Shown piece by piece: positions 1 to 64,000 of a stretch of 64,000 bases of DNA. The position numbers and the translations under genes were made by a program. Within the stretch, counting starts at the first letter, position 1; each line of letters opens with the position of its first letter. The stretch is from Mytilus galloprovincialis. Taxonomy: Eukaryota; Mollusca; Bivalvia; Mytilida; Mytilidae. The stretch spans positions 4,593,001 through 4,657,000 of the forward strand of contig NC_134846.1 of the NCBI RefSeq assembly GCF_965363235.1, in the 5' to 3' direction. Below the pieces are notes generated by a model. That model was not told where the DNA came from. It saw only the letters and a list, made by a program, of their open reading frames with translations, and did no database searches.

Positions 1-510
1 CGTTGTTTGTAAGGACACTTATGCAGTTTAGGTATCCAATACAGTGATGGCAGATCCAGTTCATCATCCTTGGTTGAAATTCTAAAGGAACATAGAACAG
101 ACCTGTGATTATCCAGGATTTCCTCTTTGGTAAGTATCGTGAGGGTACATGTTGAATTTCCAAGTGAATTGCCACATACCTAATTCGTTTACCAAGCAGT
201 TAATGTAATGAGTTTTACACACAAAAACGATGTTGCTTGGAGCTTTATCTGCAGGGACAACAACATATTTGTCATGAAGGTAAGATAAGTGTTTGCAACA
301 TTATGGTCTTTAAAGATTGACGTAGCATTGGCATTGATAGACCCATTCGGTTTCTTAATTTTGATTTGTATCAACGACCTAACTGCCTTAAAGAGTGTCT
401 ACGTCTTCCTTCTCACGCTTAGCCCATTGCCTGGCTTAATTCTCCACTGAATCCATCAAAATAATTGACACCGTGTTTTTGTCGGAATTTAAACTACCAA
501 CCGCATTCGT
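1..510 (-). mobile_element. Penelope-like element fragment, N-terminal RT region
   Basis: Minus-strand translation gives blocks typical of bivalve Penelope-like reverse transcriptases: KYVVVPADKAPSNIVFVCK near 290-215, then TKEEILDNHRSVLCSF near 140-95, and DELDLPSLYWIPKLHK near 72-25. The IPKLHK block is a hallmark of the RT1 region in this family. The piece runs off the left edge of the window, so the RT core would lie to the left. Between 300 and 510 the reading is weaker (a block like QWAKREGRDVDTL is visible) and not in one open frame, so this is a decayed copy. No GIY-YIG domain is in the window. The family assignment rests on remembered motifs. Confidence 0.8.
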
Positions 511-1489
511 GTGAGATGACAATTTTCAATTAGCAGAATCAATTTTTTTTCCAAAATACGTGTACTGTCCTATCTTTTGTATGATTGCACTGTGTAATCC
601 TGACCTTCAAAGATAATTTCTATTGCAAATCCGCCATCATGGCTTGTATGAGGATGCTTTATTTGCATAACACTCGTTATTCTCTGGATACATCCATATC
701 ATTGATGTCATTGATGTCATAAGGTTTCCCGCTCTTTTTATATATAACCAATTATAATGATAAAAAGATCCGAGTGACCTGATAAAATAAACAGAACGTG
801 AAACTACAGGGCAACATTTCTGGTAATAACAATGCCGGATTCCACTATTGAAAATAATCTTGGATTATGTGAAGGTCGAATTATACAGTGCAAACACAAT
901 AAAAGGCTGACAGGAGTGTTTTTATTTGAAATTATTTTTGATTCCGCTGATTGAAAAAAAGTCATCTCGAGTGAACGCGGCTGGTATTTTAAATAAATTC
1001 GACAAAATGTACAGTGCATATTTTACAAACGGCGACTATATACTTGTTTAGATTTATTTCGATTGTGCGTGTATAATATTTGTCTTCGGGTTTGTAAAAT
1101 ACGTTCATCCTATAACAACTCTTTAAAATTCAAGAGTCTACCCTAAATTGAGTCAAATCATATGGCTTTCCAAAAACCGTTTCGATTGCTAACATCATCA
1201 AAGAAACATTAATTTTCCAAATCCGGATATTGTGTACCATTGTGTGCATATCGTGTCTATGGTTACATTTTTCTCTGCAAGTAAATTATTTTCGGATTAA
1301 TATTAAAGTAATAATTAAGATTCATTTCGGATGATCCGTATATTTGGCAATTGCAATGGTAGTCAGAAGTGTGTTTATATCATCCGTTGTTCGACCTGCT
1401 AGTCAAATACATTTTGTTAAAATATACCTTTTCATATATAACTAGAATAATACTTTGAAACGCCACAGCTGTCTAAATGGGAACTCTGA
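511..1489. other. AT-rich spacer, no gene recognised
   Basis: I see no coding exon, RNA gene or clear repeat here. The short open frames on the minus strand near 804-1019 have no recognisable domain or splice sites. Confidence 0.5.
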
Positions 1490-1870
1490 TATTACTTTAT
1501 GTTGTTTTATTATTACTTAATGATATTTTGTCTTTACTTAATATGGTTTTGACATTACGTAATGATGTTTTAATATAACTCAATATGAAATAGTCATTAC
1601 TTAATAATATTTCAATATTGCACGATATGGTTTCGTAATGACTTGATATAGTTTTGTCATTACTCAATATGCTTTTGTCATTACTTGATGTGGTTTCACC
1701 ATTATTTAATATGGTTGTAGCGTTAGTCAAAGTGGTTTTAACATTACTTGATGAGTATGTGACTTAACGTAATGTATTTGTTTCATTACATGATGTGGTT
1801 TTGTTATTTCGTAATGATGATTTGTCTATTTTTTATATGGTTTTAACATTACGTAATTACGTAATATTCC
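1490..1870. repeat. Degenerate 24-bp minisatellite
   Basis: About fifteen imperfect units of roughly 24 bp with a core like TATGGTTTTGTCATTACTTAA. Because the unit is a multiple of three, the minus strand stays open and yields a repetitive Ser/Asn/Lys/Thr-rich translation (for example ILSNDKTI). That is a product of the repeat, not evidence of a gene. Confidence 0.85.
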
Positions 1871-1879
1871 ATATAATAC

Positions 1880-2120
1880 ATCTAAACAAGTGACAACTCT
1901 ATGTTAGACCCATCCATCGGATCATTAGTGCAGGCGAGACACGGTTGAAAACACATAATTATATTCATAATTTCGCTAAATATAAGCACACTTAATTCAA
2001 ATCTATGCAGAAGCTAAGTTGTCTTTTTCCCTCGCCGGATTTCGAACTGATGCTATTTGATTTCTTGTGAACACCACCTACAGTGAGTCAATAGCTCTAG
2101 ACCACCTGGCCATCTAGACT
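1880..2120 (-). repeat. tRNA-derived SINE-like repeat
   Basis: On the minus strand, starting near 2117, there is a tRNA-like head: GGCCAGGTGGTCTAGAGC resembles a pol III A box, and CAGTTCGAAATCCGGCG near 2045-2029 resembles a B box. The spacing between boxes is longer than in most tRNAs and fits a Ser/Leu-type head with an extra arm. It cannot be a functional tRNA as read, because the acceptor stem does not close. An AT-rich body of unknown length follows towards 1880. Confidence 0.55.
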
Positions 2121-3425
2121 GAAATAAACTGAATTTTCGGTGATCTAGTTTCACCTTTCCTCGTCAGTAGAATATAGAGATGTCACATAGTACATGATAT
2201 ATTAGGCATGAAGATGGAATAGATACCAGATAAAATACAACTATATAATACATTGTAATAATAAATTATTTAAAAGCTAATCCCTAATGTCATTTCAAGG
2301 ACATGAACTGATTGCGAACTTTAATTATAAAATTATATTATCAATAGAAGGTGAAACTATATAATATACAAAAAATAAACTACACGTTACATTTTGTATA
2401 TGTATTGGTTATTACAAGCTTGCTTTATTTTGCATACATGTGTTTGTCTACTTTGAGTTTGTTTTCTTCTAAATGTGTAACACAGTTAATTGTGTATTGA
2501 TTGCAAATGCTGTCTTATAAACGTATAACTTATGTCTCATTATTTACATTCAATTACATTTGAATCAAAACTTATATATGAAGGTCTTTTCGTGCTTGAA
2601 TTAATCATTGTATTCAAAAGCAGTAAATTAAGCTAAACATATTGTTCTATCATGACCTGATGATAGTATTTTATAAACGTACAGTAGTTCATGGATAACT
2701 ATTAAAATAATTATTTGAAATTCAACTACTTACATGTATAGGTTGCACTTAAAATGCATCTGTTTCACAAGCCACGCCTTTTTTGAGGAGTTTGATAATA
2801 TTCATTGATATTTTGATTCGTATACGTACTCTACGTTTCATCCCATAGATAAATAACTTTGGAATGTTACCAGTATAGAACACAAAGTACAGGTAAACAA
2901 ATTGTTTCATGACGCAATCCTATAATAAAGGTACATGTAGCATGTGTAGGGGTAGTACATAATTTTTGAATAAATCTATACTCTTCTTCGTTCGTGGTAT
3001 ACAACATGCGTATAATGTTGAAAATATGCCGCACAGTCTAATTTTTGACCTTTGAATTAGAAGAAGTACATATTAACTTTCTGTTCTAGGATGTATTTTT
3101 TTTTACGAAACTTCATAGTAATAGTAATAGTTTCAAAAAAAATTCCAAGTGCAACTTGTGGTTCAGTCTGAAAGTCTATACACAATTAACAATTTGAATG
3201 GTGCTCAAAATAACTTTTACTCTTCACTAAACACAGACTTACGGAAATCACCGCCATGACGTCAGAGAGATTAAAAGTTTAAATTGTTTTTTATGAGTCA
3301 ATATTTTTTAAGTATGAAGGGAAAAAAACGTTACAACTTTACAATAGGAAACACATGAAAGTACCATTTGAATGCCCTATATGATTTTTAATTATTAACA
3401 CAAATGAGACTAAAACTAACTGATA
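2121..3425. other. AT-rich spacer, no gene recognised
   Basis: No exon, RNA gene or MITE could be supported. The 14-mer ATGACGTCAGAGAG at 3256-3269 recurs at 3679-3692, on either side of the fold-back at 3431-3562, so the fold-back may sit inside a larger element. Confidence 0.4.
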
Positions 3426-3430
3426 ATTAT

Positions 3431-3562
3431 AGAATAACTAATCGAAGAATTCAAATAGAGAAAAATATTCAACGAGTGACCGAACAACACATTAATTCAC
3501 GAATGTTGTTCGGTCACGAGTGGAATATTTTTCGATATTTGAATTCTTTAATTAGTTATTCT
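3431..3562. repeat. Fold-back (long inverted repeat) element
   Basis: Two arms of about 58 bp (3431-3488 and 3505-3562) are reverse complements at roughly 85 percent identity and are separated by a 16-bp loop. Both arms carry GTGACCGAACAAC or its complement. A short plus-strand open frame crosses this region but is explained by the palindrome. It is probably a MITE or fold-back transposon. I could not identify terminal repeats or a target duplication. Confidence 0.8.
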
Positions 3563-3872
3563 TTTTATTACATTGGTAAATGGCTTTTTTAAAGAAATTA
3601 ATGTAAAACATGTAAGGAACTATATCTTTTTTCTACGTATTCCGCCGTTATCGACGTCTTGACAACGCCTTTTGTTGTATGACGTCAGAGAGTGAAATAA
3701 CCACGTTTATTTCACATGTAAAATTATCGGTATTTATCTAACTGGGAAACCAATGTAATTCACAATGTAAAAAATTGTTTTAATATAAAAAATAAGTACA
3801 TCTTGCCACTACTGACATACTAATGCACTATTCAATTTATCAGGCAAAACATCAATATGCTACATATAAAGT

Positions 3873-3878
3873 TTTATT
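3873..3878 (-). promoter_or_regulatory. Polyadenylation signal AATAAA
   Basis: AATAAA on the minus strand, 8 bp downstream of the stop codon of the LamG/PAN gene. The position is short but plausible for 3' end formation. Confidence 0.45.
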
Positions 3879-3885
3879 GGCATAC

Positions 3886-4142
3886 TTATGAATTACTTTT
3901 GTTATGTTTAAAATATAATAAACGTGTGCTGTCAGTGCCTGTGGTTTCTTTTCTTCTGAACAGGTAACACGAGTTGCACGTAGTAGATTTTTCATCAAAT
4001 GATATATAGAAACATGCAATGTCTACCAAACATGAGTGGGCACACTGACTGATAGAACAGCAGATGACTTCTTTAAGGAAAACTGGAGTCAACGTTGCTG
4101 TCCCCATGTGAGACAAATATATACGGTTGCTTCCTCTTTCTG
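3886..4142 (-). CDS. Terminal PAN/apple-like exon
   Basis: The exon begins after acceptor TTCTTACAG in phase 1 and supplies about 84 residues to the stop codon at 3886-3888. Cysteines fall as CC, C, C, C, C-x2-C, with the QCAHSC...C pattern common in mollusc PAN domains. No transmembrane segment follows, so this C-terminus looks secreted. Confidence 0.7.
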
Positions 4143-6268
4143 CTGTAAGAAACAACACTATTTTAGATATCGTTTGCAACAATTGATAATACATGTAGTT
4201 TTGAATACTTATACATGCAATGGATTGAGTGTGAGTGTATGTGTGAAAGCAATTCACCAAGAACATTATGCTTTAATGCTACAAATTTAGAACTTTCTTC
4301 CATGTACTTTCTTTTAGAATTATAATATTATCGTTAACATAACATTTGTACAACATTTTGTACTTTTGTTAAAAACAAAAGGTGTTTGATGAAGTAATCA
4401 CTTTATCCGTGTTTATTTACTTTGTTATTTAAAAAAAAATGTAATTTACAAGAAAATCAGCTATCTTCTTTTAAAGAAGCGATTGCCATCAGATGTATAT
4501 GACGATAAAAGCAGTTATCAAATATTTAGTATAAAATACAGCAATTTTGTATATCTAATAAAGGTTCTGTGTTCAAGTCTGTATCACCTAACCTGTATCG
4601 CATACCTCGTATCGCATATCAAAACCCGTATCGCATACCCTGTATCGCATAGAAAACCCGTAACGCATACCTGGCATGACGTCATAAATTGAATGACGTC
4701 AAAGTTTGATCTTTGACGTCCCGTTGGTGTTCCCACTGACAAAATGTCCTATCATTTCAACTAGCTTGATATAAATCAGTCATGTTGGGTTTTTTAATTT
4801 CTTTAATTAAAACGTAGTTGAAATATTAGGACAGTATCGTTTACTTAGTGAATTATTCTAATACATGGTTTTAAAAGTATATTGAGAATGTAATAAGGTT
4901 AAATGGGACGTTACGATGTGTATATATAGCAAATAAGGAAGTCTGTAAAAAAAAAGACAGCCGAAAAATACATGAAAATCATAATTTCCTTTTCTTGCTT
5001 ATATTTTCGGACGATTTAAAAAAAAACACCGGCTATTCTGTTAAAACATATAATAAACAGAATAATACATGGCAAATCCGTATCGCATGCTGTATCACCA
5101 CTCGACCAATATCAGCCCTCGGGACCTTCGACCCTCGGGACTGATATTGGTTTCACACGGTGATACAGCATGCCATACGGATTTTGCCATGTATTATTCT
5201 ATATAAATCAGTGTGTTTATCACCTATCATGTCGACAAAATCAACCATATAATTGTGATTTTCAATTTAAGACAATGAAAAGAGCGGGCATTAGTAGTAT
5301 ACTGACATGATTTAACAAACTTTACTAAAATTGTCCGTTTATAAATTTATAAATTATTAAGAAACTAAGGTTTCAACTGCGTCAGGCAAAGCTAAGGTGG
5401 CTTTAAATGAATTTGGCTATCTATTTTAGGTATTTTTGACATATATGTAGCTCTTCAACGTTTTCGGTACTTATAGATCTTCGGATTTCAAAGGTTTGGC
5501 TTTGAGCGCAAGAAATTATTAACGTGTTGCTTTCAATTTTTAGTACAATAAGCAATTGCCTTGTTAGTTAGATAGAGGCAAGAGTAGTATATCGTGTATA
5601 CATGTTAAAACGTGAACTTACGCATCCAAGCCGTTTCAGTGCACACATCTTTTACAACATTCTTAGAGGCATCCCTAAGATTCAAATGAAAGCCAACACA
5701 TGTAATTCTTCCCTTAACGTTTGCATGTGCCTCCCCGAAATCTCCACCAATTCTCAATGTACCTGGCATTTCTTTGCTCTTACGGCTGGTGAGCATTCCA
5801 TAGACATCCTTTACGCCATCAATACCTACGGATACGTAACCTTCTTCGCCTACAACAAGTACAATATAGTACCATCTATATTTCAAACTTTTCTGACTTC
5901 CAGAGAAAGATTTTACATCGGATTTTACTTTTCTGTAAAGTTTGAATTTCATGTTACTGGTCCAAACGATTGTTTCCGAGATTCCGTTACTGTCTTTGTA
6001 ATGAAACAAGGAAGAAGGAGTGTCAGATGTGAAAAAAACCACCCTTGAAAACTGTAATGTTTTATGTTAGTAGTTGAAACATTCACACCGACATCAATAA
6101 AAGAAGAACCGTCAAACGTCATAGCATTAAAAGGGAAATCTTGTGGCTGGTCGTCAAATGTGTTATTGCACTCGCCATATACGTAAGTAGTTGTTAATAT
6201 TTCTGATGAACATGTTTGCCTGTCCAACGGCCATAGTCTCTTAAGTATTCCAGTATATACTAGTGTTG
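3886..6268 (-). CDS. LamG plus PAN/apple domain extracellular protein (3' part of gene)
   Basis: Two exons join in phase 1. Exon 6268-5622 encodes a laminin-G/concanavalin-like domain (start RLWPLDRQTC, core FNAMTFDGSSFIDVG, end WYYIVLVV...ITCVGFHLNLRD). Exon 4142-3886 encodes a cysteine-rich PAN/apple-like domain (SISQCAHSCLVDIACFYISF) and the stop codon. The acceptors are TTTTGTAG and TTCTTACAG and the donor is GTAAGT. Both ends of the LamG exon are phase 1, as is usual for shuffled extracellular modules. An AATAAA lies 8 bp past the stop. The 5' exons with the signal peptide were not found, so the model is partial. A one-base frame break in the LamG exon at a run of seven T on the minus strand (near 6037) means either an assembly error or a pseudogene. 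The likely role is a secreted or cell-surface lectin-like binding protein; ligand unknown. Confidence 0.72.
4570..4672. repeat. Short GTATCGCATA tandem repeats
   Basis: Five imperfect copies of a motif like CC(T/C)GTATCGCATA lie at irregular spacing of 15-25 bp. The same motif occurs in the arm of the fold-back at 5059-5201, so the two may belong to one element. Confidence 0.6.
4746..4834. repeat. Short inverted repeat pair
   Basis: TGTCCTATCATTTCAACTA at 4745-4763 pairs with TAGTTGAAATATTAGGACA at 4816-4834 with two mismatches. It may be an internal or terminal inverted repeat of a decayed MITE lying just left of the 5059-5201 fold-back. Confidence 0.5.
5059..5201. repeat. Nested palindromic fold-back element
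   Basis: The outer arms 5059-5099 and 5160-5201 (GAATAATACATGGCAAA... and its complement, with small indels) enclose an inner palindrome, CCAATATCAGCCCTCGGGA at 5106-5124 against CCCTCGGGACTGATATTGG at 5132-5150. The whole could fold into one long hairpin. The CCAATATCAG/CTGATATTGG core is one I recall from bivalve fold-back repeats. Confidence 0.8.
5622..6268 (-). CDS. LamG-domain exon (phase 1-1)
   Basis: Read from the minus strand this exon starts after TTTTGTAG and ends at ATGC before GTAAGT. It covers almost a whole LamG fold, from WPLD to the final Cys-containing strand. The frame changes once near 6037 at a T homopolymer; adding one T would keep a single frame (WFFFTSD), which is the usual signature of an indel error in a raw assembly. 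Confidence 0.72.
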
Positions 6269-6359
6269 CTACAAAACGAAGTTAAGTAAATGATTTATAG
6301 ACTGAAGCGGTCTTAATCAAAATCCATATAGTTTTTTGTAATAATATGTCAAAATATAA

Positions 6360-6715
6360 AAAAGAAGATGTGGTATGATTTCCAATGAGACAACTGTACA
6401 CAAGAGACTCTAATGACACAAATATTAACAACTATATTTCACCGTACGGCCTTCAACAATAAGCAAAGCCCATACCGCATAGTCAGCTATAAAAGGCCCC
6501 GATATAACAATGTAAAACAATTCAAACGATAAAACTAACGGCCTTATTTATATAAAAGAATGGACGAAAAACAAATATATCACACATAAACAAACGATAA
6601 CTACTGAATTACAGGCTCCTGACTTGGGACAGGCACATACATAAATAATGTGGCGGGGTTAAACATGTTAGCGGGATCCCAACCCTCCCCCCTAACCTGG
6701 GACAATGGGACAAAA
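6360..6715 (+). repeat. Mussel dispersed repeat R1, near full length
   Basis: It starts AAGAAGATGTGGTATGATTT and continues through ACCGTACGGCCTTCAACAAT and GCATAGTCAGCTATAAAAGG to the block around GCGGGATCCCAACCCTCCC. The same order is seen at 28434-28795. I recall this as one of the most abundant repeats in Mytilus. It does not code. Confidence 0.85.
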
Positions 6716-7267
6716 GGACGTTTTTATCACGTAATTGATGATTTCTGTCCTACAATCCTTATTTTGCAAAGTTTAAAAAAAAAAAACTAATAAAATTTGT
6801 GTGTGTCTTCATAGCCGTAAATGTGATAAAACACATTAAGTTTATATCTTATATTAAAAGTATTGCAGATGAATAAAATCACGTACTTACTACTCTCAAA
6901 ATTTGAACATTTCAAAAAAGATCTTGACCAATTGTTATCTGCTAATTCAAAATTCTAAATGGAGGAAGACACCCAAACTACCCTAATCGCATACACTGTA
7001 CTACACAATAACTAAAAAACTCTGTGATAGAATGGCCATTTATAAAACAAACCCACAACAAATGATTGGGGAAGAAACTAATTTATATGTAATGTCTTGT
7101 CTTTAATTCTTAATCGACCTGAATATGCATAACATAATTGCTGCTAGGGTTACGCAAACATCAATGAATCCGATTTATTTTTAAATTTGATGATATGTTA
7201 AAATATTATGAATCTATTATTGACAACAAAAAATCATATTCAAAATTCGTGTTTGGGTTCGTGTTAG

Positions 7268-7405
7268 ATATAGGAAGATGTGGTATGAGTGCAAATGAGA
7301 CAACTCTCCATCCAAATAACATTGTTAGCCATGACGTTGTCAGTTTATTCTGTATCTATCAGTTTGACTATCCCTCTGGTATCTTTAGCCCCACTTTTAT
7401 TATCT
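7268..7405 (+). repeat. Composite of R1-type head and Penelope tail repeat
   Basis: 7268-7312 resembles the start of R1-type repeats (AGATGTGGTATGAGTGCAAA). 7328-7403 resembles the 3' tail repeat of the Penelope-like element at 46.9 kb (CATGACGTTGTCAGTTTATT, then TTTGACTATCCCTCTGGTAT). The two are joined here with no gap, so one inserted beside the other or a composite was copied. Confidence 0.6.
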
Positions 7406-9379
7406 AATGCATTTTGGATCATATTTTCAAAAGCGTACACCAAAACGCTGTGATCGGCTTAGAACGTTCTTAATAATGATATTTCAACTAATGGCGTTAT
7501 TTTCATTTTGATGTACATTCAGTGAGATCACCAAAGTTCTCCAGATTCTGAAATGGCGAATAACTTACCAAAACTATTTTACAAAATATTAACCATGTTA
7601 ACTGAGTCACTCATCTCAACAACTGGTTCACTAGGGAAAAAAAACAGAATCACTCTTTTCAACATAGCAACCTTTAGTTTTCATTTTTCAGTGTATAGTT
7701 CTAATAATGAATTAATAATTCAAAACAAAAAAAGAACTCTTATATACTTACAACTGGTCTTAAAATGCAGAAACACAATAATTACAAGTAGTAGATCCAT
7801 ATTTTTTCTGTTGTTTATTTCTACATTCCCTAGATAGAAATGTCCGAGTAAAAAAAACATCAAACATTCTTATATTCATCAATCATATATTAAGTAATTT
7901 ACATTGTTGACGAGTTGAACTGTTCCAGTTAATAAATTATGATCAAAATTAAGTGTAGAAATGGACAAGATTGCTTTTTATCAAAACACAGCTTTGACAT
8001 TTTAATTGAAATATTACCCAAGAGGGCAGTATTCATTAATTTAGACTCAGGTCGGTGAATTTGTATAGAGTTATATTGTAGAGTTCGTTGATTTCTTTGT
8101 TTATAGTAGTACCATTTTTGCATTAACAAGTATCCATCTGCAAATTATTAAAGGCGTTGGTATGTACCTATCAGAATTGAAAAGGACAAAACAAATAGAA
8201 TCAACAGGAAAAAAATATGGTGTTTTGTTAATCTATCAAAAAAGACATATGATTTAGGAAAAAATAAAAATGGCACCATGTTGCTTGGAAATATGATAGT
8301 TAATGCAAAACATTAACCGATTTGAAAGAAAAAATTACTTCGGAATTATCTTTTAATTTTTACATGATTGGATAATTTTTTTAAAAAGTTAAAATTGTTT
8401 AAAAATATGTTCAATGTGACTGGTAAAAAAATCATTTTTATCCATTCCTTAAACCAATGCATGTATATGTAATTACAAACTTAGTCTTCTGTGCACGATT
8501 TTATTATTTTTTTACGCATCTATATCGTATAATCGTCATTTTTGTTGTTCTCTATGTCTGTTATGATGTGAAAACATGATCGCTTATTAATTGGCGTGTT
8601 TCGAAGCTGTAGTTTAACAATTGTCACATTTATAGTAAACAATTAAAAAAGAATCAAGGATATCAAGCACGTGTATTACATGTACAATAAGATAATAGTT
8701 TATATATATGACATATCCATGCGTATTGCGATCTCCAGATTTTTATGAGAAAAGTCACGCTGAGATCACTGCATAAGGAAAACATATCGACAAATTATTT
8801 ACTGGAATCAAACAATTAAAGGAAAGTAAACTTCTAAATGGTCGAATTATAAAATTTTCTAGAGAAAAAAAATCATCAGTTTTATAATAGAATCAAATGA
8901 CTATAAACTACATTCGTCCGTTGATTGATAGGTGGAAGGTAAAAATATCTAACCTTTAAAAGCTTATCACAAACTAAGTTTTTAGAGTTAAAAACATTCA
9001 AGATGATATCGGGAGCATCTGAATGAGGAGCATGCAGATCGTTTTCAAAATGTAGCCAACTTAGTCATGTGAGAGTTGTTCCTGTAATTTTGAATCTTGC
9101 GATAAGTCTAAAGTGGTATTTCACATTCGAAGACAAGAGTATGGGACCTTGATCACAACTAATGACACATATACGTCATCAACTGTGAATCAGACATCTC
9201 TTTACGGTCAGTAGAGTAGGTATAATGCCATGTGGTCGGTATAACTCGGAGAGATAAAAACACAACCTATAGCGACAATAATTTTCTTGGAAAGACAGGT
9301 TTCAGGGTTGTAATGTATTAACTCTTCTGTACCATAAACGCTGTGGAAATTCTCTTTATATGTAATTGGGTTTAAAGTA
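7406..9379. other. AT-rich spacer, no gene recognised
   Basis: Open frames at 7553-7837 (+) and 7929-8129 (-) have no domain, no homologous motif and AT-driven composition. No exon of the LamG/PAN gene could be supported here, although its signal-peptide exon may lie in this interval. Confidence 0.45.
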
Positions 9380-9510
9380 AATTAGATAACACAACTCCGA
9401 GAGAAATTCTAAACAAAAAGTCCATTACAAAATTATCAATGGCAAAATAAAAAAACTCAACCACACAAAATGAATGGACAATTACTGTCATATTCCTTAT
9501 TTGGTACATG
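9380..9510 (+). repeat. Mussel dispersed repeat R3
   Basis: The block order is aaattct..aaaagtccatta..aatggcaaaataaaaa..caa..gaatggacaa..tgtcatattcc. The same order recurs at 31945-32065, 39440-39600 and (reversed) 40130-40390. Confidence 0.6.
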
Positions 9511-10685
9511 TAATTTTCATGTGTAGATTAAAACTGTTTTTATAGCTAGCTTAACCTCTCACGCGTATGACAGTCGCATCAAATTCAAATGGCAGTACGT
9601 ATTTGACATGTGTGAATTTTGAACTTCGTGGAACATATTTTTTTATTTTCAGTACTCACTTTAAACATATTACTAGCTTGTTTATGGTCGTTTGTTGTCC
9701 TGCAATACCAATAGAAATACTCTTTACCAGATACATGGTTTCGCCAATGGTATTAATTTTGTTCGTGATGAGGAATTTTTTTCTATTAAAAACCGATCTA
9801 CGTATTCCTGCATGCTGATATAGTAAACCTAGGGGTCCGTCTTTTTTGTCAGAACGATACCATTGTTTTCAAAGATGAATATAATCAAACTGGATTGTAT
9901 AATCAGATTATGTTAAAATATATTTTGTTAAATAGCCAGTCATATCGACTTAGGGCATCAAATTAGTATAGTTGATCAATATATATGTTATATACGAATT
10001 TCGTGTTAAATGAAAAGACAAACTTTGATCAAAGCTATTGTTATTCTGATAAAAAATAATAATCCCTTTCTTCATTATTTAGAACGAGCGATAGCGAGTT
10101 CTTATCATGAAGTAAGGAATCATCATTATCAATATAATAGCAAATCTGTTTTCGAGAAAAAAACAGTATGAAAATAAAAAGAAACTCCATTTTTTTCAAA
10201 GCTTTTATCCTGTTTTAATATATATTGAAAAAACTATTTAGACAACTCATATATCTTAATTGATACAGCGTTCATTGGATATATTGTTAAAGCTATATAC
10301 CCCAGTGAAAGTTTGATTAAGACTCATCTAATAGAGCAAATATTTATCCTTATCCAAGTCGTACATTATATATATATGCTGTTTTTATTCCAACTTAATT
10401 TTTGTTTGCAACGTCATGGACAAACTGTGGATTCTATATGAACCAGAGCTCTTAAAATCGAATTGGATAATTACAATGGTAAAAATAATACTTTACCGTA
10501 GGCAACAAATGCATGAAATATGCCAACATTTTTAGAAAAAATAATTTTGCCACATTAACAAAAAATTCCACATTTTAAATACAAAACATGTTTTGTTTTT
10601 TTTTTAAATATCTACAAAAATTAAAACAGACCAGATTCTAATTTTGAAGTTACTCTCCTCATATAACCCCCTCCACAAGCCAGTA
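9511..10685. other. AT-rich spacer with a small inverted repeat
   Basis: No gene. Around 10060-10125 there is an imperfect palindrome: TCCCTTTCTTCAT ... ATGAAGTAAGGA flanking AGAACGAGCGATAGCGAGTTCT, itself nearly palindromic. Confidence 0.4.
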
Positions 10686-10687
10686 CT

Positions 10688-11298
10688 TACCTGTGCACTA
10701 TTCCAAACTTTGCTGAATTCTACCTATGCACTACTATCCTGTGCACTATCTGGCTTGTTCAGCCTGCGCACTATCTGACATGTTGCGCCTGTGCACTGCT
10801 TTACCAGTGCACGTTTTTACCCGTACACTATTACCGCACAGTCGCCTATGCACCTATTACCCGGTGCGTATGTTCCGCTTATAATATCCTCCTGCAACCT
10901 TATTCAGGTACGCAGATAGATTCTTATTCAGAATCTATTTCATCTTTATAAAGTGAATATAATTACCTTCTCGCTTCTTATAGACGTCTTGACTATTCAA
11001 TAAGTGATCCTTGTTCTGACAGCGCATCAGCTTATATACTAAGTTATTGGACCATACCATAAACTTTGGACGATACCAAATATCGTATTCCAATGAGTGT
11101 TTATATATTCCTGACCCTTATTGCTCAAACGTTTGAATGACGGCCCTTATGTTTACGACTACCGATCGGAATATTTCCGGGTTTGCTAACCCCAACCTGA
11201 CCAATTTTCAAACATAATGAGTTCGTATAACAATGTTCCTGCTTGATAAAAGAAATAAGAACATGAACCCTAGTAAAATAAAACAGGTGAACCATGTT
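10688..11298 (-). repeat. 3' LTR of the Ty3 fossil
   Basis: It aligns along its length with 13880-14556. A cluster of GTGCACTA-like motifs at 10697-10850 lies in the terminal part. The boundaries are estimated from where the two copies stop matching. Confidence 0.8.
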
Positions 11299-11679
11299 CT
11301 TCACATTACCCATGCCTCCAGGAAATGCGTCCCTGCATTTATAGAAATCAACTGAGCGCAACTACATCAAGTGGACATTTTTCAATCCCAAACTCTATCC
11401 GGGTATTGCCTCCAACCATCATGCCATTTAAAACCCGAACATATAAAATATCATGAAACAACTGTTACGTCTTCAGTAACTAACCCATAGATCAACTCGT
11501 AGATGTATGATCTACCCGACATGACAAAATTCCCACTCAACTGTATGATATTGTCTCAACAGAGGCTGAAACGTTTAATATGTGCATCGACTTAAATAAA
11601 TCAACTTTATCCTAAGTACCATGAAATCGTTTTACATATTGATTTGAAACATGCATGCTGACAGATTTTTTAGCAACCA

Positions 11680-11944
11680 ATCTTTAACTATGAAAACTAA
11701 CAAGCCAAATGATACATTTGAAAACCACCGAAAACATCAAAAAGCCAAAACCGGTATGAAATAATTTTGCCTAACAACCGGTCACTTATGGACCACTGAA
11801 AGAGCTTGTTGAGAGGGATCTTTAACGTGCACAGAACGTAGTATTCCCTGAACACGGGACCTCGGATTTAACGTCCCCATCAGACGAACATTCGTTAATG
11901 CGACCCCGGACCAAAGCTTCGGTGCCTGGATATATGCAAGTATC
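11680..11944. repeat. Unidentified dispersed repeat inside the Ty3 fossil
   Basis: The segment around GGATCTTTAACGTGCACAGA and GGGACCTCGGATTTAACGTC resembles, in order of blocks, the stretch at 33940-34200. It lies where pol should start, so it may mark an insertion or deletion junction. Confidence 0.4.
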
Positions 11945-12400
11945 TTCAACTACTGCTACTCTCTAACAACCAAGCTGTCCAGTAAAGTTCAGTGGTATAA
12001 CTTGGTTATGGCAAACCATATGTTTTTCTTGTAAATTAATCAGGCATTTATTTTTCTTAAGAAAATCTAAACCAATTATACCCTCTATAGCAAGATCCGC
12101 TACTACTGCCTCTGCTAAATATACGTTTTGATCAATCCAGATGTGAAATTCACCTTTTTCTGCAACGTATAGTTCAGTGCCGTTTGCTGACATAATAGTT
12201 TGAACCACTTGATTTAGGTTTGGCATCTCTTCCTTTCTCAAACTATTGAATAGTTTATTTAATATAAGAGTGACAGTGGTGCCTGTGTCTACCAGAAAAC
12301 TAGCCTTTATATTTCCTATATCTACGTCTATATATGCCCCTGCTTCTTTCGTGGAGTTATTTTGGACGTTCAGTTTGATTTGTGTTCTCCGCTGTCTTCT
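11945..12400 (-). pseudogene. Retropepsin-like protease region of the Ty3 fossil
   Basis: The C-terminal half of an aspartic protease fold is recognisable from ELYVAEKGEFHIWID and IEGIIGLDFLKKN. The translation then ends where pol would be expected to continue. Confidence 0.7.
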
Positions 12401-13600
12401 TGTTAGAGAATGTACAGGCCTTGCAGAGCCATTCGCATGGTTCCTGCATTAACCGTTCCCATTGCCGCCTTGCTTTCGTAGCCTACATTCGCGTTTAAAA
12501 TGACCATATTTACCGCAATTGTTACATTGCTGATTCCGTTTCCATTCCAGTTCGACAGTGTTTCTTTGTCCACTATTTTTGAATTCATTTAACTCCATTC
12601 GAAGTGATTCTAATTGCTTAGTGAAAGAGTCCATCATTTCTGTGAACTTATTGTCCTTATATATTATTGTGCACTAGTATCTGCATGCGTAGCCCGCATC
12701 TGAGGTTTTACAAAATCTTGTCTTTTCTCTGCTATGTAGAACGCCTTCAGCTCAACAGCTAAACAGATTGCTTGGTTTAAGTTTTGCGGTCTGAATTGTT
12801 TAATATTTATCCTCATCTTAGCATCGTGCAATGCATCTAAGAAATAATCCTTTAATTTGCTAATGTTTCTTTTACTTCATTGGGAGCTAGTGGGTATGCT
12901 CTGTTTACTAATCGCCGTATAGTTTGTCCTAGTTCTAGCAAGGTGTCACTTGCGCGAAGGCGTGTCTCCTTCAACTGAACTTTGTAAAGTTCGGTCTGAT
13001 TTGAAGGAGCAAAACGCTCTTATGATGATTTAACTAAGGTCTCATAATTCATTTTCTTATCAGTTGGTAAATCGCTGAAGATACTCTGTGCGTGTCCGCG
13101 AAGGGCAGCGGCAAGATAAAGCCCCTGTTCATATTCGTCCCAGCTATTGATGATAGCACATGCTTCAAAGTGAGATTTAAAATCAACCCATTCGCCAGAC
13201 CCATCATAATTGGCCAGTTTGGTTTCTCTCCTGGTATTCTTTCCAGGCGTGTGTACTTTTTCCTGGTTATTGACAACCTGTCTAGCATTGCTTCCGTTAT
13301 ATCTTAAGATAGAAGAAATCTCTTCTGAACCTCCGCTACTGGTGCCGGGAGCGCGGCTAGTTGTTTTGTATAGCAATTGCTTAGAACGGGCTCCCTGTTC
13401 GTGCTCACTTGCGTTAAGTCCAAACAATGTTGGAGCATCATCATCTCGTTGAAGCTGTGTTTGGAATCTGCGGTCTTTGACATCGCCGAAATCCGTGCGC
13501 CTCGTCTGCACAATACCAGAATCTGTCAGGTTTCTAGGTTGCTCTTTTGGGGTAGAGTGTTGTGGTGTCAAATGCCTAGGATTTTGAGTATTTCTCAACT
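12400..13600 (-). pseudogene. Gag region of the Ty3 fossil
   Basis: It encodes a capsid-like segment with W, F and H residues spaced as in Ty3 Gag proteins, followed by a nucleocapsid zinc knuckle of the C-x2-C-x4-H-x4-C type. Kept as a fossil; not one uninterrupted frame. Confidence 0.75.
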
Positions 13601-13879
13601 TCTGTATCTTTTGCTCTACATCTTCCTCTAACGTACATATATGATGTAGTAAATCGTCTATAATTAATCAAGTATAGGTGCACTTGCCAATATTCCACTG
13701 CTGCCACCAAAATTATGTCACGTACTCGGTGTAGTGACTTAAGAGTATCGTACCAGAGTTTACCCCTGGATATTGGAAGCTGCACCGTTTCTTATATATA
13801 TATTTATCTTTAAACTTTGGCCTCTGACACACAATAACAATTTGTTGGTTGTGCTGCTGTCTCTGAACAGACCTTGTGT

Positions 13880-14556
13880 GAAGCAACCACCAGTACTAAC
13901 CTGTGCACTATTCCAAACTTTGCTGAATTCTACCTATGCACTACTATCCTGTGCACTATCTGGCTTGTTGTGCCTGACGTTTTTACCCGTGCACTATTAC
14001 CGCACAGTCGCCTACAGATGCACCTATTACCCGGTGCGTATGTTCCACTTATAATATCCTCCTGCAACCTTATTCAGGTACGCAGATAGATTCTTATTCA
14101 GAATCTATTTAATCTTTATAAAGTGAAAATAATTACCTTCTTGCTTCTTATAGACGTCTTGGCTATTCAATAAGCGACCCTTGTTCTGACAGCGCATCAG
14201 CTTATATACTAAGTTATCGAACCATACGATTTACTTTGGACGATACCAAATATCGTATTCCCATGTGTGTTTATATATTCCTAACCCTTATTGCTCAAAC
14301 GTTTGAATGACGACCCTTATGTTTACGACTACTGATCGGAATATTTCCGGGTTTGCTAACCACAACCTTACCTTTCCTGATTCTAAATATTATACATTTC
14401 CATAGCAATGTTAACAAAAAATAAAACAAAACCGAAAGTACACAACTGTTCAATTTTCAAACGTAACGAATTCGTATAACAATACTCCGGCTTGATAAAA
14501 GAAATAAGAAGATGAACCCTAGTAAATTAAAACAAGTGAACCATGTTCATCACACA
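13880..14556 (-). repeat. 5' LTR of the Ty3 fossil
   Basis: The partner of 10688-11298. It differs by scattered substitutions, a shorter GTGCACTA cluster and a block of about 80 bp absent from the other copy. The minus-strand start reads TGTGATGAACATGG. Confidence 0.8.
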
Positions 14557-15293
14557 TCGTTCGAGGAACAAAATGACATTAATTTCATAACATGTTTGTG
14601 TTATGGTTTTTTGTTTTAGTTATAAGAGAGTCGAAAGATATTTAAGGGATATTTTGTCTAGAAAACAACGCACACGACTAAAGAATTAGCAACACGAACA
14701 TGAGCAAACACTGGAGATGATCTCAACTTTTATGATATGCAATCATATAGTGCGCTGCATATTGCACCTGTCCTGACTAAATGATTTTACTATGACAAAA
14801 CAAAGACATATTCAACGAAAATCGGTATCATGTATTAGCAAGTGTTTGACAATTGACTGGATTTCTATGAAACTGCTGTCACTTCTTTCTGACATAATGT
14901 TATTGTTTCTCCATGTTTGATATCTATATCGTATTATGGTATAAAGTTTCAAGAATTAAATACATTATTTTTTTAATTTCTATACCAATATGAGAGCGCA
15001 TTTGTTTACATAATGATTAATCCAGTATCACATTGTTGATACACGTAATAATTGACTGGTTACAGTTGGTTTATTGCTAATGTCAAACTTAAGGCTTCTT
15101 GCTTTGGCATTAAAATATTAACATGAACATGCTGCATTCTCCAATATATATTCGGTATAGTGTTGAACCATGTCAATTGACTTTTAAAGGAAATTGGAAA
15201 CCAGTGTCTGCACCATTTTCCTATGAGTGATATTTGCTTTTTACATCAAATGATGGTAATGACATTGTAAAGTTGTTTTTTTTTTTATAAATT
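14557..15293. other. Spacer downstream of gene A
   Basis: No second gene. An AATAAA on the minus strand at 15070-15075, about 220 bp past the stop codon of gene A, is a candidate polyadenylation signal. Confidence 0.4.
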
Positions 15294-15598
15294 TCAAACT
15301 TGAACACTTTTCACACTTGCCGACATGCTATCATTTTTAATAAGGTTAGTAGCTGAATCAGATATGGAACATTTATCTTCACTTGGATTCATTTGAGTTT
15401 TTTCTGTGTTATCGTTACGTTTTTTTCTACGCTTGCCATACTTTCTGACAAATTTTATACTCTTCACAGAGTTATACAAGGTCTTAGCATCACTAAGAAC
15501 GATGGTGCCTAGCGATACACAAAGAACCAGAACTCCAATACCCCCGATAGCTTTTGCCGAGGGTCTGTTGTCCTCAGCACTTGTTTTCTTGCTCCTCG
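15294..15598 (-). CDS. Gene A exon 3: transmembrane helix and tail
   Basis: Acceptor TTTTCAG before CGAGGAGC. It encodes ARSKKTSAED, the helix, the polybasic stretch and a Ser/Asp/Lys-rich end (KSVQV). The cytoplasmic tail is about 35 residues longer than that of gene B. Confidence 0.85.
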
Positions 15599-18500
15599 CT
15601 GAAAATTTAAAAAAAAAACACTTATGATTAAAGAGGTTAAAATAAAGTGTCATTAGTAACTGTTGATATACACCTGAAGGACATCACATGTAATGTTTTG
15701 GTGTAAATAATTATTCAACTGCCAGAGATGTCTGGAATTCGTTGATGCGACAGCTTCCTACCAACAACAACCATGTAACAATTGAAATATCTATATAATC
15801 AACGTGCTGTCCGTTTCGTTATGCATGGTTGAAACCAAATTATCTTAATAGCTCATTTTTCAGTTTGAACACGATGTAAACAAGGATATTCCTAATATCG
15901 AAATGCAAACACGCATAATTAAGATGGTGCCAAAAACACTTTACTATAATTAATTTGTAGTTGTGCCTTGAATTGAAAATAAGCAACTTTATATGTATCT
16001 TCTAAATCTTGGGTATGTCATAAGACCCAGTGATTGTACGACAGTATAATATTATTCTTAATAATGTGTTTTAAACGTATTTCAAATAGTTGACTACATG
16101 TAGTATCTTTCTGTCTGTTTTACAAACATACGTACCAAGTAAAGTATTCTTCTTATCAATCCGTAAGTCTCTCTTTAAATTTGCTACAGACTGTTTTAAA
16201 CTTGTAGCTGTTATATTAACAAGTTTGAAACAACTGCAAACCATGTTTGGCTCAAAACAGTACAAATTATCAGTTGTTGAACCTCCATAGATTGCGGTCG
16301 ATGTATGATCATTTTCTTCTACATGCTCCGTATACAGAGATACGGTGCTGTAATCGGAAGGGCTTGTACTGAGACGATCTGCGTTGCTTGTACAAAAGCC
16401 TGTTAATGGTTGATATGTTGAAGTGTCAAATTGAAATGTTAGTAATTTAGTTCCTGCTGTGTTGATATATTTATTCTCTAAATAGTAGGTATTATTTGTT
16501 GGTCCATTAATATAATAGTCCCATGTCTACAAAACAAAACAGCATGTATACAACGTACGTAAATGTTCTCTTTTCATAGCGGTTTTCCAGATAAAAACAA
16601 GACTTGCATTTTACCCCTATATATTATCCATGTCAGCTATGCTGGCTAACAATTAGATTAATTGGAATTGTGTTTCAAACTTCCAATGATGATTGTGGCC
16701 ATGTTAAACTAGACCTGAAAAAAATCTGAGGAGAAAGATGTGTAAAAGTAAATGGACGGCGACGAGGTCAAGAGAAATGGATTAAGTCAAATTGAAAGTA
16801 GGAAATAATTGTTTCCCCTCCAAATATGAAAATCGAACAATTAATTTGTCTGTTCTAGGTTGGGGTTTCCAATGTACCACTGAAAAGCTGAAATTTAAAT
16901 AGTAAAATGTACCATTCACGTCACGAAGTGAGAGACATAAATCAGCCTGTTGTCGTTTAGAAATTAAGAGTTGTGTTAATACTGGTAATTGTTCCAATTC
17001 CATCTTTCACGCAAAAGGAGGGTTTTTTGTTCTAGACATATGCAGGTTCCTTCATTTAAACAACTTTTCCACAAGAAAGCAAATAAGAAACAACTTTGTG
17101 TTACTTTTATTTCAATTTCGCTGAAAACTGTAATGATTATTTGGGGGTGGGGAGGGGGAACGGGGGGGTAATATAATTGAGTTGGTGCACTATAAATCAC
17201 TCACGGCACAAATATCAAAAAAGACCTATGGGCTGCTAATTCATTAGTATACTTTACCATACTCTTTTGAAACATTGTGTTAAAAAATATTTTTTTACGG
17301 GTTTTAAAGAGAACATGTTTGCAAAGGTGATTAGATATGTCATTTTAAAAAACAGATTTTAGGCATAATGAATAGAATATTGATTTCAGCCCGTAACTAT
17401 TACTGTACGTTAACAAAATGGCAAACATATTAGACTTAACACAAACTGGTTGCCTGAAAACTAAAACCAAGGAGGTTAACTCTATACCGCACACAATGGC
17501 TAAATATTTGCCACTGGAATGAAGCAAAATCAATCAATCAAGTTGAAAAGAATAAGTACATAAATTAAACAAAGATATGTATCATTAAAATCGATTTACC
17601 ATGTGTTTTTCAGTTAAACTGTGGTTCACTTATCATGTGTTTGCGCATGTCCCAAGGCAACAGCCTCTGGCCTTTGTTAGTCTTGTGTGATTTTTAATTT
17701 TAGTTTCTTGTATATATTTCGGAGTTAAGTATGACGTCCATCGTCACTTAATTAGTATACATTTTCGTTTAGAGGACAGCTAAAGCACGTCTTCGGGTAC
17801 GGGAGTTTCTCGTTACTTTGAAGACCCATTGGTTGTCTCTTTGACACATTCCCCATTTCCATTCTCAATTTTAGTCTATAGCTACAGTTTAGGCTTTGTG
17901 AAAATATGTACAAAACAAGATGCAACAAATAGAGATACCCAAATAAATAAGTCTTTAATAACTTTTTCTGATATATATTTATAGTACCTTTATGATCAAA
18001 TTGATCTCGATATATTCGGACAATAGTTGCTTGTACATGGTTTCATACGTGTTACATACTAGACATTTTGAGTCTGCACAAAAGAATGATGACCGAACTC
18101 CGGTCTAAATTTAAAATTTCAAACTACCATTATTAAGCTGTATATTAATTTCTCACTCATAACTTTACATCTTATAGTTACAAGTTAGCTACCCCCGCCC
18201 CCATCCCCTCCCCAAACCCCCAACCCATTAATCCGCCTCTGGAACCAAGCTGATATTTTGCAGGTCCAAGTTGACATATATTTTAGTCTGAATTTGACAT
18301 GCTTGACATTTCTCTTTTTCAAGTGTAAATTTCTCTATTCAAATGCATTTGGACGTGTTTGTGTAAAACTTTGACATTATACAACTCAGCAAAATCGTAG
18401 ATATTTAAGGAGTTTGGTGTTGATCTCTGATAGTGTCTCTAAGATTTATTCGCAAATTTTAAAGTGTGACGACTCGAGCCGATTTAGATATTTTAAACAT

Positions 18501-18970
18501 CTTAGCTATTGTAAAGTGTTACAGTAAAGTGTTTAGATTCCAACCGATTTAGACATTTTAAACATCTTAGCATATTGTAAAGTGTTTAGATTCAAACCGC
18601 TTTAGATATTTTAAACATCTTTGCATATGGTAGAGTTTTTAGATTCAAACAGATTTAGATGTTTTAAACATGTTAGCATATTATAAAATGTTAAGATTAA
18701 AACCCATTTATACATTTTAAACATCATAGTATATTGTATCAATGTTAAGGCTAATAAACGTACCATAATCTGCATTGTCGGATTATCAACAGTGATTGTA
18801 ATAATCCATTCTTTGGCATTATACGTCCTATCCAGGCTGAGTGAACATTTACCCTCCGACCTGAATATCCTGCCCTCACTCCAAGGGGAATTATTGGTAA
18901 ACGATATCGAAACACTGTTGACTGCATATGAGAAGTACAGCAAACTTGAAGCAACAATCTTCAAATGCAT
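15294..18970 (-). CDS. Gene A: single-pass membrane protein of a mollusc orphan family
   Basis: Three exons (18970-18764, 16526-16136, 15598-15294) give a 300-residue protein with agreeing splice phases (0, then 1). Residues 1-21 (MHLKIVASSLLYFSYAVNSVS) look like a signal peptide. The ectodomain opens with ISFTNNSPW, has a Cys at KCSL, then GFCTSNA, then YCF and VCSC, with likely N-glycosylation at NNTY and VNIT. A juxtamembrane block (RIDKKNTLLARSKKTSAED) precedes one transmembrane helix (AIGGIGVLVLCVSLGTIVLSD) and a basic tail (KYGKRRKKR) of about 65 residues with no known motif. Gene B is its paralog. The juxtamembrane-plus-TM cassette is one I recall from many uncharacterised bivalve proteins. 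The function is unknown; a cell-surface receptor or adhesion role is only inferred. Confidence 0.85.
16136..16526 (-). CDS. Gene A exon 2: ectodomain
   Basis: Acceptor TTTTGTAG before ACATGGGAC, donor CTTG before GTACGT (phase 1). It corresponds to exons 2 and 3 of gene B in one piece: FQFDTSTYQPLTGFCTSNA matches FQFDHHTNDPLSGYCTSNA, and DLRIDKKNT matches DLRIDKKKT. Confidence 0.85.
17590..17875 (+). repeat. Mussel dispersed repeat R2
   Basis: Within intron 1 of gene A. Blocks CATGTCCCAAGGCAACAGCC, TCTGGCCTTTGTTAGTCTTG and GACACATTCCCCATTTCCAT occur in the same order as at 37770-38040. Confidence 0.75.
18478..18750. repeat. Minisatellite of 53-64 bp in gene A intron 1
   Basis: Five degenerate units, each with a core like ATTTAGATATTTTAAACATC followed by TTAGCATATTGTAAAGTGTT. 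Starts fall near 18482, 18546, 18600, 18653 and 18706. The array stops 14 bp from the splice donor of exon 1. Confidence 0.85.
18764..18970 (-). CDS. Gene A exon 1: signal peptide and ectodomain start
   Basis: ATG at 18970. The exon is 69 codons and ends in phase 0 at ATG before donor GTACGT. It carries NNSPW, RSEGKC and ITITVDNP, which match gene B (SNSPW, RSEATC, INVTTELP). Confidence 0.85.
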
Positions 18971-20690
18971 TGCTCTAAATCATTAAAAGTAGAAAACATT
19001 TATTCACTTTTGAAATGATCAATTTTGTTTTTATTTAAATTTTTCTAAAGAAGTATAAAAGATAACATACATATATCAATCTTAATATATTAGTGTGTAT
19101 AGTATATCAATACGCCTAAAAGTATTTAAAAATACCACATTAAATATAACTGAAAAAAAAATACAGTAAATTAAAAAATATATTTTAAAAACTGAACTCA
19201 TGTGACAAGAACGTTTTGTTGAAAAGAATTTTCTATCAACATTTTAAACAACTTCCTATAGGCATTACCCGCTCACGGTGTAGAGTGATAAATTGGAACA
19301 TGCACGGTTTCATTCCAATTAAATTACGGTTTCTTTTATTTATTTTTGTAAATAATTATTGTCAAAGATTGGATTTTGAAAGAAATGCTTTTCCGAATTT
19401 ATTGACATTTTTAAGCTATACTGATAATTTTATTTACGTACACGGAATATATTGTATGTTTAGTTTGAATGACGCAAATACTGATACCCCGCTGATGTTT
19501 GCCCCCGATATAAAGGTGTCGTTTCTCAATAAATATAATATGTATATATATATATATTGAATTAAGATATAATTCAATCAATGATATTTGTTAACAAGTT
19601 TATTATCTATTCATAAGTATTTATATTATATATATACACACAGTAATCAGTATCAAAATGTGAATTCAAATTGTATTAAGTATTGACAACTTTACAAGTT
19701 TAAACAAACTACACCTTTAAAGTTGGGAAAATAATATTTGGTAAGGAAAACACATATTCTCCACATAGAAGTTGATGGTCGTTTCAGTAAAATTGAATAT
19801 TTGAACTTTTTTCCAGACAAAGATTTGATACATAAGTGTCTCCTTCGTTAGGCTTCCGTCCGAGCTATCAGGTAAGGTGTGACCGAGGCTTCAAAGAAAC
19901 AATTTAACAATGGTAAAGATTGAATCATGTGTAAGTTCGCCGATAGACGACATGTAGTATGAGATGGTCATTTATCATACAAAAAGTCTTGTACTTTATT
20001 CATAGTAGCCATTTGGATTTTTTCCTAGTTTTTTCTGTCTTTTTTTTACAAGTGCAGAGCCGCACTGGAAGAAAAAAGTGAGTGCGGCTATAAAATCAGA
20101 CGTGTGCTTAACCTTACATGTACAAGTCAATTTCGGAAAAATGTATTCCTTCCAAAAATCATCTATCAGGCCCTATGGTACACATGCTTTAATCATCTGC
20201 GTTCTTGTTGCGCCAACTTTAATGTCTATAGGTTATTGTGTTTATCATAATACCCTAACTTTTAAGGCACGTTTCTGTGTGTCTTTCTTCTATATATATA
20301 CTTGATGTTTGTTTTAAGAATTTGAAAGCTTTTCATATTTTGTGAAAGCACAACGCAGTTTAAGAGCGGCTTTAGTTTGTTATTGAGACGTGTATTTCTT
20401 TTGCGGTGTGATATACATATAAATGTAGTTGAGCTTAGCGTATCGTAGCATATTTGGATGAATCTCGGTGTTCAAGTGATCTATAAGTATTTCAACTTAA
20501 TGGATCACTAGCCGGTCAACATTGATGTTGTGAATTCAAACTCCGCTCATGACAACATGCGATCGACTCTAAATTCAATTGACTGGTATTGGCAGTGTCT
20601 GTGCCAAAGGTCAAAATTCACTCCGGATACTCAGGACATAAACATAAACATTTGCCGCCATGCTTTATCTACAGTGGAGATCGCTTCTAA
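18971..20690. other. Upstream flank of gene A, no second gene recognised
   Basis: It should hold the promoter of gene A, but I cannot point to a TATA box or initiator with support. A 114-codon open frame at 19216-19560 (+) has no recognisable domain and ends in a TA-dinucleotide run. Confidence 0.4.
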
Positions 20691-20694
20691 TCTC

Positions 20695-20960
20695 TCATTA
20701 GAACTGTCAGAATATTCTGTCATAGAACTGTTCTAACCTGTCCTAGAACAGTTCTTCCTAGAACAGTTCTACCCTAGATCTGTTCTAAGTAGAACTGTCA
20801 GAATCAATTCTAGGTAGAACTGACTTAATCAGTTCTAGGTAGAACTGTCAGGATCAGTTCTAGGGTAGAACTGTCTAAATCAGTTCTAAGTAGAACTGTC
20901 CAAATCACTTCTAACCGTAGAACTGTCAGGAGAACTGACTAAATCAGAAGAGAACTTCCC
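20695..20960. repeat. Palindromic minisatellite (TAGAACTG type)
   Basis: About ten copies of an imperfectly palindromic unit of 20-25 bp around CAGTTCTAGGTAGAACTGTC. Both AGTTCTA and TAGAACT are present in nearly every unit, so a single strand could form many small hairpins. Confidence 0.85.
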
Positions 20961-21118
20961 ATACATGTACTTTTTATTTTTAAAATAAAGTATATGAATC
21001 AGTCATGTGAGTGTTGGATGATGCCGTTAAATAGTTTTGTTTAAAAGAAAAAACCATAACAAACTACTGACTTAATATGTTAAAAAGTCACTTTAGTGAC
21101 GGTTCATACACCTTATCT

Positions 21119-21490
21119 CTATTTGTCCGCATTACTGGATATCACACAGGTTCCCGTAAATTTTTGACGTCACAAAACAAAATATCTGACGCCACAATGG
21201 AAAAGTGATTGCTGTATGCGTCAAAAGTTCAAGCGGCCGGTTCAGCCTGGGATTAATGATAAGGTGTATTATTATGGGTACAGAGAGGAAATAACTGCGC
21301 GCTAAATTCTTAGATATGGTATAAATACACATTGTCGCTATTTGTCTGCCATTACTGGATATCACACAGGTTCCCGTAAAATTTTGACGTCATAAAACAA
21401 AATATCTGACGCCACAATGGAAAAGTGATTGCTGTATGCTTCAAAAGTTTAAGAGGCCGGGTCAGCCAGGATTAACGATAAGGTGTATTG
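21119..21490. repeat. 220-bp tandem duplication
   Basis: Two near-identical copies about 150 bp long start near 21119 and 21339 (ATTACTGGATATCACACAGG at 21131 and 21351). They are separated by about 65 bp found once. Both copies include TTTTGACGTCA and GACGCCACAATGGAAAAGTG. Confidence 0.85.
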
Positions 21491-21519
21491 TGTTTCAAAG
21501 TTGGTGTCATTTTTATCAT

Positions 21520-23320
21520 ACGATCCGTCCTCACATAGAAATATTATTGGTTTACAATGAGGCCATATATATATATTAAGTGTAAATAAGTTCAGTTGAT
21601 GCGGTCAAATAATTTTGTTAAAACGACTCAGCCTGATATATCGAAACTACTGAAATTTGTTTACAATTCAATATTTTGAATGAAAAGAGGACTTGGTGAT
21701 ACTCTAAATTGATGTGGAAATTTTTTTGTTGCCAATGTGTTCCAATATTCATTGATATTGCTGTCATTTGAATTATACAATCCATCGTAATATTTATTAC
21801 TATAAGTGATTAAGTATTCGGCTATAAATATATATTAAGATTTACATAACAAAGTGTAAATATGGTTAGTTTTGGTTGATACTATCACATATGGTCAGTT
21901 TTGGTTGATGCTGTCAAATATGGTCAGTTTTGGTTGATTCGGACAAATAATTTTGTTATATTCATGAGTCAGTCTGAGATATCAAAACTACTGAAATTAG
22001 TTTACGATTTAAAATTCTGATTAAAAAGAGGACATACATGTACTGGCACTATAAACTGATGTGAGCATAATTTTGTTTTCCAATATTTCTTTCATTTATA
22101 TTAAACAATCCACCTGATATAAAAATATAAGTGATTTACTTTGCGGCTATTAAGATTGACATCATGTACATAATAAAGTGCAAATATGGTCAGTTTTGGT
22201 TGATGCGGACAAATTATTTTGTTATACCAGTCAGTCTGAGGTATGAAAACTACTGATATTTGTTTATGATGCAATATTTTGAATAAAAAGAGGTCATGCT
22301 GGCATTCTAAATTGATGCAAATGAAATTAGGTAGCATTGTGTTCCAATATTTCTATATCATTTGTATTTTCATGATTTTACAATCCATCCTTACATAAAA
22401 ATATTACAGATTTACTACATGTACTATGCGACTATAAGAGTTACATAAAAAAGAGCAAATATGGTCAGTTTTGGTTGATGCGGTCAAATATGGTCAGTTT
22501 TGGTTGATGCTGTCAAATATGGTCAGTTTTGATTGATGCAGATAAATAATTTTGTTACATGAGTCAGTCTGAGGTATGAAAACAACTGATATTTGTTTCT
22601 GATGCGATATTTTGAATAAAAATAGGAAATGCTGGCACTCTCAATATATGCTAGAAATGGTCATTGATTTCCAAAATAATTGTAGTTATTTATATACTAC
22701 AGTCCCTCTTGACCTGAAATTATAACTGAATTACTGTGCAGCTATTTTATAGATTTACATAAAAAAAGCAAATATGGTAAGTTTTTGTTGATGCGGTCAA
22801 AAGATCTTATTACACGACTCAGTCTGAAGTATGAAAACTACTGATATTTGTTTATGATTCAATATTTTGAATAAAAAGAGGACATGCTCATTGGCGGATC
22901 AAGGGGGGTCCAGGAGTTGGAGCCCCCTTTTTGTTTAAGATCAATGCATTTGAATGGGAGCATATAGTTGGAACCCCCCTTTACTCATTGTTGGAACCCC
23001 CCACTCCCTTTTTATAATAGCTGGATCTGCCCCTGCATGCTGGCACTATAAATTGATGCGAACAAAATTGTTTTCCAATATTGCTGTAACTTGTATAGTA
23101 CAGTCCCTCTTGACCTAAAATTAAAACTGAAGTACTGTGCAGCTATATAGATTTGCAGAAAGAAAGAGCAAATAATGTCAGTTTAGATTGATGTGGTCAA
23201 AAGATTTTTGTTAAACAGGTCCGTCCGAGGTATGAAAACTACTCGTAAACATAAATTACATTTGGGTAATGAAGTCAGATAATTTTGTTATGTGATAACG
23301 AGCCATCCTGACTCCCGGAA
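21520..23320. repeat. Satellite-like array, about 300-bp units
   Basis: Roughly six diverged units of 270-330 bp. Each has ATGGTCAGTTTTGGTTGATG, then CAAATAATTTTGTTA, CAGTCTGAGGTATGAAAACT, ATTTGTTTATGATTCAATAT and TTTTGAATAAAAAGAGGACA. Within units, a 28-30 bp sub-repeat (TATGGTCAGTTTTGGTTGAT) is present one to three times, near 21860-21940, 22185-22215 and 22455-22540. The translated frames here are artefacts. Confidence 0.85.
22888..23034. mobile_element. MITE inserted in the satellite array
   Basis: The block starts TTGGCGGATCAAGGGGGGTC and ends ATAGCTGGATCTGCCCCTG, giving imperfect terminal inverted repeats (9 of 12 positions). The host unit reads GACATGCTGGCACT in other copies but is split here after GACATGCT and resumes with CATGCTGGCACT. 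That shows insertion with a CATGCT duplication. Internally GGAACCCCCC repeats are present. Confidence 0.75.
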
Positions 23321-23324
23321 TAAC

Positions 23325-23420
23325 AAATGTAAAACAATTTAGATAACAACCCCCCCCCCCCCTCCCATAATACTAACGGCCTAATTTATGATCACTGAAT
23401 TACGGGCTCCTGACTGTAAT
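23325..23420 (+). repeat. R1 repeat fragment with poly-C tract
   Basis: AACAAATGTAAAACAATTTA and ACTAACGGCCTAATTTATGA are R1 blocks, here split by a run of about 15 C at 23349-23366. Confidence 0.65.
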
Positions 23421-23674
23421 TGCTATTGTGCTAAACGGACAGTCGAATATCAATCATCAATCATTCAATTTTTTGATTGACACTTTATATAAACGTTTTA
23501 TATTCATTGTTTATAGTTTATATACAATGTTTATATAAAAAGGCTCGTTCCCAACAAACATGAGATATTTGCCACTGAACATAAAGCAAACAACATGTTT
23601 CAATGGGTTAGTACATTTTTGTGCGTATAAAGTGTTTGTCTGTCTTAAATATAACACTCATGCTGTGACATTAA

Positions 23675-23947
23675 TGTGGTACCTAACACTACAGGGAGAT
23701 AACTCTGTAAAATCATCTAAACGTTTTAATTAGGTTGTGTTGTTAAGGGAATATTAAGCTTCTCAATGATCAAAATAAGTGTTTGTCAAACTGCTATATA
23801 ACCAGTGTAATTTTTCTGATAAAACGGTTGGTTCAAATTTTTTGAAATTTTTATATTTTTGTAAAAGGGTCAAAGTAAATACTTTGTCAAAATTTTAAGA
23901 AAATTAAACGAGCCAAATTAATGTTAGCGAAAGTGTTGGGTACCACC
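23675..23947. mobile_element. TTAA-type MITE, copy 1
   Basis: It starts TGTGGTACCTAACACTACAG and ends GTGTTGGGTACCACC. It matches the copy at 34655-34901 over most of its length (ACAGGGAGATAACTCTGTAA, CTTCTCAATGATCAAAAT, GCTATATAACCAGTGTAATT). Flanks are TTAA and TCAA, so the target duplication has decayed. It carries extra internal sequence compared with copy 2. Confidence 0.85.
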
Positions 23948-23959
23948 TCAAACGAGCTT

Positions 23960-25915
23960 CTTACCTTATTGACTGTAAAACTAATCACTCATAAGATCAG
24001 CTTTCATATTAAACTTTCACTTTTCTAAAATGCGTAAACAGATGCGTCTTTTTCTCAATTGTTATCATTTTGCACTAATCAATTTCCGTAACTTTTAAAA
24101 TATAAATAAAATTCAGTTGAAATTACCAGTAGTGTAAAACATTCCATACGTAAACCATATACAACACAAATTTGTAGAAATAACTCGGTTTAGAAAATGT
24201 AACGGTTTTTTTTTTAATCAGATATAAAAAAAAAAAAATAGCAACGGGTTTTCGACAGGAAATAGATTTTAAATTCAGGTCGAAACCTTGGAAATTTAAA
24301 TGTAGCAATATATACAAATAAATCTGATAAAATAATTTTTAATTAGAGAAGAGTTGTATTCTATAGTTATTAAAGTAAAACCGTAGTACAGATGAAACAA
24401 TATAATACAATTAAAACCCGCCTTCATTGTAAATGACATGATACACTTAAAAGCTGTATTTGAAATATTTGTAGAATACTGAGATTAATATACTTCAAAA
24501 TTTTCACTAAAAGGTTATTCCAATTAAAATGTATGTTATTGACATTTTATAACAATGCGCTTTCATAATAACATGTAAATATGTAATAGTGTTAGTATTG
24601 GATCGTCCATTTAAAATTTTCATTCATTGTTTGACGATGCATTTATAACTGTTTTATATGAAACTTAAGAGATAAAACCCATTATTTGTGTTTTTTTGGT
24701 ATTACGAACACAATTAGTCATTGTGTACATGCACCATTATGTCTTGTTTGCCATATTAATAGGTTTTAAGTGAACCTTGATACCTAATTTATCAGAAATG
24801 TGTAATTCGGTCGTCGCTACTCATCCTGCTATCAGTCGATTGTGATAAAAAATAAAAAGAAATTCAAAAAGAAATTGGAAATACAAGAACTGGACCAAAA
24901 CACGGTAAGGTCAAATTTACATTGACCTGGAACACAATACATATTTTTACAATGTTAAGCTAAAAGTAAAGTAAAATCAATCTTAAGTCATAAATTATTT
25001 TTAGTGTCCTCTTTTCAGTTTAAACCATATAACTTTCATATTTTCAATAAAACGTTAGAATAACGATTGAGAAGAAAACTTTACATAAAAGAGATATTGA
25101 TAATATTGCGGTTACGATTATACTCCCATAGCAAAATTAATGCTTTGTATAAATGAGATACCAAATATCGTTGAATGACGAAATAAGAATATAAGCATTT
25201 TCCTGGAAAATGCACGATTGTGAAACCGAAAGTCATTCAAACAAGAAAATATAAACAAACGACGAATCGATCATTGTGTTATAATCCTTTTTATTTCACA
25301 ATAAGTAAAATAATAATTTGATTCACACCTATCAACTACGTTATAGCAAAATGTTTTTTTACGTCAAATTAGAACACACCCGTAATATTTGTTGATTTGA
25401 AGTCTCTAACAATGTGTAAGCCTTATTTTAGCCTGGATTTTTAGTCTTGGTATTGTCATCTGATAAAGTCATGCTGATTATAAGATGCACAGTTTTCTCT
25501 GCTATCAAAATCTTTCTGTTTGAACCCGTCGACCTGGAACTTGACATATAATTATTGGTAATATATATCATTTGGAAACAAAAGGGCCTGGAATGTAGTA
25601 TTTTGTTTATCAACAGCATTGTCCTGTATTAGTTATAAATAAAGTTGAAATCTTTGATCCGCCGTATTTATGTCATGTCGGCTAACAAATAGAAACTGTA
25701 CCTACGCCTTATTTCAAGTGTAGCTTTTTAGTATTCGTTATTTTATAAAGTCATGCTGATTAAAATACTACAATATGAAACAATGTGACAATGACTGAAT
25801 TTAGTAGTGATAACCCTGTGATTATGAGTATATAGCAAATCCCAAATATACCGTTTGTTGGTGAGCCTGACAAATGTGGAACTTAGAGATAAGGTAAAAG
25901 GTAACATGTGAAATA
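23960..25915. other. AT-rich spacer, no gene recognised
   Basis: No exon found. A weak direct repeat (AAAGTCATGCTGATTA at 25465 and 25757, with similar surroundings) is the only structure seen. Confidence 0.45.
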
Positions 25916-25923
25916 CAATGACA

Positions 25924-26180
25924 CATACCTGCCAACTGTCACTATTTGCGGGGGATTTCCCCCATGGAGGCTCCCAAATTGAAATTTTGAAAGAGCAATT
26001 TTGTGCACAATTTTAAATAAAACAATTAATTTTACATTGGCTATAGGCTTATAAAAATATAAAGAAGCCAAAAAACAACATTAAAATGTATTTGAAGGGC
26101 CCCTTGAAGATTTTTTAGGACTATGACAGCCATCTTCCACGCAAAACCCCCATGGGCATTTTGAAAAGTTGGCAGGTATG
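25924..26180. mobile_element. MITE with perfect 14-bp terminal inverted repeats
   Basis: It starts CATACCTGCCAACT and ends AGTTGGCAGGTATG, exact reverse complements. It is flanked by ATGACA at 25918-25923 and again at 26181-26186, which reads as a 6-bp target duplication. The interior is AT-rich with CCCCCATGG blocks near both ends. No transposase. Confidence 0.88.
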
Positions 26181-26189
26181 ATGACATGA

Positions 26190-28430
26190 CAAGCGTTAAC
26201 CTTTTAAAAAGGGCTAGTCGACTCTTAGCTGATGAAAATGGAAAGTGCTCTCGCTTTTTAGATTAATTCATTTACTAGAATAGCCACGTGCATCAATCAA
26301 CAAATTTTACCACACACGTGAGGTCACACGTTATGAAGTAGTATATATCGTTTAACGTTGTTGTTTAAGAAACTCCAGAAGATTCGACTTTTTATAGATA
26401 AAAGTTACCTGTGTACCAATATCATGCATATGCATGATTAATGACCAGGCAAAATATAATTGCTAAAATAGAGAGGACAAATCCGATACTCTACTGGATT
26501 GAAGGACATTTACTAGGTTTGGATTATCCTAACCAATCAACAAACTTTGATTATTCACGTCTCGTAATATCTTCCAATCAGGTAGCAAGAAAAATTCACG
26601 CACTGACTGTCCATCGTTCAATTCTTAATATCGACTCATAGGAGTCGATAATTAAAAAGAAATCCCATCGGATCGTTCCGGACCTTGTTAATTTGTCTAA
26701 TTGCTTATTGTTTGAAACAGTAATAGATGTACATGTAAAAGGGTAAAATTTTCAATAAACCATATCAAGTATGATTATACCCTTACATAGGTTTGACGTG
26801 TAGCTTTTTTTCGGTTAAACGTTTTTTAAGGTGAACAAAACACGGTCTTTAGATTAAGTAGTATAGATAATAGTGTGTTAATTTATGGGAACAAGAAATG
26901 TTTGCCTCCATGCAGCTAGAGCGTTTCGATCCAACATAATTGTCGTATTTGTCCTATAAGAACACAAATAAAACAGAGGGCATGACTTTAAACTGATTTT
27001 ACCACTGATTTGCCGTTTATGCCGATAGATTACCCTTCGCTATAGCTCCTGGTAAACTGTTTAGCAGAAAGGGCCTACCCATAGTATACTATATGACCAG
27101 TATAAATTCAAGCCCTATGAATTATTTCTTAGATATTTTTCTTTGATTTAATTTTAGTCATTGATGACAATCTAAATCACATATTTGGTCGATGCCAACT
27201 TAGTACAACTGAATAGGCAACGTCACTATACTAGACTTGAATATCCCCATGTTATGTGTATGTATATGAAATGCATATGGACAAACACAGAAGTGAGTTT
27301 TCGTCAATATATTGTAAACCTTTTTCTTTTAACAGGATTTCAATAAAGGCAATTACTTTGTTGTTGTTTTTTTGTATGTGATTTTTTGGTAATATGTGAC
27401 CAAAGTACATCAGAGACATACAAAAGCATGATACAATTTGAGTCTCATGTCGATAACTTAATTAACCATTATTATGGTTCGTAATACTGAAATGATATTA
27501 CAAGCAAATCTACTAACAAATAAGCGACATCACTTTTAAAAAGTGCAGAGTAAGCGCATAATTTTAATGCCAGTACATTCTACATGTTTTTCTAACCAGT
27601 TTGAAGCTTTAAATTAATTCAGTGGTTGTCACTTGTTGCTATCTCTTATATCTGTCCTTCGTTAAACATACTGAAACTTTTCATACATAAACCATCATAT
27701 ATAAAGTATATGAATATTCGGCAAAACAGATTATTGTCTGACGTATTAGATTATAATCCTGGTACCTATGACAACTTTTTATGATGCATTCTGCTGTTTT
27801 TATGTATTTTTATGTTTTGCTTTGGAATCTTGTAAATAGGATCTTACTCCGTGGTTTGAGTGTATGTTAACAGCGTGCTATTTTTTTTCAAATTGACTTA
27901 TTTTTCTTGAAATCCTGATTTCATCTTCCCGTGGTTAGCAGGGGACAACATGCTTTAATTGACAATTCATAACATGTGAGAAGAGGTTTAGAATGATAAA
28001 TAGGAATTAATATTCACATGTAATCTACCTATACACAATCGGCACAAATGATAACAAATCGGCGCAAGTGAAAGACAAAATCGGCGCAATAATTGGAATG
28101 ATGAAGTGAAAGTTGTCTTCTGTAGACAAATGTTTACCTATTAATAATAGTTGAAATTCGGTATTGAAATATACAATTCACAAATAAGTTTAAATAACTT
28201 TTCAATTGTTTTCTAGATGTATTGAATATGTTTGAGAAAAAAAGACTAAATTGGGAAAAATGAGGTGCCACTCATTGCCTGAAATACATACTTATATATT
28301 CCAAGGACAGCTTTGTTATCATGACACCGCAACACTGGTGATAAATTTAAAATGATGGTCTGATTTATGTCCTCGTTGTGTATTCCTTTAATTTGAACCC
28401 CAACACAATGACTAATTATACTATGACTAC
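26190..28430. other. AT-rich spacer, no gene recognised
   Basis: No gene. A 22-bp palindrome (TATCGACTCATAGGAGTCGATA, with a 4-base centre) lies at 26629-26650. A triplet of ATCGGC(A/G)CAA motifs lies at 28037-28090. A 66-codon frame at 26441-26641 has no recognisable domain. Confidence 0.45.
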
Positions 28431-28433
28431 AAA

Positions 28434-28795
28434 AAAGAAGATGTGGTATGATTACCAATGAGACAACTGTCCACGAGAGACCACAATGACACATACATTA
28501 ACAACTATAGGTCACCGTACGGCCTTCAACAATGAGCAAAGCCTATACCGCATAGTCAGCTATAATAGGCCCTGATATGACAATGTAAAACAATTTAAAT
28601 GAGAAAACTAACGGCCTTATCTATATAAAAAAAATGAAGGTAAAACAAATGAATTATGTAACACATAAATAAACGACAACCACTGAATTACAAGCTCCTG
28701 AATTGGGTAAGGCATATACATAAATAATGTGACGGGGTTAAACATGTCAGCGGGATCCCAATTCTCCCCCTAACCTGGGACAGTGACGTTCTTCT
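28434..28795 (+). repeat. Mussel dispersed repeat R1, near full length
   Basis: It has the same order of blocks as 6360-6715, from AAGAAGATGTGGTATGATTA to CGGGATCCCAATTCTCCCC. By eye it is the same length as that copy. Confidence 0.85.
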
Positions 28796-29029
28796 TTGGC
28801 TTTGTGTTGGTATTGCTCGCTAGGAAATTAAATAAAATCATTCTCAAAGTAAATATATCTGTCCATTTTTGCCGTTAAACAGATAAATGAAGATGTGGTG
28901 TGAGTGTACATTTTACGAGCACTAGCAGCACACGTTTATTTTCATAGTTTTAATCAACCTCGCCTATGGTAAATACTGGCTATTGCAAAGTAATTATTGT
29001 TGTTAAGATACGGTATATAAATTAAGGTT

Positions 29030-29925
29030 TGGGGAGGCATATCAATTCTTAAAAAAGTTGATTGATACTTCGCCGTTGTCAATGGAGTTTTCATAGCCAT
29101 CTCATTTGTTGCTTGTTTTTTGCCGCTTGTTTCTTAATTTTACATATATATAGGAATGGTTAGCATTTCCCTTCAAGTCATTGCTGATAAAATCTTGGAT
29201 TTACTCACCATGAGCTTTCTGTGTCTCTTTTTGGGTATAGTATTCCCAGTCGCTAAGGTTATTGGTACGTTAAGCTTTAGAGCTGTCTCTTATTGTCCGG
29301 GGTTTTATCCATAGATGTGTGAACCTGTTTATTGTTAGTTTTGATGCCTTGTGATTAGATGTTCTAAGATTGTTTTTACTTCATTTGACATACATTGTAG
29401 TCTCCACTATTTGATGGTTAGATTGACATTATTTTTCACCAAATGCCTTAAGAGAACTGCTTTCGTGTTAGCATGTTTCCATAAGATAATCTTTGTCCGT
29501 GTTGGCTTTACAAAATTTGTTAGTATAGTTGTGTCATATTGATTGATATTGTATAGTGTGTCTTTTTATGCTGTAATTTTACTGTATTGTCTCGGGGTTT
29601 TGGTTATTGCTGTGAAAACGTTTAAATCTGCTGCTTTATCTTTCCCCTGTCAGGAGCCTATTGTCCAGTGGTTGTTGTTTGTTTGTGTGGTTCATAGGTG
29701 TTTTCGTTTCTCGTTTTTATATATATTACACGGTTGGTTTTTCTGTTTGAATTGTTTAACACTGATCAAGTTGGGGCTCTTTATAACTTGCTGTACGATG
29801 TGACCCAATGCTCGGTGTTAGAGAACGTACTTTAACCTATAATTAAATACTCCTTATACATTGTGACTTCGATGGAGAGTTGACTCCTTGGCATGCATAC
29901 CACATCTTCTTCTTGTAATATTTCT
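29030..29925 (-). repeat. Long diverged R1-related repeat
   Basis: It ends GAGAGTTGACTCCTTGGCATGCATACCACATC..., the complement of the R1 start. It also contains CAGGAGCCTATTGTCCAGTG and TTGTTTGTTTGTGTGGTTCA, which match the complement of the R1 3' part. The plus-strand frames at 29351-29803 are products of this repeat. Confidence 0.6.
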
Positions 29926-30539
29926 TGTTTATGGCATTATAAAAAGGCTGGTGCATTTACAATTCAGTATCACATTTCATCGTCTTAATGGTTTTCAAGG
30001 CAATACGCTCGTTCAAAGTACACGGCATATTATGTAAGCATGAGACAAATTTTCTAACTTTGCTGTTGTCTATATCTGTTCTTTTCATTTACAAACAAAA
30101 TCACAGATTACACCTAGTAATAAGCGAACATATTCCGTGTGATAGAATATTCACAAGACTTCAGTTGGTTTATTTGTCTATTTTTATATGCTACATAATG
30201 TGCTCTTTTATGAGATTCTGGATAATAGTGGGTGTATTAAGTTTGGTATTTCATTCAATTTTTGTTGGAGCTAAATGTATCATAACCTGATTAGTGTTAT
30301 TTGCATCGTCTTTAATCAGTTCATATACGATGATAGTGAAAGCTCTTTTAGCAAATCCCTAGATTAAAATTCTAGCCACCGTTTCACAAAGCCTTCTAAT
30401 GACTCTTTATAACGTTATATATAAGCTGGGTAATTTTCTGTGTCCAATGGACATGTTTCCCGTTTATTTGGTTACATTCAGTAGATCACAGAAAGTCTGA
30501 GTAACATATACATTTAAAATATCTACATGGAAATAAAGC

Positions 30540-30720
30540 AGTTGGACTGTTTGGCAAGGTGGTTAGAGCTCAAATAGACAAATTCATAGCTGTGACGGAC
30601 CCGAGCTTGAAGAGAGCGCGTAGAAAACGAACAAAAACGGGTAGACAGCCAAGGGTTCCGAACAATCTAGATGATGCAGTGGCTGACCAGGCAACCACTG
30701 TGTAAGCAGTATAAATTGTA
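30540..30720 (+). repeat. Possible tRNA-related SINE
   Basis: TTTGGCAAGGTGGTTAGAGC resembles a pol III A box, and GGGTTCCGAACAA about 100 bp on is a poor B box. The distance is too long for a tRNA. Weak call. Confidence 0.25.
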
Positions 30721-30984
30721 ATAAACTACAAGGAAAATTTAAACGGAAAGTCTCTAATCAAATGGCAAAATTAAAAGTATGAGAGACTTGCAGGAGCTAA
30801 ACGAAAAAAAACAGAATTTCAATCCCCTGCAAGGAGGATACATTTTCTTATACATTTTCTGTTTACATATGTCTTTCAAGAATTCAAATAAAAGTCATTT
30901 GTCTTTCGTCTAATTTTTTTTTTAATAAAATTGTGTCAAAAAGCGAATGAAAAAAAGGTTTTTGTAAACATTGGATGTATATTT

Positions 30985-31055
30985 GTTAATTTCTGTGTCA
31001 TTTGGTGTCCGGTGGAGAGTTGTCTCGTTAGCAATTATACCACATCTTCTTATTA
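30985..31055 (-). repeat. R1 repeat 5' fragment
   Basis: GGTGGAGAGTTGTCTCGTTAGCAATTATACCACATCTTCTT is the complement of the R1 head with small changes (shown here in part: GTTGTCTCGTTAGC, ACCACATCTTCTT). Confidence 0.7.
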
Positions 31056-31059
31056 TTAT

Positions 31060-32535
31060 ACTACAAAAATTTCTGGACATACGGAATATACGGAGTAAAA
31101 AAAAAATAGCCCATTAAACAGCTAAAATATAATATTAATGTGCTTAAAAACTAACTTTAAAGGCTAAATTAGTCTTCAGCTGTGTAATATTAAATTCTAA
31201 TGCACAATTTCTTTCATATTTGAAAAATCCTCTGTGGCCAAAATAAAGAATCTACTTCCCTTCCAAATGTTATAAAAACCAAACAGATTGAAAATAATCT
31301 ATGTAACCTAGAAGCTTAGCATATATTTTTGAAAATGGTTGACATAAACGTACTGATGATTTTAAGAGTTATTTCCCTTAACCTAGGTCTACCTGCTTAA
31401 TATCAAATTAAAATGATTTAAAATGTCAGCCAACGGAAGAAAAATCATATGGTTACATGTACATTGACATCTATGGAGTGCATGGTTTAATGAATCACCA
31501 ATTTGTAAGTGTGAAATGATTTCAACAAAGTTTGTTACATATTTTTATAAAATAAGCAAGTTTAAAGTGACAAATCCTTAAACATTTGAAGTCTTTACCC
31601 TATGTTGTTTTATTTTTGCGAGAAAAGGGAGTTCCAAAAATATTATAAAAATGTGAAAATGATAGAAAATTTACAAAATTCATCTATTGAATAGAAATAA
31701 AATAAAACACTTAAGACAATTTGAATACAAGACCAAACATCGATCAATAAAACATCGTATGAGGTTATTGTATACAACAAAATAAAAATTAAGCAGGAAG
31801 TACATGTATTTTACAATTATAATCACACTGAAAGTAAGACAAATTTATAAAACGATTGACGATGATTGCAAACGAGACTCTGAACGAATGTTGAAGAAAA
31901 ACAAACATGCAACCTAAAACATACCATAAACGATAACTTTAAAAAATACCGAAATCTGAGGAAAGTTCAAACATGAACTGTCAAATGGTAAAATCAAAAG
32001 ATCAAACACTTCAAATGAATGCATAACAGCTGTCATATTCATGACTTTGGACAGATATTTTCTTATGTAGAAAATGATGGATGAAACATGCTTTTATAGC
32101 TTACTTAACTTAAAATAAGCTTTTTGTTTAATGTTTATGTTATTGTCAACCGTATTTCAATGTCTTTGCCGTTCATATTTTTTGTATGTAGTGTCAATTG
32201 TATTGATATATTAAATAAAAGCCATTGTGTTATGTCAAAAATAAATTTCAATGTAGGTAATAATAGGCTAATCATTTAAATTGGATGGATTACATTGTCA
32301 TTTCAGTATCCGTTCAGTTAACCTGATTTTTAATCTTAAATTATTTACATAAAATAATTTGAAAAAAATATTAACAGCGATATAAAATATTTTTCGACTT
32401 ATTAGTTTAAAAAGTCTGTCTTGGTATCTTTCAACTTGTGTGTATAATGCATTAATATCCATGTGTTGGCTTCTAAATCTTTGAATACAAATGTATATTA
32501 ACTGACCATTTAGTTTGCCATCGAAATAGATTTTA
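31060..32535. other. AT-rich spacer, R3 repeat at 31945-32065
   Basis: No gene. The R3 blocks (GAGGAAAGTTCAAACATGAA, TCAAATGGTAAAATCAAAAG, GCTGTCATATTCATGAC) are visible at 31945-32065. Confidence 0.45.
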
Positions 32536-32738
32536 TTAATGGTTTTGTTTGGAAATCCCTCTCAACCTGTACTTTCGATAATTTTGAATAAATCTTAAAC
32601 TTTTTGCAGAATTGATCAATGTATTTGCATCACTAAGTATTATCATTCCGACAGAGAAAGTAATTATTAGGACTCCCAGAGTTCCTATAGCTTTGACTGA
32701 TGTTCTGGTATCTGTAGCACTGATTTTCTTACTTCTTG
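32536..32738 (-). CDS. Gene B exon 4: transmembrane helix and short tail
   Basis: Acceptor TCTTTCAG before CAAGAAGT. The stop codon lies at 32536-32538 and overlaps an AATAAA hexamer, which is probably too close to be the polyadenylation signal in use. Confidence 0.85.
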
Positions 32739-35700
32739 CTGAAAGAAACCAATCTGTCTGAATGTGATGCATATATAATATAAATAGAATAATTGTTTTA
32801 ATTAAAAAAAAAATCATCAATGTTGTTTTGTTTCGTACGTTTATCAAGAAATTGACGAGGAATTAATTGTTCTATTACAAACACCCCTTCAATATACATA
32901 CATTGTTTCGCTAAATGTATGTTTACAACTTGTTATAAAAAAAATTGCCTTGAAATTCAGCCTATATCTGGCATCTTTTTGTAATTGCTAGTTTTATAAA
33001 TTAGGACTGCATTTTATTCATCCAGTTTATTTTTGTACATGTATGTAATTTTCATTATTGTGTCATATTAGTATATTTGTATTATTGTATAATTTGTAAT
33101 CAATACATGACACTTCAATAAAAAGAATCATCATTATCAATGAGAATTGTTTATTAAATTAATTAACAGAAAGGCTAAGCAACTACTTTGATGCCAAATG
33201 TTTAACAAATTAAGTATATTTACCTAGAGCGGTTTTCTTTTTATCAATTCTCAAATCTTCAATCAAATTAATAGCTTTCGTGTTCTCGTAAGTTGTTGAA
33301 TTAACAACCTTTCGACAAACGCATACCAGATCTTCTTGGCCACAGTACAGGTTGTTTTTAGTTATGCTATTTTCACTACCACTGGTATACATCATGTTGT
33401 TTGTAGTAATGCTATTGTCACTGACACTGGTATACAGTATCGGTGTAGTGTATTGATCTATTTGTGCTTTAGGAGAAAAAACGTTCCTATATATTCCAGG
33501 TCAAACTTTATTATAATGTCAACAATATTACAAAATAAAGTGTTAAAGTTGACCGGTACCTTCGTATATAGATTTTCGTCTTTGAGACACAAAACCAATA
33601 GAAAGTAAGAGATTAAATTTAGATGTGTAATTACGACTGTTGTATGTTTAGCTTACGATATTTGAAATTATGTTTTTAGCCATCCATTTTAGTTTTTACC
33701 ATGTATTGATGAGGTTTTATTGTGCAAAATTGCGGGAATTCATCATGAGACAACCTTTCTGAATGTTTAGAATAATTGTAAGGTTTACATTTTTCATACC
33801 ATTGTTCGTAGCGTATTGATGCATACTACACTACAAGTCAAACTTTATTTTCATGCCTGTAACGCAACTGATTTTAACGCGGGCTAACTAACTGCTTGTT
33901 TAATTTAATAACGGGAATAAAGAAACAATATATATAACAGGTAGGTGTGGTGAAAGAGGTCACATGGTGTGCAAGCCGTAGCATTTTTGACTGCTAACGA
34001 GTATGTGTGATAGAGACTTATATTAAGCCTTGCAACAAGGCTTCTACGGTCCCCTATAACAGTTGTTGCAATGGTACTTAACGTGTACAGAGTGTGACAC
34101 ACCCTATACACGAAGCATAGCAATTCACGTTCCCATTCTGACCGGACGTGGCTAATTGCTTGATACATCCCGAACAACCAATCGGACACCCCTATGTACC
34201 GAGGTTTTTTACTGCTGATCTAGAAAAGACATGTAGTGACCTACTTCAATAACAAATTCATCTTTAGGGAGTTTTAAAGCGGAAAAAAATAATTACACGA
34301 ATTTAGCCTTTTGAGTAGAAACTCGGATATTACAACCCATGTTATAGGAAAGGAGAGGCGAAAGATAACAGAAAGACATTCAAACTCTTAGGTAATAAAA
34401 AGCTGACTCAAAAAGAAAAAAGACCAACCGAAAAACATACAGAAAACACAACCTAGAAAACTAAAGACCGAGCAACACAAACCTCACCAAAATGGTGGTT
34501 AATATCAGGTGCTCCGACATTGTTAGCAGATCTTTTTTCGTAAGTAGCCATCTTTCTTTTGCTCATGTAAGTACAAACCTAGACATACATGTGAGTCTAG
34601 TTCGATAGGTCACATACGGGAAACGAGGTGACGGGATTGTGGTTTCGACATTAAGGTGGTACCTAACACTACAGGGAGATAACTCTGTAAAATCAGCTAA
34701 ACGTTTGAATAACATCGGTTAATTTGTGAAAATTAAGCTTCTCAATGATCAAAATTAGTGGTTGTCAAACTGCTATATAACCAGTGTAATTTTTCTGATA
34801 AATTAGTTAGTTCAATTTTTTTTTCATTTTTATATTTTTGTCAAAATTTTATGAAAATTAAACGAGAAAAATAAAGTTTAGTCAAGGTGTTTGGTACCAC
34901 CTTAAGAACATGTCCACTATCATCTGTGAAACAAATTTTTCATTACGGAAAACTAATTCGTAATGGCGTCCGTAAAACATACGAAAGGATTATTTCAAAT
35001 TCAAAATCTATACTCGATATAAGTATAGTAGATAAGGGGAAAAACGGTGAAGATTTCAATAATGACATGTCAAGTTAGGGTCTTTAACTTTTAAAGCACT
35101 AAACGTGACTGAAATGCCCTCAGCATGTATCATAATGATACACACATTCCAAAATATGTGGTATGTATCAAATTTATCAGAATAGAAAACGAGCAAAGTA
35201 TAATCTAGTCTTTGTAAGCAATACAATACAATGAAAAGCTGAGACTTAGAAAATAGTTAATACAAATCAAAAAATATTAATCAATAAAATGTTATCCATT
35301 ATTTGTGAATACTAAAAACAGTTTACAGATCTTAGTCTGTGTTTTAATATGGATTTTGCAAATGAAAGAAGTCATTTAGTGAGAAACGTGCGTGACATTA
35401 TGAGATTAATCAAATGGGTAATACAACAATCCATGACTTTCACACTATGAAGATATATATGTAATATAAAAACAGCACCCATCAGCCTGTATATTTCATT
35501 TATGTGTGTATAAGTTTGCTATTAGACCAAGATAACGGTTAATTGTATAAACGGAAAATGGCAAGTCAAACATTATGCGTTCACAAAACAAACAAACACA
35601 AATGCACATGTGATCTTGAACGACGTACCTTGATAACCAGCATTGCTTGTACAATAACCACTAAGTGGATCATTTGTGTGATGGTCGAACTGAAATTTGG

Positions 35701-38700
35701 CTTGATAGATTCCAGGACCGACTTGATATACATTGTCTATTATGTAGGTATTACTGTTTATAATTGTTTGTAATAGTCTCATCTGGCTAAATAACTAAAA
35801 AAAAATAATAAAAGTTATAATATTTAATTGGTTTGCTTAATATAAACATTTGTATATGATTTTAATTTCACACTATTGCATGGATATTTCTGTCGTTTCT
35901 AAGGATTGCCGTGGTTCCTTTTCGAATTTGTATCGTCATTTTATATTGATTTTTATGATGCCAGTTGTTTGGTAAGAGCTTGACATACACGCCCTCAACA
36001 TGCTCTAAGAAACATATAGTTATGATTTGAATCTATTTGATGAAAAAAATCCTCATATAGCATAGAAAAAAGAAAATGTATGTGTTTTTTGTAAATTAGA
36101 CAGAGAAACAAACTTAACGATACAAAAACTACATATAAGTCATCATTTTGGCTCGTTATATTATGTTTAAAGGGCTCTGTAAATAATTTAAATATATTTC
36201 TCACTCAAAAAAGATATCAATGGCACTAAGTTCCATAAGGAAAGCATAAACTATAAAGAAGAAGACAGGTTTTTAAAAGTGTTTTCAAATCATCACGCAC
36301 GTTTTCAATGTAGATTAGCATTGATTAGTACACTGCAAAAAAAAATACTCAAATAATTCAAAGGACAAACAACACAGAAAAATCTGTGTGCAGTTAAGGT
36401 TCAAAAATGGTTATTTCGCGAATTTCTGTTGCATTGCAGATGTTTTATGAACTATATATATATATATAAAATGTATAGTCCCGTCGATGAAGCTAATTTG
36501 TTAAACGAAATTTTAGGTGAATAGACACCAAAAAAAAAACATAACAGCAATTTTTAAAACACTCATTAGCGTGTGATATTCTTAGGCATTTAGTCACTGT
36601 ATCGGTTCATTTTAAAACTGGTACACGCCTACATTATTTAAATGTTCATTATTACTATTTTAAACATCATATATAAAAATCATATAAACACGAATGAATA
36701 TATGATTCTCGATCACCTCAGCAACAAAATATAATAGCAAAACGCAAGTACCTAAATGTAGACAATGGTGGATTAAACCTAGTTTTATAGCGCTAAACCT
36801 CTCACTTTGTTGACAGTCCATACAATTCCGTTATATTTACTAAATGATGCATGAACTAAACAGACATAATAAATAAAATAGTCAAAATATGGGTCCATCA
36901 GTCATCATCGTGTAACAATTTTAAAAGGAACAATTTAACAGAACACAAAACATCTAACTACAAAAAGATTCATCGATTCGCGTGTCTGACGTCAGAAAAT
37001 TTTATACGTTCCATATTTTTGTCGTTCAATATTTATACAAACAATTTTAAAATTTCACATGGACAATGTTAGCATACCGGGTAAAAAAATCAAAAGTATG
37101 TCAGAATTAATTTCAGAAATAGACCGAGATTTAAAATAGTCCAAAAGTTCTATGGAATTTATAAGAATCCACAAATAGTTCATTCCACTACGCGATTGAA
37201 TGATTTTGACGTTTGCGGTTCAACGTATTTTCTAATTCATAATAAAAATATATCATAATGACATATTATAGAGCAATAACATACTGACGGGCTATTTTAA
37301 AGTACACAGTCAAGTTATAAGATACAAAGAAACACCAAAAGTCGCATATACAAAACACCAGCCAAAGGTCCCAAAATGACACAAGACGAACCATTCAAAG
37401 AGAAAAGTAACGGCTGGATTTATGGAAATGATGTATTACTAATAATTACATTACAGTTATGATTCTGAAAATTTTAAATACATTATTTTGATTGGATAAC
37501 AACGCTTATGCATCATACTTAAATTCACCATCATATCCCAATGAAGCTTAACATTTATGATGAAACGCGCTATCACAAAAAAGTGCACTGGTTAATTAAA
37601 GAAATAAATGATAAAATTTGATTTTTTTTAAGATTATAGCGAGAAAACGTAATTATGGGTATTGAATTCTGTTTTGGTTATTTCAAACGGCTGTAAACGT
37701 GTTGACCATGCGTACATTTTTAGAGTGAAAGGCAAATGTACTTCGGTCAACGCTTTTACATCCTAATGAATTGTGTACATGTCCCAAGTCAGGAGCCTCT
37801 GGCCTTTGTTAGTCTTGTACATCTACGTTTTTTATGTAATCTAATGTTTTATAGTTTAGTGTGACGTTAAATTGTACTGAACTAGTACACAATTTTATTT
37901 AAGGGTCGGTTGAGGCCCACCTCCGGTGCGGGATTTTCCATCTGCGTTGACAACCCATTGGTGAACTTCGACTGTTGTCTGCTCTTTGGCAGGGTTGTTT
38001 TCTATTTGACATATTCTCCATTTCAATTCACAATTTTAAATCAATGCTTATTACCCTGAGTTTACATGTCGTGCCATTATACAGAGTAATAAATAATGTA
38101 ACGACATATTCAATAAAATTAACGGTACCAATTTTCTTGCACCAGATGCGCATTTCGACAATACATGTCTCTTCAGTGATGCTCGTGGCCAAAATATTTG
38201 AAATCCAAAGCTTATATAAAAGGGAGAGCTATAATCCAAAAGGTCCAAAAAGTATAGCCAAATCCATGAAGGAATCAGAGCTTTGCATGAGGGAGATACA
38301 TTCCTTCATTTATAATAATTTCTATCATTTTGTAACAGCAAATTTTAATAACAAAAAATCCGTATTTTTATGCCACTACCGAAGTACTGGTTACTTGGCT
38401 GGTGATACACTCGGGGACTAATAGTCTACCAGCAGAGGCTTTGATGATCCTTATGTAATTTAGTATATGTGCCACAATACAAATATTTACTCTACCGCAT
38501 TATTCTCAAATAAGTAAACAATAATAATATGTAGTGTATCAACTTGGACACTTCGTTTCAGACTTTTTGTTACGTTATACTTTCAAATGTTTAAGGAATT
38601 TCCTGTTATCTTCTATGAAACGCGATGGTATGCATCAATAGAGTCCGTATTGTTTCTGGTATAGATATCAAACAGTTAGAAGTAGTGTGTTCTAATATTT

Positions 38701-39181
38701 TTTTTTTCGAATACCAATACAGAACCACTAAACTACACAAGAATATGACTGACAAACTTAAATATCATAGAAACCTAGTGTGAACTCTATTACCCCAGGG
38801 GGTGACAAAGTTTACTTTGCTCTGCGTATGTGTAAATCTATCTAGCTCTGTACTGAGTGGTATCATAATTACAGAAAAGAGATTAGGTCTTTTAAAAAGA
38901 AAAAAAATATCCGTAAAACAGATCCTATAACAATGGATATATTGTACATACTATCTTCAGCTAAAAAGGACACTTACTTCGATGTAATATGTGGGCAATT
39001 CTGTAGTCACATTTATCTTCAGTTCTGATGTTGTGTAATCTTTATTAAGTTGGTATTCACATGTTGCTTCTGATCTATAATGGTTGTCCTGTCGCCATGG
39101 GGAATTGCTAGTAAATACTAAACGAACAGAACATGACATCTCAGCTGCATACCAAAACACCAAAGTTACTCCTAACACCAT
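32536..39181 (-). CDS. Gene B: single-pass membrane protein, paralog of gene A
   Basis: Four exons (39181-38978, 35794-35629, 33466-33224, 32738-32536) give a 271-residue protein with agreeing phases (0, 1, 1). The first residues (MVLGVTLVFWYAAEMSCS) look like a signal peptide. The ectodomain has TSNSPW, RSEATC, an N-glycosylation site (NVTT), FQFDHHTNDPLSGYCTSNA, YCG and VCVC: the same five cysteine positions as gene A. It then has DLRIDKKKTALARSKKISA, a helix (AIGTLGVLIITFSVGMIILSD) and a short basic tail (YRKYRLRGISKQNH). Exon 3 carries a duplicated 15-residue segment. It is about 17 kb from gene A, same strand, so a tandem duplicate. Function unknown. Confidence 0.85.
33224..33466 (-). 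CDS. Gene B exon 3, with internal 45-bp duplication
   Basis: Acceptor CTCCTAAAG before CACAAATAG, donor CTAG before GTAAAT. Two copies of a 45-bp unit (near 33434-33390 and 33389-33350) give YTSVSDNSITTNN and YTSGSENSITKNN. The C-terminal part (YCGQEDLVCVCRKVV, DLRIDKKKT) matches gene A. Confidence 0.82.
33940..34200 (-). repeat. Unidentified dispersed repeat in gene B intron
   Basis: Reads on the minus strand with CACGTCCGGTCAGAATGGGA, TCGTGTATAGGGTGTGTCAC and GTACACGTTAAGTACCATTG. Similar order to 11760-11930. The 94-codon frame here is explained by the repeat. I recall such blocks from bivalve transposon-derived sequences but cannot name the family. Confidence 0.4.
34330..34550 (-). repeat. 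Penelope-tail repeat (R5), reverse copy
   Basis: GACATTCAAACTCTTAGG, ACACAACCTAGAAAACTAAAG, GAGCAACACAAACCTCACC and TCAGGTGCTCCGACATTGTTAG are the reverse complement of blocks at 46830-47030. Confidence 0.7.
34655..34901. mobile_element. TTAA-type MITE, copy 2
   Basis: Terminal inverted repeats GGTGGTACCTAACAC and GTGTTTGGTACCACC, flanked on both sides by TTAA (34651-34654 and 34902-34905). A TTAA target is used by piggyBac and Kolobok transposons; I cannot tell which from the ends. It has no coding capacity and lies in the first introns of gene B. Confidence 0.88.
35629..35794 (-). CDS. Gene B exon 2
   Basis: The acceptor is the AG before TTATTTAGCC. The next AG, nine bases on, would break the phase with exon 1. 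Ends CAAG before donor GTACGT (phase 1). Encodes LFSQMRLLQTIINSN through GYCTSNAGYQ. Confidence 0.82.
36200..37730. other. AT-rich intron of gene B, nothing recognised
   Basis: Inside intron 1 of gene B. Only simple sequence (a TA run at 36450-36468) was seen. Confidence 0.45.
37770..38040 (+). repeat. Mussel dispersed repeat R2
   Basis: Blocks CATGTCCCAAGTCAGGAGCC, TCTGGCCTTTGTTAGTCTTG, GTGCGGGATTTTCC and ACATATTCTCCATTTCAATT occur in the same order as at 17590-17875. Within intron 1 of gene B, as the other copy lies in intron 1 of gene A. Confidence 0.75.
38110..38445 (+). repeat. Mussel dispersed repeat R4
   Basis: It runs from AACGGTACCAATTTTCTTGC through GATGCGCATTTCGACAATAC, TATAATCCAAAAGGTCCAAA and GGCTGGTGATACACTCGGGG. 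Further copies lie at 49198-49520, 49525-49640 and 49795-49915. The 148-codon frame at 37975-38421 is a product of R2 and R4. Confidence 0.85.
38978..39181 (-). CDS. Gene B exon 1: signal peptide and ectodomain start
   Basis: The start is set at the ATG at 39181, because it opens directly on a hydrophobic signal sequence; an upstream in-frame TTG would add seven residues and is unlikely. Donor GTAAGT after GAA, phase 0. Confidence 0.82.
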
Positions 39182-39439
39182 AACTCTGTTTAAATTAATC
39201 AAGTTCTATTAAGATATGTTATTGCTTTGAAATTCAAATGTGTGTTCAAGCTTAATTAATTTGAAAAATAATGTAAATAGCTTGTTCTCTTTTTGAAACT
39301 ATTTAGTACTGTCTTTTAGAAATTGCTATGCATATATTTTATTATTTTATATGTGCCATGTTGAAAACAAAATAATTACTTATGTATGATGATTCACATT
39401 TTTCGGCATACTTTTGCAAGAGTCAATGTTAAAGCAATG

Positions 39440-39600
39440 AATGAAGTTGAAAAATGTGGGATAAAAAGTAAAATCACAAAAATACTGAGCTTAGAGGAAA
39501 ATCAATTCGGAAAGTCCATAATCACATGGCAAAATCAAATAAAAAAACGCACCAAAAACGAATGGACAAGAACTGTCATATTCCTGACTTGATATAACTT
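39440..39600 (+). repeat. Mussel dispersed repeat R3
   Basis: AGGAAAATCAATTCGGAAAG, TCACATGGCAAAATCAAAT, AACGAATGGACAAGAACTGT and CATATTCCTGACTTG follow each other as in the other R3 copies. Confidence 0.65.
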
Positions 39601-39602
39601 TT

Positions 39603-41055
39603 TTACTTTTTATGAAATAAGTCTATGTTTTTATGGTTATCATGATTAAGATACTTGGTGTACTTGAACATCCTGTCATTATGTTTTCTCGTATACTTGT
39701 CTTTCATGTTTGCAAATGTGCAATGTCTGTATGCCTTTTGGTGTCGATTCATATAGCGTTGCTCTGTTCTTATACATCCCCTTATTGTGCTATTGTACAA
39801 CATGTTTGTATGCTTGTCGTTCAATTTTGCTTTGTGCTTGTTTTATATGTCTTTTTATGTTTCTTTGATACATATATGACCTTGCTCTGTACCTATACAT
39901 CCCGTTATTTGTGTTGTTGTACTTAAGTAAATTGTGAATTCTTGCCTTTAATGTTATCAATATGCCTGGTCTATATGACATGTTGTGCTTCTTTCTTACA
40001 TATTTCTTTTTTTTTTAGGTATTTAGATTATAACACAATGTTGACTGCTGTGCCCCTATTTATGACTTTTTTACTTAATATATCTCTTTGTTTTGTTCAG
40101 GCATCGTTTTCAATATAATGAAATATGACTTGACTCTCATACAAGTGAGAGGTTTAGTAATCTGTGAAATCAGGTTCAATCCACCGTTTTTTACATTATG
40201 AAATGTCCACCATTTTTTACATTAGAAAATGTCTGTACCAAGTGAAGAATATGACAGTTGTTAACCATTCGTTTGATGTGTTTAAGCTTTTGAATTTGCC
40301 ATTTGATTAGCATGATTAGGGACTATCCGTCTTGAATTTTTCGCAGAGTTCAGCATATTTGTGGTTTTACTTTTTACTCTATTATATTTTACATTTTTCG
40401 TTTTATTTAAATATACAAATAGTTAGAAAACAAATGATGTCACATTGGCAATAAATTGTTCAGACATATTTTAAAATATAAGTAGTTTAACATACCTGTA
40501 ATAATAGTAACCCATCTTGTCTGCAGTTATAACGTATCTTTGGTTTGTACGATGCATCTGTGTCAATTCAATTCATACGATATACATTTGATTTATAAAT
40601 GTTTATAACCTCAAATATAAATCCTTCAACATGTTTGAATACTCAAATAAATTCAATTTAAATTAACTTTACAAAGGTAATAGTAGTTACTAATAATTGT
40701 GGTTTTTCTGAAAGTAAATAGAACGACGTCGGCTTCATTTTGATTAAGCATTATCTTAGTCATATAATATAAATGGGGGCAAGCTTGACTATTTGCATAT
40801 AATTAATTGAATTTTAAATTCTCAAATGAATTTATTTTTAAGTGATTTTAAATCGATGAACGCAAGGTCACTTTTACATTCAATTTGTTGATTCGTAAGA
40901 ATTAATTTAGAATGTTAAGGTATAAATGCCACTAAAATGAATCAATACCACATAATGTATACATGGTATGCTACAGCTTAAAACATTGGTGCCTAGTAGA
41001 GTTGTTATGACATGGCTGATTTTCAACATAAGCGAACCCTTAATGTTGTGTGTGA
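39603..41055. other. AT-rich spacer with an R3 copy (40130-40390, reverse)
   Basis: No gene. The overlapping open frames on both strands between 39600 and 39980 share a low-complexity, repeat-like composition (for example GCTCTGTTCTTATACATCCC echoed by GCTCTGTACCTATACATCCC about 110 bp on). Confidence 0.45.
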
Positions 41056-41059
41056 ATCT

Positions 41060-44000
41060 AAACTGTATATCGTATTATCTGAAATAAACACTGATATTTT
41101 TTTACTATTATTATAGTATTAATGAATGGGTGTTTTTATAATGGTCCTATTATATGTCCAAGGTCTGTAATAATGGTAGAGGAAGTCTGTAATGGCGCGA
41201 GGCAACGCCGACTCAAGCGTCAATCCTGTAAAAAAAACTTCGTAGGGGCAGTAAATAGAAAAACGGAAATCAAGGAAAATGCTTGTTTTACATCATTCAA
41301 ATTGCAAGGTAAGACAGTACAATTCAAAATCGATACTGGTGCTCAAGTCAACATCTTACCGCTTTCAATTTACAAGAAATTGTCAAACGTCAAATTAAGC
41401 AAATCTTCGACTTCTCTTACTTGCTATTTAGGAGATTAACTCAAAGTCATAGGAACATGTTCGTTGTATTTAAAAGACAAAAACTGTGAATTATTTGTGA
41501 CGGACACAAACCAATCTCCGCTATTAGGATTCAAGGCGCCAAATGAGTTAGGTCTTATTTATGTTATTATGACGGTACAAGCAGACGTTGACGATCCAGT
41601 CAAATCGTTTCCGAAAGTCTTTACAGGCTTAGGATGTCTAGAAAAACCGTACCATATCAAAATAGACTCAAGCGTCAATCCTGTAATAAACCCGCCGAGA
41701 AAGGTACCCGCCGCACTTCGAAAAAAGCTCAAAGGTACATTAAAAGAAATGGAAGACAAAGAAGTAATCCGAAAGGTCGACGAACCAACACACTGGGTGA
41801 ATTCGTTGGTTGTTGTAGAAAAGCCGAAAACAGGAAAGTTGAGGATTTGTTTAGATCCAAGAAATTTGAATAAAGCGATAAAAAGAGAACATTTTGCGCT
41901 ACCAACAAAAGAGGACATAACCACACGACTGACAGGTGCTAAATATCTAAGTAAACTAGACTGTAATAGTGGATATTGGCAGTTACGCATAGATAAATGA
42001 AGCCAGCTCCTTACTACGTTTAACTCTCCATTCGGGAGTATTGCTTCTTACGAATGCCTTTTGAAATTAAATCGGCACAAGAAGTATTTCAAAAACGAGT
42101 GTCACAATTGTTTGAAAACTTAAAAGGAGTTGAAACTGGTATCGACGATATTTAGTGTGGGGAACAACGCGAAAGGAACACGATGATAGACTTTGCTCAG
42201 TTCTTAACAGATGTCAAGAGGTTGGACTTACGTTAAATGCCGAAAAATGCAAGTTTCGAGTAAAAGAGGTGACGTACATAGGACATACCCTAAGCGCAGA
42301 TGGAGTAAGACCCGATCAGGAAAAAATACGGGCTATCAAAGAAATGCCGGCTCCAACAGACAAAAAAGGAATACAACGACTACTAGGGACAATTAATTAT
42401 TTAGCAAAGCTTGTTTCGAATATTTCAGCAGTTACAGAGCCTATCAGAAAGCTGTTAAAAGAAGAAAACGAATTCATTTGGACACATGAACAGCAACAAG
42501 CATTTGGGAAACTTAAAGACATTATAACTAGGAATCCAGTATTAAGTTTCTACGATGTGTCAAAACCAGTTACTGTAAGTTGTGATGCATCCCAATGCGG
42601 CCTAGGGGCAATGATGATACAGGACAATAAACCTGTTACATATGCATCATTGACAGATGCCTAAAGCAGATATGCCAACATAGAAAGAGAATTACTTGGT
42701 GTACTATTTGGATTGGAAAGATTTAATGATTACACGTATGGTAAACACATAAATGTTGAATCTGACCACAAACCGTTAGAGATGATTGTGAGAAAATCTC
42801 TAGGGTGTGCTCCGCCACGACTACAGAGGATGTTACTGGGGTTACAAAAATATGACTTCTCACTGAAGTACATACCAGGGAAGGATTTAATAGTTCCAGA
42901 CATGTTATCGCGAGCGCCGAAAAAGAGCAACACAAATAATGAAGTGGAAAATGATATAGAGTGTTTCGTGAACATGGTCATAAGAAATACATCAATGTCT
43001 AATAGAAATCTTTATCAAATAACGGAAGAAACGTCAAAGGATGGTACCTTACAAACACTGACCAGGCTAATAGTAGACAGCTGGTCAGATGAGAAAAACG
43101 AGGTTCCCAAGGCGGTTTTTGAATAATGGAATTTCCGGGATGAATTATCAAACATAAATGGAACTATCCTAAAAGGAGAAAAGATAGTTATACCAGCGAG
43201 TATGAGAAAGAATATTCTCAACAAACTACACGAAGGACATTTGGGAATAGAAAAAACCCGACAATTAGCAAGAGACTATCTTTTGGCCAGGCATTAATGC
43301 ACAGATTACTGATTTTATTTCGAAATGCAGTGTGTGCTTAGAAAGTAGAAGATCAAACTCAAAAGAGCCGATGTCAGAAAGTGAATGTCCGGATCTACCG
43401 TGGATGACAATTGGTACCGATATTTTTTATTGGAACAATAACAATTACCTAATCATTGCATAGTTTTTGCGAGACACGGCATACTAACAAAAGTCCGAAG
43501 TGATTCAGGATCGCAATACGTATCAGCTGAATTTCGACAATTTGCAGAATCATGGGGATTCACACACACAGTGTCTAGTCCACACTATCAACAGTTCAAT
43601 GGATTAGCCGAGAGATTCGTTCAAAGCGTCAAGAAAATGCTAAGCAAATCTAAACAGGACGGAAAAGATCCGTATATTGCTATGTTAAAATACAGAAATA
43701 CGCCGTTGGAAAATATTGAGTCACCAGCTCAACTTTTAATTAATAGAAGACTGAGGACAACTATTCCGGCAATAAAGAACCGTTTGAAACCAAAATGCGG
43801 TAATTTGAAGAACACGCAAACCAAAATGAAACAACAAAAAATGGACCAAAAACAATATTACGATAAAAGTTCAAAACCATTACCTGAATTACAACCGGAT
43901 GACACTATTCGATTCTAGCACAAGCCGATAAGAAAATGGGACCAAGGAACTGTTGTAAAAAATAATAACACTCCGAACTCATATGTGATTGAAACACAAG

Positions 44001-44810
44001 AAGGACAAATTTCAAAAGAAACAGAAAACATTTAATGAAAACAAAAGAGGACAAAATCAAACAAACATCTTTAGAAAAAGCAAATGAAAACAATCACAAC
44101 GACAATATAATTGATGAACAATCTACAGAACCATCGTCTGTTAGAGGAAGTGAAAGATCTGTCAAAAGACCTACTCGACTAATAGAGGAGTGTTAAATTC
44201 TTAAGGAAATCTGAGTAGTGCCGTAAGGGACAGAATAATGCCCTTGCTCAGATTTATCGAGTAGGAAAAGGCAGGAGAGTCTATCCTGACCTTACGTTTG
44301 TATGAAATTATTTAAATAGATAATCACAATTTCTTCAAATTTGTTCATCAAAATTATTTAATTCAGTATACATTTATAACTTATTCCAGAAATCATTTTC
44401 TCTATTTTCTTTATTGATCAACATGTGATTTTCTAAAGTAATTTCGTATGATCGTTAAATTGCATGCTGTCTGTAAATATTTATCGTAGTTAATTAGATT
44501 CAACATACAACACAAGCTGGCTAGACTTTCATTGTGACTTAATGAACTGTGTTAAATTAATTGCTTGTCTCAAGAGGGGGTTGTAATGATGTTGCTATAT
44601 CATCTGGTCAATGTTTACGTTTATAGATACTCCGCCTATCTTATCTTGATTGACAATTGAACAGTTACACGTGCTTAAAGTTCATTGACTTTATCTATCT
44701 ATAACACACTGGGGTTTTATAACATGTGCAGTTCTATATCATGTAGTCTTATATAATAAACATGTATTAATTATATGAATTAACTCAATTGGCCTCTCAC
44801 GATGGTAACA
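41060..44810 (+). mobile_element. Ty3/gypsy-type LTR retrotransposon fossil (pol and 3' LTR)
   Basis: In order: aspartic protease (41.2-41.5 kb, FKIDTGAQVNILP), reverse transcriptase (41.6-42.4 kb, with KLRICLDPRNLNKAI and SKLDCNSGYWQLRID), RNase H (42.5-42.9 kb, ending YIPGKDLIVPDMLSRAP), integrase (43.1-43.9 kb, with SSPHYQQFNGLAERFVQSVKK), then a non-coding stretch, a polypurine tract (AAGAGGGGGT, ending at 44580) and a 3' LTR. The 5' LTR and gag were not recognised; TTGGTGCCTAGTAGAG at 40988 might be a primer-binding-site remnant. It is broken by several interruptions (about half a dozen) and is not functional as it stands. Age cannot be set without the second LTR. Confidence 0.88.
44581..44810 (+). 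repeat. 3' LTR of the Ty3 fossil
   Basis: It starts TGTAATGATGTTGCTATATC right after the polypurine tract and ends ACGATGGTAACA, giving the canonical TG...CA ends and about 230 bp. AATAAA (at 44756) lies inside, as expected for an LTR polyadenylation signal. Confidence 0.75.
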
Positions 44811-45529
44811 TAACATACTCTCTTACTCTTTTAATGACAGTTTAATTTGAAAAAAAACCAATTTGTACTTAATCATGGTAAAGCTTTAAATATACCAAAT
44901 AACTAAGATAATAAATTGTAAGAAGTTACTAAATTATAATCCTGGTACCTTTGATAATTATTATGTTATGTGTTGAAAAACGGGATGAACAGTGATCCCT
45001 CTGTATGATTCTTTAATGTTGGTTGCTGATTACTAAATTTAATAAAATACAAAAAGGTATTATACTCTTTACAACTTAATTTTAATAACCTTAATAATAC
45101 CTCAGCGAAATTAAATCAACATCAGCAGTTGCATAGACCTAGTGGTTGTAAATGAATGCTATTTACTTTAGACGCATGTTTTGTCTACAAAAGACCCATC
45201 GGTGACGCTTGAATAAAACAAAATAACAAAAAACAAATAAAGTACGAAGTTGAAGAGCATTGGACACTAAAAATATTATTACCAATGCCAATGACAAATT
45301 TGATGTTTTTTTTGCAATATCAGCAATTATAATTTGTTTATGTCTACTAGAAAAAAACAATGTGCTTACCAATAATTATATTAAGCATGTTTAGGTCATT
45401 CCAATTTATGAAATTATCATGAAAACCCCTTTTGATTTGGTTCTGATTATTGCTTGTTTTCTTCCTACATTTCTTTCCTGTGCTGTTTGGTTGATTTTAG
45501 GATGTCGCTTAGATATTTTAATTTAGTAC
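44811..45529. other. Spacer with repeat remnants
   Basis: At 45125-45260 the sequence TTTTGTCTACAAAAGACCCA and CAAATAAAGTACGAAGTTGA resembles a bivalve dispersed repeat related to R4. No gene. Confidence 0.4.
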
Positions 45530-46790
45530 ATGATATCGAACAGTAACGTACGCTTCGCAACTGACACTGACACCTTGTTCCGGAATACTTATCCATGTAT
45601 CCGGACACTCGTTTTCTTGTTATGTCTAATTCTTTCTAAAGTTCTTATTGCCATACTTACTGCAGTCAAGGAAGGACTTCAGAAATATTCCGAAACGGCA
45701 TATTCAAAAAGTGGTGTTAATCAGATAGGGATACTGAAAAATTCAAAAGAGTTACTGGTGAATTTACAAACTATCATTAAATCATAGTACCAACATTAAA
45801 CCTTTGATTTTTCAGCTCTTTACACCACTATTCCAAATACTAAACTTAAAGCTCGACTAAAAAAAAACTCGCCAGCTTATGTTTCTTTAACAAAAAGGAC
45901 ACTAGACGCTTTAAATATCTAGTTTTGGGCAGGAATTTAGCTTACTTTGTGAAAAGTCATACAGAGTAAACCAAAAAATACACCGAAGAGGATATCACTG
46001 CCATGCTGGACTTTTTAATTGACAAAATGTTTGTTGATTTGCAGGAAATTCTTACCCTTCCGGAGCATGCACCTAATTTCAATCCCGGTTTTTAATGGAG
46101 TTCGTGTTGTTTCTTATTTATTATTTATAACTATTGATGTAAATTTGGTTTTGTGAGTCTTTGTTTACTCCATGGTTTTCATTGGTATTGTCTTGTTGAA
46201 TTTAGAGGTTTGGTCTTCCAACAGACTATTGGAATCCTAATTGGTACGAAATGCGCTCCCTTTCTTGCAGATTTGTTACAGATAGGAGAAAAGAAATTAG
46301 CCCAGTCTTTTAATTTCACATTTCAGTATGTTGATCATGTACTGTCTCTTAATAATAATAGATTCAGTGATCACATATCTTGACTTACATCTAGAAATTG
46401 ACAATGAGGGTCGGTTGAAAATAAAACTTTACGACAAAAGAGATGATTTCAGCTTTCAAATTGTGAACTTACCATTTCTAAGTAGCAAAATTCCAGCAGC
46501 ACCTGCATACGGGGTATATATCTCCCAATTGATACGATATTCCCGTGCTTGCATTTCCTATCATGATTTTCTTGATAGAGGGTTGCTGCTCACAAGGTAG
46601 CAATTAAACCAAGAGTTTCAAATGGTGACGTTGAAATCATCCCTTCGTAAATTTTACGGACGCCATCACGAGTTGGTTGACCGTTATGGAATAACCGTTT
46701 AACAAATGATATCGGGTATGGTCCTTACGTGGTAACTACAATCCCCTTCCCTTTCATGAATGTGACCTACCGAATTAGACTATTTACCGG
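45530..46790 (+). mobile_element. Penelope-like element fragment, RT core
   Basis: Plus-strand blocks of a Penelope-type reverse transcriptase in order: KVLIAILTAVKEGLQKYSET and SGVNQIGILKNSKEL (45.6-45.8 kb), FDFSALYTTIPNTKLKARLK (45.81-45.87 kb), DMLDFLIDKMFVDL (46.0 kb), VFQQTIGILIGTKCAPFLAD (46.2 kb), QYVDHVLSLNN (46.33 kb), YLDLHLEIDNEGRLKIKLYD (46.38 kb), ending near SSLRKFYGRHHELVDRYG (46.68 kb). It is interrupted by stops and frame changes and by the insertion at 46031-46190. No GIY-YIG domain was seen, and upstream parts are absent. Confidence 0.85.
46031..46190 (+). repeat. Tail-type repeat inserted in the Penelope RT
   Basis: GCAGGAAATTCTTACCCTTC to TTGGTATTGTCTTGTTGAAT interrupts the reverse transcriptase between DKMFVDL and RGLVFQQTIG. 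It matches the tail repeat at 47255-47420 (AATGCTTACCCTTCCGGAGC, TGGAGTTCGTGTTGTTTCTT, GTGAGTCTTTGTTTACTCC). An inserted copy of one element's tail inside another explains the arrangement. Confidence 0.75.
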
Positions 46791-47070
46791 ATTTGTTATC
46801 ACATAAGCAACACGACGGGTGCCGCATGTGGAGCAGGATCTGCTTACCCTTCCGGAGCACCTGAGATCACCCCTAGTTTTTTGGTGGGGTTCGTGTAGTC
46901 TATTCTTTAGTTTTCTATGTTGTGTCGTGTGTGCTGTTGTTTGTTTGTCTTTTTCATTTTTAGCCATGGCGTTGTCAGTTTGTTTTAGATTTATGAGTTT
47001 GACTGTCCCTTTGGTATCTTTCGTCCTTCTTTTACATTTAGTATATCCAAGTGAACTTGAAATTAAAGAT
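46780..47070 (+). repeat. Penelope-associated 3' tail repeat (R5)
   Basis: CACGACGGGTGCCGCATGTG, CTTACCCTTCCGGAGCACCT, GCCATGGCGTTGTCAGTTTG and CTGTCCCTTTGGTATCTTTC follow the RT end directly. I recall this order as the 3' end of mussel Penelope-like copies. The open frames on both strands here are products of the repeat. Confidence 0.8.
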
Positions 47071-47099
47071 ACTACCGACACAGATTAATCTGCTTCATA

Positions 47100-47790
47100 T
47101 TTAGACATTCTTCTCGAAATGACTACTGATGGTAGTTTAAATACCATTATGACAAAACTGTGTAAGGAATCATAACTGATATTCTTGCTCAGTCATAATA
47201 ACCTTCTATCATTACCGAACTAAACAAACAAATAACACGACGGGTGCCGTATACGGTGCAGGAAATGCTTACCCTTCCGGAGCACCTGATTCCACTCCCG
47301 GTTTTTAGTGGAGTTCGTGTTGTTTCTTATTTATTATCTATAACTGTTGAAGTAGATGTCCTTCGGTTTTGTGAGTCTTTGTTTACTCCTTGGTTTTGAT
47401 TGTAATTGCCTTTGTAAAGTAACTGACAAATTTATTTTTTCAAATCGTTCGTTATTTCCTTAGTATGTTTTATTAATTTTGACCGAAGCGGTAAAGAGAT
47501 TCCATATGAGATTTATTTCTTTCTCCGAACTTGATTTTTTTTTATTAATTACTGACAGACTATACGTGATAGTTTTTTTTTTTGTCATTGGTCTAAACAA
47601 ATTTAAAATGGGTCAGGGTCAAATATCAAATTCATATTCTCAATTCTTACTATTTTCTTGGTTATGTTCTTGTGAACTGGTGTTTTTCTGTTTTTCTTTT
47701 TCTTTTTAATGCATCACGTTGTCAGTTTATTTCAGTTTTGTGAGTTTGAATGTCCCTCTGTTATCTTTCGACCCTCATTTAATTTGGCTT
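47100..47790 (+). repeat. Second, diverged tail repeat (R5-like)
   Basis: CACGACGGGTGCCGTATACG, CTTACCCTTCCGGAGCACCT, GGAGTTCGTGTTGTTTCTTA and, after an extra AT-rich middle, CATCACGTTGTCAGTTTATT and GAATGTCCCTCTGTTATCTT. The same order as R5 but longer. It shares its middle with the insertion at 46031-46190. Confidence 0.7.
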
Positions 47791-48109
47791 TTGTTTTACT
47801 GCTTTTCGAAGATTGTAGAAAATATTGACAATATATTCTCTAACTTATGAGTTGAAACAAGTCGTGAAGCATATGTTTTCTTTGAAAGTGAACGTTGACA
47901 TATTATGAAAGTTTTTCACCTCTTATATTTGATATTACGCACATGATGGGGTACATCTAGCTCATCAACCTGATATTATAAAGACCTAGTGTCTTTTGAT
48001 TTAATCGTCTTGGTTTATGAGGCTTGAAATTTAAGTCAAGGTCACTGGTAAGCATATCATATTAGAGTTTGACTTTTATGTATGAGTTTAATAAACACAC
48101 ACTGTAACA

Positions 48110-49090
48110 CACAACTAGTAACAGCGGAGGAAAATATCAAGAAGGCAAGAGCTCTTCACAGTTTAATGGAAAGTGACTTGCATGGAGAAAATGGACTAGA
48201 CCCATCTACATCTATATCCATCTACCTATGTTATGCCCATCCTACTATATAGACTGGATATAATAATAACCAACGGCAAATCTTTGAAAGTATTACAATA
48301 TTTTACAAGAAAATGATTAAACAAATCTTATCTTAACGAATATCAGCTGCAGACCCAGCTATATGTTTCGTTTCTGGATCTTAAATGCTGAAATTGATAT
48401 AAAATCATAACATTACTTGGAAATATTTCATGTTCGGAAAAAATAACAGTTCAATGGAAAATCGCCAATCGTCAATTAAAAATTAAATCATAGTTCATAG
48501 ATTCAAACACAATTTAGTTTAACTTTCAACTAAAGGACCCTGTGGAATATTTGCATATTGCAACAACTAAAGAAACATGGGAAATATGGTCAGTAAAATT
48601 AAAGCATACTGACATAGAAAGAACTTAGATGAGAAAGAACATTTCACTAGCTTAGAATATTTATACCCAATATACAGACTTGGTCATTGTCATCCAATGG
48701 TCAGTATAACCACTTATGACCCCGAAATAGAAGAAAATTTGCCACCGGGACTGAATATTGTTACAGGAGAATACATCCTACAATTCCAAAGAGCCAAATA
48801 CAATACTAATGTAGTTGATCCAACATGTCAACTATGCCAAAAAAAGAGAAGAAATATTATCGCTTTTCCTGCTTAAATGTGAAACACCAGATGCTCTAAG
48901 AAAACCTATATTGAAAACAATAGTGATAACGGCTGGTAAAATTTTCTCTGAGAGCAACAGAGTCAATTAAATAAAACTACTTAGATTGATTTGTGATCCT
49001 TACAACTACTGCAAAGAAGACAATGCTTAAATTTTGGATAATATATCGAAAGTTCTTGAACCAAATTCTGAAAAATGATCCACCTTCTCC
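48110..49090 (+). mobile_element. LINE (non-LTR retrotransposon) 3' fragment
   Basis: Plus-strand blocks IKKARALHSLMESDLHGENG (48.14 kb), LDPSTSISIYLCYAHPTI, then FYKKMIKQILS (48.31 kb), and after a decayed stretch HPMVSITTYDPEIEEN, GEYILQFQRAKYN and TCQLC (48.69-48.84 kb). These match the order of the RT thumb and C-terminal Cys domain of CR1/L2-like bivalve LINEs as I recall them. The frame has stops (after HPTI and after the Cys motif) and shifts, so it is dead. The 5' part and endonuclease are absent. Confidence 0.75.
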
Positions 49091-49194
49091 ATTCAAAAAG
49101 ATATAGACTGCTTGGTTGTGATAGTACACAACCTAAAAAGAGAAGGAAAGTTTACGACTACTAGTTTATAAAAGTTGTATGTAATAACAATAAC

Positions 49195-49520
49195 ATTTAT
49201 GGTACCAAATGTCCTGCACCAGATTCGCATTTCGACAATACATTTCTCTTCAGTGATGCTCGTGGCCAAAATATCTGAAATCCAAAGCTTATATAAAAGA
49301 TGAAGAGTTATAATCCAAAAGGTCCAAAAAGAATAGCCAAATCCGTGAAAGGAATCAGAGGGAGATACGTTCCTTAATTTATAATGATTTCTAACATTTC
49401 GTAACAGCAAATTTTAATAACACAAAAAATCCGTATTTTCCGGTACTGGCTACTGGGCTGGTGATACCTTCGGAGACTAACAGTCCACCAGCAGAGGCAT
49501 CGACCCAGTGGTAGTGATAA
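49195..49520 (+). repeat. Mussel dispersed repeat R4, copy 2
   Basis: GCACCAGATTCGCATTTCGA, CTTCAGTGATGCTCGTGGCC, CAAAGCTTATATAAAAGATG and GTCCACCAGCAGAGGCATCG. It lacks a short internal block present in the 38 kb copy. Confidence 0.85.
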
Positions 49521-49524
49521 CATT

Positions 49525-49915
49525 AACGGTACCAATTTTCCTGCACCAGATGCGAATTTCGACAATACATGTCTCTTCCTTAATTTATAATAATTTCTAG
49601 CATTTTGTAACAGCAAATTTTAATTTAATTGGTTATTCTCATCGGATTTAGTCTAATGCTTAGTCCGTTGCTATGTGTGTTACATTTGAATGTTGTGTCG
49701 TTGTTCTCCTCTTATATTTAATGCGTTTTAGTTTTTTTCCCCGATTTTGTTTTTTGTCCATAGATTTACAATTTTTGAACAGCGATATACTACTGTTGCC
49801 TTTATTAATAACACAAAAAATCTGTATTTTCATGACAGTACCGCAGTACTGGCTACTGGGCTGGTTAAACCATCGGGGACTAAAAGTCCACCAGCAGAGA
49901 CATCGACCATGTAAG
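49525..49915 (+). repeat. Two partial R4 copies
   Basis: 49525-49640 joins the R4 start (TTAACGGTACCAATTTTCCT) to its middle (CCTTAATTTATAATAATTTC). 49795-49915 holds the R4 end (TTAATAACACAAAAAATCTG to CACCAGCAGAGACATCGACC). The intervening 150 bp is not R4. Confidence 0.75.
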
Positions 49916-50304
49916 TGACTCAGCATCAAACAGTGTAGATTATCAATTCTTTTTCAGATAATTTTAGCTTTCAAATAACCTAAGACGTAATTGAGAAAAT
50001 AGTCTTCCCTCGATTATTCAGAGTTTAAAAAACGATATTGTTGGTATACACAATACTTCTCTGCTAGATGTACAACAGACTTTTAAGTGCAATTTATATG
50101 TCCCTCAACCGAATAACTTGCTTAAATTGTTCAAAATCGTGTATACAGTCATCACAGTCAAATAACCATGGTTATAAAAAAAAATACAATAGGAGAACAA
50201 GCAACACTTGAATAAAAACATTAGATAATTTGATCAAAAGCTATAAATTTATTATAATTAAAATAAAGTCAAAAGTTGAAATAAACAATTTGATTATGTA
50301 ATTA

Positions 50305-51243
50305 TTTATACACAAGACAAGCTAGGAATATAATTTTATTGCTAAACTACAAAATATATTAACTAATACAATATACAATTATTTACAATACTTTTTTGGC
50401 GTACGGCTGTCTCAGCAATTTAGCGTGCATGGTCACTTTATCCGAATTTTTTGAAAAACAAATAGAAATAGTGTAGTTGTAGGCAAACTGCGGTTTGTTT
50501 GCAAACATAGCTTTAAAGTAGTCAGATCGGCTGGTTAGTGCCCAGTGTCTAATCTAGTTTAAAGCTACTACAGAAACACTATATTATGCACAATCCGCTC
50601 TCCTGGTTCCAAAGCATGTGATTGATAAGCATCTGAACTGTGATTCAGATAAGTAGCCAAAGATATAGTAGAAAGCCAGAGAGAGCCGATCTGCGAAACA
50701 ATTAGCATAAGCCTTTGTCTGAGCTTTCTAGCCAGAAAATATTGGCAAGACTTATGCTAAAGTTAGGATGTAAGTGACCACTGAATACCCCGTAAATTTG
50801 TGATTTGAGTGAAAACTCGAAATGTCTCAGCAATTTAGCGTGCATGGTCACTTTATCCGAATTTTTTGAAAAACAAATAGAAATAGTGTAGTTGTAGGCA
50901 AACTGCGGTTTGCTTGCAAACATAACTTTAAAGTAGTCAGATCGGCTGGTTAGTGCCCAGTGTCTAATCTAGTTTAAAGCTACTACAGAAACACTATATT
51001 ATGCACAATCCGCTCTCCTGGTTCCAAAGCATGTGATTGATAAGCATCTGAACTGTGATTCAGATAAGTAGCCAAAGATATAGTAGAAAGCCAGAGAGAG
51101 CCGATCTGCGAAACAATTAGCATAAGCCTTTGTCTGAGCTTTCTAGCCAGAAAATATTGGCAAGACTTATGCTAAAGTTAGGATGTAAGTGACCACTGAA
51201 TACCCCGTAAATTTGTGATTTGAGTGAAAACTCGAAATGACCC
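50305..51243 (-). repeat. Ngaro terminal repeat B2, with tandem 415-bp duplication
   Basis: 939 bp: the same 109-bp part as B1 but two head-to-tail 415-bp units (starting 50410 and 50825). The units differ at very few positions by eye. B1 has one unit only. Confidence 0.88.
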
Positions 51244-51424
51244 ACATGATCTAACAGTATGAAAACATTAGCATTCAACTGAGACAACAATTATAACAAT
51301 GAGAAAAAAAAATGATAATAATAATATATAGATATCTATATATAAAAATACACTAAATAAACCATATGACATGCTAATAATGTGTAACAGTAAAATCTAT
51401 CGGTGGTGGAGGGGAGGAAGGTGG

Positions 51425-51579
51425 TTAACAAAAAGAATGGCGATGCCTTCAACGTAAACAAAGAAAATTTATAAATAGTTTTCACGTGCTAAAAATAATT
51501 GAATGTAGATAATGCAATGAGGAACGGCAAGGGGCAAATCGTCTCTTGTATAAACCTGAATTATATACATAATTCTCAT
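51425..51579 (-). repeat. Ngaro internal repeat A2
   Basis: Second copy of A1, abutting B1 with no gap. The A2/B1 junction reproduces the joined outer ends of the element. Confidence 0.88.
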
Positions 51580-52103
51580 TTTATACACAAGACAAGCTAG
51601 GAATATAATTTTATTGCTAAACTACAAAATATATTAACTAATACAATATACAATTATTTACAATACTTTTTTGGCGTACGGCTGTCTCAGCAATTTAGCG
51701 TGCATGGTCACTTTATCCGAATTTTTTGAAAAACAAATAGAAATAGTGTAGTTGTAGGCAAACTGCGGTTTGTTTGCAAACATAGCTTTAAAGTAGTCAG
51801 ATCGGCTGGTTAGTGCCCAGTGTCTAATCTAGTTTAAAGCTACTACAGAAACACTATATTATGCACAATCCGCTCTCCTGGTTCCAAAGCATGTGATTGA
51901 TAAGCATCTGAACTGTGATTCAGATAAGTAGCCAAAGATATAGTAGAAAGCCAGAGAGAGCCGATCTGCGAAACAATTAGCATAAGCCTTTGTCTGAGCT
52001 TTCTAGCCAGAAAATATTGGCAAGACTTATGCTAAAGTTAGGATGTAAGTGACCACTGAATACCCCGTAAATTTGTGATTTGAGTGAAAACTCGAAATGA
52101 CCC
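51580..52103 (-). repeat. Ngaro internal repeat B1
   Basis: 524 bp: a 109-bp part (TTTATACACAAGACAAGCTA ... GGCGTACGGCTG) followed by one 415-bp unit (TCTCAGCAATTTAGCGTGCA ... AACTCGAAATGACCC). Confidence 0.88.
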
Positions 52104-52649
52104 CAAAAACAGATGTTGAATATTTTGATAAGGCCGATGAGACAGATGGACCCCAAATTGAAGGGAGTATGAAAAATAAGATTATGGTAACTATGAAATG
52201 AAGTTTCCAGCACTTCCGATTAAAGTGTTTTTGGAACCAAAAACAGCAAGAATAGCATATAAGAAGTTCTTTGACTGTTAAAGAAATTGTTCTCGATGTT
52301 GTCAGTAATTTCATATTCATAATATTCAGTTTTTAAGTAAGAAAATTATAACTCATTAAGGGTAATAACTAGTCTTAACACGAAGTATAGTTTAAAAATA
52401 AAAGCATATGACTTTGACAATCTGAAGTATATACATGATCATACTACACTATCATGATGCTCAAAATAGAATATATTCAAATCATATCCGGAAAAGTACA
52501 CCACTTTTAGTTGAATTTTTAATTGAAATTTCATTATATTGAATTGTAGAAAACACTCATTCTAAACAGTGGATTATTATGCCACTATAGAATCGCGCAC
52601 ATATTTTCCATGAACTCTACAAAGAAAACAGTTGAATAGTAAAACTAGA
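52104..52649 (-). other. Ngaro 3' untranslated stretch
   Basis: Between the recombinase stop and repeat B1. AT-rich, no open frame with a recognisable motif. Confidence 0.6.
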
Positions 52650-53666
52650 CTAATCGGATATCAAAGCTAGCTGGGCTTGCTTAATCGTTGATTTTGGAGT
52701 ATGAATATATCTGGTATAGCATTCGGAACTCCAACGACCTAAAATCTTGATTAGGTGATCTTCAATTTTTGATGCAACCGATGTTGCCGCTCCTATTCGG
52801 AAGCTGTGTCCGTTGTAATTAGATGGGTTGAGTCCGATACTTTCCAAGATGGATCGAACATGATTGATGAAAAACGTACGTGTTAGAGCCTCTCCATTTT
52901 CCATAACAAATAGCGGACTAGAGTTGCAAGCTATGCTGAATCTAGATCTTCTAACATCGAGGTATCTAATCAACGATTTGACCGGGCACACAGAAGTATT
53001 GTTTTTGAAAAGATAAATATTTACTCCACTTCTGAAAGGGTCTGTTTTAGACGTCTTTAAATGTAAGATTGCGTAATCCTCCTCGAAAGTGATGTCTTCT
53101 AAACATAGATTGCAAGATGCATCAAAGTCCGTGTTGACGGTTAATTCACCACAGCGGAGAAATCCGAAGTAAGCAACGACACAAGCTGCCTCAATAAGTG
53201 CAGTTACAAATGGCGAAAATATTCCCTTATGAAGCGTTGTTATCATATTTTTAATTATATCATAAGTTAGCGGTAATCTTTTTCGGGAACTCTTTACTTC
53301 TTGTTTTTTAATACCTCTGTAAATATTTTCTAACCTAAGCAGTTTTGAAGAGCAACAGTCAGTGAATAAACACTGTACTCCGGATTGAAGATATATGTAT
53401 CTTAAACCGCAAATGTACATTTTTATTGTAGAACATTTTATCTTAAGATTTTCGTGACAATGTGTAGCGTAATGCATTAAAATATCTTCCGTTAGAGGTG
53501 GCATATCTGTTTTATCATCCCACTTAAAACCGGAGAGACACAAAAAGTTTTTGTATGATTTAAATCCATGTTCGTACTGCGAACGCGTACTGCTTGCGAT
53601 GGAGTTGTGAATTAAATTTTTAACTTTTGCATTTAATTCCACATTACTTGCCAAGATTTCGGACAC
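52650..53666 (-). CDS. Ngaro tyrosine recombinase
   Basis: A 338-residue frame. The N-terminal core-binding helical part has SSTRSQYEHGFKSYKNFL. The catalytic domain shows Arg171 in FLRCGEL, His287-x-x-Arg290 in GHSFRIGAAT, a Trp at 312 and the candidate nucleophile Tyr320 in CYTRYIHT. It is expected to insert a circular DNA intermediate by strand exchange, in place of an integrase. It starts inside the end of the RT/RNase H frame. Confidence 0.9.
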   Translation of the reverse strand: MSEILASNVELNAKVKNLIHNSIASSTRSQYEHGFKSYKNFLCLSGFKWDDKTDMPPLTEDILMHYATHCHENLKIKCSTIKMYICGLRYIYLQSGVQCLFTDCCSSKLLRLENIYRGIKKQEVKSSRKRLPLTYDIIKNMITTLHKGIFSPFVTALIEAACVVAYFGFLRCGELTVNTDFDASCNLCLEDITFEEDYAILHLKTSKTDPFRSGVNIYLFKNNTSVCPVKSLIRYLDVRRSRFSIACNSSPLFVMENGEALTRTFFINHVRSILESIGLNPSNYNGHSFRIGAATSVASKIEDHLIKILGRWSSECYTRYIHTPKSTIKQAQLALISD

Positions 53667-55234
53667 GGAGTGGGTACTGTCTCTGCTGCTGGTGCTGCTT
53701 TTTGGAAGGTCTGAAAATCAAAACGAGATAAAGAGTCAGCTATCACATTTTTAACTCCGGGAATATGTTGACATTGAATAGTAAAGTTTTGTTTAACGGA
53801 TAGCCATGTTAGTGTTCTCATTAACTTCATAATGTCTAGCACTTTAGATCTTCCTTTGTTAACTATATTAACAACGGCTTCATTGTCGCAGTGGAACATG
53901 ATACGTTTCTTATTCCATAAGTGCCCCCATAATAAAGATGCAACAACAATCGGGTACAGTTCTCTAAAAGCCATGGACATGTCTGAATCGAGTGAAGTTG
54001 ATAGTTCAGAAGGCCAAGTACTACTAAACCATTTACCTTGAAAAAAACCTCCGAAACCAAAGTTAGAAGCCGCATCTGTGTACAGTTCAATGTCACTAGC
54101 TAAAGTTATATGTTCGTCATAAAAGAAAGTAACTCTATTCCAGCCTTTTAGGAAATCTCGCCACATGATTAAGTCTGTTCTACAGTCTTTTGATAATGAT
54201 ATATAGTGATGTAGTTTATCAACTTTTGTAGATAACTTAATGAGATAGCTGACAAACGATCTACCCGGACGAATAATTCTGGCCGCAAAATTAAAATGTC
54301 CTAACAGTTGTAATAATTCTCTTTTCGTTACCGATTTTTTATGCAGAAAACTGTCAATAAAATTTGAAATTCTTTCTACCTTTTCATTAGGTAATCTTGC
54401 TTCAAAACTTACAGTGTCTAGTATGATTCCTAGATACTCGATAGTACAAGTGGGACCTACAGTCTTTTTCTTAGAAATCGGAATATTTAGACGATTGAAT
54501 ATAAGCGTTATTAGCGCCATTGTTCTAAATCCGCAAGAGTCCGGTGGTTGAATAGTGAGAAAATCATCTAGGAGATGAAGTATAACTGGTATGCCGTAAT
54601 TTTCCTTTGCTATCCAACAAATAGCCCGTGATAGATTGTCAAAGATGCAAGGCGAGCTGCGAGAACCAAAACAAAGTCTTACATAATAATAATAATTGTT
54701 TTTCCATTTCATGCAATATAAGTGATGCTGGTCTTTACGAATCCCTAGCTGTTTGAATGCATCGGTCATATCGGTTTTATTTAGAATTGTTTGCTTTCCG
54801 AAATGCTTGATGGCCCTTATTGCGTCATCTATTTTTACATAAGATAGCGAACATACCTCCTTATCTATAAGACTATTGATGCTTTCATGTGTTTCATGTT
54901 CGTGTGGAGAAGATAGATCAAGGATAAGACGTTTTTTGCCAGAATATTTGCCTTCTGCAATCCCAATAGGACTAACACGGTAAGTTTCGAAAGGTGGACT
55001 ACTAAACGGGCCTTTAACATATCCTTTATCTATTTCTTGTTTCAAAAGCATATCAACACTTTCGGGGTCTCTGATGGCAGAAAGTAAATTCTTACATTCA
55101 AACGTAGGTAAATCGAGTATAGATACTAATGTATCAAAACCGAAACGTATACCATTCAAAAGATACATAACAAAATGTTTATCTGGGTGTTCTTTAAGTT
55201 CGTATTCAAGTCTGTTTACGTTTATAGGTGACAT
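53633..55234 (-). CDS. Ngaro reverse transcriptase / RNase H
   Basis: A 533-residue frame. The RT palm is seen as RLILDLSSP (about 102-110), KTDMTDAFKQL (153-163), VRLCFGSRSSPCIF (185-198) and the metal-binding LLDDF (221-225). RNase H follows around 370-500, with ELYTDAASNFGFGGFF, FRELYPIV and HCDNEAVV, ending IPGVKNVIADSLSRFD. It copies the element RNA into DNA. The frame overlaps the start of the recombinase by 34 bp, a coupling usual in the DIRS order. Confidence 0.9.
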   Translation of the reverse strand: MSPINVNRLEYELKEHPDKHFVMYLLNGIRFGFDTLVSILDLPTFECKNLLSAIRDPESVDMLLKQEIDKGYVKGPFSSPPFETYRVSPIGIAEGKYSGKKRLILDLSSPHEHETHESINSLIDKEVCSLSYVKIDDAIRAIKHFGKQTILNKTDMTDAFKQLGIRKDQHHLYCMKWKNNYYYYVRLCFGSRSSPCIFDNLSRAICWIAKENYGIPVILHLLDDFLTIQPPDSCGFRTMALITLIFNRLNIPISKKKTVGPTCTIEYLGIILDTVSFEARLPNEKVERISNFIDSFLHKKSVTKRELLQLLGHFNFAARIIRPGRSFVSYLIKLSTKVDKLHHYISLSKDCRTDLIMWRDFLKGWNRVTFFYDEHITLASDIELYTDAASNFGFGGFFQGKWFSSTWPSELSTSLDSDMSMAFRELYPIVVASLLWGHLWNKKRIMFHCDNEAVVNIVNKGRSKVLDIMKLMRTLTWLSVKQNFTIQCQHIPGVKNVIADSLSRFDFQTFQKAAPAAETVPTPCPKSWQVMWN

Positions 55235-55240
55235 ATCTAG

Positions 55241-56599
55241 TCAGATGTTTGCCTTTGGCATTTCTTTTTGTGAAGCTTTAGATAAGTTGGATAATTTATC
55301 TAATTTTGCAGTTTCATTGTTTGACCTTGGTTGTTTTGTCTGTTGTTTGGCTAAACTACAAGTTTTCATGCCATGCCCGTTTGACCCACATTGACTACAT
55401 GCGTGCATGAATTTGCATTCCCTTCTATAGCAAGTGCCGTAATTGTAGTTATTGCAGAGTTCTGCCCCTGCAATACTTGAAACCGGTCTGCCCCTCTTAT
55501 CTGTGTTACGAATATTTGTAGCCCCGTGGGATAAAGTTGGATTGCCGTGTTTTGCCTTTTCACAGAATTTTGATGTGTGGTCAAATTCCCCGCAGTGAGT
55601 ACATGCTCTGCTTTGAACATTATGAGTAACAAGGTTCAACAATTTGTCATCGACCTTTGACCAGTTGATAACAATATTGTGTTCAACTATGGCAGCAGCT
55701 GCTTTAGCAGAAAACATCTTGTGATATGTATAGAAACATGGGCCGTAATTTTGTGATATTTCGTTTATGTCAGATTCATATTGTTCCAATTCAACTTTTC
55801 TCTGAGGGAAAGCTTTCCCCATAATATTACGGTATTTCCGGAAAGCCCTATTAAATTCTTCTATTGAAAGATTGTGGTCCAATCTTACGTCTTTCTTACT
55901 CGAAAGCTCAACGGTAAACCCCCTTGACTGCATAGTTTGGTTTTGAGGTATATCATATTTAGGTGCCAATAATGTAGCCAGGTTAATGTCCCTACCTTCT
56001 ATTATCTGCTTTTTGATGGAAGGTGCAACGAAATCCATCTTTGGGAGATCTTCGGCGTAGTACACTTTTCCTGTCGATGTAGCCTCGGGAGCGGAATCTG
56101 TTGGTCGGCTATTAGAACATCTTATTGCAGATTCAAGTGTAGGTGTTGTTACTTCCTTTTCGGTAACATTTTCTGTATTTGAAGTTTTTAACAAGAGCTT
56201 AGCGATATTTGAAAGAGTTTCTGTTGCTGAAGTAAAGGCTGCCGCAGATTCCCTGAAGAGTACCTCACTGTTAAGATTAGGTGTGTTACCTGGCGTATGA
56301 ATATGCGTATCATTAACGACAGGAAGCGTTGACGGGTGATATAATCCTACTTCTTGATCATTCAAATTCGTATTTGTAGAGTTTTGCAACTCATTAACGG
56401 GAGGCTGATTAGATGTTTCAGGAATTGTTATAGACGGAGTTTTTGTTTTATTAGCCAAATACAACTGGCGAAGCATTTCTACCTTCCACGTTGCATTGAC
56501 CCCGATACCCATCTCTTTTAATTTTTCCAGATATGTTTCTTTTGGCCAATTTCTACTATTATCAATGTTTTGCTTACGTGGCCTCTTTCTACCACTCAT
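55241..56599 (-). CDS. Ngaro Gag-like protein with zinc fingers
   Basis: A 452-residue frame beginning MSGRKRPRKQNI. The N-terminal half is polar and low in complexity. The middle (about 220-330) has an alpha-helical block (SIEEFNRAFRKYRNIMGKAF). The C-terminal part has a zinc knuckle (CTHCGEFDHTSKFCEK, near residue 337), a CCCH-like finger (CNNYNYGTCYRRECKFMH) and another knuckle (CSQCGSNGHGMKTC). This fits a nucleic-acid-binding structural protein of a DIRS-order element. The stop lies 7 bp before the RT start, so re-initiation or a shared transcript is likely. Confidence 0.82.
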   Translation of the reverse strand: MSGRKRPRKQNIDNSRNWPKETYLEKLKEMGIGVNATWKVEMLRQLYLANKTKTPSITIPETSNQPPVNELQNSTNTNLNDQEVGLYHPSTLPVVNDTHIHTPGNTPNLNSEVLFRESAAAFTSATETLSNIAKLLLKTSNTENVTEKEVTTPTLESAIRCSNSRPTDSAPEATSTGKVYYAEDLPKMDFVAPSIKKQIIEGRDINLATLLAPKYDIPQNQTMQSRGFTVELSSKKDVRLDHNLSIEEFNRAFRKYRNIMGKAFPQRKVELEQYESDINEISQNYGPCFYTYHKMFSAKAAAAIVEHNIVINWSKVDDKLLNLVTHNVQSRACTHCGEFDHTSKFCEKAKHGNPTLSHGATNIRNTDKRGRPVSSIAGAELCNNYNYGTCYRRECKFMHACSQCGSNGHGMKTCSLAKQQTKQPRSNNETAKLDKLSNLSKASQKEMPKANI

Positions 56600-56856
56600 A
56601 TTGTTTTAGTTGATGTACTTACGTACGATTAAAAGAAATAGATGTGTAGAAATTTATCCTCTGTATCACGTTATAAATAACTATCTCAGGTTTCGAAAGT
56701 TCACCAATAGTTCATGAAATGTGTGTATTAAACTGTTTGTAATTAAAACAACACATTAATGTTCAGATAAATCCTTATTGATAAGGAATGTCACTTAGAA
56801 TCGAATTTTATATCAGCTGATATATACGAATTAGTTGATTAATTGTGTTAAATATA

Positions 56857-57011
56857 TTAACAAAAAGAATGGCGATGCCTTCAACGTAAACAAAGAAAAT
56901 TTATAAATAGTTTTCACGTGCTAAAAATAATTGAATGTAGATAATGCAATGAGGAACGGCAAGGGGCAAATCGTCTCTTGTATAAACCTGAATTATATAC
57001 ATAATTCTCAT
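56857..57011 (-). repeat. Ngaro terminal repeat A1
   Basis: 155 bp, from TTAACAAAAAGAATGGCGAT to CATAATTCTCAT on the plus strand. Identical by eye to A2 at 51425-51579. Confidence 0.88.
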
Positions 57012-58299
57012 ACATTCATGTAAAACTTGAAACTGTATGTAATATCTTATCTCTATGCATCATGTATAAACAAAAAATTCTAAAATCCTTAGTCATGTTA
57101 TTGTGACAATGTAAGAGCAGATTTGTGTATCCAATCAATTGATCCAATATGAAACATGACCAATTTACATTGGAATGGGTTGAACTTTATAACGATATTA
57201 TGTAATAAGAAGTACACTAAAAATCAAAGCCCGATTGTTTTATATGTTACTCTCCTCAATTCCAGGAAGCAACAGCTCTTTTTTCTTAAGTTCAAATACA
57301 GTGTCATAATTGGGTGTACAAAGCACTAATTTGCAATTCATGTTTTTAGCATTACAAAAAGACATATGTATAGAAAGGGGATCAAATCGACAGTTTTCGA
57401 AAAGAATTGTTTGTAGATATATTGAGGACCTCACAAAACAAGGTTCGAAGAAGTAAAAATAATTAAACGGAAAAATAAGAAAGAATATGCCTGCATGCGC
57501 AAAACATACTACGCATACGTAAACAACACTTAAGTCTTTCTTTCCCACGATAACATTTTTAAATGCACAGGAAAAATGAAGAAGGCACAAAACAAACCTA
57601 CGAACTAACATTTGTACAGTATCACATCTTTACATGAACCAGAACACAGACATGTATCTCTTCCTCATTAAAAACAAATTAGCTTACTGGATAAAGCAAA
57701 CAACTGATAATGTTTCACAAACTGTTTGATAAGGTTCAACCAGCTATATCCCAAATGACGTAAACGTTGTTTTGCCGATAAAACAGACATTCTGTATGAA
57801 TAAATTAAGGCGATATCATGTATAAACATTTTATTTTCACAGTAAAGGATTAGTGATTTATAATGTTATATGAATATAAGTACCGTTGTTCATAGTGGTA
57901 TATTTTAAGTGATCGTTATCCAAAACACAACAGATATGTTAACAAGATATTAGGTAACACGTTACCTACTAATTTGAAAGTTTTGTTTAAAGAGTCATTA
58001 CAATTAATTCAAATTCAGAGGAAATATAAGCTTAAACGGGTACTGAACATGATGAAATATTTGATTTATTTAGCATTAATTTGTTCCGAAAAACTCTTAA
58101 ATGTTTTAAAATGTAAAAGCAACCAATACCGGTGATTAATTTGGCTGCATACCAGATAAAAAAAATGCTTACAACTCTCCATGATCAAGCTCTGGGCTTC
58201 ATATAAAATCATTCCCTCTCATAGAAGCGAAGAAATCATTGTCGAAAGATTAATAGACAGACAGAATTACATACCGTGATGCAGGTAAAATGATACCCC
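57012..58299. other. Spacer, one 123-codon frame of unknown status
   Basis: A minus-strand frame at 57611-57240 ends KKKELLLPGIEESNI. Its C-terminal half looks protein-like (TILFENCRFDPLSIHMSFCN) but has no domain I know, and its N-terminal half is hydrophobic and AT-driven. I do not claim it as a gene. Confidence 0.3.
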
Positions 58300-58314
58300 C
58301 ACCTGAATATTTCC

Positions 58315-58670
58315 TTATAAAACAGAAAGATGTTGAAATTTCAGAAATCTTGGTAAATTGAAATTGTTCCTGGGAAAAATGTAACTAAAATTTTCCACAT
58401 TGCTATCATGTGTGAAATGATACAAGTGTAAGATAAACGGGATGTTGTTGATTGATGAATCTGAAAAAGAATCACATGGTATTGCTGACTTATATAGTAG
58501 TTTCTGAGAAAAATGTGACAAAAAAAATATCAACTTGGCTATCATGTGTAAAATCATACTAATTTTGTTAAACAGGAAGTTGTTGAGTGGGGAATCTTAA
58601 AATGCATCACAGGTTAAAGCTTACTTATAAACCCTGAAATAAAATATCAGAAATCCTCGTCTTCAAGTTC
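58315..58670. repeat. Two tandem units of a mollusc repeat
   Basis: Units start near 58370 and 58505 (period about 135 bp): GGGAAAAATGTAAC...GCTATCATGTGTGAAATGAT against GAGAAAAATGTGAC...GCTATCATGTGTAAAATCAT. Both continue with GGGATGTTGTTGATTGATGA or its variant. Partial units flank these. Confidence 0.7.
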
Positions 58671-58819
58671 CTCAAAAAATTAAACAAAATATATTTATGG
58701 CACAGACAGAGGTAGAACAGTAAACCCCTATTTTGTTTAAAGCGCATGTATAAATATTAAATGCTGCCCTATTTATCAATACATATTCATGTGTATAGTC
58801 ACTGTATACAGTAATAACA

Positions 58820-59619
58820 TCATTCTTCATTAGAAAAAAAGTCAGCTATCTTTTGGATCACTCGACGATTGTTACTAATTCTGGCCTTTCCACTGCCTGT
58901 CTGTTCACTCAACAAATAAAATAGACCATCAAATCCATCTCTATGATAAGAAATTTTCAGATGATTGTAAGTCAATGTTGAATCTTCAAGTTTCTTGAAA
59001 ATTGTTCTAGAGAGGACCTTATTTCTTAACAAGTGTTCTAATGACTCTTTATTCGGTTGCACACCCTGAAATGTAACTTGGTGACTGCTGTAAAAATAGT
59101 CAGATAGGAGAACATCAATTTTCTCCGTCTTTTTTACAAGAGACATAAGCATTCTACAATCATCTAAAGCGTTGTGAGCGGAATAAGCTTCATTCAACAG
59201 TTTCTGAGCAATATACTCTTGCTTGTAATTTTCAAATTCTGGATACAACATTTTGAAAAAAGGTAAAGTATCACAGAATCCAAAAATATATCTTGAAAAA
59301 TGATTCCATAATTTATAAAATTTTAATTGATTAAATAGTATGATACTGTCAAATCGCCTATTGTTATGAGCAGCAAGCACAATGTGTTTGTCACTGGCAC
59401 AAAGTGACATTAAAAACTGTATGAAATCTAAAAGAACTTGCTGTGGGTGTTTATGTGAAACTGGTTCATCATTGTAAAGGAGCTCATTTGTCGCTGTATT
59501 AAACTTTAATCCTGTCACTCTACATGCATCTTCTGAAATTTCTTGAGTAGGAGTTGCGTATCTGTTAAATTCTTGTTCTTCACAAACTGCAGAGATTTGT
59601 GTAACTGAACTTTGTCTAC
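58820..59619 (-). CDS. DEDDh exonuclease exon
   Basis: Acceptor TTTATATAG before GTAGACAAAG (phase 1). About 266 residues to the stop codon at 58820. It continues motif I (SRQSSVTQISAV), then DACRVTGLKF, motif II (HNNRRFDSIILFNQL) and motif III (HNALDDCRMLMSL), followed by about 100 residues without a known domain. Open throughout. Confidence 0.82.
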
Positions 59620-62600
59620 CTATATAAAAAAGAAAATAACTTAATAAATTGATGAAAATAAGTAGATTGAATGATTGTCATGGTAAAAGTTCAATTGCAA
59701 ATTTCTTTTGTATAATTTAACCAAGAGTAACAATAGTGGACACAGATCAGTATGGATAGTACTTAGCAGTCTGAGAGTATTGCATAGGAATATGACTCAA
59801 CTTACTAAAGGATACCTCCACATCCCACATTTGATTAACTAAATTATATCAATTATCTCCCTTGGAATTTCTTAGACCAGGATTATTTTTCTTTATATTT
59901 TCCAATAAATGTGCATCAATGACTTAAATTTTGTGTAAGTTTCATAACATTTCCTTGATGAGGCATTCTAAAAAGTTGCAGATTAAAAAGGTGGAAGGAC
60001 ATTATTTGGCTCAACTAATGAATTCCTGATTGTCTAGAACTTTTTTCCGAATAAAATACCATTGTTATACGACAGTGTTTTTTTTACAATAGAACTATAA
60101 ACGAACACAAGCTTTTTTTTTAGAAAATTTTCTCTTGACTATTTACCTAATAGTAAAAAAGACTTAACCAGCAAATAGTTTTTAACCATTTCCTGAACTT
60201 TTGTCTTTGGATAAAAGTGACATCATAGTCTGATAATACATCATTCTGATGCCATGGTTTTCTTTATAAAAAAATAGTTATTGACTGGCTTTTTCAAACA
60301 ATAGCAAGTTTAACTATGCTTCCACTCTTTATCCATTCAATGATTTGTCCTTATAACCTGTCAGTCAATAAGTATATAATATTGTCAGAAAATATCAAGT
60401 TTTTGTGAATACTTGGCTGATAGGTGAAATTGTTTGGCAAGTCTGGCATATTCCCTTACTCCTAAAGCTTGTACAAATAAACTTGATGCTTTCCTATTTC
60501 CAATTCATATTTATATCATACTTAGTCCTGTGGTCTCTAAATCATAAAAAACTACAACTTTCGCAATATGTTCACAGTTGTCCTCTAATGTCCTGGAATA
60601 ACTGTCAAATCAGGTTCTTGTGCATCAGCTAAAATATACAATTGAGGTCAAATTATATCTTGTAAGAAGACCTATCTGGAAAAATTCAATATAATGTATA
60701 AAATTAGAAAGAAGGGATGCAATAACACTGTTTCGGTTTTTGTGTCGTAATCCACTGTCATATGAAAAAGTAATGGAAACATTTTTTTTTGTTAAATCTT
60801 CAAAATACATTTTGATTTCAAATTTCTTTCTTATTTTGATATTGTTATATATTGGATAATTGTATATTTGAAAATTGTATATTTGGATATTTGAAAAAAA
60901 AACATAATATTAGATATGAAATACAAACCACAAAAGAGAGTAACAGTATTATAAATAATTTACCAATAATGTTAGCAGGGCAATTTCATTAATGGAAATT
61001 AGTCATGTTCTTTCATTGTCAAAATTATATTAAAAGGTTGTTCATCATGAAAGTTCAATCATATTCCCCAAACATCTATGTTGTCAAAAAACTCTAACAA
61101 AAATTATCTTTCTTTGTTAGAAAATAGTAAATCCCAAATTAATATAACTATAATTTTATATCAAATATTTTGAAATATATTTTATATATGGGTAGTGCTT
61201 TGATAACATGTTGTAGGAACAATTATTGTTTTTTTAAATTCTTATTGAAAACGTACAGATAAAATTTATACATACCAATGACATTTGAGCAGTAAGTGTC
61301 CCCTTCCCTGATTTCATGACTTCTTGTTTCTGAAGATCTCTGACTTTTAAGTTTTAAACGTTGTAACTGTAAAATATAAGAAATAAACATTCCTTTGCAT
61401 TGTTTCATGTAAAAGTAAAGTCTACACACTCTAAAGCATGACAAATTTAATGTTTATTCACATAGTTATAATGATACAATAGGATAATACTTTATATAAA
61501 ATTTAAAAAAAAACCAACAATTTAGAGGATTTTTTTTCATTTAAAAACTTTCTATCATATGATCAAAGGGATGTAACTCCCACAAAACAGGGATTTTTAA
61601 TTTTTTTTATCATGAAAATAAGAAATTTCAAAAGGCTGCATAAAACTATGTTTAGAATTTATCAATCTCCTTAAGTCATTTAATGTATAAAGATTGTGTT
61701 CGAATGAAAATTCTGAAATGCTTTTAAATCAAACCTTAAATTCCTTAGTCTTTGCTACAGTCCTTTTCCTGTTAACATCCTTGTCTCTTATTGCAGCTGT
61801 TACTGTTGTGGCAATTCCAGGACTAAGACCAAGCTCTTCATGGACCTAAAAAAACACACAAGAACTTGGGAGCTGTGTCTTACATTGTGTATGATAACAT
61901 TTCACAAAGCTACCATCCTAAACAACATAAATATTATTCTTTTTGATATATTTTTTTCTATGTATATGCCTGTCTCAAGTAAGGAACCTGTAATTCTGTC
62001 GTTTGTTTATGTGTTAGTGTTACAAATTTGTTTTTTGTTCTATTTTTTTTTATAAAAATAAGGCGGTTAGTTTGCTCTGAATTGTTTTACATTGTCATTT
62101 CGTGCCTTTTATAGCTGACTATGCAGTATGGGCTTGGCTCATTGTTGAAGGCCATATAGTCACCTATATATATAATTGTTAATTTCTGTGTCAAGTTTGT
62201 CTCATGGAGAGTTGTCTCATTGGCAATCATACCATATCTTCTTTTTTATATCTATGAGTTTCATGTGATTATGGTTTATCTTTCAACTTAACCTAATTAG
62301 TGAACCAGTTTTACAGTTTTTCAAGTTTATAAACCATATTCTGTTTAAAAAAATAATTTGATGAATGTTTTTATATTACTTTATTTAAATAAATTATTAG
62401 TACCTGTGCAACATATATGTAGCCTTCATTTTTTTGACAAACAGCAGCAGACAATCTGTGAGCTAAACTTCCACTCTCACTGTAATGCTTGTCTTTAGGG
62501 GCCTTTGATCGAACAGTGTTGTTAAAGCTTTCATTAGGATTACTGGAATCTAGTTCGCTCATCTTTCCCGGGTCAAGGTCTGTAAACACTTTTAAAAGAT

Positions 62601-63185
62601 CTTTTTTCAAGTTTTCATCTTTGAGATCTGCACCCCATGGTAGATTTCTATGCTTTGCTGTGGGTTTGTTTTTCATTTGGCACCAGTCTCCACATCCATC
62701 ATGATTACCAAACTGGTGTAGCACTACAGATGGTAAACTGTTCTTTATTCTGTCTGAGTCACCTTTGTTTTGGGCTAACATGAAAGAAAAACTTTTAATG
62801 AGAGCAGTAATTGTTTTTACAGACAGCTCTTTATATTTGCCTTTTATTTTGTGGAGCCTATTTGATATGTTCTTCTTTACATGATTGATGTCACTGACCT
62901 TTTCCAAACATGAGTCGACTTCACATCTTGCCCGATTGAATGCTGTGCAATCGTCATCTCCTATTAGTGTAATTACCGGGGTATCTTTCTTTTTGGCGTC
63001 TTTTAGTATTTCCACAATCATGTCTGGTTCCATAGATTTGGCTGAGCCACACCAATTCTTACGACATTTATGTTTTGTTGGTAGCCGTTTTTTAAATTTT
63101 GCCACATCACATTTCCTGCATCTCTTATATCGAGCACTATAGCCAACAACCTTTCCTGTTTTTTTCCCAATCATGGAAGCTGTTC
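58820..63185 (-). CDS. Mutator-like transposase / DEDDh exonuclease gene (3' part)
   Basis: Five exons (63185-62404, 61845-61735, 61366-61276, 60628-60522, 59619-58820) with fitting splice sites and phases. The first has a Mutator-like transposase segment: GKKTGKVVGYSARYKRC, a Cys-rich CRKCD...C, the candidate acidic motif LIGDDDC and PNESFNN. Exons 2 and 3 give a short basic linker (ELGLSPGIATTVTA, EIREGDTYCSN). Exons 4 and 5 give a DEDDh 3'-5' exonuclease: VVFYDLETTGL (metal ligands D and E), AHNNRRFDSI (second D) and HNALDDCRML (H and last D). The 5' end is beyond the window. Exon 4 has a one-base frame break ahead of the exonuclease motif. It may be a captured or domesticated transposase gene or part of a large DNA transposon. 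The role is inferred only. Confidence 0.8.
59620..60521. other. Intron of the transposase-exonuclease gene
   Basis: AT-rich, no repeat or exon recognised. The two 60-75 codon frames at 60405-60632 and 60625-60810 are chance frames. Confidence 0.5.
60522..60628 (-). CDS. Exonuclease motif I exon, with a frame break
   Basis: Acceptor TATTTTAG before CTGATGCAC, donor CTAA before GTATGA. The phase-1 frame from the previous exon reads ADAQEPDLTVIPGH then meets TAG. The exonuclease frame reads EDNCEHIAKVVVFYDLETTG. One missing base near 60583 would account for the change, so this is either an assembly indel or decay. The 3' phase (1) fits the next exon. Confidence 0.65.
61276..61366 (-). CDS. Small basic exon of the transposase-exonuclease gene
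   Basis: Acceptor ATTTTACAG before TTACAACG, donor ATTG before GTATGT (phase 1). Encodes LQRLKLKSQRSSETRSHEI then REGDTYCSNVI; the REGxTY pattern is one I recall at the end of Mutator-like transposase proteins. Confidence 0.72.
61735..61845 (-). CDS. Linker exon of the transposase-exonuclease gene
   Basis: Acceptor TTTTTTTAG before GTCCATGAAG, donor TTTAAG before GTTTGA. 37 codons, phase 0 at both ends: VHEELGLSPGIATTVTA then KDVNRKRTVAKTKEFK. Confidence 0.75.
61960..62250 (-). repeat. Mussel dispersed repeat R1 in an intron
   Basis: Complement of the R1 order: GTTTGTTTATGTGTTAG, AATTGTTTTACATTGTCATT, TAGCTGACTATGCAGTATGG, GAGAGTTGTCTCATTGGCAA, CATACCATATCTTCTT. It lies between the first two coding exons of the gene in this window. 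Confidence 0.85.
62404..63185 (-). CDS. Mutator-like transposase exon
   Basis: Acceptor TTTTTTTGTAG before GAACAGCTTCC, donor CAG before GTACTA (phase 0). About 260 residues, open throughout. Motifs in order: GKVVGYSARYKRCRKCD, KHKCRKNWCGSAKSMEPDM, VITLIGDDDCTAFNRARCEV, HDGCGDWCQMK, SSNPNESFNNTVRSKAP. The paired Cys and His residues suggest metal-binding sites as in this domain family. Confidence 0.82.
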
Positions 63186-64000
63186 CTACAAAAAAAGTTT
63201 TCCATTGAATATTTTTTTTAAATTACTGGATTTCATTAATTACGTGTTACACCCACTTTCATGTCAAAAGGAATCTAGCTCCTCATATATATTATTCACA
63301 TTATTGTACCCTTCATAAAAATAGTTGATACCAGGAGTATTTTTAATGTATTTTTATTCAAATTTATTTCATTTTTATAACCCTGTTCATTTTTATACAC
63401 ATATGTTTTTCTGCTGGTGGAAAATATTCTTTTTTACCTCTATGCCTTTTTCAATTTAGTTTTGCCAACAAACATAAACATATTTTACATACAATTTTCC
63501 TTACTTACAAAAAAACCAAAAGAGAAAAAAAAAAGAAGATGTGGTATGATTGCACATGAGACAACTCTCCACAAGAGCCCAAGATGACATAGAAATTAAC
63601 AATTATAGGTCACTGTACGGCCTTTAACAATGAGCAAAGCCAATACAGTATAGTCAACTGTTAAAGGCCCCTAAGTGACAAATAAATCAATATTGTCTGA
63701 TGAAGTATTCATTTTGTCCAAGAAACCCGTAAAAGGTAAACAAGATGGATAAAATCCAATTGTTATAATTTCTTTAGCCAAATTCTTTTGCAAACGATGA
63801 ATCTTTCATTGCAAACATTTTTTTTTCTTTTCCAAAATGTGTAAAAATGGAGGCTGCCAACGGAAACCCTGCTTCCAAGAATGATATATCTGTTCAATAT
63901 TTCTTAGTTTTAAGAATAAAATAAGTTTTTTTTTAGTTTTAGTATGACATGTAAACAGATCATAATACTTCCATCTTAAGATAGGTAAATAATAAAGATA
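63186..64000. other. Intron sequence to the right edge, with an R1 fragment
   Basis: R1 head at 63533-63690 (AAGAAGATGTGGTATGATTG, GTCACTGTACGGCCTTTAAC). No upstream transposase exon was found before the window ends. Confidence 0.55.

Follow-up and report, generated by a model that had tools for sequence, protein, structure and literature searches.

A probable decayed KolobokD-type transposon in Mytilus galloprovincialis with a predicted transposase-exonuclease-PML_C protein

Gene model in the window

The window (the whole stretch of 64,000 nucleotides from M. galloprovincialis analysed here) contained, at its right end, part of a mobile element carrying five coding exons (Table 1). The motifs GDDDC, PNESFNN, DLETTG, FDSI, and HNALDD were all located on the minus strand of the window. 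The five-exon model was bounded by AG acceptors and GT donors, its phases agreed, and it gave a single frame of 615 amino acids with the stop at 58820. In Pfam searches, the first of the five exons matched PF20700 (Mutator-like transposase), and the last exon matched RNase_T (1.1e-7), Exu_RNase_H_like (9.5e-7), and PML_C (8.1e-21). The splice sites, the 615-residue frame, and the Pfam matches bore out the preliminary description, in which five exons with agreeing phases joined a Mutator-like segment to DEDDh motifs. The gene had there been placed between 58820 and 63185; the stop codon agreed with this, but the gene extended past 63185, and its start and further coding stretches lay beyond the right end of the window.

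From the residues conserved over nine aligned proteins, the presumed catalytic glutamate of the transposase was placed within NESFNN of the first exon. The stretch DGAYQRRGSG, which contains the presumed first catalytic aspartate, was found 24–62 bases beyond the right end of the window, and the furthest coding stretch located, MPSRKK, started approximately 6.4 kb beyond it, with no middle exons located; both stretches were recognized via weak PF20700 matches in copy c14 of the element (0.0013 and 0.00012, under the curated cut-off).

Table 1. Positions in the window of the element and of the five exons of its predicted gene.
Feature	Positions	Strand	Content and evidence
Portion of the element within the window	58135..64000	-	Matches to other copies
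Exon 1	62404..63185	-	Transposase core: CCHC zinc finger, GDDD, DxxH, second zinc finger; PF20700 (1.5e-36), splice sites
Exon 2	61735..61845	-	End of transposase / linker; AG and GT splice sites, phase 0; aligns with the ORFs of L029 and L030
Exon 3	61276..61366	-	Linker bearing EIREGDTY, also present in L030
Exon 4	60522..60584	-	Exonuclease motif I: DLETTG, giving the first D and the E of DEDDh
Exon 5	58820..59619	-	Remaining exonuclease (FDS, HNALDD), PML_C, and stop codon

Copies, ends, and target site of the element

The DNA of the last exon was found at 15 places in the genome, of which nine, including the window, matched full-length at no less than 99%, four matched at 91–96%, one was a partial match of 89%, and one comprised 45 bp. 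Six complete copies of the element, 13.3–16.2 kb in length, were present on six large contigs and were approximately 95–99.8% alike over most of their length. All six had sharp borders at TTAACGAGGCCC...GGGCCTCGTTAA, and their flanks were unlike one another. The ends of the complete copies consisted of TTAACGAG(G/A)CCC(G/A)ATCT and its inverse. Genome-wide, the 18-base end occurred 35 times (24 exact occurrences and 11 with one mismatch), and a control with the reversed pattern gave 0 occurrences. Eleven facing pairs could be read off, ten of them spaced 13–24 kb and one 4.2 kb, together with 13 single ends including that of the window copy. Inverted arms at 62081-62253 and 63523-63691 were also considered as the ends of the element and were rejected as repeats.

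All six complete copies were flanked by TTAA. When the two flanks of copy c9b were joined by a single TTAA, they matched an empty site at C9:3969447-3969563 over 117 of 117 bases with 97%. This unfilled site shows that TTAA is the target sequence and that insertion duplicates it. Among the other 39 matches listed for the joined flanks, two were the flanks of c9b itself and 37, at 80–84%, were members of an older repeat of the host. At L004 and L005, two copies of this repeat that are more distant again (76%) spanned the joint, with TTGA there and not TTAA.

The frame across the five exons was intact in six of seven copies, the window copy being among the seven; the copy on C14 was frameshifted in the first exon, and in copy c9b the donor following the third exon was GC. 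Summed over the six other copies, 34 silent and 48 amino-acid-changing codons separated them from the window copy, common changes being counted more than once. The window copy retained its 5' end at C9:4663670-4663687, which extends the element 6,687 bases to the right of the window. The 3' end of this copy was missing: the match to other copies ended at 58135, approximately 2.6 kb short of the end of copy c14, and the last 2.6 kb or so of c14 gave no match within the window at 1e-10. In its first coding stretch, which lies outside the window, there was a 980-base insertion that brought an in-frame stop and was absent from the six other copies. Since one end is missing and 980 bp break into the first coding stretch, the window copy is probably immobile.

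Diverged relatives and family of the element

Two diverged relatives of the element, L029 (on C11) and L030 (at 24.0 Mb on C9), contained transposase, exonuclease, and PML_C within one uninterrupted ORF of 685 and 675 amino acids, respectively, with PML_C matches of 8.2e-19 and 4.3e-16. The spliced model matched these two ORFs at 6e-115 and 4e-109 (34 and 35%, respectively) over nearly its full length, and the alignments covered all junctions and the linker. The presence of intronless fusion ORFs to which the model aligns over every junction indicated that the joining of the exons was no artefact. The element is predicted to code for one spliced protein in which a DDE transposase carrying two zinc fingers is followed by a DEDDh 3'-5' exonuclease and, last, by PML_C (SAM-like). 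In 9 of 10 diverged loci (L029–L038), the transposase was upstream of the exonuclease on the same strand; L029, L030, and L034 were known beforehand to have this arrangement, and the count among the remaining loci was 6 of 7. At L035, no transposase was found in the 5.5 kb of upstream sequence fetched. Short transposase matches at L002 and L007, two of the eight loci L001–L008, whose sequences extend only 1.5 kb past the match, were left out of this count.

In an alignment of nine transposases, the pattern CCHC, D-x-D, DxxH, H-H-C-C, and E was invariant in all nine proteins. The invariant residues were C63, C66, H79, and C81 of the CCHC zinc finger, D139 and H142, then H198, H203, C206, and C211, and E259, and the zinc finger that separates DxxH from the last E was likewise present in 9 of 9. 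Which of the D and E residues count as catalytic was assigned by analogy; the presumed first catalytic D was covered in this alignment only by L029 and L030, and that of the window copy was located separately. KolobokD transposons are described as encoding, besides a Kolobok DDE transposase that has two zinc fingers, a DEDDh (DnaQ) exonuclease, and are known from mollusks, arthropods, and cnidarians (Kojima and Bao 2022, Mobile DNA, PMC9587614). According to the same source, a CCHC finger downstream of the first catalytic D is common to KolobokD, KolobokP, KolobokE, and Kolobok5, and the termini of Kolobok are 5'-RR...YY-3' (PMC9587614). The mussel element resembled KolobokD, as there described, in its two-zinc-finger DDE transposase and DEDDh exonuclease, and it resembled Kolobok in inserting at TTAA and duplicating that site. 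If TTAA is what is duplicated, however, the ends of the element are 5'-CG...CG-3', unlike the 5'-RR given for Kolobok; the ends read two bases further out are AA...TT, which fits 5'-RR...YY-3', but TTAA is then not duplicated. The family was filed as KolobokD-type because of the protein features (zinc fingers, DxxH, and exonuclease). We consider it very probable (roughly 0.92) that a Kolobok-type DNA transposon of the KolobokD kind, coding for a transposase-exonuclease-PML_C protein, left the decayed copy seen in the window. The fusion is a further example of a transposon lineage already described in 2022, and the earlier remark, that no described system of this exact makeup was known, was not supported (PMC9587614). 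Within the open-licence literature searched, that paper was the only one found on KolobokD. The term "PML" occurs 0 times in the main text of that paper, whereas the mussel element has PML_C.

Three other readings of the locus were weighed against this one. The Pfam model matched by the first exon bears the name Mutator-like transposase, and the label in the preliminary description agrees with that name; a true Mutator (MuDR) element is nevertheless very unlikely, as the target is the four-base TTAA, the ends are short, and a zinc finger lies between DxxH and the last E, whereas MuDR is described as having no zinc finger between its second and third catalytic residues (PMC9587614). TTAA, DxxH, and the two zinc fingers point to Kolobok, and MuDR was rejected on TTAA and the zinc fingers. 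That the transposase and the exonuclease are two separate neighbouring genes inside one element is suggested by 7 of the 9 loci having both, in which they occupy different exons at a distance of up to several kb. This has only a small chance of being correct, since the two relatives have both in a single ORF and the linker residues of the window model align to them; the two-gene reading was rejected on the intronless fusion ORFs, which support the single spliced fusion gene initially described. A domesticated host defence gene, also offered initially, would fit a seemingly immobile window copy in which the last five exons are still in open frame. Against it stand the six complete, nearly identical copies with their ends and TTAA, and the fact that an insertion bringing an in-frame stop breaks up the window copy's own first coding stretch. 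Terminal repeats and many copies, the marks by which the preliminary description would have recognized an ordinary transposon, were both found, and domestication, rejected on the copies, the ends, and the unfilled site, appears extremely improbable.

The nuclease and its relation to PML and Plex9

In the exonuclease, the D of motif II and the H and D of motif III were invariant in 10 of 10 sequences. Motif I was found at 11 of 14 loci, in four of them in frame with the rest and in seven as a separate stretch 0.5–2.3 kb upstream, and a reverse-strand control of this search gave 0 matches in the 14 loci; it was not found at L031, L036, and L001, the other 3 of the 14 loci searched. At the sequence level, the predicted active-site residues of the nuclease are conserved in the diverged relatives. 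In the mechanism that we propose, the transposase would excise the element and insert it at TTAA, and the tethered nuclease would trim or remove 3'-ended DNA at the ends or in the by-products of excision or integration. Action of the fused nuclease on the 3'-ended DNA of transposition is the most likely of the roles considered, at about even odds. The chief alternative is that the exonuclease acts on DNA other than the element's own ends and, as is said of TREX1, lowers the sensing of stray DNA or degrades competing mobile elements. By analogy with TREX1 such a role is conceivable, but we regard it as rather unlikely, since nuclease and transposase form one polypeptide and the nuclease would be brought to the transposon ends. 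For the exonuclease of KolobokD, Kojima and Bao suggest degradation of DNA intermediates from their 3' ends (PMC9587614), so that of the earlier proposal of a nuclease processing transposon or viral ends, the transposon part finds a parallel in that paper.

The chains in the PDB nearest to L030 were 9l8b (2.2e-36), those of Plex9.1 (9mrd, 2e-29; 9mrc, 7.2e-29), and 9l85 (7.7e-29), followed by Exu (0.006), PolC (0.13), and TREX1 (0.26). The window exon gave 9l8b (3.3e-24), 9l85 (3.2e-17), and Plex9.1 (7.4e-17 and 2.5e-16), followed by PolC (0.096) and Exu (0.2), and TREX1 was absent among the matches listed for it. The chains 9l8b and 9l85 are named merely "exodeoxyribonuclease III"; we placed them with Plex9 on account of the matches of 9l85 to 9mrd (6e-80) and to 9l8b (4e-53). 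By a working definition (DEDDh residues, nearest solved chains of Plex9 type, and PML_C following), the predicted mussel nuclease belongs with the PML and Plex9 nucleases. Pairwise identity among the 14 mobile nucleases of the genome was 31–69% (median 38.6, 91 pairs), and that between them and the three Plex9-type chains was 32–46% (median 39.3, 42 pairs), in a comparison of 19 of 24 rows from which the near-copies L003 and L005 were dropped besides L004, L006, and L036. The median score against the mobile nucleases was 231 for 9mrd (the sure Plex9.1), 264.5 for 9l85, and 291 for 9l8b, and 265 for the elements' own; by this measure 9mrd stands somewhat more distant from the elements than they do from one another, and the other two chains do not. 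These identities and scores indicated that Plex9-type nucleases are about as near to the elements as the elements are to each other.

A nuclease tree was made from 21 of the 24 rows prepared, L004, L006, and L036 (a duplicate of L008) being left out because they duplicated places already read. The Plex9-type chains grouped as a clade (96/97). Of the 18 inner branches, 10 were open; the test did not reject a single clade of all 16 KolobokD rows (p-AU 0.318), and the branches of Exu and PolC were very long. Because of the open branches, this p-AU value, and the long Exu and PolC branches, the tree fixes no direction between Plex9 and KolobokD.

The link to PML and Plex9 is where the interest of the element rests. 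The C-terminal module of human PML-1 (isoform 1), termed PXL, is described as an EXO domain with a SAM subdomain that retains one of the four DEDD residues and lacks nuclease activity (preprint, PMC12934764). The mussel element resembles PML isoform 1, so described, in that a SAM subdomain accompanies its exonuclease-like domain (Pfam PML_C at 8e-21), and differs from it in keeping the residues of which human PXL has one of four. The solved chains of Plex9 (9MRC and 9MRD, titled Plex9.1; 9MRC is from zebrafish, PMC12934764) and 9L85 and 9L8B comprise 189–196 residues without a transposase part. These mussel mobile elements carry the nuclease followed by PML_C with the active-site residues kept, the module is inactive in human PML-1, and for the nuclease part Plex9 provides an active relative. 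The close likeness of the predicted mussel nuclease to fish Plex9 and vertebrate PML hints at a shared origin. In the portions of the literature examined, no statement on the source of the PML module was found, and a search limited to open-licence literature gave no paper joining Kolobok with PML. A KolobokD transposon may, at somewhat less than even odds, be the source of the nuclease-plus-PML_C module of PML (jawed vertebrates) and of fish Plex9, and possibly also of the module of Exuperantia in insects. If this is true, vertebrates would be restraining retrotransposons with a domesticated transposon nuclease. The link to KolobokD gives the PML module a testable origin and provides a set of homologues for the function of its C-terminal part.

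Exuperantia (5L7Z and 5L80), which has been termed a pseudo-nuclease (PMC12934764), matched the mussel family weakly in sequence, as seen above for L030. Its SAM-like part aligned poorly to the model, with an rmsd of 11.8 over the longer alignment, the rows of the structural alignment (VIA-align) spanning mainly model residues 1–198. TREX1 and TREX2 showed approximately 18–23% identity, the match of TREX1 with L030 being the best in sequence. PML_C occurred at least 150 times in the mussel genome.

The window copy of the element

In the window copy, the first coding stretch, which lies past the right end of the window, was split by a 980-bp insertion that was found in none of the six other copies compared. 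The exon containing the transposase core was flanked on both sides by a short repeat arranged as an inverted pair, and stretches related to this pair were also present in the other copies of the element.

Coordinates of features within the window and elsewhere in the genome
Feature	Location	Strand
Inverted repeat pair flanking the transposase-core exon	window 62081-62253 and 63523-63691	
980-bp insertion (beyond the window)	C9:4662292-4663271	
Three adjacent ORFs	window 52650-56605	-
Ty3-like ORFs	window 41440-42664	+
PF20700 ORF cluster	C12:64934696-64990401	
Facing pair of ends	C6:21121275-21125482	
L029, diverged relative	C11:81273353-81275410	
L030, diverged relative	C9:24012869-24014896	

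Relatives, clusters and a possible derivative

In each of the diverged relatives L029 and L030, transposase, exonuclease, and PML_C were contained within one intronless ORF. The ends of the element also occurred as a facing pair with just 4.2 kb between them, one end having a mismatch; this pair is perhaps a non-autonomous derivative. ORFs matching PF20700 (Mutator-like transposase), mostly of 702 aa and many spaced at 4,060 bases, were clustered on contigs C12, C61, and C219, and these clusters look like a tandemly multiplied transposon.

Possible retroelements elsewhere in the window

By eye, three ORFs of 454, 535, and 355 aa, located side by side, looked like components of a DIRS/Ngaro-like YR retroelement: a gag-like segment with a zinc knuckle, a reverse transcriptase with RNase H, and a tyrosine recombinase, respectively; a Pfam profile search at 0.01 gave no match for the 454-aa ORF. 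Other ORFs resembled, again by eye, Ty3-type reverse transcriptase.
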